Positions 1 through 45,743 of a stretch of DNA of 45,743 nucleotides are shown here, one piece after another. Made by a program: the position numbers and the translations under genes. The stretch's first letter is position 1. Every line of letters starts with the position of its first letter. The notes under the pieces are model-generated. The model was given only the letters and a program-made list of their open reading frames with translations. It ran no database searches and was not told the DNA's origin. Origin of the DNA: Bacteroidota bacterium (GTDB lineage: Bacteria > Bacteroidota > Bacteroidia > Bacteroidales > JABHKC01); contig JABHKC010000204.1 of NCBI GenBank assembly GCA_018692315.1, positions 1 to 45,743 on the forward strand, in the 5' to 3' direction.

Positions 1-239
1 TGTGTGTCAGATTTGAACTACCACAGATTTTTATTTTTGAGTAATAGCGAGCTATTTTGATGGAATAAAAATTGAGGACGGTCAAAGATGATGTGCAGTT
101 TGGGCTTGTAGTAGAAATATTTATGAATTATTCAGGCTAAATTACGAATGAAAAATATTTGCAAATTCAGACTGAGTCAGTTTCGCTAAATAAAGGCTTA
201 GTTTTATTCTTTTACGAGAGTTCACTTTCTGTATATTAA
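1..239. other. Non-coding, no recognisable gene
   Basis: No open frame of useful length and no recognisable protein remnant on either strand. The stretch is AT-rich and runs into the 120-bp repeat that begins at 240. It may be the end of a decayed element, but nothing in it identifies one. Confidence 0.5.
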
Positions 240-360
240 GGAAACCTCTAAAAATGCAAATTTCTTCGTTGCTTCGCAATTTTAAAATCCTCATTTACAA
301 CAGTAAACTGCGGTCTTAAAATTTCTTACGCCTTGAAATTTACTATTTTTAGAAGTCCCC
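240..360. repeat. 120-bp dispersed repeat, copy 1
   Basis: Aligns without gaps to 37620-37740 in the same orientation. Counting 241-360 against 37621-37740 by eye gives 9 mismatches in 120 positions. The ends are inverted relative to each other: CTAAAAATGCAAATTTC near the left end mirrors GAAATT(T/A)ACTATTTTTAG near the right end, with GGGA/TCCC-like outer bases. It has no coding capacity. It looks like a MITE- or REP-like non-autonomous element. The mobilising enzyme is not in the window. Confidence 0.85.
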
Positions 361-409
361 ATAAATAAAGCGACAGGATAGTGAAAGTTGAATCTGAGGA
401 AATCTGAAG

Positions 410-856
410 CTATATTTTTTTTACCCGAACAGCATTCATGCCTTTCATTCCGCGCTCGAGTTCGAAACTAACCTTGTCTTTTTCATCAATTTCGTCAATA
501 CAAGAATTTATATGTACAAAATATTTTTCGAAAGTTTCAAGGTCTTTAATGAAACCGTAGCCCTTCGAGGAATTGAAAAATTCGACTTCTCCGTTTCTAA
601 TTGGGTCAAATTCAACTTTTTCTTTTTTAGGAACACCAATTTCAATTTTACTTGCATCAATCTTGGTTTTTTTTGTTGGATCTGGCGGAGTGTCTGATAT
701 TTGTCCGAACTCGTCAATATAGGCAATCATATTATCAGGCCCATTGTTTTCGGCATTTGCCTTACGTGCTTCTTTCTTCTTTAATTTATCTGCACGTTTT
801 TTCAAACGTTTTTTTTCTTTTTCTTTCTTTTCAAAAGATTGTTGCGATTTAGCCAT
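410..856 (-). CDS. Cold-shock-domain protein with a basic N-terminal extension
   Basis: 148 residues. The C-terminal 65 (about 84-148) form a cold-shock domain: RNP1 reads KGYGFI (usual KGFGFI) and RNP2 reads YFVHI. Residues 1-35 are almost all Lys, Glu, Arg and Ala, forming a charged, probably helical or disordered arm. A linker rich in Asp and Pro follows. The family binds single-stranded RNA or DNA and acts as an RNA chaperone in the cytoplasm. Classical Csp proteins are about 70 residues, so the N-terminal half is an extra module of the kind seen in many Bacteroidota cold-shock proteins. Monocistronic on the minus strand. Target RNAs and cold induction cannot be judged from the sequence. 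Confidence 0.92.
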   Translation of the reverse strand: MAKSQQSFEKKEKEKKRLKKRADKLKKKEARKANAENNGPDNMIAYIDEFGQISDTPPDPTKKTKIDASKIEIGVPKKEKVEFDPIRNGEVEFFNSSKGYGFIKDLETFEKYFVHINSCIDEIDEKDKVSFELERGMKGMNAVRVKKI

Positions 857-863
857 TATATAT

Positions 864-1208
864 TTAAATTATTTGTTCTCTATTTTTCAGCTTAAATAAA
901 AAATTAGACAGACCTACATCAAAAATACTGCTCATACGAATATTGAATTCACAGAAAATTTGTTCGGAAATGCAATGTAATTTTATGTTTTCAATATTAA
1001 GCCGGGAATTATATTTATAAGATGTTATATTTTTTAATGAATATTCCGATTTTTGGATAAGTCTGTATATTGAAAAAAATGAAGCTAAGGATTTATAATA
1101 TATTTCTAAGCAAAAATCTTTACTGATTTTAAGCTTTTGTGAGATACAAGACCTTTGTCCACTGCTATTTGCCAAGAAGATATATTTATTTTTTACCTTT
1201 TCTTTCAA
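864..1208 (-). CDS. Doubtful small ORF of unknown function
   Basis: 114 codons, ending 7 bp before the cold-shock gene start. The product is rich in Lys, Ile, Ser, Asn and Phe, with four scattered cysteines. It has no signal peptide, no clear membrane segment and no motif I recognise. The AT-rich composition makes a chance open frame plausible, and I see no convincing ribosome binding site. It could be a genuine orphan gene or the leader region of the cold-shock gene. Kept only because nothing else occupies 860-1400. Confidence 0.25.
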   Translation of the reverse strand: MKEKVKNKYIFLANSSGQRSCISQKLKISKDFCLEIYYKSLASFFSIYRLIQKSEYSLKNITSYKYNSRLNIENIKLHCISEQIFCEFNIRMSSIFDVGLSNFLFKLKNREQII

Positions 1209-1409
1209 CTTAATTTTTATATCAAAAATTCATTTACACTCAACATCTTTTTGCAAAATTAATTATTATTTAATAAAAGATGTGAATTTAGTTCATTATT
1301 TTTTAATGAACTATCGAATTGTTTGTTTCATGTATCTATTAAATACTCTAATTTAGGGAAATTGATGTCTATTTGATTAATTTCTTGAAAAAGTAAATTC
1401 GTTGCATGT

Positions 1410-1949
1410 TTACTGGCTTGGTTTCAGTATCTTACAAGCCAATAATTTTTCTTCATGATTGCTAATATTATCTATCAGTTGAAATTCTAAAGTTTTATTA
1501 GAAACGAATTTTTTAAATTCTTTGTTTCTATGAATTATCTTCCTAAAATCTTGAATCAAATCATCAATAGTATCGTCAAATTTAGCAGTATTCTGTTCTT
1601 CAGCTTCTTCCCAAAAAAGTTGGTTTCTGATGGTTAAAGTTTCGTTGTTTTCGCTTTTTAAGCAAATTGATAAATTGTCGTAAACGAAAGTTTGTTTTTG
1701 TTTGATTAATTCAATACCGTTTAGAAAATTCCGTTTTTCCTTTTTAATCGATTTGAATTCTATATATCCAAAATGGACAGATACTATGACTACTGGAACA
1801 AGCAACCAGAAATCCATTTTTTTATCCAATAAATAATGGAAGAAAAATAAAACTATGAAAGCTACAAAAGCACCTACTAATATTCTGATTATTGGGTTTT
1901 TCAAGGTTTTGTTTATGAAAATATTTTGGGTTCTACATCCAATTTCCAA
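1410..1949 (-). CDS. Uncharacterised membrane protein with two N-terminal helices
   Basis: 179 residues. Two hydrophobic segments (about 21-41 and 46-63) are separated by a short LDKKMD turn. A soluble, highly charged domain of about 110 residues follows, probably cytoplasmic and rich in Lys, Glu and Asn. I recognise no family. It starts 3 bp after the stop of the DUF4139 gene and is almost certainly co-transcribed with it. The arrangement of two helices plus a soluble tail resembles small membrane proteins annotated only as hypothetical. A role connected to the upstream gene is inferred from spacing alone. Confidence 0.7.
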   Translation of the reverse strand: MEIGCRTQNIFINKTLKNPIIRILVGAFVAFIVLFFFHYLLDKKMDFWLLVPVVIVSVHFGYIEFKSIKKEKRNFLNGIELIKQKQTFVYDNLSICLKSENNETLTIRNQLFWEEAEEQNTAKFDDTIDDLIQDFRKIIHRNKEFKKFVSNKTLEFQLIDNISNHEEKLLACKILKPSQ

Positions 1950-1952
1950 TTA

Positions 1953-3980
1953 TCAATCTTCAATTGTAATATTCAAATACTTAGGATACCTAATGTAATA
2001 TTTATAACTAAAAGTTTCTTTTTCGTTTGGTTCAATTTCAAGTTCCCAGCTGAGTTTTCCGGTTTTGTCATTTAGCTTTGCACCAGACGATTCCAGAAGT
2101 TCTACATCAACCGATTTTCTTTGTGTCAAAGGAATCTGGTCTTCTACAACAATTTTAATTTTAGTTTGTTTATTGTTTCTTACTTTTATGTCGTAGCCGA
2201 GAGTTTCACGAATATTACTGCCTATAATTCTTTTATCGAACATTTCTTTGTTTCCAATTCGTTCAACAATTATGTTTTTGTCTCTTCCGAGCGAAATATT
2301 TAGCGTATCGCCAATTTGCTCAACATCTATGAAAGATTCGCCGGTGAATGTGCCATCATAATAAATGCTTGTTTTGCCCGATAAGAGATTTAGTTGCGTC
2401 CAATCTGTAATTTCGGCGGTGATAAATGCATCTGGGTCGAGTTTTGGAATTGCATAATAGATATAATCGACCGGCAAACTTACATCCTTAATTTTTATGT
2501 TATAATCTTCGCCATCGGATGGGATGGTGTATGGAATTTCAATTTCATATTCCAAGTTGGCAATATTAGTTTTATAGGTATTTGAAATATAGATGTTTGT
2601 ATTAATTTCTCTATTTTGGTTTACATCATCAAAAAATCTTACACCATCCACAAAAGTTGCATTTTCTTCGCTTCGAGCACCGCGAATATTTCCTTTATTA
2701 AAATCAAAAGTATTAAAGCTACTACTTGGTACTACTGCGGCAACACTACGCCCTGGCATACATGCAATTTCCATAACTTCTATTGGCTTTTCGTAAGCTA
2801 TAACTTGAACTTCTTCATTTAATATGGTATTTTGACTTAAGTAAATATCCTGATAAGTAATACGGTCATCGGAGATTGATACATTTGTAATTTTGGTAGT
2901 TGTGTATCCAAAATATGATACTTCAATTTCATGATAGCCTGGTATAATTGGTTTAATAGAATATTGTCCGTCAAAGTCAGTAATTCCTCCGCTAATAATT
3001 TCATTTCCTTTTTTAACTGACACATTTGCAAAAGGAATTCCTTCCCTAGTTTCTGCATCGAATACTCTACCTTTAAGTGCTCCTGGTCCTTTTTCCAAAG
3101 TTTCTTTTTTATAAGGACTTTTTCTGCCTAAATACCATGAAAGTAATTCGGGTTTTTCGCCACTCAGCGAAGGATTGTTTGTCGAAAGTTTTAGATTCAC
3201 ATTCTTCCAGTCTTCGCCCGACGATTGATAAACTTTTGCATTATAAACAATTTTTAGCGGCTTTGAAATATCATCAACTCGCAAATCGTATAATGGTTTC
3301 CAGCCGGCAGATGCAATATAGTAGTTGATTTTCATTTTTTCAAAAATCGGTTTTTGGCAGTCGAGAATTATCAAAATCTTGCTATAGTTTTTTCTGTTTT
3401 TTGCACTTAGTTTGTTTAGCTCGGCATACAAATCCTGAATTGAGTCGTTGACATTGTCAAGTTTTGTAAATAGCTTCATTTTTTCCTGACGAATTTCATT
3501 CAGTTTAAATCTGTAGAAATCAGCAGCTTCTTTTATTTCACCTATAGACGAACCACCTTCTTTGTTTTTAAAAACAGAATTGGTAAGCAGCAATCTTTCT
3601 TCAAGGTCGAAAACATTTATCGTGTTTTTGATGCTTTTGATTTTTTGTTCCTGACTTTCAATTTTTTCTTCAATAAGTTTTTCCTCATTGCTTTTTTTGC
3701 TGACATTATGATAGTCTGCCTGATGTTTCACCGAAAGGATTTTGCAATTTTCGATACCTTCAACTTGTATGCTCTGAGGATTTATTTCCTGAGGTAATTT
3801 ATCCACAATAATGAGATGTTTGCCTTTTGCAGTTTTCAAATCAATTTGCCTGCTAATTTGGGCACCATTGAAGAATACGGTAACATCGGAAATTTTCGAT
3901 TTCACTTCAATTGTATCAACCGAAGTTCCAAAAACACTTCCTGCTATTAGCGAAAGAAGGATAAAAAATAAATTTCTCAT
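1953..3980 (-). CDS. DUF4140/DUF4139 (mucoidy-inhibitor-like) exported protein with a carboxypeptidase-regulatory insert
   Basis: 675 residues with a Sec signal peptide (1-19). Residues about 28-130 match the N-terminal DUF4140 region (SDVTVFFNGAQISR start). A coiled-coil stretch follows (95-200), then the DUF4139 beta-rich region (about 215-290 and 460-670, including YIASAGWKPLYDLRV and the final SYKYYIRYPK). Between the two DUF4139 halves sits an insert at about 301-455: a carboxypeptidase-regulatory-like domain (LKGRVFDAETREGIPFANV to ITDFDGQYSI), then NIRGARSEENATFVDGVRF, which resembles the start of a TonB-receptor plug. Such segments normally begin SusC-type receptors. The family's biochemical function is unknown. 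A heptamer array lies just upstream (4006-4082). Co-transcribed with the downstream membrane protein. Confidence 0.88.
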   Translation of the reverse strand: MRNLFFILLSLIAGSVFGTSVDTIEVKSKISDVTVFFNGAQISRQIDLKTAKGKHLIIVDKLPQEINPQSIQVEGIENCKILSVKHQADYHNVSKKSNEEKLIEEKIESQEQKIKSIKNTINVFDLEERLLLTNSVFKNKEGGSSIGEIKEAADFYRFKLNEIRQEKMKLFTKLDNVNDSIQDLYAELNKLSAKNRKNYSKILIILDCQKPIFEKMKINYYIASAGWKPLYDLRVDDISKPLKIVYNAKVYQSSGEDWKNVNLKLSTNNPSLSGEKPELLSWYLGRKSPYKKETLEKGPGALKGRVFDAETREGIPFANVSVKKGNEIISGGITDFDGQYSIKPIIPGYHEIEVSYFGYTTTKITNVSISDDRITYQDIYLSQNTILNEEVQVIAYEKPIEVMEIACMPGRSVAAVVPSSSFNTFDFNKGNIRGARSEENATFVDGVRFFDDVNQNREINTNIYISNTYKTNIANLEYEIEIPYTIPSDGEDYNIKIKDVSLPVDYIYYAIPKLDPDAFITAEITDWTQLNLLSGKTSIYYDGTFTGESFIDVEQIGDTLNISLGRDKNIIVERIGNKEMFDKRIIGSNIRETLGYDIKVRNNKQTKIKIVVEDQIPLTQRKSVDVELLESSGAKLNDKTGKLSWELEIEPNEKETFSYKYYIRYPKYLNITIED

Positions 3981-4005
3981 AGTTTTAATTTTTAGTTTTA
4001 AATCT

Positions 4006-4082
4006 AATATTCAATATTCAATATTCAATATTCAATAAACAATAAACAATAATCAATATTCAATAAACAATAATCAATATTC
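4006..4082. repeat. Heptamer tandem array, 11 units
   Basis: Eleven uninterrupted 7-bp units of three types: AATATTC, AATAAAC and AATAATC. The order is four AATATTC, two AATAAAC, then AATAATC, AATATTC, AATAAAC, AATAATC, AATATTC, which fills 77 bp exactly. It lies 26-102 bp upstream of the start codon of the DUF4139 gene (minus strand), where its promoter should be, so changes in copy number could alter promoter spacing. No coding potential. Confidence 0.9.
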
Positions 4083-4097
4083 ACAAACTACTTCTGT

Positions 4098-4544
4098 CTA
4101 ATCCCAAACAAAACGCCAGTTTCCATCAGCTTGCCTTTTCCAGACAGTATGAAAAATTCCGGTACTTTTAATTTCGGAATGGTTTTCATCTAAATATGAA
4201 AAAGTATATTTCCCGTAGGTGTAAGCCAAATCGCCTGATGCAGCTACATCTACAAAATCTGGTGTCCAGCTCAAAGTTCCATCTATCGATTTTTGAGAGT
4301 CGTAAAATTCTGTAATTGCATTTTTGCCAACTACCACCGAATTGTTTCGCATAAGCACAGCATCTTCGGCTGCAAATGTTAAAAATGCTTCGCGAATTCC
4401 ATTTTCTTTAACCATTTCAGCAAATTTTTGTTCTGTATCGCGAATTTCCTGCTTCCATTTTTCAATTGATGATTTTTGGGTTTCCTGATCACAAGAACAT
4501 AAAAATACCAAAGCTAACAGAAATAATTGGAGTGTTTTTTTCAT
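4098..4544 (-). CDS. SnoaL-like / DUF4440 (NTF2-fold) lipoprotein
   Basis: 148 residues. A lipoprotein signal (MKKTLQLFLLALVFLCSC) puts the lipobox cysteine at 18. The rest matches the SnoaL/DUF4440 NTF2-like fold: a first helix with EIRDTEQKFAEM, then FLTFAAEDAVLMRNN, VVGKNAITEFY, a central YTYGKYTFSY strand and a final WKRQADGNWRFVWD strand, which is the usual ending of the family. Members bind small ligands or act as isomerases; the substrate cannot be read from this sequence. The gene lies 37 bp after the CBM9-like lipoprotein gene and probably belongs to the same transcript. Confidence 0.87.
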   Translation of the reverse strand: MKKTLQLFLLALVFLCSCDQETQKSSIEKWKQEIRDTEQKFAEMVKENGIREAFLTFAAEDAVLMRNNSVVVGKNAITEFYDSQKSIDGTLSWTPDFVDVAASGDLAYTYGKYTFSYLDENHSEIKSTGIFHTVWKRQADGNWRFVWD

Positions 4545-4581
4545 AAAAATTAATTTTGTTATTCGTTAAATATATAGCTTT

Positions 4582-5709
4582 TTATTCATTTTTAATTACT
4601 TTCAAAACTCCTGCTTCATTTATTAAAAGATATTGGCTTGTTTCAGGAATTTGTATTTTATACTCAAACCCAAAATTTGTTTTATAGAATGTTGCAAGGA
4701 TTGAATCATTTTCAGAGTATTTTGCATTAATGTTTTGAGTATGACCGACTTCGTTCTGCAAAAGTTTTTGCAATGAAGCAAATTGTGTTTGCCGAAACAA
4801 AGCGTAAGCAAGTTGTTTTAAGTTCCGGTGTTTGTCTTCAATAAACTTGAGGTTTTCAACTGTTGTTTCGTTTGTAAATTGAATATGTCCCCACTTTTCC
4901 GGCTCGTGCATATTTATCACTTTTTGATTGCTCCATACCCAGTTTTGCTCCTTTAGGATTTTTCCATTTTCTGTTTTTCGCCGATAAATTCCGTCAATAA
5001 TGTCGTGCTGCCAATCGACTCTAGAAAAATTGACCTGCCACTGCTCGCCTTCACTCGGGAACTTAGCTTTTTGTATTTTTAATTCAATAAGGGATTTCAT
5101 AGGTATAGCCATTTCAATTGCCCAAAGCGAGTCGGTATCGCTCGGGTCATTTAATGAACCATAAATTTTAACTGCCGATTTTAGATTGTTTAGATTCCAA
5201 TAGAAAATTGCATTTCCGCCCGAGCGATATGGTTTGTTTAACAATAAATCCCAAACTGTTCCCAGAGCGTTGATTTCAATTTCGCTGTAAAGGCTTGTGG
5301 CCATCGATGGGCAAATGAATATTTCAAAATCATTGTTTAGGTAAATTATTGCATCGCGTTGTGTAATATCTGCCCAAATATGAGACTCTTCCATTTCAGC
5401 ATAAACATAAAAATAGTTTTCGTCCCATAGCATTTTTGCTTTTGTATTGAACTGCGGTTTTTTAATTCCTTCAATATCTATAAAATTGTTGGTGAACTTT
5501 GCTGCTTGCCAGCTTGCTTCGTCAGCCACTCCATCAATGCTTATTATTAGCTGATTTTTTGTAACAATATAGCTTTCTTGTTTTACGATATCTGAGCTAA
5601 AGTCGATAGATATTGGAATTGGGTTTTGTTCTTTTTCATTGCATGCAAACAATATAGTTGCTAAGAAAAATAGAAGTATCTGTTTCATAAATTTATTGCT
5701 CATTTTCAA
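4582..5709 (-). CDS. Carbohydrate-binding family 9-like lipoprotein
   Basis: 375 residues with a lipoprotein signal ending FLATILFAC. Three Met codons (1, 3 and 8) could start it; Met8 gives the most typical signal, but Met1 also works. Residues about 45-265 resemble the CBM9-like fold of Bacteroidota surface proteins: GVADEASWQAAKFTNNF, AKMLWDENYFYVYAEMEE, DFEIFI, WAIEMAIPMKSL, WQVNFSRVDW and WGHIQFT appear in the family order. The remaining 110 residues carry no domain I know. Members are surface or periplasmic proteins with a presumed sugar-binding fold. It follows the activase gene by 29 bp, but a link to hydroxyproline use is not shown. Confidence 0.87.
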   Translation of the reverse strand: MKMSNKFMKQILLFFLATILFACNEKEQNPIPISIDFSSDIVKQESYIVTKNQLIISIDGVADEASWQAAKFTNNFIDIEGIKKPQFNTKAKMLWDENYFYVYAEMEESHIWADITQRDAIIYLNNDFEIFICPSMATSLYSEIEINALGTVWDLLLNKPYRSGGNAIFYWNLNNLKSAVKIYGSLNDPSDTDSLWAIEMAIPMKSLIELKIQKAKFPSEGEQWQVNFSRVDWQHDIIDGIYRRKTENGKILKEQNWVWSNQKVINMHEPEKWGHIQFTNETTVENLKFIEDKHRNLKQLAYALFRQTQFASLQKLLQNEVGHTQNINAKYSENDSILATFYKTNFGFEYKIQIPETSQYLLINEAGVLKVIKNE

Positions 5710-5738
5710 ATATTACAATAATACAAAAATCATTGTTT

Positions 5739-6647
5739 CTATCCATAAATTTTTGTTTCAATACTATTGGCTGTATAAATTTCAACAATTTGTTTTAATC
5801 TATCTGGCTCGGGTTCCGAAAATTTAATAAAACTGTTATTCTGATTTAATTTTTCATATTTGCTTTCAACCAAATTGTGATAAGGGAGGAGATGCACTAA
5901 TTTTTTTTCACCAGTAAGCGAGGCTATAAATTTTGCTGATTCTATAATATTTTCATCATCATCGTTCACATTTTTAATTAATGGAATTCTGATGTTGATT
6001 TTAGCACCGGTTTCAGCAAGTTTTTTGAGGTTATAAGTAATTATTTCATTTGATACGCCTGTATATTTTTTATGTTTTTCAGAATCCATCATTTTTAAGT
6101 CGAACATAAAAAGTTCTGTCTTTTGTGCTACTTCTAAAAGCAAATCGGTAGGAGCAAATCCAGATGTATCAACGCAACGATGAATTTTTTCTTTTCCGCA
6201 TTCATTCAATAAAGGGATAAGAATTTGTGGGTGCATTAATGGTTCGCCTCCCGAAAAACTTACTCCACCCTCAGATTGGTCGAACAGCCAATTTTCCTTT
6301 TTTATGATTTTCATAATATTGGCAACTGACATGGCTTTTCCTATGATTTCCATAGCATTTGTGGGGCAGGTTTTTATGCAGTTTTCGCAAATCGTGCAGG
6401 TATCAAAGTTTGTGAAAACTACATTAGATTTCACGAAAAGTGCATTTTGCTCACAAACTTTTAAGCATTCGCAACATGCAATACATTTATTTTGTTTGTA
6501 TGATTTTTGTTTAATTTTTGATTTTCCTTCAGGATTATGACACCAGATGCACGACAAAGGACAACCCTTGAAGAAAACTGTAAGTCGTATTCCCGGTCCA
6601 TCGTTAATGGCATATTTTTTTATATCGAAAATAAGGCTTTGTTGCAT
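5739..6647 (-). CDS. Glycyl radical enzyme activase (radical SAM)
   Basis: 302 residues. The radical-SAM cysteine motif KGCPLSCIWCHNPEG gives C29, C33 and C36 for the site-differentiated 4Fe-4S cluster. A ferredoxin-like insert carries two further cluster motifs (cysteines near 55, 58, 61, 65 and 84, 87, 90, 94), as in activases of non-PFL glycyl radical enzymes. SGGEPLMHP is the SAM-binding GGE motif. The enzyme reduces SAM and abstracts hydrogen from the glycine of its partner. The partner gene ends 1 bp upstream, so the two form a translationally tight pair. The reaction class is certain; the partner assignment follows from adjacency. Confidence 0.95.
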   Translation of the reverse strand: MQQSLIFDIKKYAINDGPGIRLTVFFKGCPLSCIWCHNPEGKSKIKQKSYKQNKCIACCECLKVCEQNALFVKSNVVFTNFDTCTICENCIKTCPTNAMEIIGKAMSVANIMKIIKKENWLFDQSEGGVSFSGGEPLMHPQILIPLLNECGKEKIHRCVDTSGFAPTDLLLEVAQKTELFMFDLKMMDSEKHKKYTGVSNEIITYNLKKLAETGAKINIRIPLIKNVNDDDENIIESAKFIASLTGEKKLVHLLPYHNLVESKYEKLNQNNSFIKFSEPEPDRLKQIVEIYTANSIETKIYG

Positions 6648-6648
6648 T

Positions 6649-9009
6649 CTAAAACGATTGGTTTTCGGTGCGGGAAATCACTTCTTTTTGCAGGTCTTTG
6701 TTCATATCGTTGAAATAGTCGCTATAGCCTGCCATTCTAACCAACAAATCTTTATATTCGTCTGGCAATTTTTGTGCTTTTTGCAATGTTGCAGTGTCCA
6801 CAACATTGAATTGGATGTGATGCCCACCAAGTGAAAAATATGCTCTGATAAGTTTTCCAAGTTTTTCAATATCCTCATCATTTTTAAGAAGTTGAGGAAG
6901 AAAACGCAAGTTTAGCAGCGTTCCGCCCGAGCGAGTTTGGTCTAATTTGCTTAGTGAGCGGATAACAGCAGTCGGCCCAAACTTATCGCAGCCTTGCGAG
7001 GGTGATGTTCCATCGGAAATTGGTTTTCCGGCAAGGCGGCCATTTGGTGTAGCTCCTAAAACTTTTCCAAAATAGATATGGCAAGTAGTAGATAACATAT
7101 TCAAATGGTATTTTCCGCCCTTCACGTTTGGTTTTCCATCTATAGCCTTGAGCAAATCGTTATATAAATTCACGGCTATTTCGTCAGCAAAATTATTGTC
7201 GTTTCCAAAAAACGGGGTTTTATTGATAATCCTTTGACGCAAAATTTCTTCAGACTCAAAGTTTTTAGCTAAAGCTGATAAAATCTGGTTCATAGTGAAA
7301 GTATTATCTTCGAATACATGTTTTTTTATAGCTGACAAACTATCGGTGATTGTTCCCAGCCCAGTACATTGAATGTAGTTTGTGTTATAACGTGGCCCTT
7401 CATTGTAATAATCTTTTCCTTTAGAAATGCAATCGTCTATAACAACTGAAAGGAAAGGTGCAGGAGCGTATTTTGCAAACATTTTGTCTATATAATTGCT
7501 CACCCTGATTTTCTGATCAATGACGAAATTCAGTTGTTTAATAAAAGCATTGTATAAATCATGATATGTTTTGAATGAATTTGGATTTCCGGTTTCTAAG
7601 GTAACAAATTTTCCGGTAAGTGGGTCTGTGCCATTGTTTAGCGTAATCTCCAAAATTTTAGGAACATTCAGGTATCCTGTCAGTAGAAATGCTTCTTTGC
7701 CGAAAGCACCAACTTCAATGCAGCCGCTACATCCGCCTTCGCGAGCATCTAATAAAGTTTTGCCCATACTTAACATTTCCATGATGTAGGTGTCGGTGTT
7801 GAAAATCGAAGGGTAGCCATAGCCTTTTCGAATTACTTTGATGGCAGAATGTAAGAATTTATTGGGTGTTTTTGTACTGATATGAACCGATGTGCCTGGT
7901 TGTAGCAAATGCAATTCCTCGGTGGCTTCGAGCATAATGTAGGAAAGTTCGCTTACAGCATTGGAACCGTCAGGCTTCAGTCCTCCAAGATTTATATTTG
8001 TGAAATCGTTGTAGGTTCCGCTTTCTTTTGCAGTGATTCCAACTTTTGGAGGTGCAGGTTGGTTGTTTACTTTTATCCAGAGGCAGCAAATTAGTTCTTT
8101 TGCATTTTGGCGGCTCAGTGTTCCTTCGGCAATTTCTTTTTCGAAAAAAGGAGTTAAATGTTGGTCGAAATGTCCTGGGTTCATTGCATCCCAGCCGTTT
8201 AGTTCGGTAATGGTTCCGAGATGAACAAACCAGTACATTTGCACTGCTTCCCAAAAATTGCGAGCTGCATTTGCCGGTACCCTTCGACAAACTTCAGCAA
8301 TTTTTATTAGTTCTTTTTTTCGATTTGGATTAGTTTCGGTTTGGGATTTTTTTTCAGCTAAAGCTGAATGTCGTTGAGCAAAGAGAATGACAGCATCGCA
8401 AGCTATGTCCATAGCTTTCAGTTGTTCGGCTTTATTTGTAGCCTCGGGATCGTTCAAATAGTCTAAAGAATTTATATGAGACCGAATTTCTTTTTTGAAA
8501 TCGTTCATGCCTTTTTTGTAGATTTTGCCATCTAAGGCAGTATGTCCGGGTGCCCGCTGTTCCATAAATTCGGTGAACAGCCCGGCTTCGTAAGCTCGTT
8601 TCCATTCTTGTGGAACATGTTCGAAAATTCGCTCTCGTTGTGTTCTTCCTTGCCAGTATGGAATTACCTCTTTTTCGTATTTGTCGATAGCGCTTTGATT
8701 TATCGAATATTTTTGTTGTTTCCGATTATTCAAAATATATAGGTCTTCTACACTATGACAAGTAAGTTCCGGAAAAGTTGGAACTGCTTTTGGAAATGGT
8801 CCTCGTTCGCCTACAATCAATTCGCCGCCACCCATGTATAAGGTTTTTTTCTGGCAGTGGTCGTAAAAACTTAAAGCCCGCAAAACAGGAATTGAGTGTT
8901 TTCCGTAATTTTTTTCATAAAAATCTGTTTGATGCAAAGCACGCTCAATGGAAATGCTTGGTTCAGCTTCGTAGCTAAGTTTTCTTAAACGGTTTATTCT
9001 TTTGTTCAT
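6649..9009 (-). CDS. hypD: Glycyl radical enzyme, probable trans-4-hydroxy-L-proline dehydratase
   Basis: 786 residues, full length. The thiyl-radical Cys is C430 (GCSGCIEVG), the acid/base Glu is E432, and the glycyl radical is G761 in VRMAGYSDYF. Comparing with Clostridioides difficile HypD from memory, all active-site residues I recall (F152, H160, D278, S334, D339, F340, Y450, T645, G765) are present at a constant offset of 4: F148, H156, D274, S330, D335, F336, Y446, T641, G761. This favours HypD, which dehydrates 4-hydroxyproline to pyrroline-5-carboxylate, over PFL (which has adjacent Cys-Cys), choline lyase or glycerol dehydratase. An extra cysteine, C427, is unusual (Thr in the recalled HypD). 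The reductase ProC is not in this window. Cytoplasmic, strictly anaerobic. Confidence 0.85.
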   Translation of the reverse strand: MNKRINRLRKLSYEAEPSISIERALHQTDFYEKNYGKHSIPVLRALSFYDHCQKKTLYMGGGELIVGERGPFPKAVPTFPELTCHSVEDLYILNNRKQQKYSINQSAIDKYEKEVIPYWQGRTQRERIFEHVPQEWKRAYEAGLFTEFMEQRAPGHTALDGKIYKKGMNDFKKEIRSHINSLDYLNDPEATNKAEQLKAMDIACDAVILFAQRHSALAEKKSQTETNPNRKKELIKIAEVCRRVPANAARNFWEAVQMYWFVHLGTITELNGWDAMNPGHFDQHLTPFFEKEIAEGTLSRQNAKELICCLWIKVNNQPAPPKVGITAKESGTYNDFTNINLGGLKPDGSNAVSELSYIMLEATEELHLLQPGTSVHISTKTPNKFLHSAIKVIRKGYGYPSIFNTDTYIMEMLSMGKTLLDAREGGCSGCIEVGAFGKEAFLLTGYLNVPKILEITLNNGTDPLTGKFVTLETGNPNSFKTYHDLYNAFIKQLNFVIDQKIRVSNYIDKMFAKYAPAPFLSVVIDDCISKGKDYYNEGPRYNTNYIQCTGLGTITDSLSAIKKHVFEDNTFTMNQILSALAKNFESEEILRQRIINKTPFFGNDNNFADEIAVNLYNDLLKAIDGKPNVKGGKYHLNMLSTTCHIYFGKVLGATPNGRLAGKPISDGTSPSQGCDKFGPTAVIRSLSKLDQTRSGGTLLNLRFLPQLLKNDEDIEKLGKLIRAYFSLGGHHIQFNVVDTATLQKAQKLPDEYKDLLVRMAGYSDYFNDMNKDLQKEVISRTENQSF

Positions 9010-9027
9010 TCAGTTTATTTTTTCGAC

Positions 9028-9143
9028 CAATCCGTAGGATTGAGATGTTTATAGAAATCTTCGGATGGATGGAGATTCGACCCCGATGGGGTCGCAAAAA
9101 AAAGCATTGCTTTTTTCTATAAACATTTGAATCCTTCGGATTC
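9028..9143. repeat. Nested five-hairpin palindromic element
   Basis: Five perfect inverted repeats in 116 bp. Outer left is CAATCC-gta-GGATTG (9028-9042). A 13-bp pair, ATGTTTATAGAAA (9045-9057) with TTTCTATAAACAT (9114-9126), encloses two inner hairpins: CGACCCC-gat-GGGGTCG (9078-9094) and AAAAAAGC-att-GCTTTTTT (9098-9116, sharing its last three bases with the long stem). Outer right is GAATCC-ttc-GGATTC (9129-9143). It lies between aroC and hypD, both on the minus strand, and would fold in RNA or single-stranded DNA. Likely a dispersed Bacteroidota palindromic repeat; it may also separate the two transcription units. Confidence 0.85.
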
Positions 9144-9175
9144 TTTCATAAATTTTATTCTTTTATCAATATACA

Positions 9176-10156
9176 CTACTTCCTGTTTTGATTTTGAAAC
9201 ATCAAATCTGCCAAAGCAATTGCAGTGGCGGCTTCAACAATTGGAGGCATACGCATAGCCATGCATGCATCATGGCGACCCTTAATATGCAGATTGGTGA
9301 GTTCTTTAGTTTTAAAGTTCATGGTTTTTTGGCTTAAAGCAATACTCGAAGTGGGTTTTACTGCAAGTTTGAAAAACAAATCGTTGCCGTTTGCTATACC
9401 GCCATTTATCCCGCCGGAATTGTTTGTTTCGGTTTTTCCGAAAATATCAATAATATTGTCGTTGCATTCGCTTCCTTTCATTTTTGCAGCAGCGAAACCG
9501 GCACCAAATTCAATAGCTTTCACTCCGGGAATAGAAAAAATCAGATGGCTAATGTATGATTCGAGCGAATAGAAAAATGGTTCACCAAGTCCGATTTTCA
9601 TATTTTTTGCAGTACAGGAAATAATTCCACCAATAGAATCTTTTGCCTTAATTGCTTCATTTATTGCCAGATTGAAGTCTGTTTTACCACAGATTTCCTC
9701 AATTTTGGCTACAATTGAAATTGGTTGAATAATTTTTTTTGCGATTACGCCGGCTGCCACCATACCCAAAGTAATTCTGCCGGAAAAATGCCCTCCGCCT
9801 CTATGGTCGTTGAAATTTCTAAATTTTTTTTGAGCTACAAAATCGGCATGGCCAGGGCGTGGTGTATTTTTTAGATTTTCATAATCTTCAGGTTTTGCAT
9901 TCAAATTTTCGAATAAAATAGATATTGGGGAGCCTGTTGAAAATCCATTGTGCACTCCGCTTAATAGTTTTGGGTAATCGCTTTCGGAGCGAGAGCTTGT
10001 GCCTTTAGTCCCGGTTTTGCGACGAGCAAGATCGACTAGAAAATCACTCTCTGAAATTGCAATTCCAGCAGGACAGCCATCAATAATTACACCGACTGAA
10101 ACTCCGTGAGACTCACCAAAAACTGTTAATTTAAATATTTTTCCAAAAGTGTTCAT
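9176..10156 (-). CDS. aroC: Chorismate synthase
   Basis: 326 residues. Family signatures in order: FGESHGVSVGVIIDGCPAG at the N terminus, RPGHAD near 94-99, DHRGGGHFSGR near 109-119, and GRHDACMAMRMPPIVEAA near the C terminus. It converts 5-enolpyruvylshikimate-3-phosphate to chorismate using reduced FMN, the last shikimate step. Slightly shorter than the usual 350-390 residues, but both ends are present, so it is a compact form and not a truncation. It starts 9 bp after aroA and ends the aro run. Cytoplasmic. Confidence 0.97.
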   Translation of the reverse strand: MNTFGKIFKLTVFGESHGVSVGVIIDGCPAGIAISESDFLVDLARRKTGTKGTSSRSESDYPKLLSGVHNGFSTGSPISILFENLNAKPEDYENLKNTPRPGHADFVAQKKFRNFNDHRGGGHFSGRITLGMVAAGVIAKKIIQPISIVAKIEEICGKTDFNLAINEAIKAKDSIGGIISCTAKNMKIGLGEPFFYSLESYISHLIFSIPGVKAIEFGAGFAAAKMKGSECNDNIIDIFGKTETNNSGGINGGIANGNDLFFKLAVKPTSSIALSQKTMNFKTKELTNLHIKGRHDACMAMRMPPIVEAATAIALADLMFQNQNRK

Positions 10157-10165
10157 TTTGTTTTT

Positions 10166-11428
10166 TTAATAAGTCTGAATTATATTTCCACCTATTGATT
10201 GAAAATTTTCAAAAAAAGCTGGATAAGATTTTGAGACGCATGAACAATCATTAATTTCAAGTTCAGCTTTGGTTCTTATTGCAGCTACTGCAAGTGCCAT
10301 GGCAATTCGATGGTCGTTGTGCGAAAATGTTTTTCCTCCAATGATTTCACCACCTTCAATTTTCATGATATTGCCATCAGTTGAAATTTTGATACCTAAT
10401 TTTTCAAATTCATTTTTAAGGCTTGCTGCTCGGTTGCTTTCTTTATGAATAAGTCTGTCAGCACCATGCAAAATAGTTGTTCCCGAGCAATTTGCAGCCA
10501 AAGCCACGAGGGGAGGAAATAAATCGGGGCAATCGCTGGCATCCATTTCAAAAGCATTTAATTTGTCTTTTTTTACTTCTATGTTGTTGCGATTGGTTAT
10601 GATTTTAGCACCTGCCATTTTCACTGCTTCCAATATTTTTATGTCTGCTTGTTTTGAGTTTATATTTAGATTTTCGATTTGCAAATTTCCGCCCAAAGCA
10701 CCAGCCACAATCAGAAATGCTGCACCACTCCAATCCCCTTCAACATTAAATTCTTTCGGATGATATAACTGATTTCCTCTAATTTTGAATAATTTGTAAT
10801 TGTTGTGTGTGATTTTAATTCCAAAATCGTTTAAAACGCTGATTGTTAAATCAATGTACGGCTTGCTCTTAAGATTCTCAACTATAAGTTCCGAATTACT
10901 TTTCAGCAAAGGCAAAGCAAACAACAAGCCGGTGAGAAATTGTGAACTTTGCGAACCGTCTAGTTTTGCAGTTCCACCGTTTAGCCGACCTTTAACAAAT
11001 ACAGGAAGATAGCCATTTTTTGTGCGACATTCTGCACCAAATTGTGCGAGCGTTTTTTCAATTTCGAAAACAGGACGAGACATTAAAGAACCTTTTCCGG
11101 TTATGCAAATTTGTGTTTCGCAAAGTGCAGCTATAGCTGAAAACATTCTTAAACACAAACCTGACTCGCCGGCATCTATAGTGTTTTTTTTAGGATGAAA
11201 ATTTCCTTCGATGAAAATCTCATTTTTCTTCTTGGTGATTTTCGCTCCAAGATTTTTTGCAATATTTAAGGCAGAAACTGTATCGTGGCAAAAAGTTGGG
11301 TTTTTGATAATAGATTTTCCATTTGCTAAAATTGCAGCGGTAATTGCCCGTATCAAATGGCTTTTTGATGCGGGTGCTGTTATTGTTCCGTTTATTTTCG
11401 ATGGTATAATTTTTTTCTTCATCTGCAC
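10166..11428 (-). CDS. aroA: 3-phosphoshikimate 1-carboxyvinyltransferase (EPSP synthase)
   Basis: 420 residues. The substrate loop TAPASKSHLIRA gives K22 and R27. GESGLCLRMF corresponds to the GNAGTxxR motif, followed by SRPVFE, a DGSQSSQFLTGLLFA segment and the catalytic-Asp region DCPDLFPPLVALAA. The C-terminal half has HNDHRIAMALAVAA and SKSYPAFFENFQSIGG. It transfers enolpyruvate from PEP to shikimate-3-phosphate. Start is Met1 or Met3 (MQMKKK); both fit. It is separated from the upstream mrr gene by 125 bp containing a palindrome, so it may have its own promoter or be read through. Confidence 0.97.
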   Translation of the reverse strand: MQMKKKIIPSKINGTITAPASKSHLIRAITAAILANGKSIIKNPTFCHDTVSALNIAKNLGAKITKKKNEIFIEGNFHPKKNTIDAGESGLCLRMFSAIAALCETQICITGKGSLMSRPVFEIEKTLAQFGAECRTKNGYLPVFVKGRLNGGTAKLDGSQSSQFLTGLLFALPLLKSNSELIVENLKSKPYIDLTISVLNDFGIKITHNNYKLFKIRGNQLYHPKEFNVEGDWSGAAFLIVAGALGGNLQIENLNINSKQADIKILEAVKMAGAKIITNRNNIEVKKDKLNAFEMDASDCPDLFPPLVALAANCSGTTILHGADRLIHKESNRAASLKNEFEKLGIKISTDGNIMKIEGGEIIGGKTFSHNDHRIAMALAVAAIRTKAELEINDCSCVSKSYPAFFENFQSIGGNIIQTY

Positions 11429-11467
11429 AATAGTGTTTCTTGCAATAATGTAAAGTTAGTCTGTTAT

Positions 11468-11500
11468 AGACCCTGTGGGTTTTTAAAACCCGCAGGGTCT
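11468..11500. repeat. Palindromic repeat / possible transcript hairpin
   Basis: AGACCCTGTGGGTTTT is followed at once by its near-perfect inverse AAAACCCGCAGGGTCT, giving a 16-bp arm with one G-T pair. It lies between the stop of mrr and the start of aroA. This CCCTG(T/C)GGGTTTT type of palindrome has the look of the dispersed repeats common in Bacteroidota intergenic DNA. It has no pure T tract, so terminator activity is uncertain. Confidence 0.75.
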
Positions 11501-11553
11501 GGCTCAATTAAATTTGAAAATCCGGTTCTTTTTTCATGGTATATCAGCGACAC

Positions 11554-12423
11554 TTACTTCATAAAATCTATAAAAAACTCTTTATCAATGTCATAAACAA
11601 TTTTTGGTTTAAGGCCTAATTCATTTTTTTCAAATAATTCGACTAGTATTTCACCGTCAACTAATTCAACAGGTGGAGCTCCATCTCTAATTGCTTCCTT
11701 TTTTGCATCCTGCGTAAATCGCCCTGTTGTAATTATAATTCCTTTGTCTGCACGACCTTGCATAGCTCCTCTAAAATCTCTAATTGTTGAAGATCCAACT
11801 GTTCCTTGATATCTTTTTGCTTGAAATAGTACCTTAAAACTCATTAATGGATTTATTTCTAAAATACCTTCACCATCTATTCCGCCATCTCCAGATTTCC
11901 CGGTAACCACAACTTTTTTAAAACCAGACTCTCTTAATAGTCTTTGGCAAATTCTTTCAAATCCTTTTGGAGATAGATTTTGCAAAATCGTCAACAAGTC
12001 ATCTGATAATCCTTCAACATTTATTACTTGTTCTTCAATATCATCAACCTGTACTTTTGTTTCTTTTTTTGTTTTCTTACCCTTTTGAATAAATTTCGAT
12101 TGAACTTCTTTAAAGAGTTTTAATGAGTCTTCAAAAGACAATTTAGTTTCTGCACCCTTAGTTGTTAAACTCCAAATTCCTCTTTTCGAAGAATCATCTA
12201 AAAGTCCTGACTTAACTAAATATATTCTTGCCCAGGCAATTTGATTTCGAACTCTTGTAGCCCCACTTTGTAATTTTTCTTCCAATTCTGATTCGGGAAT
12301 ATTCATTCTCTCAACCACCAAATCTGTTACCTCACTTGAATTCCCCGAACCTCCAAGTTCATTAAGAACATTGATAATAGGGTTTAAAAATCGAAGAAAT
12401 ATTGGTCTTTTTTTTTCGCTCAT
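11554..12423 (-). CDS. mrr: Mrr-type restriction endonuclease (type IV)
   Basis: 289 residues. The N-terminal 95 resemble the Mrr_N winged-helix region (FLRFLNPIINVLNELGG, ARIYLVKSGLL, GIWSLTTKG). The catalytic domain begins about 150: GFERICQRLLRESGF, then KSGDGGIDGEG and FQAKRY. The PD-(D/E)xK nuclease residues are D183, Q201 and K203 (QxK variant). A basic linker (113-125, many Lys) joins them. Family members cut DNA carrying modified bases. No methyltransferase lies nearby, which fits a type IV enzyme. The gene sits between aroD and aroA in the same direction and breaks up the shikimate cluster, suggesting insertion by transfer. The ORF is intact with all catalytic residues. Confidence 0.93.
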   Translation of the reverse strand: MSEKKRPIFLRFLNPIINVLNELGGSGNSSEVTDLVVERMNIPESELEEKLQSGATRVRNQIAWARIYLVKSGLLDDSSKRGIWSLTTKGAETKLSFEDSLKLFKEVQSKFIQKGKKTKKETKVQVDDIEEQVINVEGLSDDLLTILQNLSPKGFERICQRLLRESGFKKVVVTGKSGDGGIDGEGILEINPLMSFKVLFQAKRYQGTVGSSTIRDFRGAMQGRADKGIIITTGRFTQDAKKEAIRDGAPPVELVDGEILVELFEKNELGLKPKIVYDIDKEFFIDFMK

Positions 12424-12520
12424 TTATTTGTCTTTAGATTAGGATTCTTCTTTTTATTAGCAAGCCTTACCTTAATAGTACATTGCATTTAATTTTATAC
12501 AGAAAAAAAGCTTTAACTCA

Positions 12521-13165
12521 TTAACAAACGTCATTTAAAGTATTCAAAACCGCAAGCATTTCCTCTTTTCCTAATTGGCCGGGGGCAATTGTTTTTGAAG
12601 AAGAGACGGCTGCATAAGTAAATTCCGCTCCGAGTAATGGAGCTATAATTCTTGTAATTTTTCCTTTATCGCCCATACCAAAACTTATTATTTTTTCTGT
12701 ACGTTCGTAAAGAGAAAGGATTTTTGCATTGTCGGCATTCGAATTTATCATTGTCGAGATTTTTACAATATCTGCTCCGAGCTTGAAACAATTTGTGGCA
12801 ATTTCGTTTAGTTCTGAAGTTGAAGGAGTTTGCTGAAAATTATGATAAGAAATTATGATTGAGCAATTATTTTTTTTAGCTAATTCTATTAATTCCAATC
12901 TGTAATTTTCCGATGATTCATATTCGACATCGACATATTTGGCACCGGTTCCGATTGCAATTTTTAGTCGGTTCAGACATTCTTCATTGCTAAAAAATCC
13001 TCCGGTTTTGCAAGTTGCAATGGTCATTACCGGTAGTTTGAATAATTTTTCGATTTCTTCGTTGCTGAGGATAATTTTATCTAATCTTATCTCGTAAAGC
13101 TTATCGTTTTTTATGACTGATAAACAGGATTCAAAATTCCTTTCAGCTATGGTTACACACAACAT
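12521..13165 (-). CDS. aroD: 3-dehydroquinate dehydratase, type I
   Basis: 214 residues. Type I signatures: YEIRLD near 24-29, the catalytic His in SYHNF (H108), the Schiff-base lysine in ADIVKIST (K135), GDKGKITRI near 170, and SSSKTIAPGQL near the C terminus. It dehydrates 3-dehydroquinate to 3-dehydroshikimate through an imine. Its start overlaps the end of aroB by 23 bp, so translation is probably coupled. A gap of 97 bp separates it from mrr downstream. At the short end of the family (usual 220-255). Confidence 0.96.
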   Translation of the reverse strand: MLCVTIAERNFESCLSVIKNDKLYEIRLDKIILSNEEIEKLFKLPVMTIATCKTGGFFSNEECLNRLKIAIGTGAKYVDVEYESSENYRLELIELAKKNNCSIIISYHNFQQTPSTSELNEIATNCFKLGADIVKISTMINSNADNAKILSLYERTEKIISFGMGDKGKITRIIAPLLGAEFTYAAVSSSKTIAPGQLGKEEMLAVLNTLNDVC

Positions 13166-14180
13166 TTAGTAATTCCTCTAATTTTGAAATTGATATTTTT
13201 TTTATTTCAGCATCTCCAATTTTCCGTAAAAGAACAAAATTTATATTCTCATCCTCTCTTTTTTTGTCTTTTTTTATAAAATCAAAAACCTCCTGAGAAA
13301 GGATAGATAAATCGGTAGGAAGTTGAAAATTTTCTATGAGTTTAATTATTCTTTTTGCTTCAAAATCTGGCAAAATGCCAAGCTCAACGGAAATTTTTGT
13401 TGCCACAAGCATTCCAATACCTACAGCTTCGCCATGAAGAATGGTCGTTTTTTTTTCGATTGCATGAGCCAAGGTATGCCCAAAATTTAATTTTCGCCTT
13501 TCGCCATGTTCTTTTTCATCAATATTTACAATATCAGATTTTACAATCAGTGAGTCGAAAATAATTTTATTCATCACAGTTTTTTCATTTTGCAGAGCTT
13601 TCTGGAAGTTTTGTTCTAAAAATTCGAATAGCTGAAAATCTTTAATAGCCGCAGCTTTTATAATTTCAGCAAAACCGGAAATAAATATTTTTTTATTTAA
13701 TGTTGAAAGCATTTTTGAATCGCAAATAACAAAATCGGGCTGCGAAAATGTGCCAATCATATTTTTAAAAGCCAGAAAATTCACTCCGTTTTTCCCGCCC
13801 ACGCTGGCATCTACCTGCGACAGAAGTGTAGTAGAAACAAAACCAAAAGGCACACCTCGCATAAATGTAGTTGCAACAAAACCTACAATATCGCAGACAA
13901 TTCCTCCACCAATTCCAACTAAAAATGAAGATCGATCAAGCTCAAGTTCTATCAGTTTTTTGTAAATAAATGCAACAGTATCAAGGGTTTTAATTTTTTC
14001 ACCTTGCCCAATTTCTAAAGTAGGGAAGGGCGGAAAGTAGTTTTTGTAAAATTTGTAAACTACTGCATCGGTGATAATTACAACTTTCGTTTTTGGAAGG
14101 TAAGAGCCTAAGTTGTGCAACTTTTCTCCTATATGTATTTTAGAAATATTCGATTGTCCTTCAATGCTTAGAGTTTTCAT
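13143..14180 (-). CDS. aroB: 3-dehydroquinate synthase
   Basis: 345 residues. NAD-binding GIGGGIVCDIVGF near 89-101, then FVSTTLLSQVDASVGGKNG and the metal ligands E172 (GFAEIIK), H235 (NFGHTLAHAIE) and H249 (HGEAVGIGM) in the usual order. It makes 3-dehydroquinate from DAHP, the second step of the shikimate pathway. Its last codons overlap aroD. It follows the MCE-protein gene by 52 bp on the same strand, so the envelope genes upstream may lead into the aro run. Cytoplasmic. Confidence 0.97.
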   Translation of the reverse strand: MKTLSIEGQSNISKIHIGEKLHNLGSYLPKTKVVIITDAVVYKFYKNYFPPFPTLEIGQGEKIKTLDTVAFIYKKLIELELDRSSFLVGIGGGIVCDIVGFVATTFMRGVPFGFVSTTLLSQVDASVGGKNGVNFLAFKNMIGTFSQPDFVICDSKMLSTLNKKIFISGFAEIIKAAAIKDFQLFEFLEQNFQKALQNEKTVMNKIIFDSLIVKSDIVNIDEKEHGERRKLNFGHTLAHAIEKKTTILHGEAVGIGMLVATKISVELGILPDFEAKRIIKLIENFQLPTDLSILSQEVFDFIKKDKKREDENINFVLLRKIGDAEIKKISISKLEELLNVVCNHS

Positions 14181-14232
14181 TTCCTATGTCCTGTTTACCT
14201 TTAGCTGTTAGCTATTTGCTTTTAGCCAAAAG

Positions 14233-15528
14233 CTAACTCTTAACTTTAGTTGAGCCTTTGAATTTCACTCGTTTGCCATTTTTTGTAGCAACAATAAAAG
14301 CATCCGGGTAATAATTCCTAATAGAGTCGCAAAGTGCATGAATTTTATTGAAGTTTTGACTATTGCCGATGGTATATTTGTAAACTCCATCGTATTTGTA
14401 GCGTTCAATATTTTTGAGTCCTTTGAAAAAACGGGAATTTAGAGCTACTTTATTTTTCGATGAGCTTATTTGAATTTTATAGCTTAGGTCATTATCTTCC
14501 TCTTTCTTAGAATTCTTCTTTTTGTTTTTTGTTTTTTTGATAACATTTCCTTCTTCGTCTATTACATTTGTTTTGCCAAAATCGAAAAGTGAGTAGTGAA
14601 TATATCTTTTCGGATTTGTTCTGATATCTTTCAAAAGGAGGTCAAGCTGTTTACTGGAATTTTCGAGATTTTTATAAAGTTTATCGTCATTAATTAGCTG
14701 GCCTATAGAACCTTTTCCATTGTTAATATCTGAAATGACAGAGTTGATATTTTGGAGAGTATTGTTGGCATTATTAATTGTTGTGGCAAATTTTATGGCT
14801 GCAAGCGTATCGCTAATGTCTGAAAAATTTGAAATAATATGCTTAAGCTCGCCGCTGCTGCTGCTAAACATTGTTGTAACCGAATGGATATTTGCAAAAA
14901 TCTTCGAAACTTTTCCTTTTTCTACATCAACAAATTTGTTTAAATTTAAGGATGTTTTCTCCAGATTGTAGATGGTAGTATTGATGTTGGCAAAGGTCTG
15001 TTCAAGATTTTCACGTGTGTTTTCTGTAAAAATGTTTTGAATTACAACCAGCACAGAATCGATAGAACCCATAAGCCCTTCAGCTTTATATTTCAGAGGA
15101 AGCATCTGTGCATTCACTTCTTCTTTAAGTTCTTTTTCTATGTCGCTTAAAAGAGTATCGCCGGAAATGGCTATACTGGCTGAATCGGAGAAGATGAGCG
15201 AAATTGCTTTTGAACCCATCAAATCCATGCTATAGATTCTTGCTGTGCTATTTTTTGGAATCTTGATATCGTTTTCCATTATGAAATTTACGACCAATTT
15301 TCCTGAGTTATCAGATAAAAAATTTATGTCAATAACTTGCCCTACTTTAAATCCATTTATTGTAACAATGCTCGATTTTTTTAATCCGCCAATTTTATCG
15401 TAAACAATAAAATAATTGGTCGATTTTGACAATAGATTTTTCCCTTTCAGGAAATTAAATCCCCAGATTAGAACTGCAATGCTCACAAAAAATAGCAAAC
15501 CTATTTTTATATTTGTTGAAATTTTCAA
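14233..15528 (-). CDS. MlaD/MCE-domain protein with a SPOR-like C-terminal domain
   Basis: 431 residues. One N-terminal membrane segment (about 8-27: IGLLFFVSIAVLIWGFNFL), then an MCE/MlaD domain (about 36-115: YFIVYDKIGGLKKSSIVTI, GFKVGQVIDI). A long helical region (140-320) follows, then a basic linker (KKTKNKKKNSKKEE). Residues about 348-428 form a small alpha/beta domain beginning YKIQISSS that aligns along its length with the C terminus of the amidase next door (shared FKGLKNI, DG-x-x-KY, DAF and NGK). MCE proteins bind and move lipids across the periplasm. The SPOR-like tail is not usual in MlaD and suggests peptidoglycan binding. It lies 62 bp downstream of the amidase gene. Confidence 0.92.
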   Translation of the reverse strand: MKISTNIKIGLLFFVSIAVLIWGFNFLKGKNLLSKSTNYFIVYDKIGGLKKSSIVTINGFKVGQVIDINFLSDNSGKLVVNFIMENDIKIPKNSTARIYSMDLMGSKAISLIFSDSASIAISGDTLLSDIEKELKEEVNAQMLPLKYKAEGLMGSIDSVLVVIQNIFTENTRENLEQTFANINTTIYNLEKTSLNLNKFVDVEKGKVSKIFANIHSVTTMFSSSSGELKHIISNFSDISDTLAAIKFATTINNANNTLQNINSVISDINNGKGSIGQLINDDKLYKNLENSSKQLDLLLKDIRTNPKRYIHYSLFDFGKTNVIDEEGNVIKKTKNKKKNSKKEEDNDLSYKIQISSSKNKVALNSRFFKGLKNIERYKYDGVYKYTIGNSQNFNKIHALCDSIRNYYPDAFIVATKNGKRVKFKGSTKVKS

Positions 15529-15590
15529 AACAATAAATTTTTATAATCTACAAACGTAATTTTTCAATAAACATATTCAAAATTATTTCT

Positions 15591-16766
15591 TTATTTTTTT
15601 AATGCTTTTCTAATTGAAATTTTTTTTCCATTGTCGAATGCAACCGTAAAAGCATCGGAAATACTTTGTCTAATTTTGTTTTGAATTTCAACTATCGATT
15701 CATAATCTGTTTCATTACCAACAAAATATTTAAATGTCCCATCAATTTGTCTTTCAGTAATGTTTTTTAATCCTTTGAATTTTGATGAGTTTAAGTCAAG
15801 TTTTTTCGATGAAGATAATATTTGCACTTCGAACCAGATATTTTTTGAATCTTTTTTTGAATCTCCTTTTGGTTTCTGTTCAATTGTACTGACTTGTTCA
15901 GTTTTTTCTGTTTTAACATATGTTTTTTTTGAATAGAGCTCTTCCTTATAATCTCTGAATGCTCTAAAAATTGCTGAAGCGATAAGGTCTTGTCCTTGAT
16001 CGGAATTTAAAAATATTTCTTCGGTAGGATTTGTAAGAAATCCTGTTTCAATCAAAACGCTGGGCATAGTGGTATTCCAGAGAACAAGAAATCCAGCTTG
16101 TTTTACGCCTCTGTTTTTTCGATGGACACGATCGGTAAATTGCGATTGAACTTTTGCTGCAAAATTCAAGCTCTGATCAAGATGAATATTTTGAACTAAT
16201 TCGAACATTATGTAGGATTCCGGTGCTTTTGGATCGAAGTTTTCATAGTGTTCTTTGTATCCTTCTTCGAGAGTTATTACCGAATTTTCTCGCTGTGCAA
16301 CGTCAAAATTTGCTTGCGATTTGTGCAATCCCAAAACAAATGTTGAGGTTCCGTAAACTGAGTTATTCTTAACACCATCGGCATGGATAGAAATAAATAA
16401 ATCGGCTTTGTTTTGATTTGCATAAGCTGTGCGTTCCCACAAATTAGGATAAGTATCGCTTGTTCGTGTATATAATACTTCAACATCGTCAATGTATTTT
16501 TTGATATAATTGCCTGTTTTTAAGGAAATTGTTAGCGCTACATCTTTTTCTTTCGATTTTTTTCCTGAGGTGCCAGGATCGTCTCCTCCATGCCCAGGAT
16601 CTATTACAACTATGAATTTTTTGTTGTTTTGAGAAAAAGTATGGAAACTATTAATAAAAATTAATCCTAAAATAAGAAAAATATAAATTGCTCGTTTTGT
16701 AAAATTTGACAGGATTTTTGCTTTGCAAATGTTATCTGTATAATTTGCTTTGTTTAAACTATTCAT
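15591..16766 (-). CDS. N-acetylmuramoyl-L-alanine amidase with a SPOR-like C-terminal domain
   Basis: 391 residues. A hydrophobic signal/anchor at about 24-46 is followed by an Amidase_3 domain. Zinc ligands are H59 (VIDPGHGG), E73 and H128 (ISIHAD), and the catalytic Glu is E240 (SVLIETGFLTN). A linker rich in Lys, Glu and Thr leads to a domain at about 310-388 starting FEVQILSSS, homologous by eye to the C terminus of the neighbouring MCE protein and similar to SPOR repeats. It cleaves the bond between MurNAc and the stem peptide in the periplasm, usually during cell separation. Divergent from lptD (66 bp between starts). A possible -7 box TATATTTG lies on the minus strand at 16822-16815, without a clear -33. 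Confidence 0.95.
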   Translation of the reverse strand: MNSLNKANYTDNICKAKILSNFTKRAIYIFLILGLIFINSFHTFSQNNKKFIVVIDPGHGGDDPGTSGKKSKEKDVALTISLKTGNYIKKYIDDVEVLYTRTSDTYPNLWERTAYANQNKADLFISIHADGVKNNSVYGTSTFVLGLHKSQANFDVAQRENSVITLEEGYKEHYENFDPKAPESYIMFELVQNIHLDQSLNFAAKVQSQFTDRVHRKNRGVKQAGFLVLWNTTMPSVLIETGFLTNPTEEIFLNSDQGQDLIASAIFRAFRDYKEELYSKKTYVKTEKTEQVSTIEQKPKGDSKKDSKNIWFEVQILSSSKKLDLNSSKFKGLKNITERQIDGTFKYFVGNETDYESIVEIQNKIRQSISDAFTVAFDNGKKISIRKALKK

Positions 16767-16832
16767 TCTTAAATTATTTATAGTTTTGAAGTTTTTATTA
16801 ATAAACTTATTAGTACAAATATAGTAAAAAAG

Positions 16833-19508
16833 TTGAATATAAAATTAGATATATTTGTTATTGTATTTTTGTGTATGCTTTGTTTTTCGAACAAGCAGAT
16901 TGCTCAAATAAACCAAAATTTGTATGATTCGACAAGCACTGATTCTTCCATTGTCCATTTAAATTTGACAGATTCGGTTTCCATAGATTCAAGCACAACT
17001 TTATCTCAAAATGAATATATTGAGAATAATGACAGTACGATTTCTGATTCTCTTTTGCAAGAAAATAGATCTGATAACCTCATAGATTTCCCGATTGATT
17101 ATAATGCCGATGATTCTATAAGATTTTCTCTAAAAGAGCAAAAAGTATATTTGTATGGAAATGCAAAAATCAACTATCAGGAAATTGAGCTCACGGCAGC
17201 ATATATTGAAATTGATTTGCAAACTCGTGAGGTTTTTGCTAAAGGAGTCCCCGATAGTGTCGGGAAACTTGCCGGAAAACCAAAATATTCGGAAGGAGAG
17301 GAGTCTTTTGATGCGAAAACTATGAGATATAATTTTAGAACTAAAAAAGCCTATGTTATTGATGTGATAACACCACAATCTGAAGGTTTTTTGCATAGTC
17401 ATATTACAAAAATGCATGCAAACAAACAAATTCATTTAAGCAAAGGTAAATATACAACTTGCGAAAACGAAAATCCGCATTTTTATGTGGGGCTGACAAG
17501 AGCAATTATGATACCGGAAGATAAAATTGTGTCGGGCCCGGCATATCTTGTTCTTGCCGATGTGCCTTTGCCTTTGATAATTCCTTTCGGTTTTTTCCCA
17601 AATCATAAAAAACATGCTTCAGGAGTTTTAATCCCGGAATATGGCGAGGAACAAGCTCGCGGTTTCTATTTGCGAAATGGTGGATATTATTTTGCTTTAA
17701 GCGACTATTTTGATTTGGCAATTCGTGGAGATATATATTCCAAAGGTACTTACGGTGGATCAATTCTTTCGAAATACAAAAAGAGATATAAGTACAACGG
17801 AAATTTCGATTTGAAATATTATAACAACAAAACGAGCGAAAAGGATTTTCCTGATTATTCAAGCAAAAAAGATTTTTCTATAAAATGGTCTCATAGTCAG
17901 GATTCTAAGGCAAATCCATTAAGTAGTTTTTCTGCAAATGTAAATATTAGTACAAGTTCGTTCGACCAAAATCAAACCTATGCTACAAACACTCATTTGA
18001 CAAATACGAAGTCGTCGAGCATTTCGTACAATCGGCGTTTTGGAAAACTATTCAATATGTCGTCAAATTTGCGGCATTCTCAAAATAGTTTGAACAAATC
18101 TGTAAACCTTACTTTACCCTCTGTAAATTTTTCTATGAATCGTCAATATCCTTTCAGAAGAAAAAATGCAACAGGAGAAATGCGATGGTACGAAAAAATT
18201 GATATTAGTTATTCGTCAAAATTAGAAAATCGCATAAATACTGTCGATTCACTTCTTTTTACAAATGCCTCTTTGAAGAATTTTCAAAACGGATTTCAGC
18301 ATAGTATTCCTATAAGTGCAAATTTCAAGGCTTTAAAAATGATAAATATTACTCCTAAGATTAATTATACGGGGCGATTATATACACATACGATTGAAAA
18401 ATATTGGGATCCAGAATATTATGACTCAGAAGAAGGCACAACTTACGGCAAAATTATTTCTGATACAATAAACAAATTTGCCTACGGACACGACTATTCA
18501 ACACAAATTTCGGTATCGGTAAATCCTACTGTTTACGGTATGTTTCAGCCCAATCCAAAAATATTTGGCGACAAAATCAGTGCTGTTCGGCATGTGCTAA
18601 CACCATCGGCAAGTTTTAGTTATGCTCCCGATTTGGGCGACTATAAACCAGATTATTACAGAAGTTTTAATTATTTAAGAACTGACCAAAAAGATAGTAC
18701 AGGAATTACAGAAACTTACTCAATTTTCGAGGGAGGAATTTATGGAACACCATCAAGTAGCGGAAAATCAGGGAATATAAATTTGAGTCTTGGGAATAAT
18801 ATTGAAATGAAAGTAAAAAATGATAATGATACTACCGATGAATTTAAGAAAATTAAAATACTTGAAAAATTGAGTTTCAGTACATCTTACAGTGTTTTTG
18901 CTGATTCATTGCGATGGTCTCCAATTAGATTTTCAGGTAGCACAAAACTGTTTAATAAGCAAATTAGTTTGAAATTTGGTGGAACAGTTGATCCTTATAT
19001 GATTGATTCGTCAGGCACAAAATATAATTCTTATGAAATGCTGAATAACAATAAATTAGGCAGACTTACAAGTGCAAATTTTGACATAAGTTTTTCGCTT
19101 AGTCCTAAGAATTTCCAAAAAGATAAAGAGGCTGAAGATGAATTAATTGGCGATCTTTACGAAGACTATATAGATTGGGATGTTCCTTGGAGCTTGCGAG
19201 TCAATTATGGAATTAAATATACGAAACCTAAGTTTGAAAGCGATATAACTCAAACTCTACGCTTTTCGGGCGATCTGTCATTTACAAAAAAATGGAAAAT
19301 GGGCATTTCATCTGGTTACGATTTGGAGAAAAATGAATTTACCTACACAACTTTTGATCTATACAGAGACCTTCACTGCTGGGAAATGCGAATGAATTTT
19401 GTTCCTTTCGGAACGCGAAAAAGTTACAATTTTGTTATAAGCGTAAAATCGTCTATCTTAAAAGATCTTCGACGACAAAAAACCAGAAGCTGGTATGATA
19501 ATTTTTAG
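16833..19508 (+). CDS. lptD: LPS-assembly protein LptD, Bacteroidota type
   Basis: 891 residues. Signal peptide (NIKLDIFVIVFLCMLCFS), then a low-complexity Ser/Thr/Asp linker (25-85). An OstA/LptA-like beta-jellyroll follows at about 95-210 (SLKEQKVYLYGNAKINYQ, TAAYIEIDLQTREVFAKG, TTCENENPHFYVG). A large C-terminal beta-barrel contains PLPLIIPFGFFPN and alternating strands to the end (YNFVISVKSS). It receives LPS from LptA and inserts it in the outer membrane. The reading starts with TTG at 16833; the next Met (16875, MLCFS) would destroy the signal peptide, so TTG is preferred. Adjacent to the amidase and MCE genes, an envelope cluster seen in the phylum. Confidence 0.93.
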   Translation: MNIKLDIFVIVFLCMLCFSNKQIAQINQNLYDSTSTDSSIVHLNLTDSVSIDSSTTLSQNEYIENNDSTISDSLLQENRSDNLIDFPIDYNADDSIRFSLKEQKVYLYGNAKINYQEIELTAAYIEIDLQTREVFAKGVPDSVGKLAGKPKYSEGEESFDAKTMRYNFRTKKAYVIDVITPQSEGFLHSHITKMHANKQIHLSKGKYTTCENENPHFYVGLTRAIMIPEDKIVSGPAYLVLADVPLPLIIPFGFFPNHKKHASGVLIPEYGEEQARGFYLRNGGYYFALSDYFDLAIRGDIYSKGTYGGSILSKYKKRYKYNGNFDLKYYNNKTSEKDFPDYSSKKDFSIKWSHSQDSKANPLSSFSANVNISTSSFDQNQTYATNTHLTNTKSSSISYNRRFGKLFNMSSNLRHSQNSLNKSVNLTLPSVNFSMNRQYPFRRKNATGEMRWYEKIDISYSSKLENRINTVDSLLFTNASLKNFQNGFQHSIPISANFKALKMINITPKINYTGRLYTHTIEKYWDPEYYDSEEGTTYGKIISDTINKFAYGHDYSTQISVSVNPTVYGMFQPNPKIFGDKISAVRHVLTPSASFSYAPDLGDYKPDYYRSFNYLRTDQKDSTGITETYSIFEGGIYGTPSSSGKSGNINLSLGNNIEMKVKNDNDTTDEFKKIKILEKLSFSTSYSVFADSLRWSPIRFSGSTKLFNKQISLKFGGTVDPYMIDSSGTKYNSYEMLNNNKLGRLTSANFDISFSLSPKNFQKDKEAEDELIGDLYEDYIDWDVPWSLRVNYGIKYTKPKFESDITQTLRFSGDLSFTKKWKMGISSGYDLEKNEFTYTTFDLYRDLHCWEMRMNFVPFGTRKSYNFVISVKSSILKDLRRQKTRSWYDNF

Positions 19509-19728
19509 CTTTAGGGAGCGATTTATCAGCAGGATTGTCATTTATATCAGTTGCGATTTTTGCAATATTTACTGAACTTATTGCAAAAAAATGTTTTCAT
19601 GTCGCCGAAAATGAATGTTATTACAGGGGAAACGGCAATTAGAGGATTCAAAGATTATTGTTTTTTACCTTTCGGTATAATTCCATTCGGTAAACAATAT
19701 TAAAATTTATTGATGATATTTCCTGATA

Positions 19729-19761
19729 ATTGGTGATTTATTGTAAAAATATTTACTTTTG
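19729..19761 (+). promoter_or_regulatory. Possible Bacteroidota-type promoter of the EEP gene
   Basis: The -7 box TACTTTTG (19754-19761) matches TAnnTTTG. ATTG, one mismatch from TTTG, lies 21 bp upstream. The start codon is 35 bp downstream, leaving room for the AAAAGGAAAA ribosome site. Confidence 0.5.
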
Positions 19762-19796
19762 AAAACGCTTTTTAACAAACAAAAGGAAAATAGAAA

Positions 19797-20780
19797 ATGA
19801 ATCAAAAATATTTTATAGCATGGTGGAATGTAGAAAACTTATTCGATATGCAAAATTCTGCAAGCAGACCAGCATGGCTTCAAAGTAATCTGAACAGCGA
19901 ACTTTCAGGATGGGATAGTTCTGTTTTATCTCAAAAAATCTCTCAGCTTGCACAAATCATCATGAAAATGAATGACGATAAAGGACCGGATATTCTTGGT
20001 TTGTGCGAAATCGAAAATATAGCTGTTCTAAAAATGCTTCAAGCTGCACTTTATCCCTTGAACAGGAAATATGCAATTGCTCATGTCGATATGGAAGATG
20101 AAAGGGGCATTGATATCGCATTTATTTACGATAAAACGATATTTAATTACGAAGAACAATTCAACTATGTTGTGCGAAAACGCAGCGCTACAAGAGATAT
20201 TTTTCAAGTAAATTTCAAAACTAATGAAGCTAAAGATATTGTTTTTATAGGCAATCATTGGCCTGCAAAATCTGGCGGGAGTTTAGAAAGTGAGCCATAT
20301 CGAATAATTGCTGCCGAAACACTAAGTTATTGGATAGAGAGAATTCATGAAATTAAGGGCAACAATATTGCGATTGTTGTTATGGGCGATTTCAACGACG
20401 AACCATTTAGCAGGTCAATTACCGAATATGCTTTAAGTACGCATCTTGAGATGAAAGTAAGAAATTCCTTTTCGCCACGATTGTTGAATCTTATGTGGGA
20501 TATTATGTCATCAGGATTAGGAACATATTATTACGATAATTTTGCAAATGTATTAGACCAGTTTTTAGTTTCAAAAGCAATTGTAAATGAAAATAGCGAT
20601 TTCAAACTTGCTATTGATACTAATGGAAAACCAATAGTGAAAATCGAAATGTTTCCCGAAATGGTTTCTGGTGGCGACTATCCCGACCCAATAAGATTTG
20701 GAAGACCCTCAAGTCAATATAATGCAAGCGGATTTAGCGACCATTATCCCATTTCTATGATTTTGGAAGAAATAAATTAA
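19797..20780 (+). CDS. Endonuclease/exonuclease/phosphatase family protein
   Basis: 327 residues without a signal peptide. The EEP-fold motifs appear in order: WWNVENLFD at the start, LGLCEIEN (metal-binding Glu), IGNHWPAKSGG, VMGDFNDEP (catalytic Asp/Asn) and GFSDHYPI (final Asp-His). The family hydrolyses phosphodiester or phosphate bonds in nucleic acids, lipids or sugars with magnesium; this sequence does not fix the substrate. It is preceded by a good ribosome site (AAAAGGAAAA) and by ATTG-N21-TACTTTTG (19729-19761), an acceptable Bacteroidota promoter. tadA follows 15 bp downstream. Confidence 0.93.
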   Translation: MNQKYFIAWWNVENLFDMQNSASRPAWLQSNLNSELSGWDSSVLSQKISQLAQIIMKMNDDKGPDILGLCEIENIAVLKMLQAALYPLNRKYAIAHVDMEDERGIDIAFIYDKTIFNYEEQFNYVVRKRSATRDIFQVNFKTNEAKDIVFIGNHWPAKSGGSLESEPYRIIAAETLSYWIERIHEIKGNNIAIVVMGDFNDEPFSRSITEYALSTHLEMKVRNSFSPRLLNLMWDIMSSGLGTYYYDNFANVLDQFLVSKAIVNENSDFKLAIDTNGKPIVKIEMFPEMVSGGDYPDPIRFGRPSSQYNASGFSDHYPISMILEEIN

Positions 20781-20795
20781 GCTCAATATTTTTGT

Positions 20796-21233
20796 ATGTT
20801 TTCCGACGAATATTTTATGAAAATCGCATATCAGGAAGCTCTGATAGCTTACGAAAAAGATGAAGTACCGGTGGGAGCAGTATGTGTCTGTCAAAATCAG
20901 GTGATTGCTCGTGCTCACAATTTGGTAGAAAGTTTGCAAGATGTTACTGCACATGCTGAAATGCTTGCAATTACCTCAGCAAGCAATTTTATTGGAGGTA
21001 AGTACTTGTCGGGCTGTACTTTGTATGTGAGTTTAGAACCTTGTGTAATGTGTGCCGGTGCTTTGTTTTGGTCGCAGATAGATAAATTGGTTTTTGGAGC
21101 TTTCGATGAAAAACGAGGTTTTTTAAGTCTTAAAAAATGTATTCTTCAACCGAAGACACAGATTGTTTCGGGCATATTACATAACGAATGTTCCGATTTA
21201 ATTAAATCATTTTTTAATAAAAAGAGAGGATAA
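20796..21233 (+). CDS. tadA: tRNA-specific adenosine deaminase
   Basis: 145 residues. The deaminase zinc site is complete: H53-A-E55 (VTAHAEMLAI) and PCVMC with C83 and C86. The context EVPVGAV near 23-29, GCTLYVSLEPCVMCAGAL, and the C-terminal GILHNECSDLIKSFFNKKR are typical of TadA and not of cytidine or guanine deaminases. It converts A34 to inosine in tRNA-Arg(ACG). Met1 (MFSDEYFMKIA) aligns with the usual TadA N terminus, so it is preferred over Met8. It lies 15 bp after the EEP gene. Confidence 0.94.
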   Translation: MFSDEYFMKIAYQEALIAYEKDEVPVGAVCVCQNQVIARAHNLVESLQDVTAHAEMLAITSASNFIGGKYLSGCTLYVSLEPCVMCAGALFWSQIDKLVFGAFDEKRGFLSLKKCILQPKTQIVSGILHNECSDLIKSFFNKKRG

Positions 21234-21315
21234 AATATTGTTTTTTATAAAAATATTTATTTTTGTTCGATTAATAAATATGAAATATTGAATTTAAACT
21301 TAAAATTTTGTCAAA

Positions 21316-21474
21316 ATGGAATACACAGTTGTAGAAAAAAAATTTTTAAAAAAATTGATCGAGTCAGTAAATGATTTAGTTAAAGAAGGTTGGAAAATTC
21401 AGGGCAGCATAAATTGTACATGGGTAAATTCTAAAGAGTATAAAATTTATACACAGGCTTTGGTCAAGGAATAA
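21316..21474 (+). CDS. Small DUF1737-like protein
   Basis: 52 codons from ATG 21316 to TAA. The product begins MEYTVVEKKFLKKLIESVND, continues LVKEGWKIQG and ends YTQALVKE. The pattern of xYxVV start, helix with VN-x-L, EGW and a closing YxQA-(L/M)-V-(K/R)-E strand is that of the small DUF1737 proteins (about 50-70 residues), which have no known function. One Cys replaces a usual strand residue. It is 82 bp after tadA, and a -7-like TATTTTTG lies at 21258-21265, 50 bp upstream of the start. It is too short for a standard length cut-off. Confidence 0.78.
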   Translation: MEYTVVEKKFLKKLIESVNDLVKEGWKIQGSINCTWVNSKEYKIYTQALVKE

Positions 21475-21683
21475 TTATACCAAATCGAGAGCATTTATAG
21501 ATATTAACTTGCATCGACTTTCAATAAAGCTGAAGCATATTTGTTTCAAAATTTCTTGTTGTTAAATCATTCTTATTTTAAAATAAGACATTTTTTGCAA
21601 AGAAAAATAGAAATTAGCTTGCTGTTTTCACATAGATTTTTACTTATTTTGCAAATTATTATTTATTAAAAAAACAAACTATA

Positions 21684-22319
21684 ATGAGAAAACTTTTTAT
21701 TGCGATTGTTGCTGTTGCTTTTTTAGTTTCATGCGGAAATACCGAAACTAAAAAGGAAGAAAAATCTGAACTTACAGCTGAAAAAAAAGAATTGGAATGT
21801 GAAAAAATTTATTCACCCGATTCCTTCCTTGAAAATGCCGAAACCCTTGTTGCAAACGATATTCGTATCGAAGGTAGTGTTAGTCATGTGTGCGAACATG
21901 GTGGTGAGAGAATGTTTCTTGCATGTGAAGAAAGTGAAGACAGAGTGAAAATCCTTGTTGGCGAAGGAATGCAAACCTTTAATACCGATATGGAAGGCAA
22001 CGATGTATATATTAAAGGTGTTGTTGAAGAACTCAGAATTGACGAAGAATATCTTCAGGAATGGCAAGTAGAAATTGATATAGAACTTGCAGAACAAGAT
22101 CATGCCGAAGGAGAAGAACACGATCATGCCGAAGGAGAAGAACATGCTGAAGGCGAGGAACATGAACATAGTGAAGGTCTTGGTGAAGCTGCTGATCAGG
22201 GAAGCCATACCGATCCTTATCAACAAATTGAGGATTTTAGAAAAATGATTGCAGAAAGTGGAAAAGATCATATCTCTTTTTATTCGATTGTTGCACACGA
22301 ACTAAAAATAAAAGAATAA
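21684..22319 (+). CDS. Histidine-rich lipoprotein with an OB-like domain
   Basis: 211 residues. Lipoprotein signal with lipobox LVSC (Cys17), then an acidic/basic linker. A domain at about 42-135 includes NDIRIEGSVSHVCEHGGERM and GNDVYIKGVVEELRI, a beta-barrel-like arrangement suggestive of an OB fold, with C70, H72 and C81 as possible metal ligands. Residues 139-165 are tandem copies of (D/E)HAEGEEH, with seven His in an acidic run, as in zinc or copper chaperones. A short conserved helix ends the protein. Probably a periplasmic or outer-membrane metal-binding lipoprotein. A PepSY-type membrane protein lies 325 bp downstream. The metal is not determined. Confidence 0.82.
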   Translation: MRKLFIAIVAVAFLVSCGNTETKKEEKSELTAEKKELECEKIYSPDSFLENAETLVANDIRIEGSVSHVCEHGGERMFLACEESEDRVKILVGEGMQTFNTDMEGNDVYIKGVVEELRIDEEYLQEWQVEIDIELAEQDHAEGEEHDHAEGEEHAEGEEHEHSEGLGEAADQGSHTDPYQQIEDFRKMIAESGKDHISFYSIVAHELKIKE

Positions 22320-22603
22320 TTTTTAGTTAATATTAATACTTTACAACTTTCAAATATTGTAGAAAAATTTAATTCATTTCTGCAGCTTAAAGATGTAAAT
22401 TTGATTTTAGGGTTCGTAAATAAATAAACTATCCATTTTTACTTGCTCTTTTGTTCATTTTCTTCCTTGTAAAAGCATTAAATAAACTGTGGCTATTCGC
22501 AACTTTTACACCTTGAAAATAAACAAAATATCTTCGTACATTTTGAATACTTTATTTATTTACAAACCTTAGCAAACAATCCCAGGAATGCAAAATAAAA
22601 ATT
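22320..22603. other. Intergenic region without a recognisable gene
   Basis: AT-rich, with no ORF or conserved RNA that I recognise. It holds the 3' end region of the His-rich lipoprotein gene and must contain any promoter of the following PepSY gene, although I find no clear TTTG/TAnnTTTG pair. Confidence 0.5.
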
Positions 22604-22633
22604 AAAAAAGGTCAAGAAAACTTGACCTTTTTT
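22604..22633 (+). terminator. Strong intrinsic terminator-like hairpin just before the PepSY gene
   Basis: A 13-bp perfect stem, AAAAAAGGTCAAG paired with CTTGACCTTTTTT, with an AAAA loop. It has U runs on both strands, so it can act in either direction. It ends 11 bp before the ATG at 22645, an unusual place: it would stop read-through from the lipoprotein gene, but would also block or attenuate a promoter of the PepSY gene placed upstream. Confidence 0.85.
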
Positions 22634-22644
22634 AATAGAAAAAA

Positions 22645-23226
22645 ATGGGAACAAAAAAGAAACAGACTATGAAAATTAAATGGAGAAAATGGAATAGAAT
22701 AATTCATCGGGATTTAGGATATTTTTTCTTCGGGATGACAATAATTTATGCAGTTTCAGGAATTGCAATAAATCATATCGACGATTGGAATCCTAACTTT
22801 AGTGTCGAATATCAACAAATTGCAGTTGATTTACCTCAGGAAAAATCGCAAATTACCGAAGAAGCTGTTCTAAATATGCTGGAAATTTTTGGCGAAAAAG
22901 AAAACTATAAAAAGCATTTTTTTCCTAATAGTAGCAGAATGAAAATTTTCCTGAAAGGAGGAAATATTGATATTGATCTTAGTTCGGGAAGTGGACTAAT
23001 TGAAAAAAAGGACAAACGACAATTTTTGCATCAGGTAAACTATCTACATTATAATCCTATAAATTGGTGGACAATTTTTTCGGATATGTATGTAATCGGA
23101 CTTTTTTTGTTAGCAGTAAGTGGTTTATTTATTATCAGAGGAAAAAAAGGAATCACCGGCAGAGGAGCATGGCTCACAGCAATTGGAATCGGAATTCCAA
23201 TTATTTATTTGATAATTTTTTATTAG
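22645..23226 (+). CDS. PepSY-associated transmembrane protein
   Basis: 193 residues. N-terminal WRKWNRIIHRDLGYFFFGMT leads into the first membrane segment (about 25-43), then NHIDDWNP and a periplasmic loop (50-140) with PepSY-like strands. Two more membrane segments (about 145-163 and 173-192) close the protein. The family is linked to iron, haem or copper redox at the inner membrane. His21 and His44 lie at the two ends of the first helix and could be ligands. Met9 (MKIKWRKW) is an alternative start. Its position after a His-rich lipoprotein favours a metal-related role. The 13-bp hairpin just upstream may attenuate it. Confidence 0.85.
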   Translation: MGTKKKQTMKIKWRKWNRIIHRDLGYFFFGMTIIYAVSGIAINHIDDWNPNFSVEYQQIAVDLPQEKSQITEEAVLNMLEIFGEKENYKKHFFPNSSRMKIFLKGGNIDIDLSSGSGLIEKKDKRQFLHQVNYLHYNPINWWTIFSDMYVIGLFLLAVSGLFIIRGKKGITGRGAWLTAIGIGIPIIYLIIFY

Positions 23227-23271
23227 CGAATTCAAGCCATATAAATGCCGAATTATCGAAAAACTTATACA

Positions 23272-25188
23272 TTAATTTGGAGGATACAATAATGTATCCG
23301 ATGCCAGCATTTTTATTTGGTAGCCTTCGCCTGGGTTCATATTTCCAATATTATTTATACCATACAAAGGCCAATAAACCAAACCAACACCACTTTTTGC
23401 CATAATAATATTTTGCGAGATTCCTGTAAGTATAGTGTCTATTGCTCCGCTGTTTTGGCGAAGGTAGCCCAGAATATTCCAGCCAGCCAGCAAATTTACC
23501 GGTGTTGTTTCGGGGACAACAGGAATGCCGGCAACTTCAAGTATTTTGAAAGTATCCATTTTTACCTGATAGCCTTCGCCAATCGATAAATCTCCAATAT
23601 TGTTTATATTGTATAGCGGCCAATAAACCAGGCCTGCTTCATCTTTCATTATTATAAGATTGGTATCAATTTCGGAAAAAACAGAATCAAAGTTTGGAAA
23701 ATCGGCATCAATATATGTTGAAATTATTGACCAACCTTCCAATAAGTCTATAAATTGTTTTGTGGGTTCTGGAAAACTTATATCTATTTTACAAAAAATG
23801 AAATCCAAATCCCAATATACTGGAGGTGAATCAATTAAAAAAGTATCCATTCCAAAAGTAAATTCTGAATAAAATACTTCATCGGAAATGTATATTCCGG
23901 TTGCATTCATTTTTAGATGAGGCCATAGAAAATATGTACTATCTTTTAGTATAGGAATATCAACAAATTTTACTTGGCCGGAAGAATCTAAAATAAATAT
24001 AACATAACTAGGATTATCTAATTGAAATGTGTCTTGACCAATTATGTAGGAGGAGGAAAATGGTGTAAAAGCAGGTTTAATTGCTATATGCAAATCATTT
24101 TGACTACTTAGAAAAATTTGGTGTGCATTATAGGTATGTAAACCTTGAGTTGAAAAAGCCCAGATTGGATTCATTAAACTATCGAAACGAGCGACTACTA
24201 ATTCATTTGAATTTTGCGAAGAATTGTTATATAATGTATCACTACCTATAACTATCATAGAATCATAAAAATAGCTAGTACCATAAATATCTCCATTGGT
24301 TGCAAAACAACTATTCGCAATTAAACTTCCTCCCAGACAAATTGTATCTATAAGAAGCAAATTGAAATTTTGATCATATTTTAAAAAAATTGGGGTAACA
24401 TTACTCCCAGAATTACTAAACAAAGTTAAACCATTAAATGTACAAGATGGCGATAATGAAAATGCACTAATAAATATATTATTCTCTACAAATTGGATAT
24501 TTGAAACACTTTCAGTATTTATTCCCTGTATGGTTTTTGACGATAATAAATTCCCAATTGTATCAAGTTTTAATATATAACCATCATAATCGCCTGGATT
24601 TGACATAATTGTAGTATTATTCATTGAGATTGTACCTGCATACCTCCCAAATATATAAATATTTCCTGCTTGATCTGAAGTTATTTCATACTGATAAGTT
24701 GTTTGAGTTATGCCAATATCTGTAATAAATTGTTCATTGCCATATTGATCATATTTAGCCAAAACTACACCATCAGAGTATTGGGGATAAAACCAACTCC
24801 CATTCCAAACAAAGCCACCACCGGCATTATGTGCTAATATATATATATTACCATAATTATCTATATACATTCTAGGCCACGAAAAATAACTTAATAGGTG
24901 CTTTTTCGCCCAAAGAGCATGTCCATCTGGCGATAATTTTAATAAATATCGACCACCTATTGTTAATGCAACAGTGTCAATATAATAAAATAGGGTTGTA
25001 TCACTACCGTATTCCATGAGATAATAAGTATTACCAAATTCATCAACATCTGTTTCATAGATTGTATTTGAATAATACTCGGAGGCTTGGTCATCAGAAT
25101 ATAAAAGCCAGTCGTAGTTGAAATTTTGAGAATAAGAGGAAACTGAAATGACAGATAATAGAATAAAAAGAAAAAAGTTTTTTTTCAT
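23272..25188 (-). CDS. Secreted beta-propeller protein with a duplicated C-terminal GWS/GEGYQ module
   Basis: From the preferred start (Met7 of the longest frame, MKKNFFLFILLSVISVSSYS, a clean signal peptide), 638 residues; the long frame begins at 25206. Residues about 25-480 contain propeller-type repeats (D-x-x-GN-x-Y, L-x-x-DG-x-x-LWAK, KYDQYGN). The last 155 residues hold two copies of a module: LLEGWSIISTYI to IGEGYQVKM and LLAGWNILGYL to PGEGYQIKM, each with IM, VYWPLY and NIGN/NIGD. The same module lies in the plus-strand protein at 32588. There is no T9SS type A tail after it, so the module might itself be the terminal signal or a binding domain. Function unknown. Confidence 0.85.
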   Translation of the reverse strand: MKKNFFLFILLSVISVSSYSQNFNYDWLLYSDDQASEYYSNTIYETDVDEFGNTYYLMEYGSDTTLFYYIDTVALTIGGRYLLKLSPDGHALWAKKHLLSYFSWPRMYIDNYGNIYILAHNAGGGFVWNGSWFYPQYSDGVVLAKYDQYGNEQFITDIGITQTTYQYEITSDQAGNIYIFGRYAGTISMNNTTIMSNPGDYDGYILKLDTIGNLLSSKTIQGINTESVSNIQFVENNIFISAFSLSPSCTFNGLTLFSNSGSNVTPIFLKYDQNFNLLLIDTICLGGSLIANSCFATNGDIYGTSYFYDSMIVIGSDTLYNNSSQNSNELVVARFDSLMNPIWAFSTQGLHTYNAHQIFLSSQNDLHIAIKPAFTPFSSSYIIGQDTFQLDNPSYVIFILDSSGQVKFVDIPILKDSTYFLWPHLKMNATGIYISDEVFYSEFTFGMDTFLIDSPPVYWDLDFIFCKIDISFPEPTKQFIDLLEGWSIISTYIDADFPNFDSVFSEIDTNLIIMKDEAGLVYWPLYNINNIGDLSIGEGYQVKMDTFKILEVAGIPVVPETTPVNLLAGWNILGYLRQNSGAIDTILTGISQNIIMAKSGVGLVYWPLYGINNIGNMNPGEGYQIKMLASDTLLYPPN

Positions 25189-25386
25189 GATTTTTGTTTT
25201 AGTCATCCGATGATTTGATAATTATTTAATATTGTTCATTTTCTTTGTTAGCACATAGTTAGTTGTAATTAAATTATAAAATTAAGCATTTTGTATTAAA
25301 TGAACTCTTCTTTGAATTTAGTTTATACAAATTTATTTGCCCCAATTCAAAAAGCTTATTACTCTTTGGAAAGTTGCAAAAGAAAA

Positions 25387-25423
25387 GAGTCCCTGCAATC
25401 TTTCCTGAGAAAGCAGGGATCTC
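25387..25423. repeat. REP-like hairpin (TCCCTGC/GCAGGGA)
   Basis: GAGTCCCTGC and GCAGGGATCTC form an imperfect stem around a 14-base spacer. Same family as the next hairpin, with the CTGC/GCAG core. Confidence 0.65.
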
Positions 25424-25447
25424 ATTAAAGCAAACAAAATTTTGAAA

Positions 25448-25472
25448 GGATTCCTGCATTCGCAGGAATGTC
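25448..25472. repeat. REP-like hairpin (ATTCCTGC/GCAGGAAT)
   Basis: ATTCCTGC (25450-25457), loop ATTC, GCAGGAAT (25462-25469): a perfect 8-bp stem. The GGATTCCTGCATTCGCAGGA type is a widely dispersed bacterial intergenic palindrome. Confidence 0.75.
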
Positions 25473-25620
25473 AAACTTCTTGTAATTAATAATTCACAAT
25501 TATAATACTCCTTAGAATAGGATTGGAAGTTGATTTATTAAAAAAACAAAATCAGGAGAAGTCGGGTAGTGAATTGTCAAAATTCGTAGTAAATTTGCAA
25601 ATTATTTTAAAATTTTAATT

Positions 25621-26610
25621 ATGGGAATAGTATTAAGCGGAATCAGGCCTACGGGCAACTTACATATAGGCAATTATTTTGGAGCAATGCAGAATTTCTT
25701 GAAAATGCAGGAAGAGAACGACTGCTATTTTTTCATTGCCGACTATCATTCTCTAACAACGCATCCAACCCCGGGCGACCTTCATAATAGTGTAAGACAA
25801 GTATTTGCAGAATATCTTGCCTGTGGTTTAGATCCGGAGAAAGCAACAATCTATATTCAGAGCGATTTGCCCGAAACCGCCGAATTGTATCTTTTGCTCA
25901 ATATGAATAGTTATATTGGCGAATTGGAAAGGACAACTTCTTTCAAAGATAAAGTGCGACAACAGCCAGAAAACGTAAATGCAGGTCTGCTTACATATCC
26001 GGTTTTGATGACTGCCGATATTTTAATTCATAATGCCGAGAAAGTTCCTGTTGGAAAAGATCAGGAACAAAATCTCGAAATGGCTCGTAAATTTGCCAAA
26101 CGCTTCAATCATATCTATAAAGTAAATTATTTTAACGAACCTCAGGCATATAACTTTGGCAATGAATTGATTAAGATTCCCGGACTCGACGGTAGCGGAA
26201 AAATGGGCAAATCGGAAGGGAACGGAATTTTCCTTATCGACGATGAAAAAACAATTAAGAAAAAAGTGATGCGAGCCGTAACAGATAGCGGTCCTACTGA
26301 AATGAACCAGAAAATTTCTGAGCCCGTTCAAAATTTGTTTACAATTATGGATATTGTTTCTGCGAAAGATACCGTGCAGTTTTTTAAAGAAAAATATGCA
26401 AGCTGTGAGATACGCTATGGCGATTTGAAAAAACAACTTGCCGAAGATTTGAATAAGTTCATTTCTCCTATTAGGGAAAAAATCAATGATATTTATTCTG
26501 ATGAAAAATACTTGCACGAAGTTGCAAAATTGGGGCAGGAAAAAGCTCAGTTAAGTTCCAAAAAAACAGTTCAGGAAGTTCGCGAAATAATTGGTTTTAA
26601 GACGTTTTGA
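25621..26610 (+). CDS. trpS: Tryptophanyl-tRNA synthetase
   Basis: 329 residues, a normal length. Class I signatures: RPTGNLHIGNYFGAM (HIGH motif at 15-18), FFIADYHSLTTH, VPVGKDQEQNLEMAR near 141-155 and KMGKSEGN (KMSKS motif) near 193. It charges tRNA-Trp with tryptophan in the cytoplasm. Preceded by a possible -7 box TAAATTTG (25590-25597) without a clear -33. It converges on the MMPL exporter gene, leaving 12 bp between the stops. No T-box or leader peptide is visible. Confidence 0.97.
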   Translation: MGIVLSGIRPTGNLHIGNYFGAMQNFLKMQEENDCYFFIADYHSLTTHPTPGDLHNSVRQVFAEYLACGLDPEKATIYIQSDLPETAELYLLLNMNSYIGELERTTSFKDKVRQQPENVNAGLLTYPVLMTADILIHNAEKVPVGKDQEQNLEMARKFAKRFNHIYKVNYFNEPQAYNFGNELIKIPGLDGSGKMGKSEGNGIFLIDDEKTIKKKVMRAVTDSGPTEMNQKISEPVQNLFTIMDIVSAKDTVQFFKEKYASCEIRYGDLKKQLAEDLNKFISPIREKINDIYSDEKYLHEVAKLGQEKAQLSSKKTVQEVREIIGFKTF

Positions 26611-26622
26611 TTTGATGAAATA

Positions 26623-28995
26623 TTAAAACCTCAAATCCTCCAACTCAATATCTTCTTCTTCTTCAAGAATTTGCAGTAGTGGCTCTTTGAAGGATTTTTT
26701 GGTTATCGAACTTTCGAGCGAAAGCAATAAAGATGGAAGTAAAAGCAAATTCGAAAGAGTTGCAACAAATAGGGTGATTGAAACAAGCATCCCAAGTGCC
26801 ACAGTACCACCAAAACTTGATGCAACAAATATTCCAAAACCAAAAAACAAAATTACTGAGGTATATAACATGCTTACACCGGTTTCGTTTATTGCCGAAA
26901 TTACCGATTTGCTAATATCCCAATCGGTAACTTTTAGCTCCTGTCGTAGTTTTGCAAGAAAATGAATTGAGCCATCCACCGAAATTCCAAAGGCAATACT
27001 AAAAACCAAAACAGTTGAAGGTTTAATTGGAATTCCAAAATATCCCATAATAGCAGCCGTCAGCAAGAGAGGTATAAGATTTGGAATTAAGGAAATTACT
27101 GTCATTCGCAAGGATGAAAACATCCAGGTCATAAACAGCGATATAACAAATATAGCAAGAATTAGACTTGTAAAAAGATTTCTAATCAGATAGTTAGCTC
27201 CCTTAAAATAGACTATACTTGTGCCAGTCAATGAAACATCAAATTTATCTTTCGGAAATATTTTGTTGATATCTTTATTAATATTTTCGTTCAGTTCTAC
27301 CATGATGTCGGTGCCAACATCTGCAATTTTGAAACTTATTCGGGCAATTTGTTTAGTGCTGTCTATAAAAGAACTAATCAGTTTGTTCTTAGAATCGTCT
27401 TTCGAGATATACTTCATTATAAATCCGGTTTCTTGTTTACTCGGAAGTTTATAGTGTTTTTCTTTGCCACTGTAGTAGGCTTGCCGCAGAAATTTATAGG
27501 CATCGGCAATAGAAAACGATGTTGATAGTTGTGGATATTTTTCTAATTCGGTTTGGAGCTTGGCAATTTTTTTAAGAGTAGATAAATTATAAACTCCATT
27601 TTTCTTTTTAGTATCAATTACGATTTCGAGAGGCATGACACCGTTAAAATTTTTCTCGAAAAATTTTAAATCCAAAAAAATAGGATCGTCCTTAGGAACG
27701 TCTGCAAGTATGTAACCAGTATTTTTCATCAGAGAAATCCCAATTCCTCCTAATATTAAAAGCAATGCAGTAGCGGAGTAAATTACTGTGCGACTGTTAA
27801 TTGTAAAGTGCACAAGATATTTTACAATATTCCGCATTATTTTGTTTTCGAGATGTCGTGTTTGCCTATTGGTTGGTGCAGATGTAAAACTGAAAAATAT
27901 AGGAATCAGTAAAATTGACAGTGCAAAAACTCCCATAATATTCAGAGATGCAATTATTCCAAACTCTTTTAGAATATCGCTGCTTGTGAGGATAAAAGTT
28001 GCAAAACCAGCTGCAGTTGTTAAATTTGTAAGAAATGTTGCATTCCCAATTTTATGAATTACTCGTTGAAGAGCTTTAATTTTGTTCCCATGATTTTTAT
28101 ATTCCTGATGGTATTTGTTCAGGAGAAAAACACTATTTGGAATTCCAATTACAATAATCAATGGAGGTATCAAACCCGTTAGAATTGTAATTTGATAATG
28201 AAAAAGAACCATTGAGCCAACAGCCCAAATCACACCAATGCAAACAACGAGGATAGGGAAAATTATTACTTTGAACGATCTGAAAAATAAAAATAATATT
28301 GTAGCAGAAACAAGCAAAGCCAGTACAACAAATAAAGAAAGTTCTGTTCGGATTTTTTGGGTAACCAAAGTTCGGGTATATGCAAGTCCTGAATGTCGGA
28401 GATGAAGATCATACTTCTCTTCAAATTGATGTGTAAGTTTTTCAATGTTAGCAATAAGCTGTTCTCTGTCGCGAGAATTTAATAAATCTTTATTTATGGT
28501 TAGAGCCAGCAGATAGGTTTTGGTGCTATCGTTGTAAAGCATTCCGTTATAAAATGGCAAGGAATATAAAACTTTAGCAAGGCTATCTAATTCTTTTTGT
28601 GAAGAAATTGCATCAGAAAAAATTGGCTTAATCTCAAATTTTTTGGTTTGAGAATTTTTGAGGATATTGTAGCTATGCCCAATCGATACTATTCCATTTA
28701 CACCTGGAATATTTGCCAGGCTATCGCCAAGTTTTTTCCAATCATTAAACTTGTTAAGCTTAAAGAAATCCGGATCCTGTACACCTATCACCAAGATATT
28801 TACATCTTCGCCAAACTTTTTTTTAAATTCTTGATATTCAATAAAAGTTGTATCGTGCTCAGGAAGTAATGGTGCAAATTCGTAAGAAATAGATATTTTT
28901 GATGCTTGATATGCCATGAAAATGGTAATCAATCCCAATGCTGTAAGAAATACTGCTCTATTTCTTAAAATTATCCGTGCTACAACGATCCACAT
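26623..28995 (-). CDS. MMPL/RND-superfamily exporter
   Basis: 790 residues. The RND pattern is repeated twice: a membrane segment near 10-28, a large periplasmic loop (35-205), five membrane segments (about 215-365), another helix near 400, a second loop (430-600) and a final group of five (605-775). PLIIVIGIPNSVFLLNKYH and VFSIAFGISVDGSIHFLAKLR are the conserved TM4-type segments of each half. The family (HAE3/MMPL) moves hydrophobic molecules or lipids with proton motive force. No adaptor protein or outer-membrane channel is adjacent, so the substrate is unknown. Minus-strand -7-like TACTTTTG at 29031-29024, without a good -33. Confidence 0.93.
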   Translation of the reverse strand: MWIVVARIILRNRAVFLTALGLITIFMAYQASKISISYEFAPLLPEHDTTFIEYQEFKKKFGEDVNILVIGVQDPDFFKLNKFNDWKKLGDSLANIPGVNGIVSIGHSYNILKNSQTKKFEIKPIFSDAISSQKELDSLAKVLYSLPFYNGMLYNDSTKTYLLALTINKDLLNSRDREQLIANIEKLTHQFEEKYDLHLRHSGLAYTRTLVTQKIRTELSLFVVLALLVSATILFLFFRSFKVIIFPILVVCIGVIWAVGSMVLFHYQITILTGLIPPLIIVIGIPNSVFLLNKYHQEYKNHGNKIKALQRVIHKIGNATFLTNLTTAAGFATFILTSSDILKEFGIIASLNIMGVFALSILLIPIFFSFTSAPTNRQTRHLENKIMRNIVKYLVHFTINSRTVIYSATALLLILGGIGISLMKNTGYILADVPKDDPIFLDLKFFEKNFNGVMPLEIVIDTKKKNGVYNLSTLKKIAKLQTELEKYPQLSTSFSIADAYKFLRQAYYSGKEKHYKLPSKQETGFIMKYISKDDSKNKLISSFIDSTKQIARISFKIADVGTDIMVELNENINKDINKIFPKDKFDVSLTGTSIVYFKGANYLIRNLFTSLILAIFVISLFMTWMFSSLRMTVISLIPNLIPLLLTAAIMGYFGIPIKPSTVLVFSIAFGISVDGSIHFLAKLRQELKVTDWDISKSVISAINETGVSMLYTSVILFFGFGIFVASSFGGTVALGMLVSITLFVATLSNLLLLPSLLLSLESSITKKSFKEPLLQILEEEEDIELEDLRF

Positions 28996-29092
28996 TTACT
29001 TATAATTTCACAATTTGACAAAGCAAAAGTAATAATTTTATTAAGTCTTTGGTTGAAAAAAACTTATATTATATTTCTGAAGTATTTGGTTT

Positions 29093-29557
29093 TTACCAAT
29101 AATTTTTCATAATTTCTTTTGTCCACTTGGCTTGTTTTATTTCACCTTTCGGTAAAAACTCCACAAAAACGGGTTTTATATCAATTATTGGAGTTTGGTC
29201 TATAGCATCAAAATTTGAAACAAACAATGTTCTTCCTTCCTTTTTTAGAAGATTGACGGTGCACAAACCCAAGGTATTTAGTCTGTTTTTTTTTCGCTGA
29301 GCAAAAATGCCTGTTTCAGGAAGTTCCATATTTTCACGAGGGTGAAAACTGCCACACAAGATTTTATCTACTTTATGAAAATGATATATTATTTCTAAAT
29401 GTGAAAATTGTTCAATGCCATCAAAACATTCAATTGGCAGAGATTCAATTAATTCTATTTCTGAAATTACTTCTGCCCAATTATCGTCTGTTGGAATTTT
29501 GCGGCAATTTCTTACGTAAGCTATTGGGCTTATTATTATGTTTTCTGGGCTTTTCAT
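29093..29557 (-). CDS. TrmO/TsaA-family tRNA methyltransferase
   Basis: 154 residues. The UPF0066/TsaA pattern is complete: ISPIAYVRN at the start, FDGIEQFSHLEIIYHFH, HPREN, PETGIFAQRKKNRLNTLGL, and FDAIDQTPIIDIKPV. TrmO N6-methylates threonylcarbamoyl-A37 in tRNA-Thr using SAM. This protein has only the N-terminal catalytic part; the 235-residue E. coli enzyme carries an additional C-terminal domain. Short forms are common in Bacteroidota and archaea and may have other targets, so the substrate is only probable. Monocistronic. Confidence 0.9.
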   Translation of the reverse strand: MKSPENIIISPIAYVRNCRKIPTDDNWAEVISEIELIESLPIECFDGIEQFSHLEIIYHFHKVDKILCGSFHPRENMELPETGIFAQRKKNRLNTLGLCTVNLLKKEGRTLFVSNFDAIDQTPIIDIKPVFVEFLPKGEIKQAKWTKEIMKNYW

Positions 29558-29649
29558 TATTTATTAAGTAAATGCTTTGCAGTGGAAAATATTGATTACA
29601 ATGAAACTACCATAAATTTACTTTTGAAATTATTAGAAAACCGGATGTT

Positions 29650-32301
29650 TTACATTTTAATAAACTTAAAATATTGCCTCGAACTTTGATTTTCAAAATT
29701 CACAAAATAAAAGCCCGGTTTAAGCTTGCTTATATCAAGTTTTAACTGTCCTGACTTTCTGTTTTTTAGATTAAAAATTTGCAGAGTTTTGCCGGATAAA
29801 TCAGAAATTAAGACTCTTGAATCAGTTTTGTTGTTTAGATTATAGTTAACAAAAAGCTGGTTTTGTGCGGGATTTGGGAAAATACTTATAATATCTTTGT
29901 TAAAATTATCACCTTCAATGGCACTTGCTCCAGCAAAAATATTAATATTGTCGAGGTATAAATCGTTGCCATTGTCGTTTATTCCTGAAAATTTGATTAG
30001 AATTTCGTTGCTTCCGGCAAACTGCGATAAATCAATAGTATCTTTTCGCCAGTCTGATTCTTGCTGTGGAACAAATCTGCCACTTGCAATTCCATCAACT
30101 GTAGTCAGGCTTTCTCCGCCATTTGCATATAGCAAATATTCAAAACTATTTCCACAATCTGTGGAGACATATATTTTCAAAGAATCTTTTTTGACAGAAA
30201 CTCTTTTTCGGTAGGCAACTTTATAAGTCAATGTAATTTGACCGCTTTCAGGTACTGAAATCAAAGGACTTATTAAATCGTCTATCTGCCCGTTTCGCGG
30301 CATATAGTCGTAGCAATTAAGATTTGCAGATAAAAAGCTGTTTGTAATTCCACTGGTAGAATCGGTTTGCCAGGTTTTGTTGTAGTCGTAATTTGCTGAA
30401 AACCAAGGCGATGAATTTGACAATAGATCAATATTTTCAAAATCTTCAAAAATAGGAAGGTCTTGATTTTCAATTCTTTTAAGTTCTACGATACCTCTAT
30501 TGTTGTAAATATCTAATTCTTCAACAATAGTATCAAGTGTAATTTTAAAAGTGATAATGTTGCTGCCCAAAGTTAAAGGAATTCCGGTAAAAGTAACTGT
30601 ATCAGTTTCTCCGGCAAGAATATCTTCAGTAAGGGACAAAAATATTACTTCTAAATTGTTAAGCATCACAGTGATAGAGGCAGTGGAAATAGTGTTTTGT
30701 CCATTGTTTTGTATTACTATTTGTGGATTAATTTCGGAAAAGCAAGTGTATGAAAAATTGGGATTTAGAACTTCATTTATAGAAATATCCCAGTCAGGAG
30801 AAGCTGGTGGCACCGGAGTATGACTCATAGAAAGATAGTTGTAGGCAGCAAATACATCAATTATTCCCATTCCGTAAGTATTGTCTTCGCCCGGGTCGCC
30901 CAAATCATTAGCTGAATAATATAAGGCTTCGAGGATTTCTGTTCCTGTGAGGAAGGGATAAGCTTCTTTTAGTAAAAGTACTGCCCCGCTAACATGTGGC
31001 GCTGCCATCGATGTCCCTGACAAAGTTCCATAATCTTCAGTTCCTTGAGCCGAACGAACATCTTGCCCTGGAGCCGAAACTTCAGGTTTTATTGAGAGTG
31101 AGCCAGTGTCGGCACAAATTGTGGGTCCACGACTCGAAAAACTGCTAATCGTTAATCCTGATGTGTTCCCATTTAGACTTCCCACTGTGAAAGTGTTTAG
31201 AAGACTTTTTGCTATTAATTGAGGCTCGTGCAAACTTCCAGGTTCGGGACCGGTATTTCCTGCTGAGAAAACTATGGCTACTCCGGCAGCCTCGCATGCA
31301 TCTATTATAAAACTTTCTACCGAGTTGCATTGAGAAATTTCCGGTGGATTATCGACATAATATCCCCATGAATTATTTATCACATCAGGAATATCATCGT
31401 TTGTGTTTATATCGCCATCCGGATTTATTGCCCATTCGAAAGACATTAAAATAAGTTCAAGCGGGCGAACATCTGCCAAATTGCTGACAATTGGGTCGGC
31501 ATGAATCCAATACGCATTATAAGCTACTCCAATGGTGTCGTTGTTTTCTGCATCTAATCCACACATTGTGCCGGTGGTGTGAGTTCCATGGCTATGTCCC
31601 GAAATATCAACTGGATAAGGATAATTGTAAGCCATCCAGCATTGCGTTAGAGGCAAATGATTTCCAAGAAAGCGTTTTTTTAATGCTTTATGCTTAAAAT
31701 TTACTCCTGTATCTACACCCATGGCAATTCTATTTCTGCCGGTGTAGCCAATTGCCCACATGGCCGGAGCATTTATTGCATAAATTCCCGGTTCAGCTCC
31801 ATTTTGAGATTTGTTTACATTCATATGACTTTCTACTGGTTCAGCCATCACTATCTCGCCATTGTTCAATGATATAAGCTCAATTTCTTTTTTCTCAGCA
31901 AGTTGCAGAATTAATTCAGGTTTTGCACTTAAAGTGATAATATTTGCAATCCAATATTGGCGAAGGTTTTTAAAGCTATTCGTATTTTTATTTTCATAAA
32001 GATTTATAAAATAGATTAGTTTTTTCTGGACTTTTTCAGCATTATTCCTTAAAAGTTGAATGACTTTTTTTGGACGTTCAGAAACCAAAATTTTCCTTTT
32101 TTCAAACTCAAACTTTAATGAGTCGAGACTTTCTGAATTGTGCAATAAGAGGTAAATGTCGAAATAATTATTGGCATTTTCGGTTTTAACAATTTCAGAA
32201 AATATATTGTCGGCTATATATGCCTGTGCTAAAATAGTTTTTTCAGAAGCCCAAAAAAACAAATAACTAATTAAGAGTAAATAAAATAGTATTTTTTTCA
32301 T
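29650..32301 (-). CDS. S8 family serine protease with T9SS type A sorting domain
   Basis: 883 residues with signal peptide (1-25). An inhibitor-like N-terminal region (28-150) precedes the subtilisin domain. Catalytic residues are D197 (MGVDTGV), H238 (GHSHGTHTTG), N349 (SAGNT, oxyanion) and S431 (SGTSMAAPHVSGA). Beta-rich domains follow, including a CARDB-like segment (about 530-620) and a MAM/jellyroll-like one. The tail PNPAQNQLFVNY to LKPGFYFVNF and final YFKFIKM is a type A T9SS signal. An exported, probably cell-surface protease. A -7-like TATCTTTG at 32328-32321 (minus strand) lies 20 bp before the start. One Cys sits near the active site (C247). Confidence 0.95.
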   Translation of the reverse strand: MKKILFYLLLISYLFFWASEKTILAQAYIADNIFSEIVKTENANNYFDIYLLLHNSESLDSLKFEFEKRKILVSERPKKVIQLLRNNAEKVQKKLIYFINLYENKNTNSFKNLRQYWIANIITLSAKPELILQLAEKKEIELISLNNGEIVMAEPVESHMNVNKSQNGAEPGIYAINAPAMWAIGYTGRNRIAMGVDTGVNFKHKALKKRFLGNHLPLTQCWMAYNYPYPVDISGHSHGTHTTGTMCGLDAENNDTIGVAYNAYWIHADPIVSNLADVRPLELILMSFEWAINPDGDINTNDDIPDVINNSWGYYVDNPPEISQCNSVESFIIDACEAAGVAIVFSAGNTGPEPGSLHEPQLIAKSLLNTFTVGSLNGNTSGLTISSFSSRGPTICADTGSLSIKPEVSAPGQDVRSAQGTEDYGTLSGTSMAAPHVSGAVLLLKEAYPFLTGTEILEALYYSANDLGDPGEDNTYGMGIIDVFAAYNYLSMSHTPVPPASPDWDISINEVLNPNFSYTCFSEINPQIVIQNNGQNTISTASITVMLNNLEVIFLSLTEDILAGETDTVTFTGIPLTLGSNIITFKITLDTIVEELDIYNNRGIVELKRIENQDLPIFEDFENIDLLSNSSPWFSANYDYNKTWQTDSTSGITNSFLSANLNCYDYMPRNGQIDDLISPLISVPESGQITLTYKVAYRKRVSVKKDSLKIYVSTDCGNSFEYLLYANGGESLTTVDGIASGRFVPQQESDWRKDTIDLSQFAGSNEILIKFSGINDNGNDLYLDNINIFAGASAIEGDNFNKDIISIFPNPAQNQLFVNYNLNNKTDSRVLISDLSGKTLQIFNLKNRKSGQLKLDISKLKPGFYFVNFENQSSRQYFKFIKM

Positions 32302-32389
32302 AATTTCAAATTTTAGGTTTCAAAGATAGGTTTTTTAAAGGTAAAGAAAAGATGAATATTTCTATCAAATCAATATAGGAAACACGGAT

Positions 32390-32515
32390 TTAGTTTTATT
32401 CATTCTCTGTGAATCTCAATGTTTTCATTGTGTCTCGTTGTGAAACAATTGTTTCATGGAGGAGCACGAAGAAACTCAAAGTTGCACATAGAATTAGAGA
32501 ACTTTTAACTTTTTA
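32390..32515. repeat. Imperfect inverted repeat with perfect 16-bp palindromic core
   Basis: The core TGAAACAATTGTTTCA (32441-32456) is a perfect palindrome. Sequence on both sides is loosely mirrored (TTTCATTGTGTC on the left against GAGCACGAAGAAAC on the right), giving an imperfect inverted repeat of over 100 bp. It lies between the divergent protease and propeller genes. It may be a degenerate dispersed repeat or carry an operator for the plus-strand gene, whose start is 131 bp away. Confidence 0.55.
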
Positions 32516-32587
32516 GAAAAAACCTTGCTTTTCATTTCAAATTGTTTTACTTTTAACCATTGAAATATTCACAAAAAACCAATTGTT

Positions 32588-35500
32588 ATGAAAGCAAGAG
32601 CTACTTTTTTCCTGATTCTTTTATTCAATACTATTTTTCTTTTTTCCCAGGAACCACAATTTGAATGGGCTGTTGGGTTTGGGGGTACAAGTTCAACTGT
32701 GTGTCGTTCTATCGAAGTTGATAATGCAGGAAATGTTTACTCATTGGGGACTTTTGCAGGGATTGTAGATTTTGATCCTGATACAGGAGTTTATTTTCTT
32801 ACTTCAAATGGAGGTAATGATATTTTTATTACAAAGTTAAATTCTTCCGGCAATTTTGTTTGGGCAAAAAGTTTTGGCAGTAATTCAAGTGATGGTGGAA
32901 ATTCTATAGATATAGATGCTTTCGGAAATATTTATGTGTCAGGATTTTTTAAAGATACAACCGATTTTGATCCAGGGATAGGAGTTTTTAATCTTATTTC
33001 AAATGGCAATGATGACATTTATATTTCAAAGTTTGATTCTTTAGGTAATTTTATATGGGCAAAAACTATGGGAGGGAGCGAAAATGATGGTTGTATGTCT
33101 ATTGTTGTTGATTCTATTGGATGTGTTTATAGTACAGGGATATTTGTTGGAATCGCTGATTTTGATCCAGGTATAGGAGTTTATAATCTTACCTCAAATG
33201 GTCAAAATGATGTTTTTGTATCAAAGTTAGATTCTTCAGGTAATTTTATTTGGGCGAAAAGTTTCAGTGGAAGTGAAACTATGGCGGGAAATTCAATAAC
33301 ACTTGATACTTCAGAAAAAGTTATTATTACTGGAGTTTTTTACGGTACAGTTGATTTTGATCCAGGTATTGGAGTTTACAATCTTACCTCAAATGGAGAA
33401 ATTGATGTTTTTATTTCCAAATTAGATTCTTCAGGTAATTTTATTTGGGCGAAAAGCTTTGGAAGTAATTCAACAGATGCAGGCAATTTTATTGCAACTG
33501 ATGCTGACAGAAATATTTATGTAACTGGATTTTTTCATAATACGGTTGATTTTGATCCAGGTATAGGAGTTTTTAATCTTACATCAATTGGTCAACATGA
33601 TGTTTTTATATCAAAGCTAAATTCTTCAGGTAATTTTATTTGGGCAAAAGGTATTGGAGGGATTCAAGGTGATGTCGGTTATTGCACCACAATTGATTCT
33701 ACTGGAGGTGTTTATACAACAGGATATTTTGAAGGAACAGTTGATTTTGATCCAGATATTGGAGTTTATAATCTTACCTCAAATGGTCAAAATGATGTTT
33801 TTATATCAAAGTTAGATTCTTCCGGCAATTTTGTTTGGGCGAAAAGTTTCGGCGGAAATAACTCTGATTATGGTTACTGCTTAAATGTTGATTTAAGCGA
33901 AAATGTTTATTCTGCAGGATATTTTAATGGAACAGTTGATTTTGATCCTGAAAGTGGAGTATTTAATATTACATCTGGAAACGTGGATGCATTTGTATTA
34001 AAACTTTCTCACCCTCTATCAATTGCAAATTTTCATACGTCTGATACAATAATAATAGTAGGAGATACTACCCAATTTTTCGACCTTACAACCAGCAATC
34101 CTACAAACTGGCTTTGGGATTTTGGAGATGGAACAACAGACACTATTCAAAATCCTATTCATATTTATCAAAACCCTGGAGTTTATACTGTAAGTTTGAT
34201 AGTTGGAAATGGTTTTTCTACCGATACATTGGTAAAAGAAAACTATATCACTGTTTTGCTTCAGCCAAATTGGGCAGTTGATACTACTTTAAGTTCTCAC
34301 ACAATCCTTGCCCAACCAACAATTCCTGCCAAAATCAATGGAGTACAAATCCAATCAGGCGACTACATCGGAGTTTTCTACGATTTAGATTCGGGAGGCA
34401 TTGCTTGCGGTGGCTATGCCGAATGGACAGGAAACCAAGTTTCTTTGCTTGCCTATGGTACGGAAACTGGCATGAACAACGGCTTTGCTGCCAACGAAGA
34501 AATTAAGTGGAAAATCTGGCGGGCTTCCGATTATCAGGAATTTGATGCTGTGGCAACTTACCTACCCATGCCACAGCAAGGCAATTTTGTAAATGGTGGG
34601 ATTAGTGGTTTGGAATCACTTTCGGCGGTTTCGCAAATGCAAATCTCAGATTCTTTAAGTCATGTTGCATGTTTCGGAGACTCGACCGGTGCAATTTATA
34701 TTTCGGTGATAGGTGGGCTCCCGCCATATTCATTTTTGTGGTCGGATGGTAATACCACCCAAAACTATACAAACATCATTTCGGGAAATTATTTTCTGAC
34801 TATTAGCGATGCCTCAGGTCAAAACCTTATAGATTCCTTTGAGATTTCTCAGCCTGCATCAGAAATTACAATTTCGATTACCAAAACAGATGTTTCTGTG
34901 GAAAGTGCAGCAGACGGCTCCATCGAACTTGATGTTTTGGGAGGTGTCCCTCCATATTCATACATTTGGAGCAATGGAGAAACTACTGAGGATATTTTTA
35001 ATTTGGCAGCGGGAATTTATTCAGTAACAGTTAGTGATTCAGTTTTTTGTGTTGTTCATGAAAGTGTTGAAATTTCAGACTCTACTAATGCTCAGTCAAT
35101 TATTTTAGAGGCAGGCTTTTCAATGATTTCAACCTATATCAATCCATACTTTCCAATTTTAGATTCTGTTTTTAGTTCCGTGATTGGCAATCTTGAATTA
35201 ATAGCAGATGATGAAGGGAATGTTTTTTGGCCAATATTTTCCATTAATCAAATTGGAGATATAGTTATTGGAGAAGGCTACAAAGTCATAATGAATTATG
35301 CTGATTCTCTTCAAATCATCGGAGAAGATGTTGTCCCTGAACTCAATCCTGTTCCTATACCAGAAGGCTGGAGTATGTTTGGTTATTTGAGGCAATCTCC
35401 TGCACCAATTGACACAATGCTCTATACAATAACGACTAATATTATCCTTGTAAAAGATGATAAAGGGCATGTCTATTGGCCGCAGTATGGTTTTAATCTT

Positions 35501-36205
35501 ATTGGGGATATTACTCCTGGTGAAGGTTATCAGATTAAAATGAATGGGTTGGATACTTTAGTTTATCTTTCAGACAGCATTTCATGGTTCTGTGGGGACT
35601 TCATTTCGGATATTGAGGGCAACCAATACAGCACTGTTGAAATTGGCACTCAATGCTGGATGGCTGAGAATATAAATATTGGTATAAAGATACCGACAAA
35701 CTATCCACAGACCAATAATTTGATTATTGAAAAATATTGTTACAACAACGATACACTTTATTGTAATACATATGGAGGGCTTTATGAATGGGATGAAGCA
35801 ATGATGCATATTCAAACAGAAGGATCGCAAGGTATATGTCCAATAGGTTGGCATATACCAACAGATTCTGAATGGTGTACTTTGGAAAACTTTGTGGACA
35901 GCGATACTATTGAATGTGATACTACGGGCTGGAGAGGGATAGATGCTGGAGGAAATTTAAAAGGAACTGGAACAAACTATTGGAATAGCCCAAATATCGG
36001 AGCAACAAATTTATATGGATTTAATGCTCTTGGTGCTGGCCGTACTAGTCAATCGTCTGATAACATTTTAGAATATGCCTATTTTTGGACTTCAACTATT
36101 GGCAGTTCAGGTCGAAAATGCAGACTTTTGCATTATTCAAATTCACAAATACTAAGAAGCTATAATAATTGGGATGGATTCTCTGTGCGTTGTGTAAAAG
36201 ATTAA
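32588..36205 (+). CDS. Large secreted mosaic protein: 7-repeat propeller, PKD, SprB-like repeats, GWS/GEGYQ module and FISUMP domain
   Basis: 1205 residues with signal peptide (1-21). Seven propeller repeats have DFDP at 61, 126, 191, 256, 321, 386 and 451, an exact 65-residue period, each with NVFISKLDSSGNF(I/V)WAKSF-type strands. A PKD domain follows (about 480-556, WDFGDGTTDTIQNP), then a domain with QSGDYIGVFYDLDSGGIACGGY (560-680) often seen in secreted Bacteroidota proteins. Two SprB-like repeats (690-830, GGLPPYSFLWSDG and GGVPPYSYIWSNGE) and the duplicated GWS/GEGYQ module (840-995) come next. The C terminus (1005-1205) is a FISUMP domain (IGTQCWMAENI, CPIGWHIPTDSEW, GFNALGAGRT). Probably a surface or secreted adhesion protein. 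No T9SS tail. Confidence 0.92.
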   Translation: MKARATFFLILLFNTIFLFSQEPQFEWAVGFGGTSSTVCRSIEVDNAGNVYSLGTFAGIVDFDPDTGVYFLTSNGGNDIFITKLNSSGNFVWAKSFGSNSSDGGNSIDIDAFGNIYVSGFFKDTTDFDPGIGVFNLISNGNDDIYISKFDSLGNFIWAKTMGGSENDGCMSIVVDSIGCVYSTGIFVGIADFDPGIGVYNLTSNGQNDVFVSKLDSSGNFIWAKSFSGSETMAGNSITLDTSEKVIITGVFYGTVDFDPGIGVYNLTSNGEIDVFISKLDSSGNFIWAKSFGSNSTDAGNFIATDADRNIYVTGFFHNTVDFDPGIGVFNLTSIGQHDVFISKLNSSGNFIWAKGIGGIQGDVGYCTTIDSTGGVYTTGYFEGTVDFDPDIGVYNLTSNGQNDVFISKLDSSGNFVWAKSFGGNNSDYGYCLNVDLSENVYSAGYFNGTVDFDPESGVFNITSGNVDAFVLKLSHPLSIANFHTSDTIIIVGDTTQFFDLTTSNPTNWLWDFGDGTTDTIQNPIHIYQNPGVYTVSLIVGNGFSTDTLVKENYITVLLQPNWAVDTTLSSHTILAQPTIPAKINGVQIQSGDYIGVFYDLDSGGIACGGYAEWTGNQVSLLAYGTETGMNNGFAANEEIKWKIWRASDYQEFDAVATYLPMPQQGNFVNGGISGLESLSAVSQMQISDSLSHVACFGDSTGAIYISVIGGLPPYSFLWSDGNTTQNYTNIISGNYFLTISDASGQNLIDSFEISQPASEITISITKTDVSVESAADGSIELDVLGGVPPYSYIWSNGETTEDIFNLAAGIYSVTVSDSVFCVVHESVEISDSTNAQSIILEAGFSMISTYINPYFPILDSVFSSVIGNLELIADDEGNVFWPIFSINQIGDIVIGEGYKVIMNYADSLQIIGEDVVPELNPVPIPEGWSMFGYLRQSPAPIDTMLYTITTNIILVKDDKGHVYWPQYGFNLIGDITPGEGYQIKMNGLDTLVYLSDSISWFCGDFISDIEGNQYSTVEIGTQCWMAENINIGIKIPTNYPQTNNLIIEKYCYNNDTLYCNTYGGLYEWDEAMMHIQTEGSQGICPIGWHIPTDSEWCTLENFVDSDTIECDTTGWRGIDAGGNLKGTGTNYWNSPNIGATNLYGFNALGAGRTSQSSDNILEYAYFWTSTIGSSGRKCRLLHYSNSQILRSYNNWDGFSVRCVKD

Positions 36206-36229
36206 AAAAATGAAATAGATATTTAAATT

Positions 36230-36577
36230 ATGGAAATAGCAACAATATATTTATCAATTGCAACTATAGTTATTGGAGCAGTAGGTCTTTGTTTTATAGG
36301 AATGCAATATTTTCTAAACAAAAAGAAAAGAAGAGATGATTTATTTAATCTGAGATATGATTTTTTTCTTGACTTGACAAGGTTTTGGTTAAGATCACAT
36401 GATCTAGGCAGCATGGAGTATTATGATTTATTACCATTCATAATGAAAGCAGATTTTATTTTTGGAGAAGATATAAAGAATCATATTCTCTCTTTAGAAG
36501 GTAAACAATCTTTAAGCCTAAGAATGCCAGAAGAAGATTTTATTAAGCCTTTCGGAAAATATTTGAAACTTTACTGA
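36230..36577 (+). CDS. Small membrane-anchored protein of unknown function
   Basis: 115 residues. One N-terminal membrane segment (about 6-28: IYLSIATIVIGAVGLCFIGM), then a charged region (NKKKRRDDLFNLRYDFFLDL), a helix with DLLPFIMKADFIFGEDI and a C-terminal IKPFGKYLKLY. Helix, FGEDI and FxKYLKL elements recur in longer uncharacterised proteins (about 160-190 residues), and this copy may have lost a middle part, though it is uninterrupted. It starts 24 bp after the mosaic gene. No function is suggested. Confidence 0.6.
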   Translation: MEIATIYLSIATIVIGAVGLCFIGMQYFLNKKKRRDDLFNLRYDFFLDLTRFWLRSHDLGSMEYYDLLPFIMKADFIFGEDIKNHILSLEGKQSLSLRMPEEDFIKPFGKYLKLY

Positions 36578-36596
36578 TATTTATTATTCCAGCTAA

Positions 36597-36615
36597 CTCA
36601 GATTTGTAATCCGAG
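36597..36615. repeat. Short hairpin repeat, TTTGTAA-loop family, copy 1
   Basis: CTCAGATTTGTAATCCGAG: a 7-bp stem with one mismatch around TTGTA. Identical in sequence to the copy at 37785-37803. Confidence 0.75.
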
Positions 36616-36643
36616 ATTGCAACAACAGAAATGCCACCAACTC

Positions 36644-36664
36644 ACACAGATTTGCAATCCGTGT
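36644..36664. repeat. Short hairpin repeat, TTTGTAA-loop family, copy 2
   Basis: ACACAGATTTGCAATCCGTGT: the same core as copy 1, but the outer stem is ACAC/GTGT in place of CTC/GAG, so both strands of the stem changed together. Confidence 0.75.
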
Positions 36665-36730
36665 ATCTAACAACAAAGGCAAAACTCAATTGTCATGATA
36701 AATGTTTTTCTTTCTAAACGGCAATTTCAT

Positions 36731-36767
36731 AGTGAGAGACTGACTACGAGTCAGCCTCTCACTTTTT
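36731..36767 (+). terminator. Strong intrinsic terminator
   Basis: AGTGAGAG-a-CTGACT, loop ACG, AGTCAG-c-CTCTCACT followed by TTTT: a 15-bp stem with one internal mismatch and a T tract. It ends transcription from the 32588-36577 region. Confidence 0.9.
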
Positions 36768-36802
36768 CCATTGCTTGAATAAAATTTGAAAAAAACACAG
36801 TC

Positions 36803-36867
36803 GAAAACTTGCGGTAGATTTTAATCTTCAATCTTGCAAGCTTTCAACTTTATAAACTTTCAACTTA
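36803..36867. repeat. Dispersed degenerate repeat, copy A
   Basis: Contains AAACTTGCGGTA followed by CTTTCAACTTTATAAACTTT and CAACTT. The same arrangement recurs at 38254-38307. It seems to be one of the word-like intergenic repeats of this genome. No function is visible. Confidence 0.55.
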
Positions 36868-36937
36868 CACCATTAACGAAGCATTATAGCAAATCAGCCT
36901 TGTCAAGAAAAATGCAAATGCATTTGTCAAAAATACC

Positions 36938-36995
36938 TGTACCAAAATCTTTAGCATTTGAATTAATTTATTAAATTTGTACCAGTTTTGGTACA
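36938..36995 (+). promoter_or_regulatory. Antitoxin operator: three TGTACCA half-sites
   Basis: TGTACCA occurs at 36938-36944 and 36978-36984. The second forms a perfect 7-bp inverted repeat with TGGTACA (36989-36995), separated by GTTT. The site lies 22 bp before the antitoxin ATG and overlaps a -7-like TAAATTTG (36972-36979). This position and form fit autoregulation by a YefM-type antitoxin. Confidence 0.8.
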
Positions 36996-37017
36996 CAAAA
37001 TATTAAATTTGGAAAAA

Positions 37018-37332
37018 ATGAGAATAGTAAGTAGTCGGGAGTTTCGTGATCATCAAAAAAAGTATTTTAATATGATTGACAACAATGAACAAGTTGTTGT
37101 TAAGCGCAAAAATCGAGCATACAAGATTGTTCCTATAAGTGATGATGATATGCTTGTTGATATTCCAAAAGAGCACAGGTGTGATCCTTATGAGATAAGC
37201 CCAAGTGGAGATATTTTTTGGGCTGACAAAAGAAATGTAGAGATTGTAAAAAAAGCCATTAAGAACAAAGGTCACATTTCAGAGAAACTTAGTTCCGCTG
37301 ATGAAATTAAAAACTTTCTGGATAGCTTATAA
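37018..37332 (+). CDS. Antitoxin of the Phd/YefM family
   Basis: 104 residues from ATG 37018. The longer reading from TTG 36988 would start inside the operator and is rejected. MRIVSSREFRDHQKKYFNMI followed by NNEQVVVKRKNRAYKIVPI is the YefM DNA-binding, dimer-forming N-terminal half; the C-terminal half contains the acidic stretch expected to wrap the toxin. It binds and blocks a YoeB-type mRNA endonuclease and represses its own operon through the TGTACCA sites. The toxin gene starts 2 bp later but is broken, so this antitoxin now stands alone. GGAAAAA before the ATG is a fair ribosome site. Confidence 0.93.
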   Translation: MRIVSSREFRDHQKKYFNMIDNNEQVVVKRKNRAYKIVPISDDDMLVDIPKEHRCDPYEISPSGDIFWADKRNVEIVKKAIKNKGHISEKLSSADEIKNFLDSL

Positions 37333-37334
37333 AA

Positions 37335-37610
37335 ATGTACACTCTTTATATCACAGTTCAGGCAAAGAAAGATATAGCATTTTTGAAAAAGAATGGCGGA
37401 AAGCTAATAGCAAATAAAATTTAAAGGCTGTTACTTGAGCTAATTGAACATCCAAGAACCGGTACCGGCAAGGTTGAACAACTAAAAGGCTACAGGCAAG
37501 GAAAATGGTCAAGAAGAATAGATAAAAAGAACCGGCTTATTTATTCTATCAATGATGAAGTTGTAATTGTAGAAGTTATTTCTGCCAAAGGTCATTACGA
37601 TAGGAAGTAA
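37335..37610 (+). pseudogene. YoeB/Txe-family toxin, broken by an in-frame TAA
   Basis: From ATG 37335 the frame reads MYTLYITVQAKKDIAFLKKN and stops at TAA 37422-37424 (codon 30). In the same frame it continues LLLELIEHPRTGTGKVEQL, GKWSRRIDKKNRLIYSI and VISAKGHYDRK to TAA 37608-37610. The second part has the YoeB signatures: HPRTGTGK, W-S-R-R-I, N-R-L-I-Y and the C-terminal KGHY with the catalytic His. A single nonsense change explains the break. No other frame joins the parts, and I see no start codon that would give an active product. The 120-bp repeat starts 10 bp downstream. Confidence 0.92.
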
Positions 37611-37619
37611 CTAACTTTA

Positions 37620-37740
37620 GGGAACATCTAAAAATGCAAATTTCTTCGTTGTTTCAAAATTTTAAAATCCTCATTTACAATGGTAAACTGCGGTATTAAA
37701 ATTTCTTACGCCTTGAAATTAACTATTTTTAGAAGTCCCC
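37620..37740. repeat. 120-bp dispersed repeat, copy 2
   Basis: Same orientation as 240-360 and ungapped, with 9 differences in 120 bp. Terminal inverted repeats are TCTAAAAATGCAAATTTC and its mirror ending CTATTTTTAGAAG. It begins right after the toxin pseudogene stop. Insertion of a MITE-like element here fits the decayed surroundings. Confidence 0.85.
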
Positions 37741-37761
37741 TTTAATTACTATGCTCAGCTT

Positions 37762-37781
37762 GCTTGGATTTGTAACCCAGC
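37762..37781. repeat. Short hairpin repeat, TTTGTAA-loop family, copy 3
   Basis: GCTTGGATTTGTAACCCAGC: outer stem GCT/AGC and inner GG/CC around the same ATTTGTAA loop. Confidence 0.65.
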
Positions 37782-37784
37782 TCG

Positions 37785-37803
37785 CTCAGATTTGTAATCC
37801 GAG
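37785..37803. repeat. Short hairpin repeat, TTTGTAA-loop family, copy 4
   Basis: CTCAGATTTGTAATCCGAG, identical to 36597-36615. Followed by a degenerate CACAACAGAA spacer as in copy 1. Confidence 0.75.
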
Positions 37804-37917
37804 TTTGCCACAACAGAAGCCCCTCACCAAGTAAAATTCCCAAACTTCGCTTACCACAAACCGATTAAAATTCTTCATTGAATATTGTTTTTCCTCTTTA
37901 TAAACTTTCAATTGAGC

Positions 37918-37971
37918 TATCGGGCGTAAAATCAGGCATGCCATTCCCGATATTGGCGTAATATTAGGAAT
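37918..37971. repeat. REP-like double palindrome
   Basis: TATCGGG (37918-37924) pairs with CCCGATA (37946-37952). ATTCCCGATATT (37943-37954) also pairs, with two mismatches, with AATATTAGGAAT (37960-37971). GGCATGCC (37935-37942) is an inner palindrome. It directly adjoins the ATPase remnant and may mark where that gene was cut. Confidence 0.65.
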
Positions 37972-38169
37972 AGGAAATATTTTTCAGATATTTGCAAAGA
38001 AATTAAAAACTCAAATAAAGTAAGAGCTTTGGATGCACGGCACCTGAGAGGACTTGCAGATTTGCTTGACAAACCGATTTTGAAGAAATTTTTAATATCG
38101 AACGATTTAGAGCTGAAAAATTTCCACGATGATATAATAGCAATTCCGGCTGTTCAGTTTTTAAGGTAA
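37972..38169 (+). pseudogene. C-terminal remnant of a DUF4143-type AAA ATPase
   Basis: The frame read from 37972 to TAA at 38167-38169 gives a segment beginning about DICKEIKNSNKVRALDARHL, then RGLADLLDKPILKKFLI, and ending IIAIPAVQFLR. The order EIK, K-V-x-A, H-L-R-G-L, L-I-S, I-P-A-x-x-F-L is that of the C terminus of bacterial ATPases with DUF4143, where the Lys/Glu-rich EIK strand belongs to a PD-(D/E)xK-like fold. The rest, including the P-loop part, is missing. Upstream is a palindromic repeat, and no start codon is in frame. Confidence 0.75.
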
Positions 38170-38253
38170 GTGATAAAATGTGGGACTAATCTGAACTAAT
38201 CTTGTTGTAAAGTTTCCATACTTCGATTTGGATAGTGAAAAACCAAAAGTTGC

Positions 38254-38307
38254 AAACTTGCGGTACGTGGGTGTTTGAAACTTTCGACTTTACAAACTTT
38301 CAACTTT
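38254..38307. repeat. Dispersed degenerate repeat, copy B
   Basis: AAACTTGCGGTA followed by CTTTCGACTTTACAAACTTT and CAACTT, matching 36803-36867 apart from spacing and a few substitutions. Confidence 0.55.
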
Positions 38308-38319
38308 GTAAACTTCATA

Positions 38320-38350
38320 TTTCAGGTTAAACCAAATTTATATACTTTTG
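38320..38350 (+). promoter_or_regulatory. Probable ftsY promoter
   Basis: The -7 box TACTTTTG (38343-38350) lies 19 bp after TTTC (38320-38323), one mismatch from the TTTG -33 box. The start at 38369 is 18 bp downstream. The box overlaps a TTG at 38348, which argues against that TTG being the start codon. Confidence 0.6.
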
Positions 38351-38368
38351 AGCCTTAAATATTTAACT

Positions 38369-39319
38369 ATGGGACTTTTTGGATTATTTACAAAAGATAA
38401 AAAAGATAAGCTGAACGAGGGTTTATCAAAAACTAAAGAAAGCGTTTTTAAGAAACTCACAAGGGCAGTTGTTGGGAAATCGAAGGTTGACGACGAGGTT
38501 CTTGATAATCTTGAAGAAGTCTTAATTTCTTCGGATGTTGGCGTTGATACAACTATAAAAATTATTGAAAGGATTGAAGACAGAGTTTCGAAAGACAAAT
38601 ATTTTGGTGTAAATGAGCTAAATAATATCCTGAAAGAAGAGATAGAATCATTATTAAGTGAAAGCAAAAATATTGATGGAGATAGTTTTGCAATAGATCA
38701 GAAAGACACACCATATGTGATTATGGTAGTGGGAGTTAATGGTGTTGGAAAAACAACTACTATTGGAAAATTGGCATATCAGTTTAAGCAACAAGGAAAA
38801 AGTGTAGTTCTTGCAGCAGCCGATACTTTCAGAGCCGCCGCTATCGATCAGCTTAGCATTTGGGCAGAACGAGTTGATGTTCCTATTGTTAAGCAAAAAA
38901 TGGGCTCAGACCCGGCTTCGGTAGCTTACGATGCCGTTTTTTCAGCAAAATCGAACAATGCTGATATTGTGATAGTTGACACAGCAGGCAGGCTTCATAA
39001 TAAAGTAAATCTGATGAATGAACTTTCTAAAATAAAGAAAGTAATGCAAAAAATAATACCTGATGCACCTCACGAAATACTACTTATTCTTGATGGTTCT
39101 ACCGGACAAAATGCTTTTGAGCAAGCTAAACAATTTACCAAAGCTACTGAAGTGAATGCACTGGCTCTTACAAAATTGGATGGAACGGCAAAAGGTGGAG
39201 TTGTTATTGGAATTTCCGACCAACTGAATATTCCGGTAAAATATATTGGTATTGGCGAAAAAATTCAAGACTTGCAGGTTTTTCGAAAGAAAGAATTTGT
39301 TGATTCTTTGTTTAGTTAG
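38369..39319 (+). CDS. ftsY: Signal recognition particle receptor FtsY
   Basis: 316 residues from ATG 38369 (MGLFGLFTKDKK). Reading from TTG 38348 adds seven residues and overlaps the promoter, so it is not used. A short N domain (1-90) precedes the G domain: GVNGVGKTTTIGKLA (P-loop, 122-136), DTFRAAAIDQL, DTAGRLHNK and TKLDGTAKGG in order. It docks SRP-ribosome complexes at the membrane with GTP hydrolysis for co-translational insertion. The acidic A domain of E. coli FtsY is absent, as in many Bacteroidota. Monocistronic. Confidence 0.96.
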   Translation: MGLFGLFTKDKKDKLNEGLSKTKESVFKKLTRAVVGKSKVDDEVLDNLEEVLISSDVGVDTTIKIIERIEDRVSKDKYFGVNELNNILKEEIESLLSESKNIDGDSFAIDQKDTPYVIMVVGVNGVGKTTTIGKLAYQFKQQGKSVVLAAADTFRAAAIDQLSIWAERVDVPIVKQKMGSDPASVAYDAVFSAKSNNADIVIVDTAGRLHNKVNLMNELSKIKKVMQKIIPDAPHEILLILDGSTGQNAFEQAKQFTKATEVNALALTKLDGTAKGGVVIGISDQLNIPVKYIGIGEKIQDLQVFRKKEFVDSLFS

Positions 39320-39784
39320 AAGTTTTGTAATTAATCAATGTGCTTAAAGTGTTGAAATTCTGATTGTTGTGAAGTTTATTTTAAGCGCAAAGAATGCTAT
39401 GTTGAACGCAAAAAACGCTAAGTTATTGAATATGTTTTCTTTGCGAAACATTTCGATTTACATAGCGACCTTTGCGGTTATATTATTTATTTTGCTTTAG
39501 TTTAGCATGTTACAATTTATTTTCATATACTGAATGTTTACAAAGTTTTTAAAGTTGAAATTGTGGTGAAATTGAAATTTGAAATTTGGCTGAACTTTTT
39601 TGGGACTATAAATTTCTTCGTGAAGAAAATTTAGTTGAAATTTGAAGACCGAAAATTTTAAAAGTGGAAAGCTAAACTGCTAAAATCCAAAGGCCAAGAT
39701 CAAACAACAAAATACAAAACCTGAAACCTCCAACTCCAAACTCTCAATTTATAATTTATAATTTCCAATTTCCAACAAATATTT
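39320..39784. other. Repeat-rich intergenic region, no gene
   Basis: No ORF is supported. It contains an imperfect inverted repeat with CGCAAAG words (39382-39480) and short near-repeats such as AATTTATAATTT and CCAATTTCCAA near 39745-39780, before the promoter of the outer-membrane protein gene. Confidence 0.6.
39382..39480. repeat. Imperfect inverted repeat with CGCAAAG words
   Basis: TAAGCGCAAAGAATGCTATG(T) at 39382-39402 pairs with ACATAGCGACCTTTGCGGTT(A) at 39460-39480, matching at 17 of 21 positions. Further AACGCAAAAAACGC and TTTGCGAAACA words lie between the arms. Confidence 0.7.
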
Positions 39785-39815
39785 TTTGGGATTTTAATAT
39801 TCAGTAATATATTTG
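39785..39815 (+). promoter_or_regulatory. Bacteroidota consensus promoter
   Basis: TTTG (39785-39788), 19 bp, TATATTTG (39808-39815): an exact match to the TTTG-N19-TAnnTTTG consensus. The ATG is 21 bp downstream. The best promoter in the window. Confidence 0.88.
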
Positions 39816-39836
39816 TAGAAAACAAAAGATGTAATT

Positions 39837-40718
39837 ATGAAAAGAACTGAAATATTGAAATTAGGGAATCTGGTTGTATTTATGATAGTAATTATTTCAT
39901 TTTCACATGCAAACATAGGTTCGCCATTACTAAAGAAAAACTTTGTATTAAATAAATCGAAGTTTCAGAATTATTATAAACCGGTCATGCCAGACAATAC
40001 TATGCCATTAGGAGGTTCGCAATTTACCTATGGTTTCCGCATTGGTCAATATGTTTCAAATATCAGTTTCGATGGCCATACTGGAATTATTCCTATGGAC
40101 ACTCTTTACGAAACGTATAATAAGAACGGTTTGGCTTTTGGTGCAATAATCAACTATTCATTTAACAATAGGCTTTCTTTGCAGACAGAAATAAATTTCG
40201 AGCAGAAAGGAACCAAATATAATGGGGATTTTTATTTTTTCTTATATGGAATTACCTACGAAAACTCACTACAAAGTACAATTGATTTAAATTTTGTAAC
40301 AATCCCATTATTATTAAAAGCATCCTTTGGAAGACAAGCCAAATTTTATTTATCTGCCGGTCCTTATTTAGGGATTTTGTCTAAAGCCCGCCAAAAAAGC
40401 GTTTTCGATATACAAATTGATGTACTTGGATTAATTGAAGATTCGACAATTGTTTATGACGATCTGCAGAACGATAGATATAGAAATGATTTTGGAGTAG
40501 TTTTTAACGGGGGCTTGCAAATACCGATAATAAAAGGTGTGCATGGAAATGCAGGCTTTTTGTTTATAGAGTTCCGATATAATTATGGATTACGCGACAT
40601 TTTTGAAGATATTGAAGTAAAAGAAAACACCCTAAGCGGACCTGTCATTCATAAATTTGTAGAGAATATTAAAATACGAAGTTATGGTTTAAATGCTGGA
40701 CTAAAATTTTCATTTTAA
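39837..40718 (+). CDS. Outer-membrane beta-barrel protein (PorT/OmpA-barrel-like)
   Basis: 293 residues with a signal peptide (cleaved near ISFSHA, about 26). The remainder is built from alternating amphipathic strands: QFTYGFRIGQYVSNI, LAFGAIINYSFNNRLSLQTE, NFVTIPLLLKASFG, KFYLSAGPYLGILSKA, HGNAGFLFIEFRYNYGLRDI and a last strand SYGLNAGLKFSF, typical of an outer-membrane barrel of the beta-barrel-2/PorT type. It has an exact consensus promoter, and the alcohol dehydrogenase gene starts 4 bp after its stop. Function unknown. Confidence 0.85.
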   Translation: MKRTEILKLGNLVVFMIVIISFSHANIGSPLLKKNFVLNKSKFQNYYKPVMPDNTMPLGGSQFTYGFRIGQYVSNISFDGHTGIIPMDTLYETYNKNGLAFGAIINYSFNNRLSLQTEINFEQKGTKYNGDFYFFLYGITYENSLQSTIDLNFVTIPLLLKASFGRQAKFYLSAGPYLGILSKARQKSVFDIQIDVLGLIEDSTIVYDDLQNDRYRNDFGVVFNGGLQIPIIKGVHGNAGFLFIEFRYNYGLRDIFEDIEVKENTLSGPVIHKFVENIKIRSYGLNAGLKFSF

Positions 40719-40722
40719 TGCT

Positions 40723-41871
40723 ATGGAAAATTTTGTCCATTTCAATCCGACAAAAGTACATTTTGGAAAAGATGTATTAGTTGGTTTAGGAAAAACTGCC
40801 AAAAAATATGGCTCCAAAGCTTTATTACTCTACGGAAAAGCTTCAATTAAAGAGAATGGAATTTACGACAAACTTATCGAAGAGTTAAATTCTGAAAAAA
40901 TAACAATTCATGAATATTCTGGAATAAAACCAAATCCAATACTAAAAGATGTTGAGAATGCAATTAAGCTTGCAAAGCAGAAAAAGTGCGAGATAATTGT
41001 AGCTGTTGGCGGAGGTAGTGTTATTGATAGTGCAAAAATAATTTCGTTATGTTTTCACGAAAATCAAAATGTGTGGGATGTTGTAAAAGGAAAATCTAAA
41101 GCTAATAAAGCCATGCCTTTGTTGGCAATATTGACTCTTGCTGCAACAGGTTCAGAAATGAATCAGTTTGCTGTTTTACAAAATCCCGAAACCAAAGAAA
41201 AAATTGGCTTTGGGCATTCACTAATGTTTCCAAAACATTCTTTCCTCGATCCTCAATTCACTTTTTCTGTATCAAAAAGCCAGACCACCAACGGAATTGT
41301 TGATTTGATTGCACATTCGCTTGAAGCTTTTTTTGCAAAAGGAAATTCACCACTATCCGACAGATTTATTGCTTCCATAATTTTGGAAACGATGCAGTTT
41401 TCTGAAAAACTTTTGCAGGAACCGAACAATTATGAATTGCGAGCAAGAATGATGTGGGCTGCAACTTGTGCCTTAAACGGAACTGCATATTCCGGCAAGG
41501 CAAGTTCGGGCGATTGGGGCGTTCACGATATTGGGCACACGCTTTCGTTTTTGTACGATTTGCCACACGGACAAACACTTTCGATAGCATATCCGGCATG
41601 GTTGAAATTTCATTTGAATAAAATACCTGAAAGAATATCAGAATTAGGTAAGCTAATTTTCGGAACGGAAAATCCTGAATTGACAATTGAAAAACTGATA
41701 GTTTTTTTCAAAGCTATAGAAAGCCCGTGTTATCTTTCGGAAATTGGATTTTCTGAAAAGAATAGAAATGAAATTCTTGAGCTAATGAAGCGAAATAAAG
41801 TTTCGGGCATGAATCATTTTCTTTCAGATAATGACTATGAAGAAATTGTTGACTATATGATGAAAATTTAA
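40723..41871 (+). CDS. Iron-containing alcohol dehydrogenase (BDH-type)
   Basis: 382 residues. The GGGS NAD(P)-binding motif (VAVGGGSVIDSAK, 94-106) is followed by LTLAATGSEMN, and metal ligands D194, H198 (VDLIAHSLEAF), H268 (GVHDIGHTLSF) and H282 (LPHGQTLS), the pattern of butanol-dehydrogenase-like group III enzymes. The family interconverts alcohols and aldehydes with NAD(P)H; the metal may be Fe, Zn or another. deoC starts 87 bp later on the same strand. DeoC releases acetaldehyde, so this enzyme may reduce it to ethanol. It begins 4 bp after the barrel-protein gene and may be read from that promoter. Confidence 0.95.
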   Translation: MENFVHFNPTKVHFGKDVLVGLGKTAKKYGSKALLLYGKASIKENGIYDKLIEELNSEKITIHEYSGIKPNPILKDVENAIKLAKQKKCEIIVAVGGGSVIDSAKIISLCFHENQNVWDVVKGKSKANKAMPLLAILTLAATGSEMNQFAVLQNPETKEKIGFGHSLMFPKHSFLDPQFTFSVSKSQTTNGIVDLIAHSLEAFFAKGNSPLSDRFIASIILETMQFSEKLLQEPNNYELRARMMWAATCALNGTAYSGKASSGDWGVHDIGHTLSFLYDLPHGQTLSIAYPAWLKFHLNKIPERISELGKLIFGTENPELTIEKLIVFFKAIESPCYLSEIGFSEKNRNEILELMKRNKVSGMNHFLSDNDYEEIVDYMMKI

Positions 41872-41958
41872 ATTAAGTAATCGTTTAATGAATTTTTGGT
41901 CAAAAGCCAAAAGCTAAAGGCTAAATACCAAAAGCCATTTCCAAAAAAATAAATTAAA

Positions 41959-42852
41959 ATGAATATTTTTAGAGTTATTGACGAATATCAGCCAATTTTT
42001 CCGGATAGTATAATTGAGAAGCATATTCAGAAAATTAAGGAACAATCTGTAGTACCCTTTAATAGTATGAATCTGAAAAAGATTTTTTCAATGATAGATC
42101 TTACTTCATTGAATACTGACGATTCAGAAGCAAAAATTGTAGCTCTGTGCGAAAAAGTAAATAATTTTTCAAAGTATTACCCAAGCATTCCGAATGTTGC
42201 AGCAATATGTGTTTACCCTTCTTTAGTTGCAGCCGTTAACCGAAATCTGAAAAACAGGGATATAAAAATTGCTTCGGTAGCCGGCGGATTTCCTTCCTCT
42301 CAAACTTTTCTTGATGTGAAAATTGAAGAAACTAAAATTGCCTTACAGATGGGAGCCAACGAAATTGATATTGTGATTTCGGTTGGTGATTTTTTGAGCG
42401 GGAATTTAGAAAAGGTTTACGATGAAATTTGTGCAATAAAAGCCACTACCGGCGAAAAGCATCTGAAAGTTATTTTAGAAACAGGAGCTTTAAGAAGCTC
42501 TGAAAATATTTATAGGGCAAGCATCCTTGCAATGGAAGCCGGAGCGGATTTTATAAAAACATCTACAGGAAAACTAAATCCTGCTGCAAGCCTAAATGCT
42601 GTTTTGATAATGGCTTATGCCGTAAAAGAATTTCACATTAAAACTACACGTAAAGTTGGAATAAAACCAGCCGGTGGAATTTCAACTGCAAAACAAGCTT
42701 TCGAATATTATTCAATAATTAGCCATATTTTAAAGGGAGAATGGCTCAATTCAGAGCTTTTCAGATTTGGAGCCAGCCGTTTGGCAAACGACCTTTTGAA
42801 CAGAATTATTGAAATGGAAAGTGGGAAAACATCGGACTTGAGCTATTTTTAA
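41959..42852 (+). CDS. deoC: Deoxyribose-phosphate aldolase
   Basis: 297 residues. The sequence follows the E. coli-type DeoC: IDLTSLNTDDSEAKIVALC, NVAAICVYPSLV, NEIDIVISVGDF, LKVILETGALR, the Schiff-base lysine K200 (ADFIKTSTGK) and the second lysine K236 (VGIKPAGGIST). The C-terminal Tyr required for proton transfer in E. coli DeoC is at 296 with one more residue (Phe) after it. It splits deoxyribose-5-phosphate into glyceraldehyde-3-phosphate and acetaldehyde. A 40-residue N-terminal extension precedes the barrel. It converges on the L,D-transpeptidase gene with 15 bp between stops. Confidence 0.96.
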   Translation: MNIFRVIDEYQPIFPDSIIEKHIQKIKEQSVVPFNSMNLKKIFSMIDLTSLNTDDSEAKIVALCEKVNNFSKYYPSIPNVAAICVYPSLVAAVNRNLKNRDIKIASVAGGFPSSQTFLDVKIEETKIALQMGANEIDIVISVGDFLSGNLEKVYDEICAIKATTGEKHLKVILETGALRSSENIYRASILAMEAGADFIKTSTGKLNPAASLNAVLIMAYAVKEFHIKTTRKVGIKPAGGISTAKQAFEYYSIISHILKGEWLNSELFRFGASRLANDLLNRIIEMESGKTSDLSYF

Positions 42853-42867
42853 CAAAGCACTAACTTT

Positions 42868-43620
42868 CTAACGGAAAATATAATCACCTTTACTACTAAC
42901 AGATATTTTTAATTCCGTTTTCTCATTTTCGAATTTATCGTATCCATCCTTAATATTAGTCCAAAAAACATTTAGTTCCGGATTGTTTTTATTTTTTTCC
43001 AAATTTTCCAAATATTTTTGTTGAGTCATTTTGAAAGGGAAAATATAAACAGGTATCTTTTGTTGTCCGTTGTTTTTGGCATTTATAGCATAAAGGTAGA
43101 TTTCTTTAATTTTATCATCGCTCATTGGTAAGCAGCCAATTGTTACGCATGAACCATGAATAAAAATATCTCCTCCAAGATTTGAGAAATTACTTTTTCT
43201 GCGGTCAGCCAGATTCGGATAATTTATTCCCAACGACAAATGGAAATTACTGTATGGGTTAAATCTATTGATACAATAGAATCCTTCCGGAACTTGAAAA
43301 TCACCTTGTTTCCTTTTTGGTCCAAGATTTCCTGATTTTGCGCAAATTTTGTAGGTAGTAAGTTTTCTATAAGTTTTCTCATTATTTTTCTTTGCATATA
43401 TTTCAATTATACTTTCAGCTTTAAAAGCAAGAATAATAATGTTGAGTTCAGCTATTTCGATATTTGTAGCTTGTAACTTATTTATTACTAATTGTCCTTT
43501 TTCTGCAATTGCAGACCTTACTCGTTTATATCTTTTCTGCTCGGATAAAAAATCATCTTGAGCCAAAATAGTTGTATAAATGAGAGTTATACAAAATATT
43601 ATTATAATTTTTTTCATCAT
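42868..43620 (-). CDS. L,D-transpeptidase (YafK-like)
   Basis: 250 residues with signal peptide (1-20). The YkuD-fold catalytic motif is IHGSCVTIGCLPMSD with H155 and nucleophile C163. The N-terminal half (ALN-like helix, then LTTYKICAKSG and GDFQVPEGFYCINRF) matches YafK-type enzymes, which act on peptidoglycan or on Braun-lipoprotein-like links in the periplasm. The stop of the upstream YdeI-like gene is 1 bp from its start, so they form an operon. Which bond it makes or breaks cannot be told from the sequence. Confidence 0.93.
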   Translation of the reverse strand: MMKKIIIIFCITLIYTTILAQDDFLSEQKRYKRVRSAIAEKGQLVINKLQATNIEIAELNIIILAFKAESIIEIYAKKNNEKTYRKLTTYKICAKSGNLGPKRKQGDFQVPEGFYCINRFNPYSNFHLSLGINYPNLADRRKSNFSNLGGDIFIHGSCVTIGCLPMSDDKIKEIYLYAINAKNNGQQKIPVYIFPFKMTQQKYLENLEKNKNNPELNVFWTNIKDGYDKFENEKTELKISVSSKGDYIFR

Positions 43621-43621
43621 A

Positions 43622-44212
43622 TCATTTCAATTCAAGTTTCTTATTCTCCCTCAATAATTCAATTGCTTCATTCAAACGTTTGAGAATTGTTTTTTCTGTT
43701 TTTGCTATGGTAATCCAGAGTATGTAATATCGCTGGTAAGTCTTTGCCAGATTGTTGAAATTTGTTAAAGCAGGTTGGTTTTTGGCAAATTCGTTTAAAA
43801 TGTACTGAGGAATTTCAAATTCTTTTTTATTTGGTTCGATACTCCCTTTTTCTGCCCAATAAACTTTTCCGGTTCGCAGATAACTTTCAATTTTTTTTAG
43901 TCCGGCTTCGGTCATTTTTCCATTGATAATAAGCTCTCCAACAATTTTCTTATTTACATCTGACCATTGTTTAATATTTTTTCTGGGAGTAAATTTTATC
44001 TTATATCTTTCGTCATCAATTCTTTTTAAAAGACTGTCTATCCATCCGAAACACAGAGCCTCTTCAAGTGCCTCCCTATGTTTTATACCTTTAGTAATTA
44101 CATGTTTTTTATAAATAATTATCCAAATGCCGGGGCTTTTGTCGAAATTCTGCTTCAACCATATGCGAAACATCCTTCGGTTTCTAAAAAACATATTTTC
44201 AAGTTCTATCAT
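43622..44212 (-). CDS. YdeI/OmpD-associated family protein
   Basis: 196 residues, no signal peptide. Family signatures: FRIWLKQNFDKSPGIWIIIY, then EALCFGWIDSLLKRIDDERY and IKFTPRKNIKQWSDVN near 70-105. The C-terminal helical region ends in Lys/Glu-rich repeats. The domain is annotated as YdeI/OmpD-associated and has been connected with resistance to bacteriocins and antibiotics, but no biochemical activity is established. It overlaps neither neighbour; the L,D-transpeptidase follows by 1 bp and the DUF6624 lipoprotein gene ends 39 bp upstream. Confidence 0.9.
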   Translation of the reverse strand: MIELENMFFRNRRMFRIWLKQNFDKSPGIWIIIYKKHVITKGIKHREALEEALCFGWIDSLLKRIDDERYKIKFTPRKNIKQWSDVNKKIVGELIINGKMTEAGLKKIESYLRTGKVYWAEKGSIEPNKKEFEIPQYILNEFAKNQPALTNFNNLAKTYQRYYILWITIAKTEKTILKRLNEAIELLRENKKLELK

Positions 44213-44251
44213 GATTTTACTTGTTTTTTTATCAATCTGTTATTTGAAATA

Positions 44252-44911
44252 TTATTCAATATTTTTAATTCCATAAGATTCCAAATATTTGGATATTGGA
44301 ATTAGTCCTACACTTTTCCTCAGACTATCAATGTTTTGTGTATTTTCGATAGGATATACCATGAGTTTTTGTTGAGAATCATTGAAAATAATTTGTGTCC
44401 CATATATCTGTTTTTCCCCTTTCTTCATTTTAATACGATCAATAAATAATGCCAAACTACTCCAGGCTAATTCTTTATTATTTGCTGCTTCAATCATTAT
44501 TGGCAGGTATTTTTCCATAATTGTAAGCTTGCCGCAATGTTGTAGAACCAAAAATGCTGCATCAGAAGCATAATCTCCATACACAGAATTTTTAGGCCAT
44601 CCTATTTCTCCAATTATTCTCTCAATTTCAATTAAGTTAAGCGAATCCTGAACATGTTCGATGCCATATATTTTCTGCAGAGTGTCGGAGTCCCACTCAT
44701 AAATTTGTTCCAATGTATCAGATAGTAATCTGTATTTCTGGTCCAGGAATAGTATTTCTTCTAATTCAGTTTTATATTTTTGAACAATCTCTGACTCTTT
44801 ATCAATTTTTGGCTTATATGGCTGATTGCATGACCATAGCATCATAATTGTTATAATTATTGCTGCAGTTTTTTTTATTCTAATAGCTTTGCTGAAGTAT
44901 ATTATTTTCAT
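44252..44911 (-). CDS. DUF6624-like lipoprotein
   Basis: 219 residues. Signal with lipobox-like ending IMMLWSC (Cys28). Then a helical region (about 40-95), IGEIGWPKNSVYGDYASDAA, FLVLQHC, YLPIMIEAA, SSLALFIDRIKMKKGEKQ and IYGTQI. GWP-x-x-S-x-x-G, A-F-L-x-x-Q-H and D-R-x-x-x-x-x-G-x-x-Q-x-Y-G-T-Q are the core motifs of the DUF6624 family. It has no known enzyme activity. It begins the operon with the YdeI-like and L,D-transpeptidase genes, so a role in the envelope is possible. Confidence 0.85.
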   Translation of the reverse strand: MKIIYFSKAIRIKKTAAIIITIMMLWSCNQPYKPKIDKESEIVQKYKTELEEILFLDQKYRLLSDTLEQIYEWDSDTLQKIYGIEHVQDSLNLIEIERIIGEIGWPKNSVYGDYASDAAFLVLQHCGKLTIMEKYLPIMIEAANNKELAWSSLALFIDRIKMKKGEKQIYGTQIIFNDSQQKLMVYPIENTQNIDSLRKSVGLIPISKYLESYGIKNIE

Positions 44912-45026
44912 ATTTTTCTTTTTATGTGTAACGTTTTTTTTGTTTCCAAAAGGTATGTATGCAATTTCGTTTTATTTCCATATGATTTTAATATTTTCAT
45001 AGACTTTCAAATTTCAACTGTTGTAT

Positions 45027-45521
45027 TTACACGAGGGCTTTTTTTAAATTGAACTCTCGTAAAGCACTTCTCGATGCCTTGTCAACAATGGAAAATATTT
45101 TGTCGATTTCGCTTTTTTTATTTGATGATTTATGACCACAAACTTTAATAAATTCGCAATCTAACTTATCTATTATTTTGTAGAATTCTTGATATAGCTC
45201 AAAATTATTAAGACGTTTTTTATTTTTCGAATAGTAATTGTTCTGTTCAAGTTTAGCTCTTCTTCCAACTAAACCAACGATATTTTGAGAATCGGTAAAA
45301 ACAATAATTTTGTTAAAATCTTCCTTAATGATATTTAAAGCCCATAATAATGTTTGCAATTCTAATTTAGTTGAGGATACATCTTCAAAACGCTTCAGTT
45401 TTACTTGCGATTTAATTAAATCAAAAGGAAGGTCAATATCCGAAACAGCAAGATAAGCTCCAAACCCATTTTTTGATTTTGTATTTACACTTCCGTCAGT
45501 AAATAAAAATAGCTTATTCAT
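45027..45521 (-). CDS. Ribonuclease H-family protein
   Basis: 164 residues. The RNase H acidic residues are D9 (LFTDGS), E54 (TKLELQTLLWAL), D77 (VFTDSQN) and D147 (IVDKASR), with H130 as the usual nearby His (CGHKS). It cleaves the RNA strand of RNA-DNA hybrids with Mg2+. The family's region after D77 is expanded here (NNYYSKNKKRLNNFELY). No signal peptide; cytoplasmic. Monocistronic as far as the window shows, because it is the last gene. Confidence 0.92.
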   Translation of the reverse strand: MNKLFLFTDGSVNTKSKNGFGAYLAVSDIDLPFDLIKSQVKLKRFEDVSSTKLELQTLLWALNIIKEDFNKIIVFTDSQNIVGLVGRRAKLEQNNYYSKNKKRLNNFELYQEFYKIIDKLDCEFIKVCGHKSSNKKSEIDKIFSIVDKASRSALREFNLKKALV

Positions 45522-45743
45522 ATTTCGGCAATTTATTTATCAAATTTTAAGATTGCAATATATAAAGAAATGGTTTATTAAATTAAACAAAAACAATCTG
45601 TTCTTAGCCTGATTAATTCATAAACTTTTTTTTCATAAACGTTTCTACAATTTTCATGCTCAAATATATTAACATTGATGAGTTTTAGTTAATTTTTTTA
45701 TTCAATTTTAAATTTTACCGAATTTTATTTTGAATGATTCTAA
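45522..45743. other. AT-rich window end without a recognisable gene
   Basis: No ORF, RNA gene or clear promoter. The RNase H gene's promoter should lie here, but I see no TAnnTTTG on the minus strand. Confidence 0.5.

Follow-up and report, generated by a model that had tools for sequence, protein, structure and literature searches.

The window, i.e. the whole 45,743-bp stretch analysed (contig JABHKC010000204.1 of the Bacteroidota bacterium assembly GCA_018692315.1), contains two genes coding for secreted proteins that share a pair of consecutive repeats. The first gene (23272..25206, minus strand) codes for P0001, a protein with the length of 644 aa, whose signal peptide was read by eye and also conforms to a simple rule, whose body shows weak matches of the beta-propeller type and which ends in the double repeat and has no T9SS tail. 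Repeat 1 of P0001, supported by profile comparison, pairwise scores and the two-repeat model, covers residues 485-567 (23506..23754, minus strand) and repeat 2 covers residues 568-644 (23275..23505, minus strand), that is, the last 77 residues, ending with LYPPN and the stop codon.

The second gene (32588..36205, plus strand) codes for P0002 of 1205 aa, which possesses, in this order, a signal peptide recognised by eye, SBBP repeats, a PKD domain, an unnamed domain designated D1, SprB repeats located between D1 and the double repeat, the double repeat itself and a FISUMP domain. D1 (residues 555-683; 34250..34636, plus strand) follows the pattern GDYIGVFYD...CGGY...W and is matched by the D1 HMM with a domain E-value of 2.1e-47, and no Pfam best stretch at E ≤ 1 falls on it. 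Pairwise scores and the HMM place the two repeats at residues 837-919 (35096..35344, plus strand) and 920-994 (35345..35569, plus strand). FISUMP (PF09603/TIGR02145 in Pfam and NCBIfam) forms the C-terminus at residues 1017-1204 (35636..36199, plus strand); since the PF09603 match lies outside the repeats, FISUMP, although also a paralogous extracytoplasmic domain, is a separate domain and not the identity of the repeats. P0002 ends in neither a tail nor a terminal double repeat, an arrangement which does not favour a sorting role. Between the two genes there is a gene for an S8 subtilase with a type A tail (29650..32301, minus strand; PF18962 1.5e-12, TIGR04183 6.8e-12). P0001 and P0002 are not matched by the tail HMMs; Pfam and NCBIfam scans of P0001 gave no TIGR04183 or PF18962 match, and the one sub-threshold TIGR04183 match in P0002 (E 0.036) covers residues 722-763, away from the protein end.

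The preliminary description had placed two consecutive copies in each of the two secreted proteins, C-terminal in P0001 and ahead of FISUMP in P0002, and the coordinates and Pfam matches agree with this. The four related units are about 77 residues long, and the six pairwise local scores among them range from 101 to 201, compared to shuffled means of 23-26 (300 shuffles each; largest shuffled score 47). A comparison of the repeat 1 and repeat 2 profiles with hhalign, based on 191 module copies, gave a probability of 99.9 and an E-value of 6e-32, with ten column-shuffled controls reaching at most 1.84. Out of 66 positions, 33 and 38 are identical between like repeats of the two proteins and 29 and 25 between the two repeats of one protein, so the duplication is older than both genes. 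The units are therefore related beyond chance, as had been described, while the motif proposed for them was over-stated in places: GYLRQ is found in the second copies only, copy 1 of P0002 reads GFSMIS, VFWP and GEGYKVIM, and copy 2 of P0001 has GWN instead of GWS.

AlphaFold2 modelled the two repeats of P0001 with a pLDDT of 97.4 and repeat 2 alone with a pLDDT of 95.2 and the same architecture, each repeat having two helices besides short strands. According to the model, the pair folds into a single compact domain built of two alpha/beta repeats, hereafter the double-GW module. The alpha/beta fold predicted here differs from the Ig-like sandwich that type A signals have, and this too tells against a sorting role. 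No PDB match was found by Foldseek at E ≤ 0.001; the best VIA-align results against the PDB had Z 3.9 and 4.6, and rows such as HPr, cupins and CBM_E1, all under Z 5, were regarded as reflecting a common arrangement. PDB sequence-profile matches (best E 0.75 and 0.98) were unrelated. Named domains were searched for with the window sequences and with module alignments of 49, 83 and 34 members, and the hits in Pfam, NCBIfam and PHROGs were scattered over one to three members each, the best being 0.0005, with no consistent family. TIGR04183/PF18962 (type A) did not match the module alignments, TIGR04131/PF13585 (type B) was not one of the families to which module sequences had matches, and NCBIfam gave no consistent match in a release which may not contain the cl41395 (type C) model. 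Both outcomes on which the preliminary description had made its proposal depend, a match to a named domain and the lack of a stable fold, were examined and neither occurred.

In the source genome, the module was detected in 108 ORFs (not counting L099 and L101, which overlap another locus), never more than once per ORF, and 101 of them have a closed C-terminus, the other seven being left out of the positions. Two tight position classes comprise 94 of these 101 ORFs: in class A (47 ORFs, 40 with a full-length and seven with a partial module) the protein ends 0-6 residues after the module, and in class B (47 ORFs) 194-251 residues follow it, leaving seven ORFs with other arrangements. A tail HMM, built from the class B ORFs themselves, matched 41 of the 47 class B ORFs and none of the 47 class A ORFs. 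As is characteristic of T9SS cargo, a Sec-type signal, called by a simple rule and not by SignalP, is present in 35 of the 38 terminal ORFs whose N-end is closed, and none has a lipobox. Whole-protein Pfam scans covered 34 class A and 35 class B proteins (closed N-end, length limits; 25 of 46 families listed per class), and the bodies of the terminal ORFs are diverse. Contrary to what had been supposed, the remainder of 190-260 residues after the module in class B proteins is mostly not FISUMP but a D2 domain followed by a T9SS tail, and in many of them the module lies between the homologous D1 and D2 domains. FISUMP has 20 matches in the source genome, 11 of them in ORFs also holding the module (matched by ORF length and contig). 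D1 precedes the module in 15 of 38 class A and 26 of 42 class B proteins, which rules out that it always stands ahead of it.

The mean identity of the module is 0.48 within class A, 0.43 within class B and 0.44 between them. The classes are clustered on the tree, yet 17 switches are needed (mean 29.6 and minimum 18 in 500 shuffles), and no sequence feature restricted to terminal copies was seen, two observations that sit uneasily with a sorting role. The conserved end YPAN/YPPN was considered as a C-terminal signal and dropped because internal copies share it.

A comparison with close relatives was provided by the C25 peptidases. In 14 genomes possessing the module, 80 of 120 C25 hits, chosen by score and not by C-terminus, were read (G000 8/8, G144 7/8, G069 4/5, G239 6/6, G031 3/3, G315 2/2, G040 4/4, G004 2/2, G122 2/2, G335 13/16, G097 9/25, G268 10/15, G073 9/14, G176 1/10), and four ORFs without a closed C-end were excluded. 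Of the 76 closed proteins, 66 have a tail, one of which (L371) was detected only by a broader tail HMM built in part from C25 tails, nine end in the module and one is a short ORF; without 13 PorU-like proteins the counts are 53, nine and one. Nine of the ten tail-less C25 proteins therefore end in the module. These nine come from six genomes and three families (f1, f74 and f98), have 0-5 residues after the module, and the 754-1500 bases that follow them contain nothing resembling a tail. In eight module-less genomes, out of 13 searched, all 20 control proteins read (of 52 hits, high-scoring PorU-type ones being omitted) possess a tail, four of them detected only by the broader HMM. Five of the nine module-ending proteins have a tail-bearing paralogue in the same genome, the closest pair being L359/L360 with 80.6% identity over 700 aa, followed by L358/L356 (71% over 437), L338/L337 (69%), L331/L336 (66%) and L297/L294 (56%), and the members of each pair diverge at the C-terminal part. 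The module likewise stands at the very end of family f5, where all 30 genes read (of 51 hits) stop 0-3 residues after it and where two ORFs have weak tail-HMM hits in the middle of the protein (E 0.002 and 0.007), not at its end.

The preliminary description had suggested that the module acts in place of a T9SS tail, and this turned out to be half right: P0001 and all 47 terminal ORFs lack the tail and close paralogues exchange one for the other, while in the other class 41 of the 47 ORFs have a tail downstream of the module. The latter, together with the end common to both classes, means that the module is not simply a tail substitute, and it is not needed for export in those 41 proteins.

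Among 393 genomes of the order, all 81 genomes with the module have SprA, and none of the 22 SprA-less genomes (two of them inferred by elimination) has the module, so that among these genomes the module is found only in T9SS-bearing ones (p 0.005 ignoring kinship, for this one order). As SprA is present in 371 of the 393 genomes, the co-occurrence is weak evidence.

In T9SS-bearing Bacteroidota, the double-GW module thus occupies the C-terminus of Sec-exported proteins or a place close to it and, as it can stand where close relatives carry the export tail, it may be a sorting address for secretion that has so far escaped recognition. We consider it a candidate for a fourth class of C-terminal domain with a T9SS-linked function in sorting or docking, additional to types A, B and C, with a chance just short of even. 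With type A CTDs (TIGR04183/PF18962) it shares the C-terminal position, Sec export, occurrence in T9SS genomes in many copies per genome and the same cargo, the C25 peptidases. It differs from them in having no sequence match, in often lying upstream of a type A tail and in its length of about 155 aa and two alpha/beta repeats; excerpts of PMC12618676 and PMC10202324 describe type A as an Ig-like seven-stranded sandwich of about 100 aa, and the predicted module, with helices in each repeat, does not form one. Like type B (TIGR04131/PF13585), the second C-terminal signal, which is 150-235 aa long and docks to the surface through shuttles according to excerpts of PMC12618676, the module would be a longer and sequence-unrelated signal, but it has no match to the type B models. 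That further types of T9SS signal exist is illustrated by type C (ChiA type, cl41395), as described in parts of PMC10202324 and PMC9936825, the latter of which also states as an open problem that some seemingly T9SS-dependent proteins have no recognisable CTD. A defined, confidently folded but unnamed domain in the place of type A offers a direct way to test T9SS signals beyond types A-C and, if the reading is true, would add 47 ORFs of the source genome missed by current tail models to the predicted surface proteome.

Genes for type B proteins usually have a cognate PorP/SprF gene adjacent to them. The source genome yielded 13 PorP/SprF genes, of which none adjoins a module-terminal gene, the nearest being about 4 kb away on C48, in a comparison made by eye and limited by contig ends, and a pairing of the type B kind was accordingly not seen.

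For the sorting or docking reading, we infer recognition of the module by the T9SS and crossing of the outer membrane, and the same applies to the partner and to what becomes of the domain once exported; where the module is followed by a T9SS tail, or by FISUMP as in P0002, its role might be limited to docking, or it might be dispensable for export. The terminal proteins might instead be products of tail loss, i.e. truncated module-and-tail proteins that are now periplasmic or non-functional, as the 17 class changes in the source genome and one module gene there broken by an in-frame stop would allow. This is improbable given 40 full-length terminal ORFs in one genome with signal peptides and diverse bodies, ends that lie 0-6 residues from the domain boundary and the same arrangement in families f1, f5, f74 and f98. 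Moreover, no tail-like stretch lies downstream of 43 of 46 source-genome ORFs, nine of nine C25 ORFs and 29 of 30 ORFs of family f5; of the four exceptions, one is a gene interrupted by a stop codon, one an in-frame ORF that comes next and two are genes in the neighbourhood. An even poorer candidate is a structural spacer or cap, lending stability to the C-terminal part without taking part in sorting: the stalk-like placement between D1 and D2 would suit it, whereas the conservation of the W, YWP, GxGY and K positions of the module across families and its alternation with a tail in the terminal position of closely related paralogues would not.

More plausible, though still rather doubtful, is an extracellular binding module of a general kind, with a glycan, a surface polymer or an outer-membrane protein as its ligand, acting in adhesion or retention, while the tail-less proteins would be exported by an unrecognised route or signal. 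About half of the source-genome copies coexist with a T9SS tail, and terminal copies in f5 occur on polysaccharide lyases and a CBM9 (RGL11, PL14 or CBM9 in three of the six proteins that were scanned). The place and number of binding modules are usually variable, and this is at odds with one module per ORF, two position classes and the uniformly terminal copies of f5; such a function also leaves unexplained why tail-less C25 proteins end in the module. Viral relatives fit it: 11 viral contigs (L422-L432) harbor related repeats, the same repeat by profile, in ORFs with no evident signal peptide, and in two of them, L423 and L425, a single ORF carries two double modules. In viral ORFs of this kind a T9SS signal would serve no purpose, and they count against sorting. 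The alternative that we hold about as tentatively as the binding module is a wider version of the sorting reading, in which a fourth, structurally unrelated T9SS C-terminal signal, an alpha/beta tandem repeat, can take the place of type A on one and the same enzyme and has undergone a roughly hundredfold amplification in some Bacteroidales, while marine phages carry the repeat in particle-associated proteins, possibly docking on the outer-membrane partner of the host proteins. A tblastn search of named phage records with the module gave just one match, a weak one with E 0.09, to a record of 1.6 kb. Foldseek against BFVD found two models with probability 1.00 (E 1.2e-3 and 1.2e-2), one of them from an uncultured marine phage, and A0A8D9C8P8 has the same fold as the module. 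The ORF next to the repeat-bearing one in L425 has matches to phage tail-fibre families, although these cover a stretch of collagen-like repeats.

The two secreted proteins of the window, P0001 (23272-25206, minus strand) and P0002 (32588-36205, plus strand), each contain a pair of adjacent units, about 77 residues long, together referred to here as the double-GW module. The four units are related, with six pairwise scores of 101-201 compared to the largest shuffled score of 47, so the duplicated unit proposed in the preliminary description is real; the GWS/GEGYQ motif given there is right in outline, although it is not present in every one of the four copies. When profiles of repeat 1 and repeat 2 from 191 copies are aligned, hhalign indicates homology (99.9, E 6e-32), against at most 1.84 for ten column-shuffled controls. 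Since repeat 1 is nearest to repeat 1 and repeat 2 to repeat 2, the duplication predates the P0001 and P0002 genes. No T9SS tail (C-terminal domain of type A, TIGR04183/PF18962) was found at the end of P0001 or P0002, and the S8 subtilase gene located between them possesses one. An unnamed domain in P0002, D1 (34250-34636, residues 555-683), with the signature GDYIGVFYDSLGTLACGGY...DGF..GE.F.WKIW, lies upstream of the module, with SprB repeats in between.

No Pfam or NCBIfam model matched the module consistently, which agrees with the earlier opinion that it belongs to no named domain family, and no PDB chain matched it significantly by sequence. The expectation of a stable fold is borne out by AlphaFold2, which predicts the module pair (83 rows, pLDDT 97.4, pTM 0.89) and repeat 2 alone (68 rows, pLDDT 95.2) with high confidence. 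In the predicted model each repeat consists of strands and two short helices and is not an Ig sandwich. Foldseek found no PDB match to the module model at E ≤ 0.001, and VIA-align gave none at Z 5 or above among Foldseek's own matches; such an absence does not prove a new fold. Two proteins from a viral model library match the module fold with a probability of 1.00 (E 1.2e-3 and 1.2e-2).

Searching with the 157-residue module as a query resulted in 108 matches in the own genome (G000; 4.98 Mb, 248 contigs), one per ORF, and in matches in 9 of 41 genomes, namely G000 and 40 relatives from the same order, some with many copies. At E ≤ 0.001, a profile matched 81 of 393 genomes within the order and a broader one 103 of 395 genomes of a phylum sample, the named carriers including Bacteroidales, Flavobacteriales, Cryomorphaceae and Ignavibacteria, represented by MAGs or single-cell genomes. 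In distant members each repeat opens with GW (or GY) and has GxGY close to its end; their profile aligns with that of the close members from end to end (100%, E 5e-50). Eight G000 copies are found no more than 10 bases from the end of a contig (C17, C41, C68, C88, C109, C169, C171 and C177); the repeats may therefore interrupt the assembly, and the genome may contain more copies than were counted. Irregular loci are found at C117:30443-30904 (L098) and C176:1348-2304 (L115), the latter with two consecutive module ORFs in one frame and a single stop codon between them, and one G000 module gene is broken by an in-frame TAA.

The C-terminus is closed in 101 of the 108 G000 ORFs. In 47 of these (class A) the protein ends 0-6 residues past the module, in another 47 (class B) it continues for 194-251 residues, and seven show another position. 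The usual class B order is the module, an unnamed D2 domain and the T9SS tail, while the remaining class B ends include FISUMP and FGE-sulfatase. A tail HMM matched 41 of 47 class B proteins, a partly circular count as the HMM was built from class B, and none of the 47 class A proteins; PF18962 matched 28 of 35 scanned class B proteins and is not among the families listed (25 of 46) for 34 class A proteins. The suggestion that the module stands in place of a T9SS tail therefore fits tail-less class A but not tail-bearing class B. According to a simple rule, a Sec-type signal is present in 35 of the 38 class A ORFs whose N-end is closed, with Gln close to the cut in 28 signals, and none of the 38 has a lipobox; judged by sequence, class A proteins look exported. 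The DNA downstream contains a tail-like match in 3 of 46 class A cases: in one the gene is interrupted by an in-frame stop, in another an ORF follows in frame, and in the third the match belongs to a neighbouring gene. Among the families found in class A bodies are SprB repeats, PKD, SBBP, C25, C10 and S8 peptidases and CotH, several of them being also present in class B, and a class B homologue at 1e-20 exists for the N-terminal part of 21 of 38 class A proteins. D2 is homologous to D1 (hhalign 99.0, E 5e-18); D1 stands shortly before the module in 15 of 38 proteins in class A and in 26 of 42 in class B (G000 loci L054-L139).

The C25 peptidases, which include gingipains and PorU, are established clients of the T9SS, in agreement with P. 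gingivalis abstracts. Of 120 C25 matches in 14 module genomes, 80 were read, with 76 closed-end ORFs: 66 have a T9SS tail (eight of them downstream of a module), nine end 0-5 residues past the module, and one (L365) is a short ORF stopping 534 residues beyond the C25 domain start. Thirteen tailed proteins are PorU-like by length, and without them the counts are 53, nine and one. In the nine module-terminal proteins (genomes G000, G335, G268, G073, G176 and G097; families f1, f74 and f98) a broader HMM detected no tail at E 0.05, and none was seen in the 754-1500 bases that follow each gene. For five of these proteins the same genome encodes a tailed paralogue. The module-ending and tail-ending members of the pair L359/L360 are 80.6% identical across their first 700 residues, the alignment running at 63-95% over 840 columns, 46% over the next 60 and 10-28% thereafter; the other four pairs share 71, 69, 66 and 56%, and in some the similarity stops earlier. 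As a control, 20 C25 proteins other than the PorU type were read from eight module-less genomes, and every one has a terminal T9SS tail.

Family f5 represents an independent lineage, in which all 30 genes read (of 51 matches, five genomes) end 0-3 residues past the module. With 46-63 TIGR04183 matches per genome, f5 genomes use both endings side by side. A CBM9, an RGL11 and a PL14 match were each found in one of six f5 proteins scanned with Pfam. In f5 genomes G004 and G122 some matches span the second repeat alone (profile positions ~75-155) beside the double form.

The presence of either the tail or the module on the same enzyme, the exact C-terminal place in several families, the single copy per protein and the export signals lead us to favour, tentatively and at slightly less than an even chance, a T9SS-linked sorting or docking domain, of which such features would be expected. 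Module copies upstream of a tail speak against it, as does, at the level of sequence, the lack of any terminal-only signature seen in class A modules. The 17 class switches on the G000 tree are fewer than in any of 500 shuffles (mean 29.6), which shows that the classes are clustered, but so many switches still count against sorting. The same is true of the GW repeats akin to the module that occur in 11 viral contigs (L422-L432, IMG/VR), two of which (L423 and L425) carry two double modules within one ORF. None of the GW-repeat ORFs in these contigs has an evident signal peptide, and in L425 the preceding ORF has matches to phage tail-fibre families, located in a collagen-like stretch. This viral occurrence suggests that the repeat is at base a binding element, perhaps directed at a target on the outer surface. 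A binding repeat is compatible with the sorting or docking domain, and both could hold together.

Within the order, SprA was detected in 371 of 393 genomes, including all 81 module genomes, and the module in none of the 22 SprA-less ones (two inferred by elimination); this co-occurrence is weak evidence, since the hypergeometric value of 0.005 disregards kinship. In the available text of PMC12618676, PMC10202324 and PMC9936825 the C-terminal domains described are of types A, B and C, and PMC9936825 also calls unexplained those T9SS-dependent proteins that lack a recognisable domain. No literature on this domain was found by title or abstract, with subscription journals and preprints mostly uncovered, and absence from print is not claimed. 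The T9SS-linked repertoire of G000 is large, with at least 150 TIGR04183 matches (150 of 150 scored, out of 456 candidates), 13 PorP/SprF-like genes and 20 FISUMP matches, 11 of them inside module ORFs. In marine Flavobacteriales and related genomes, eight loci (L213, L214, L219, L221, L223, L228, L232 and L233) have a different C-terminal region of 172-178 residues past the module, which often ends like IYDDGSIE and to the eye looks unlike a T9SS tail.
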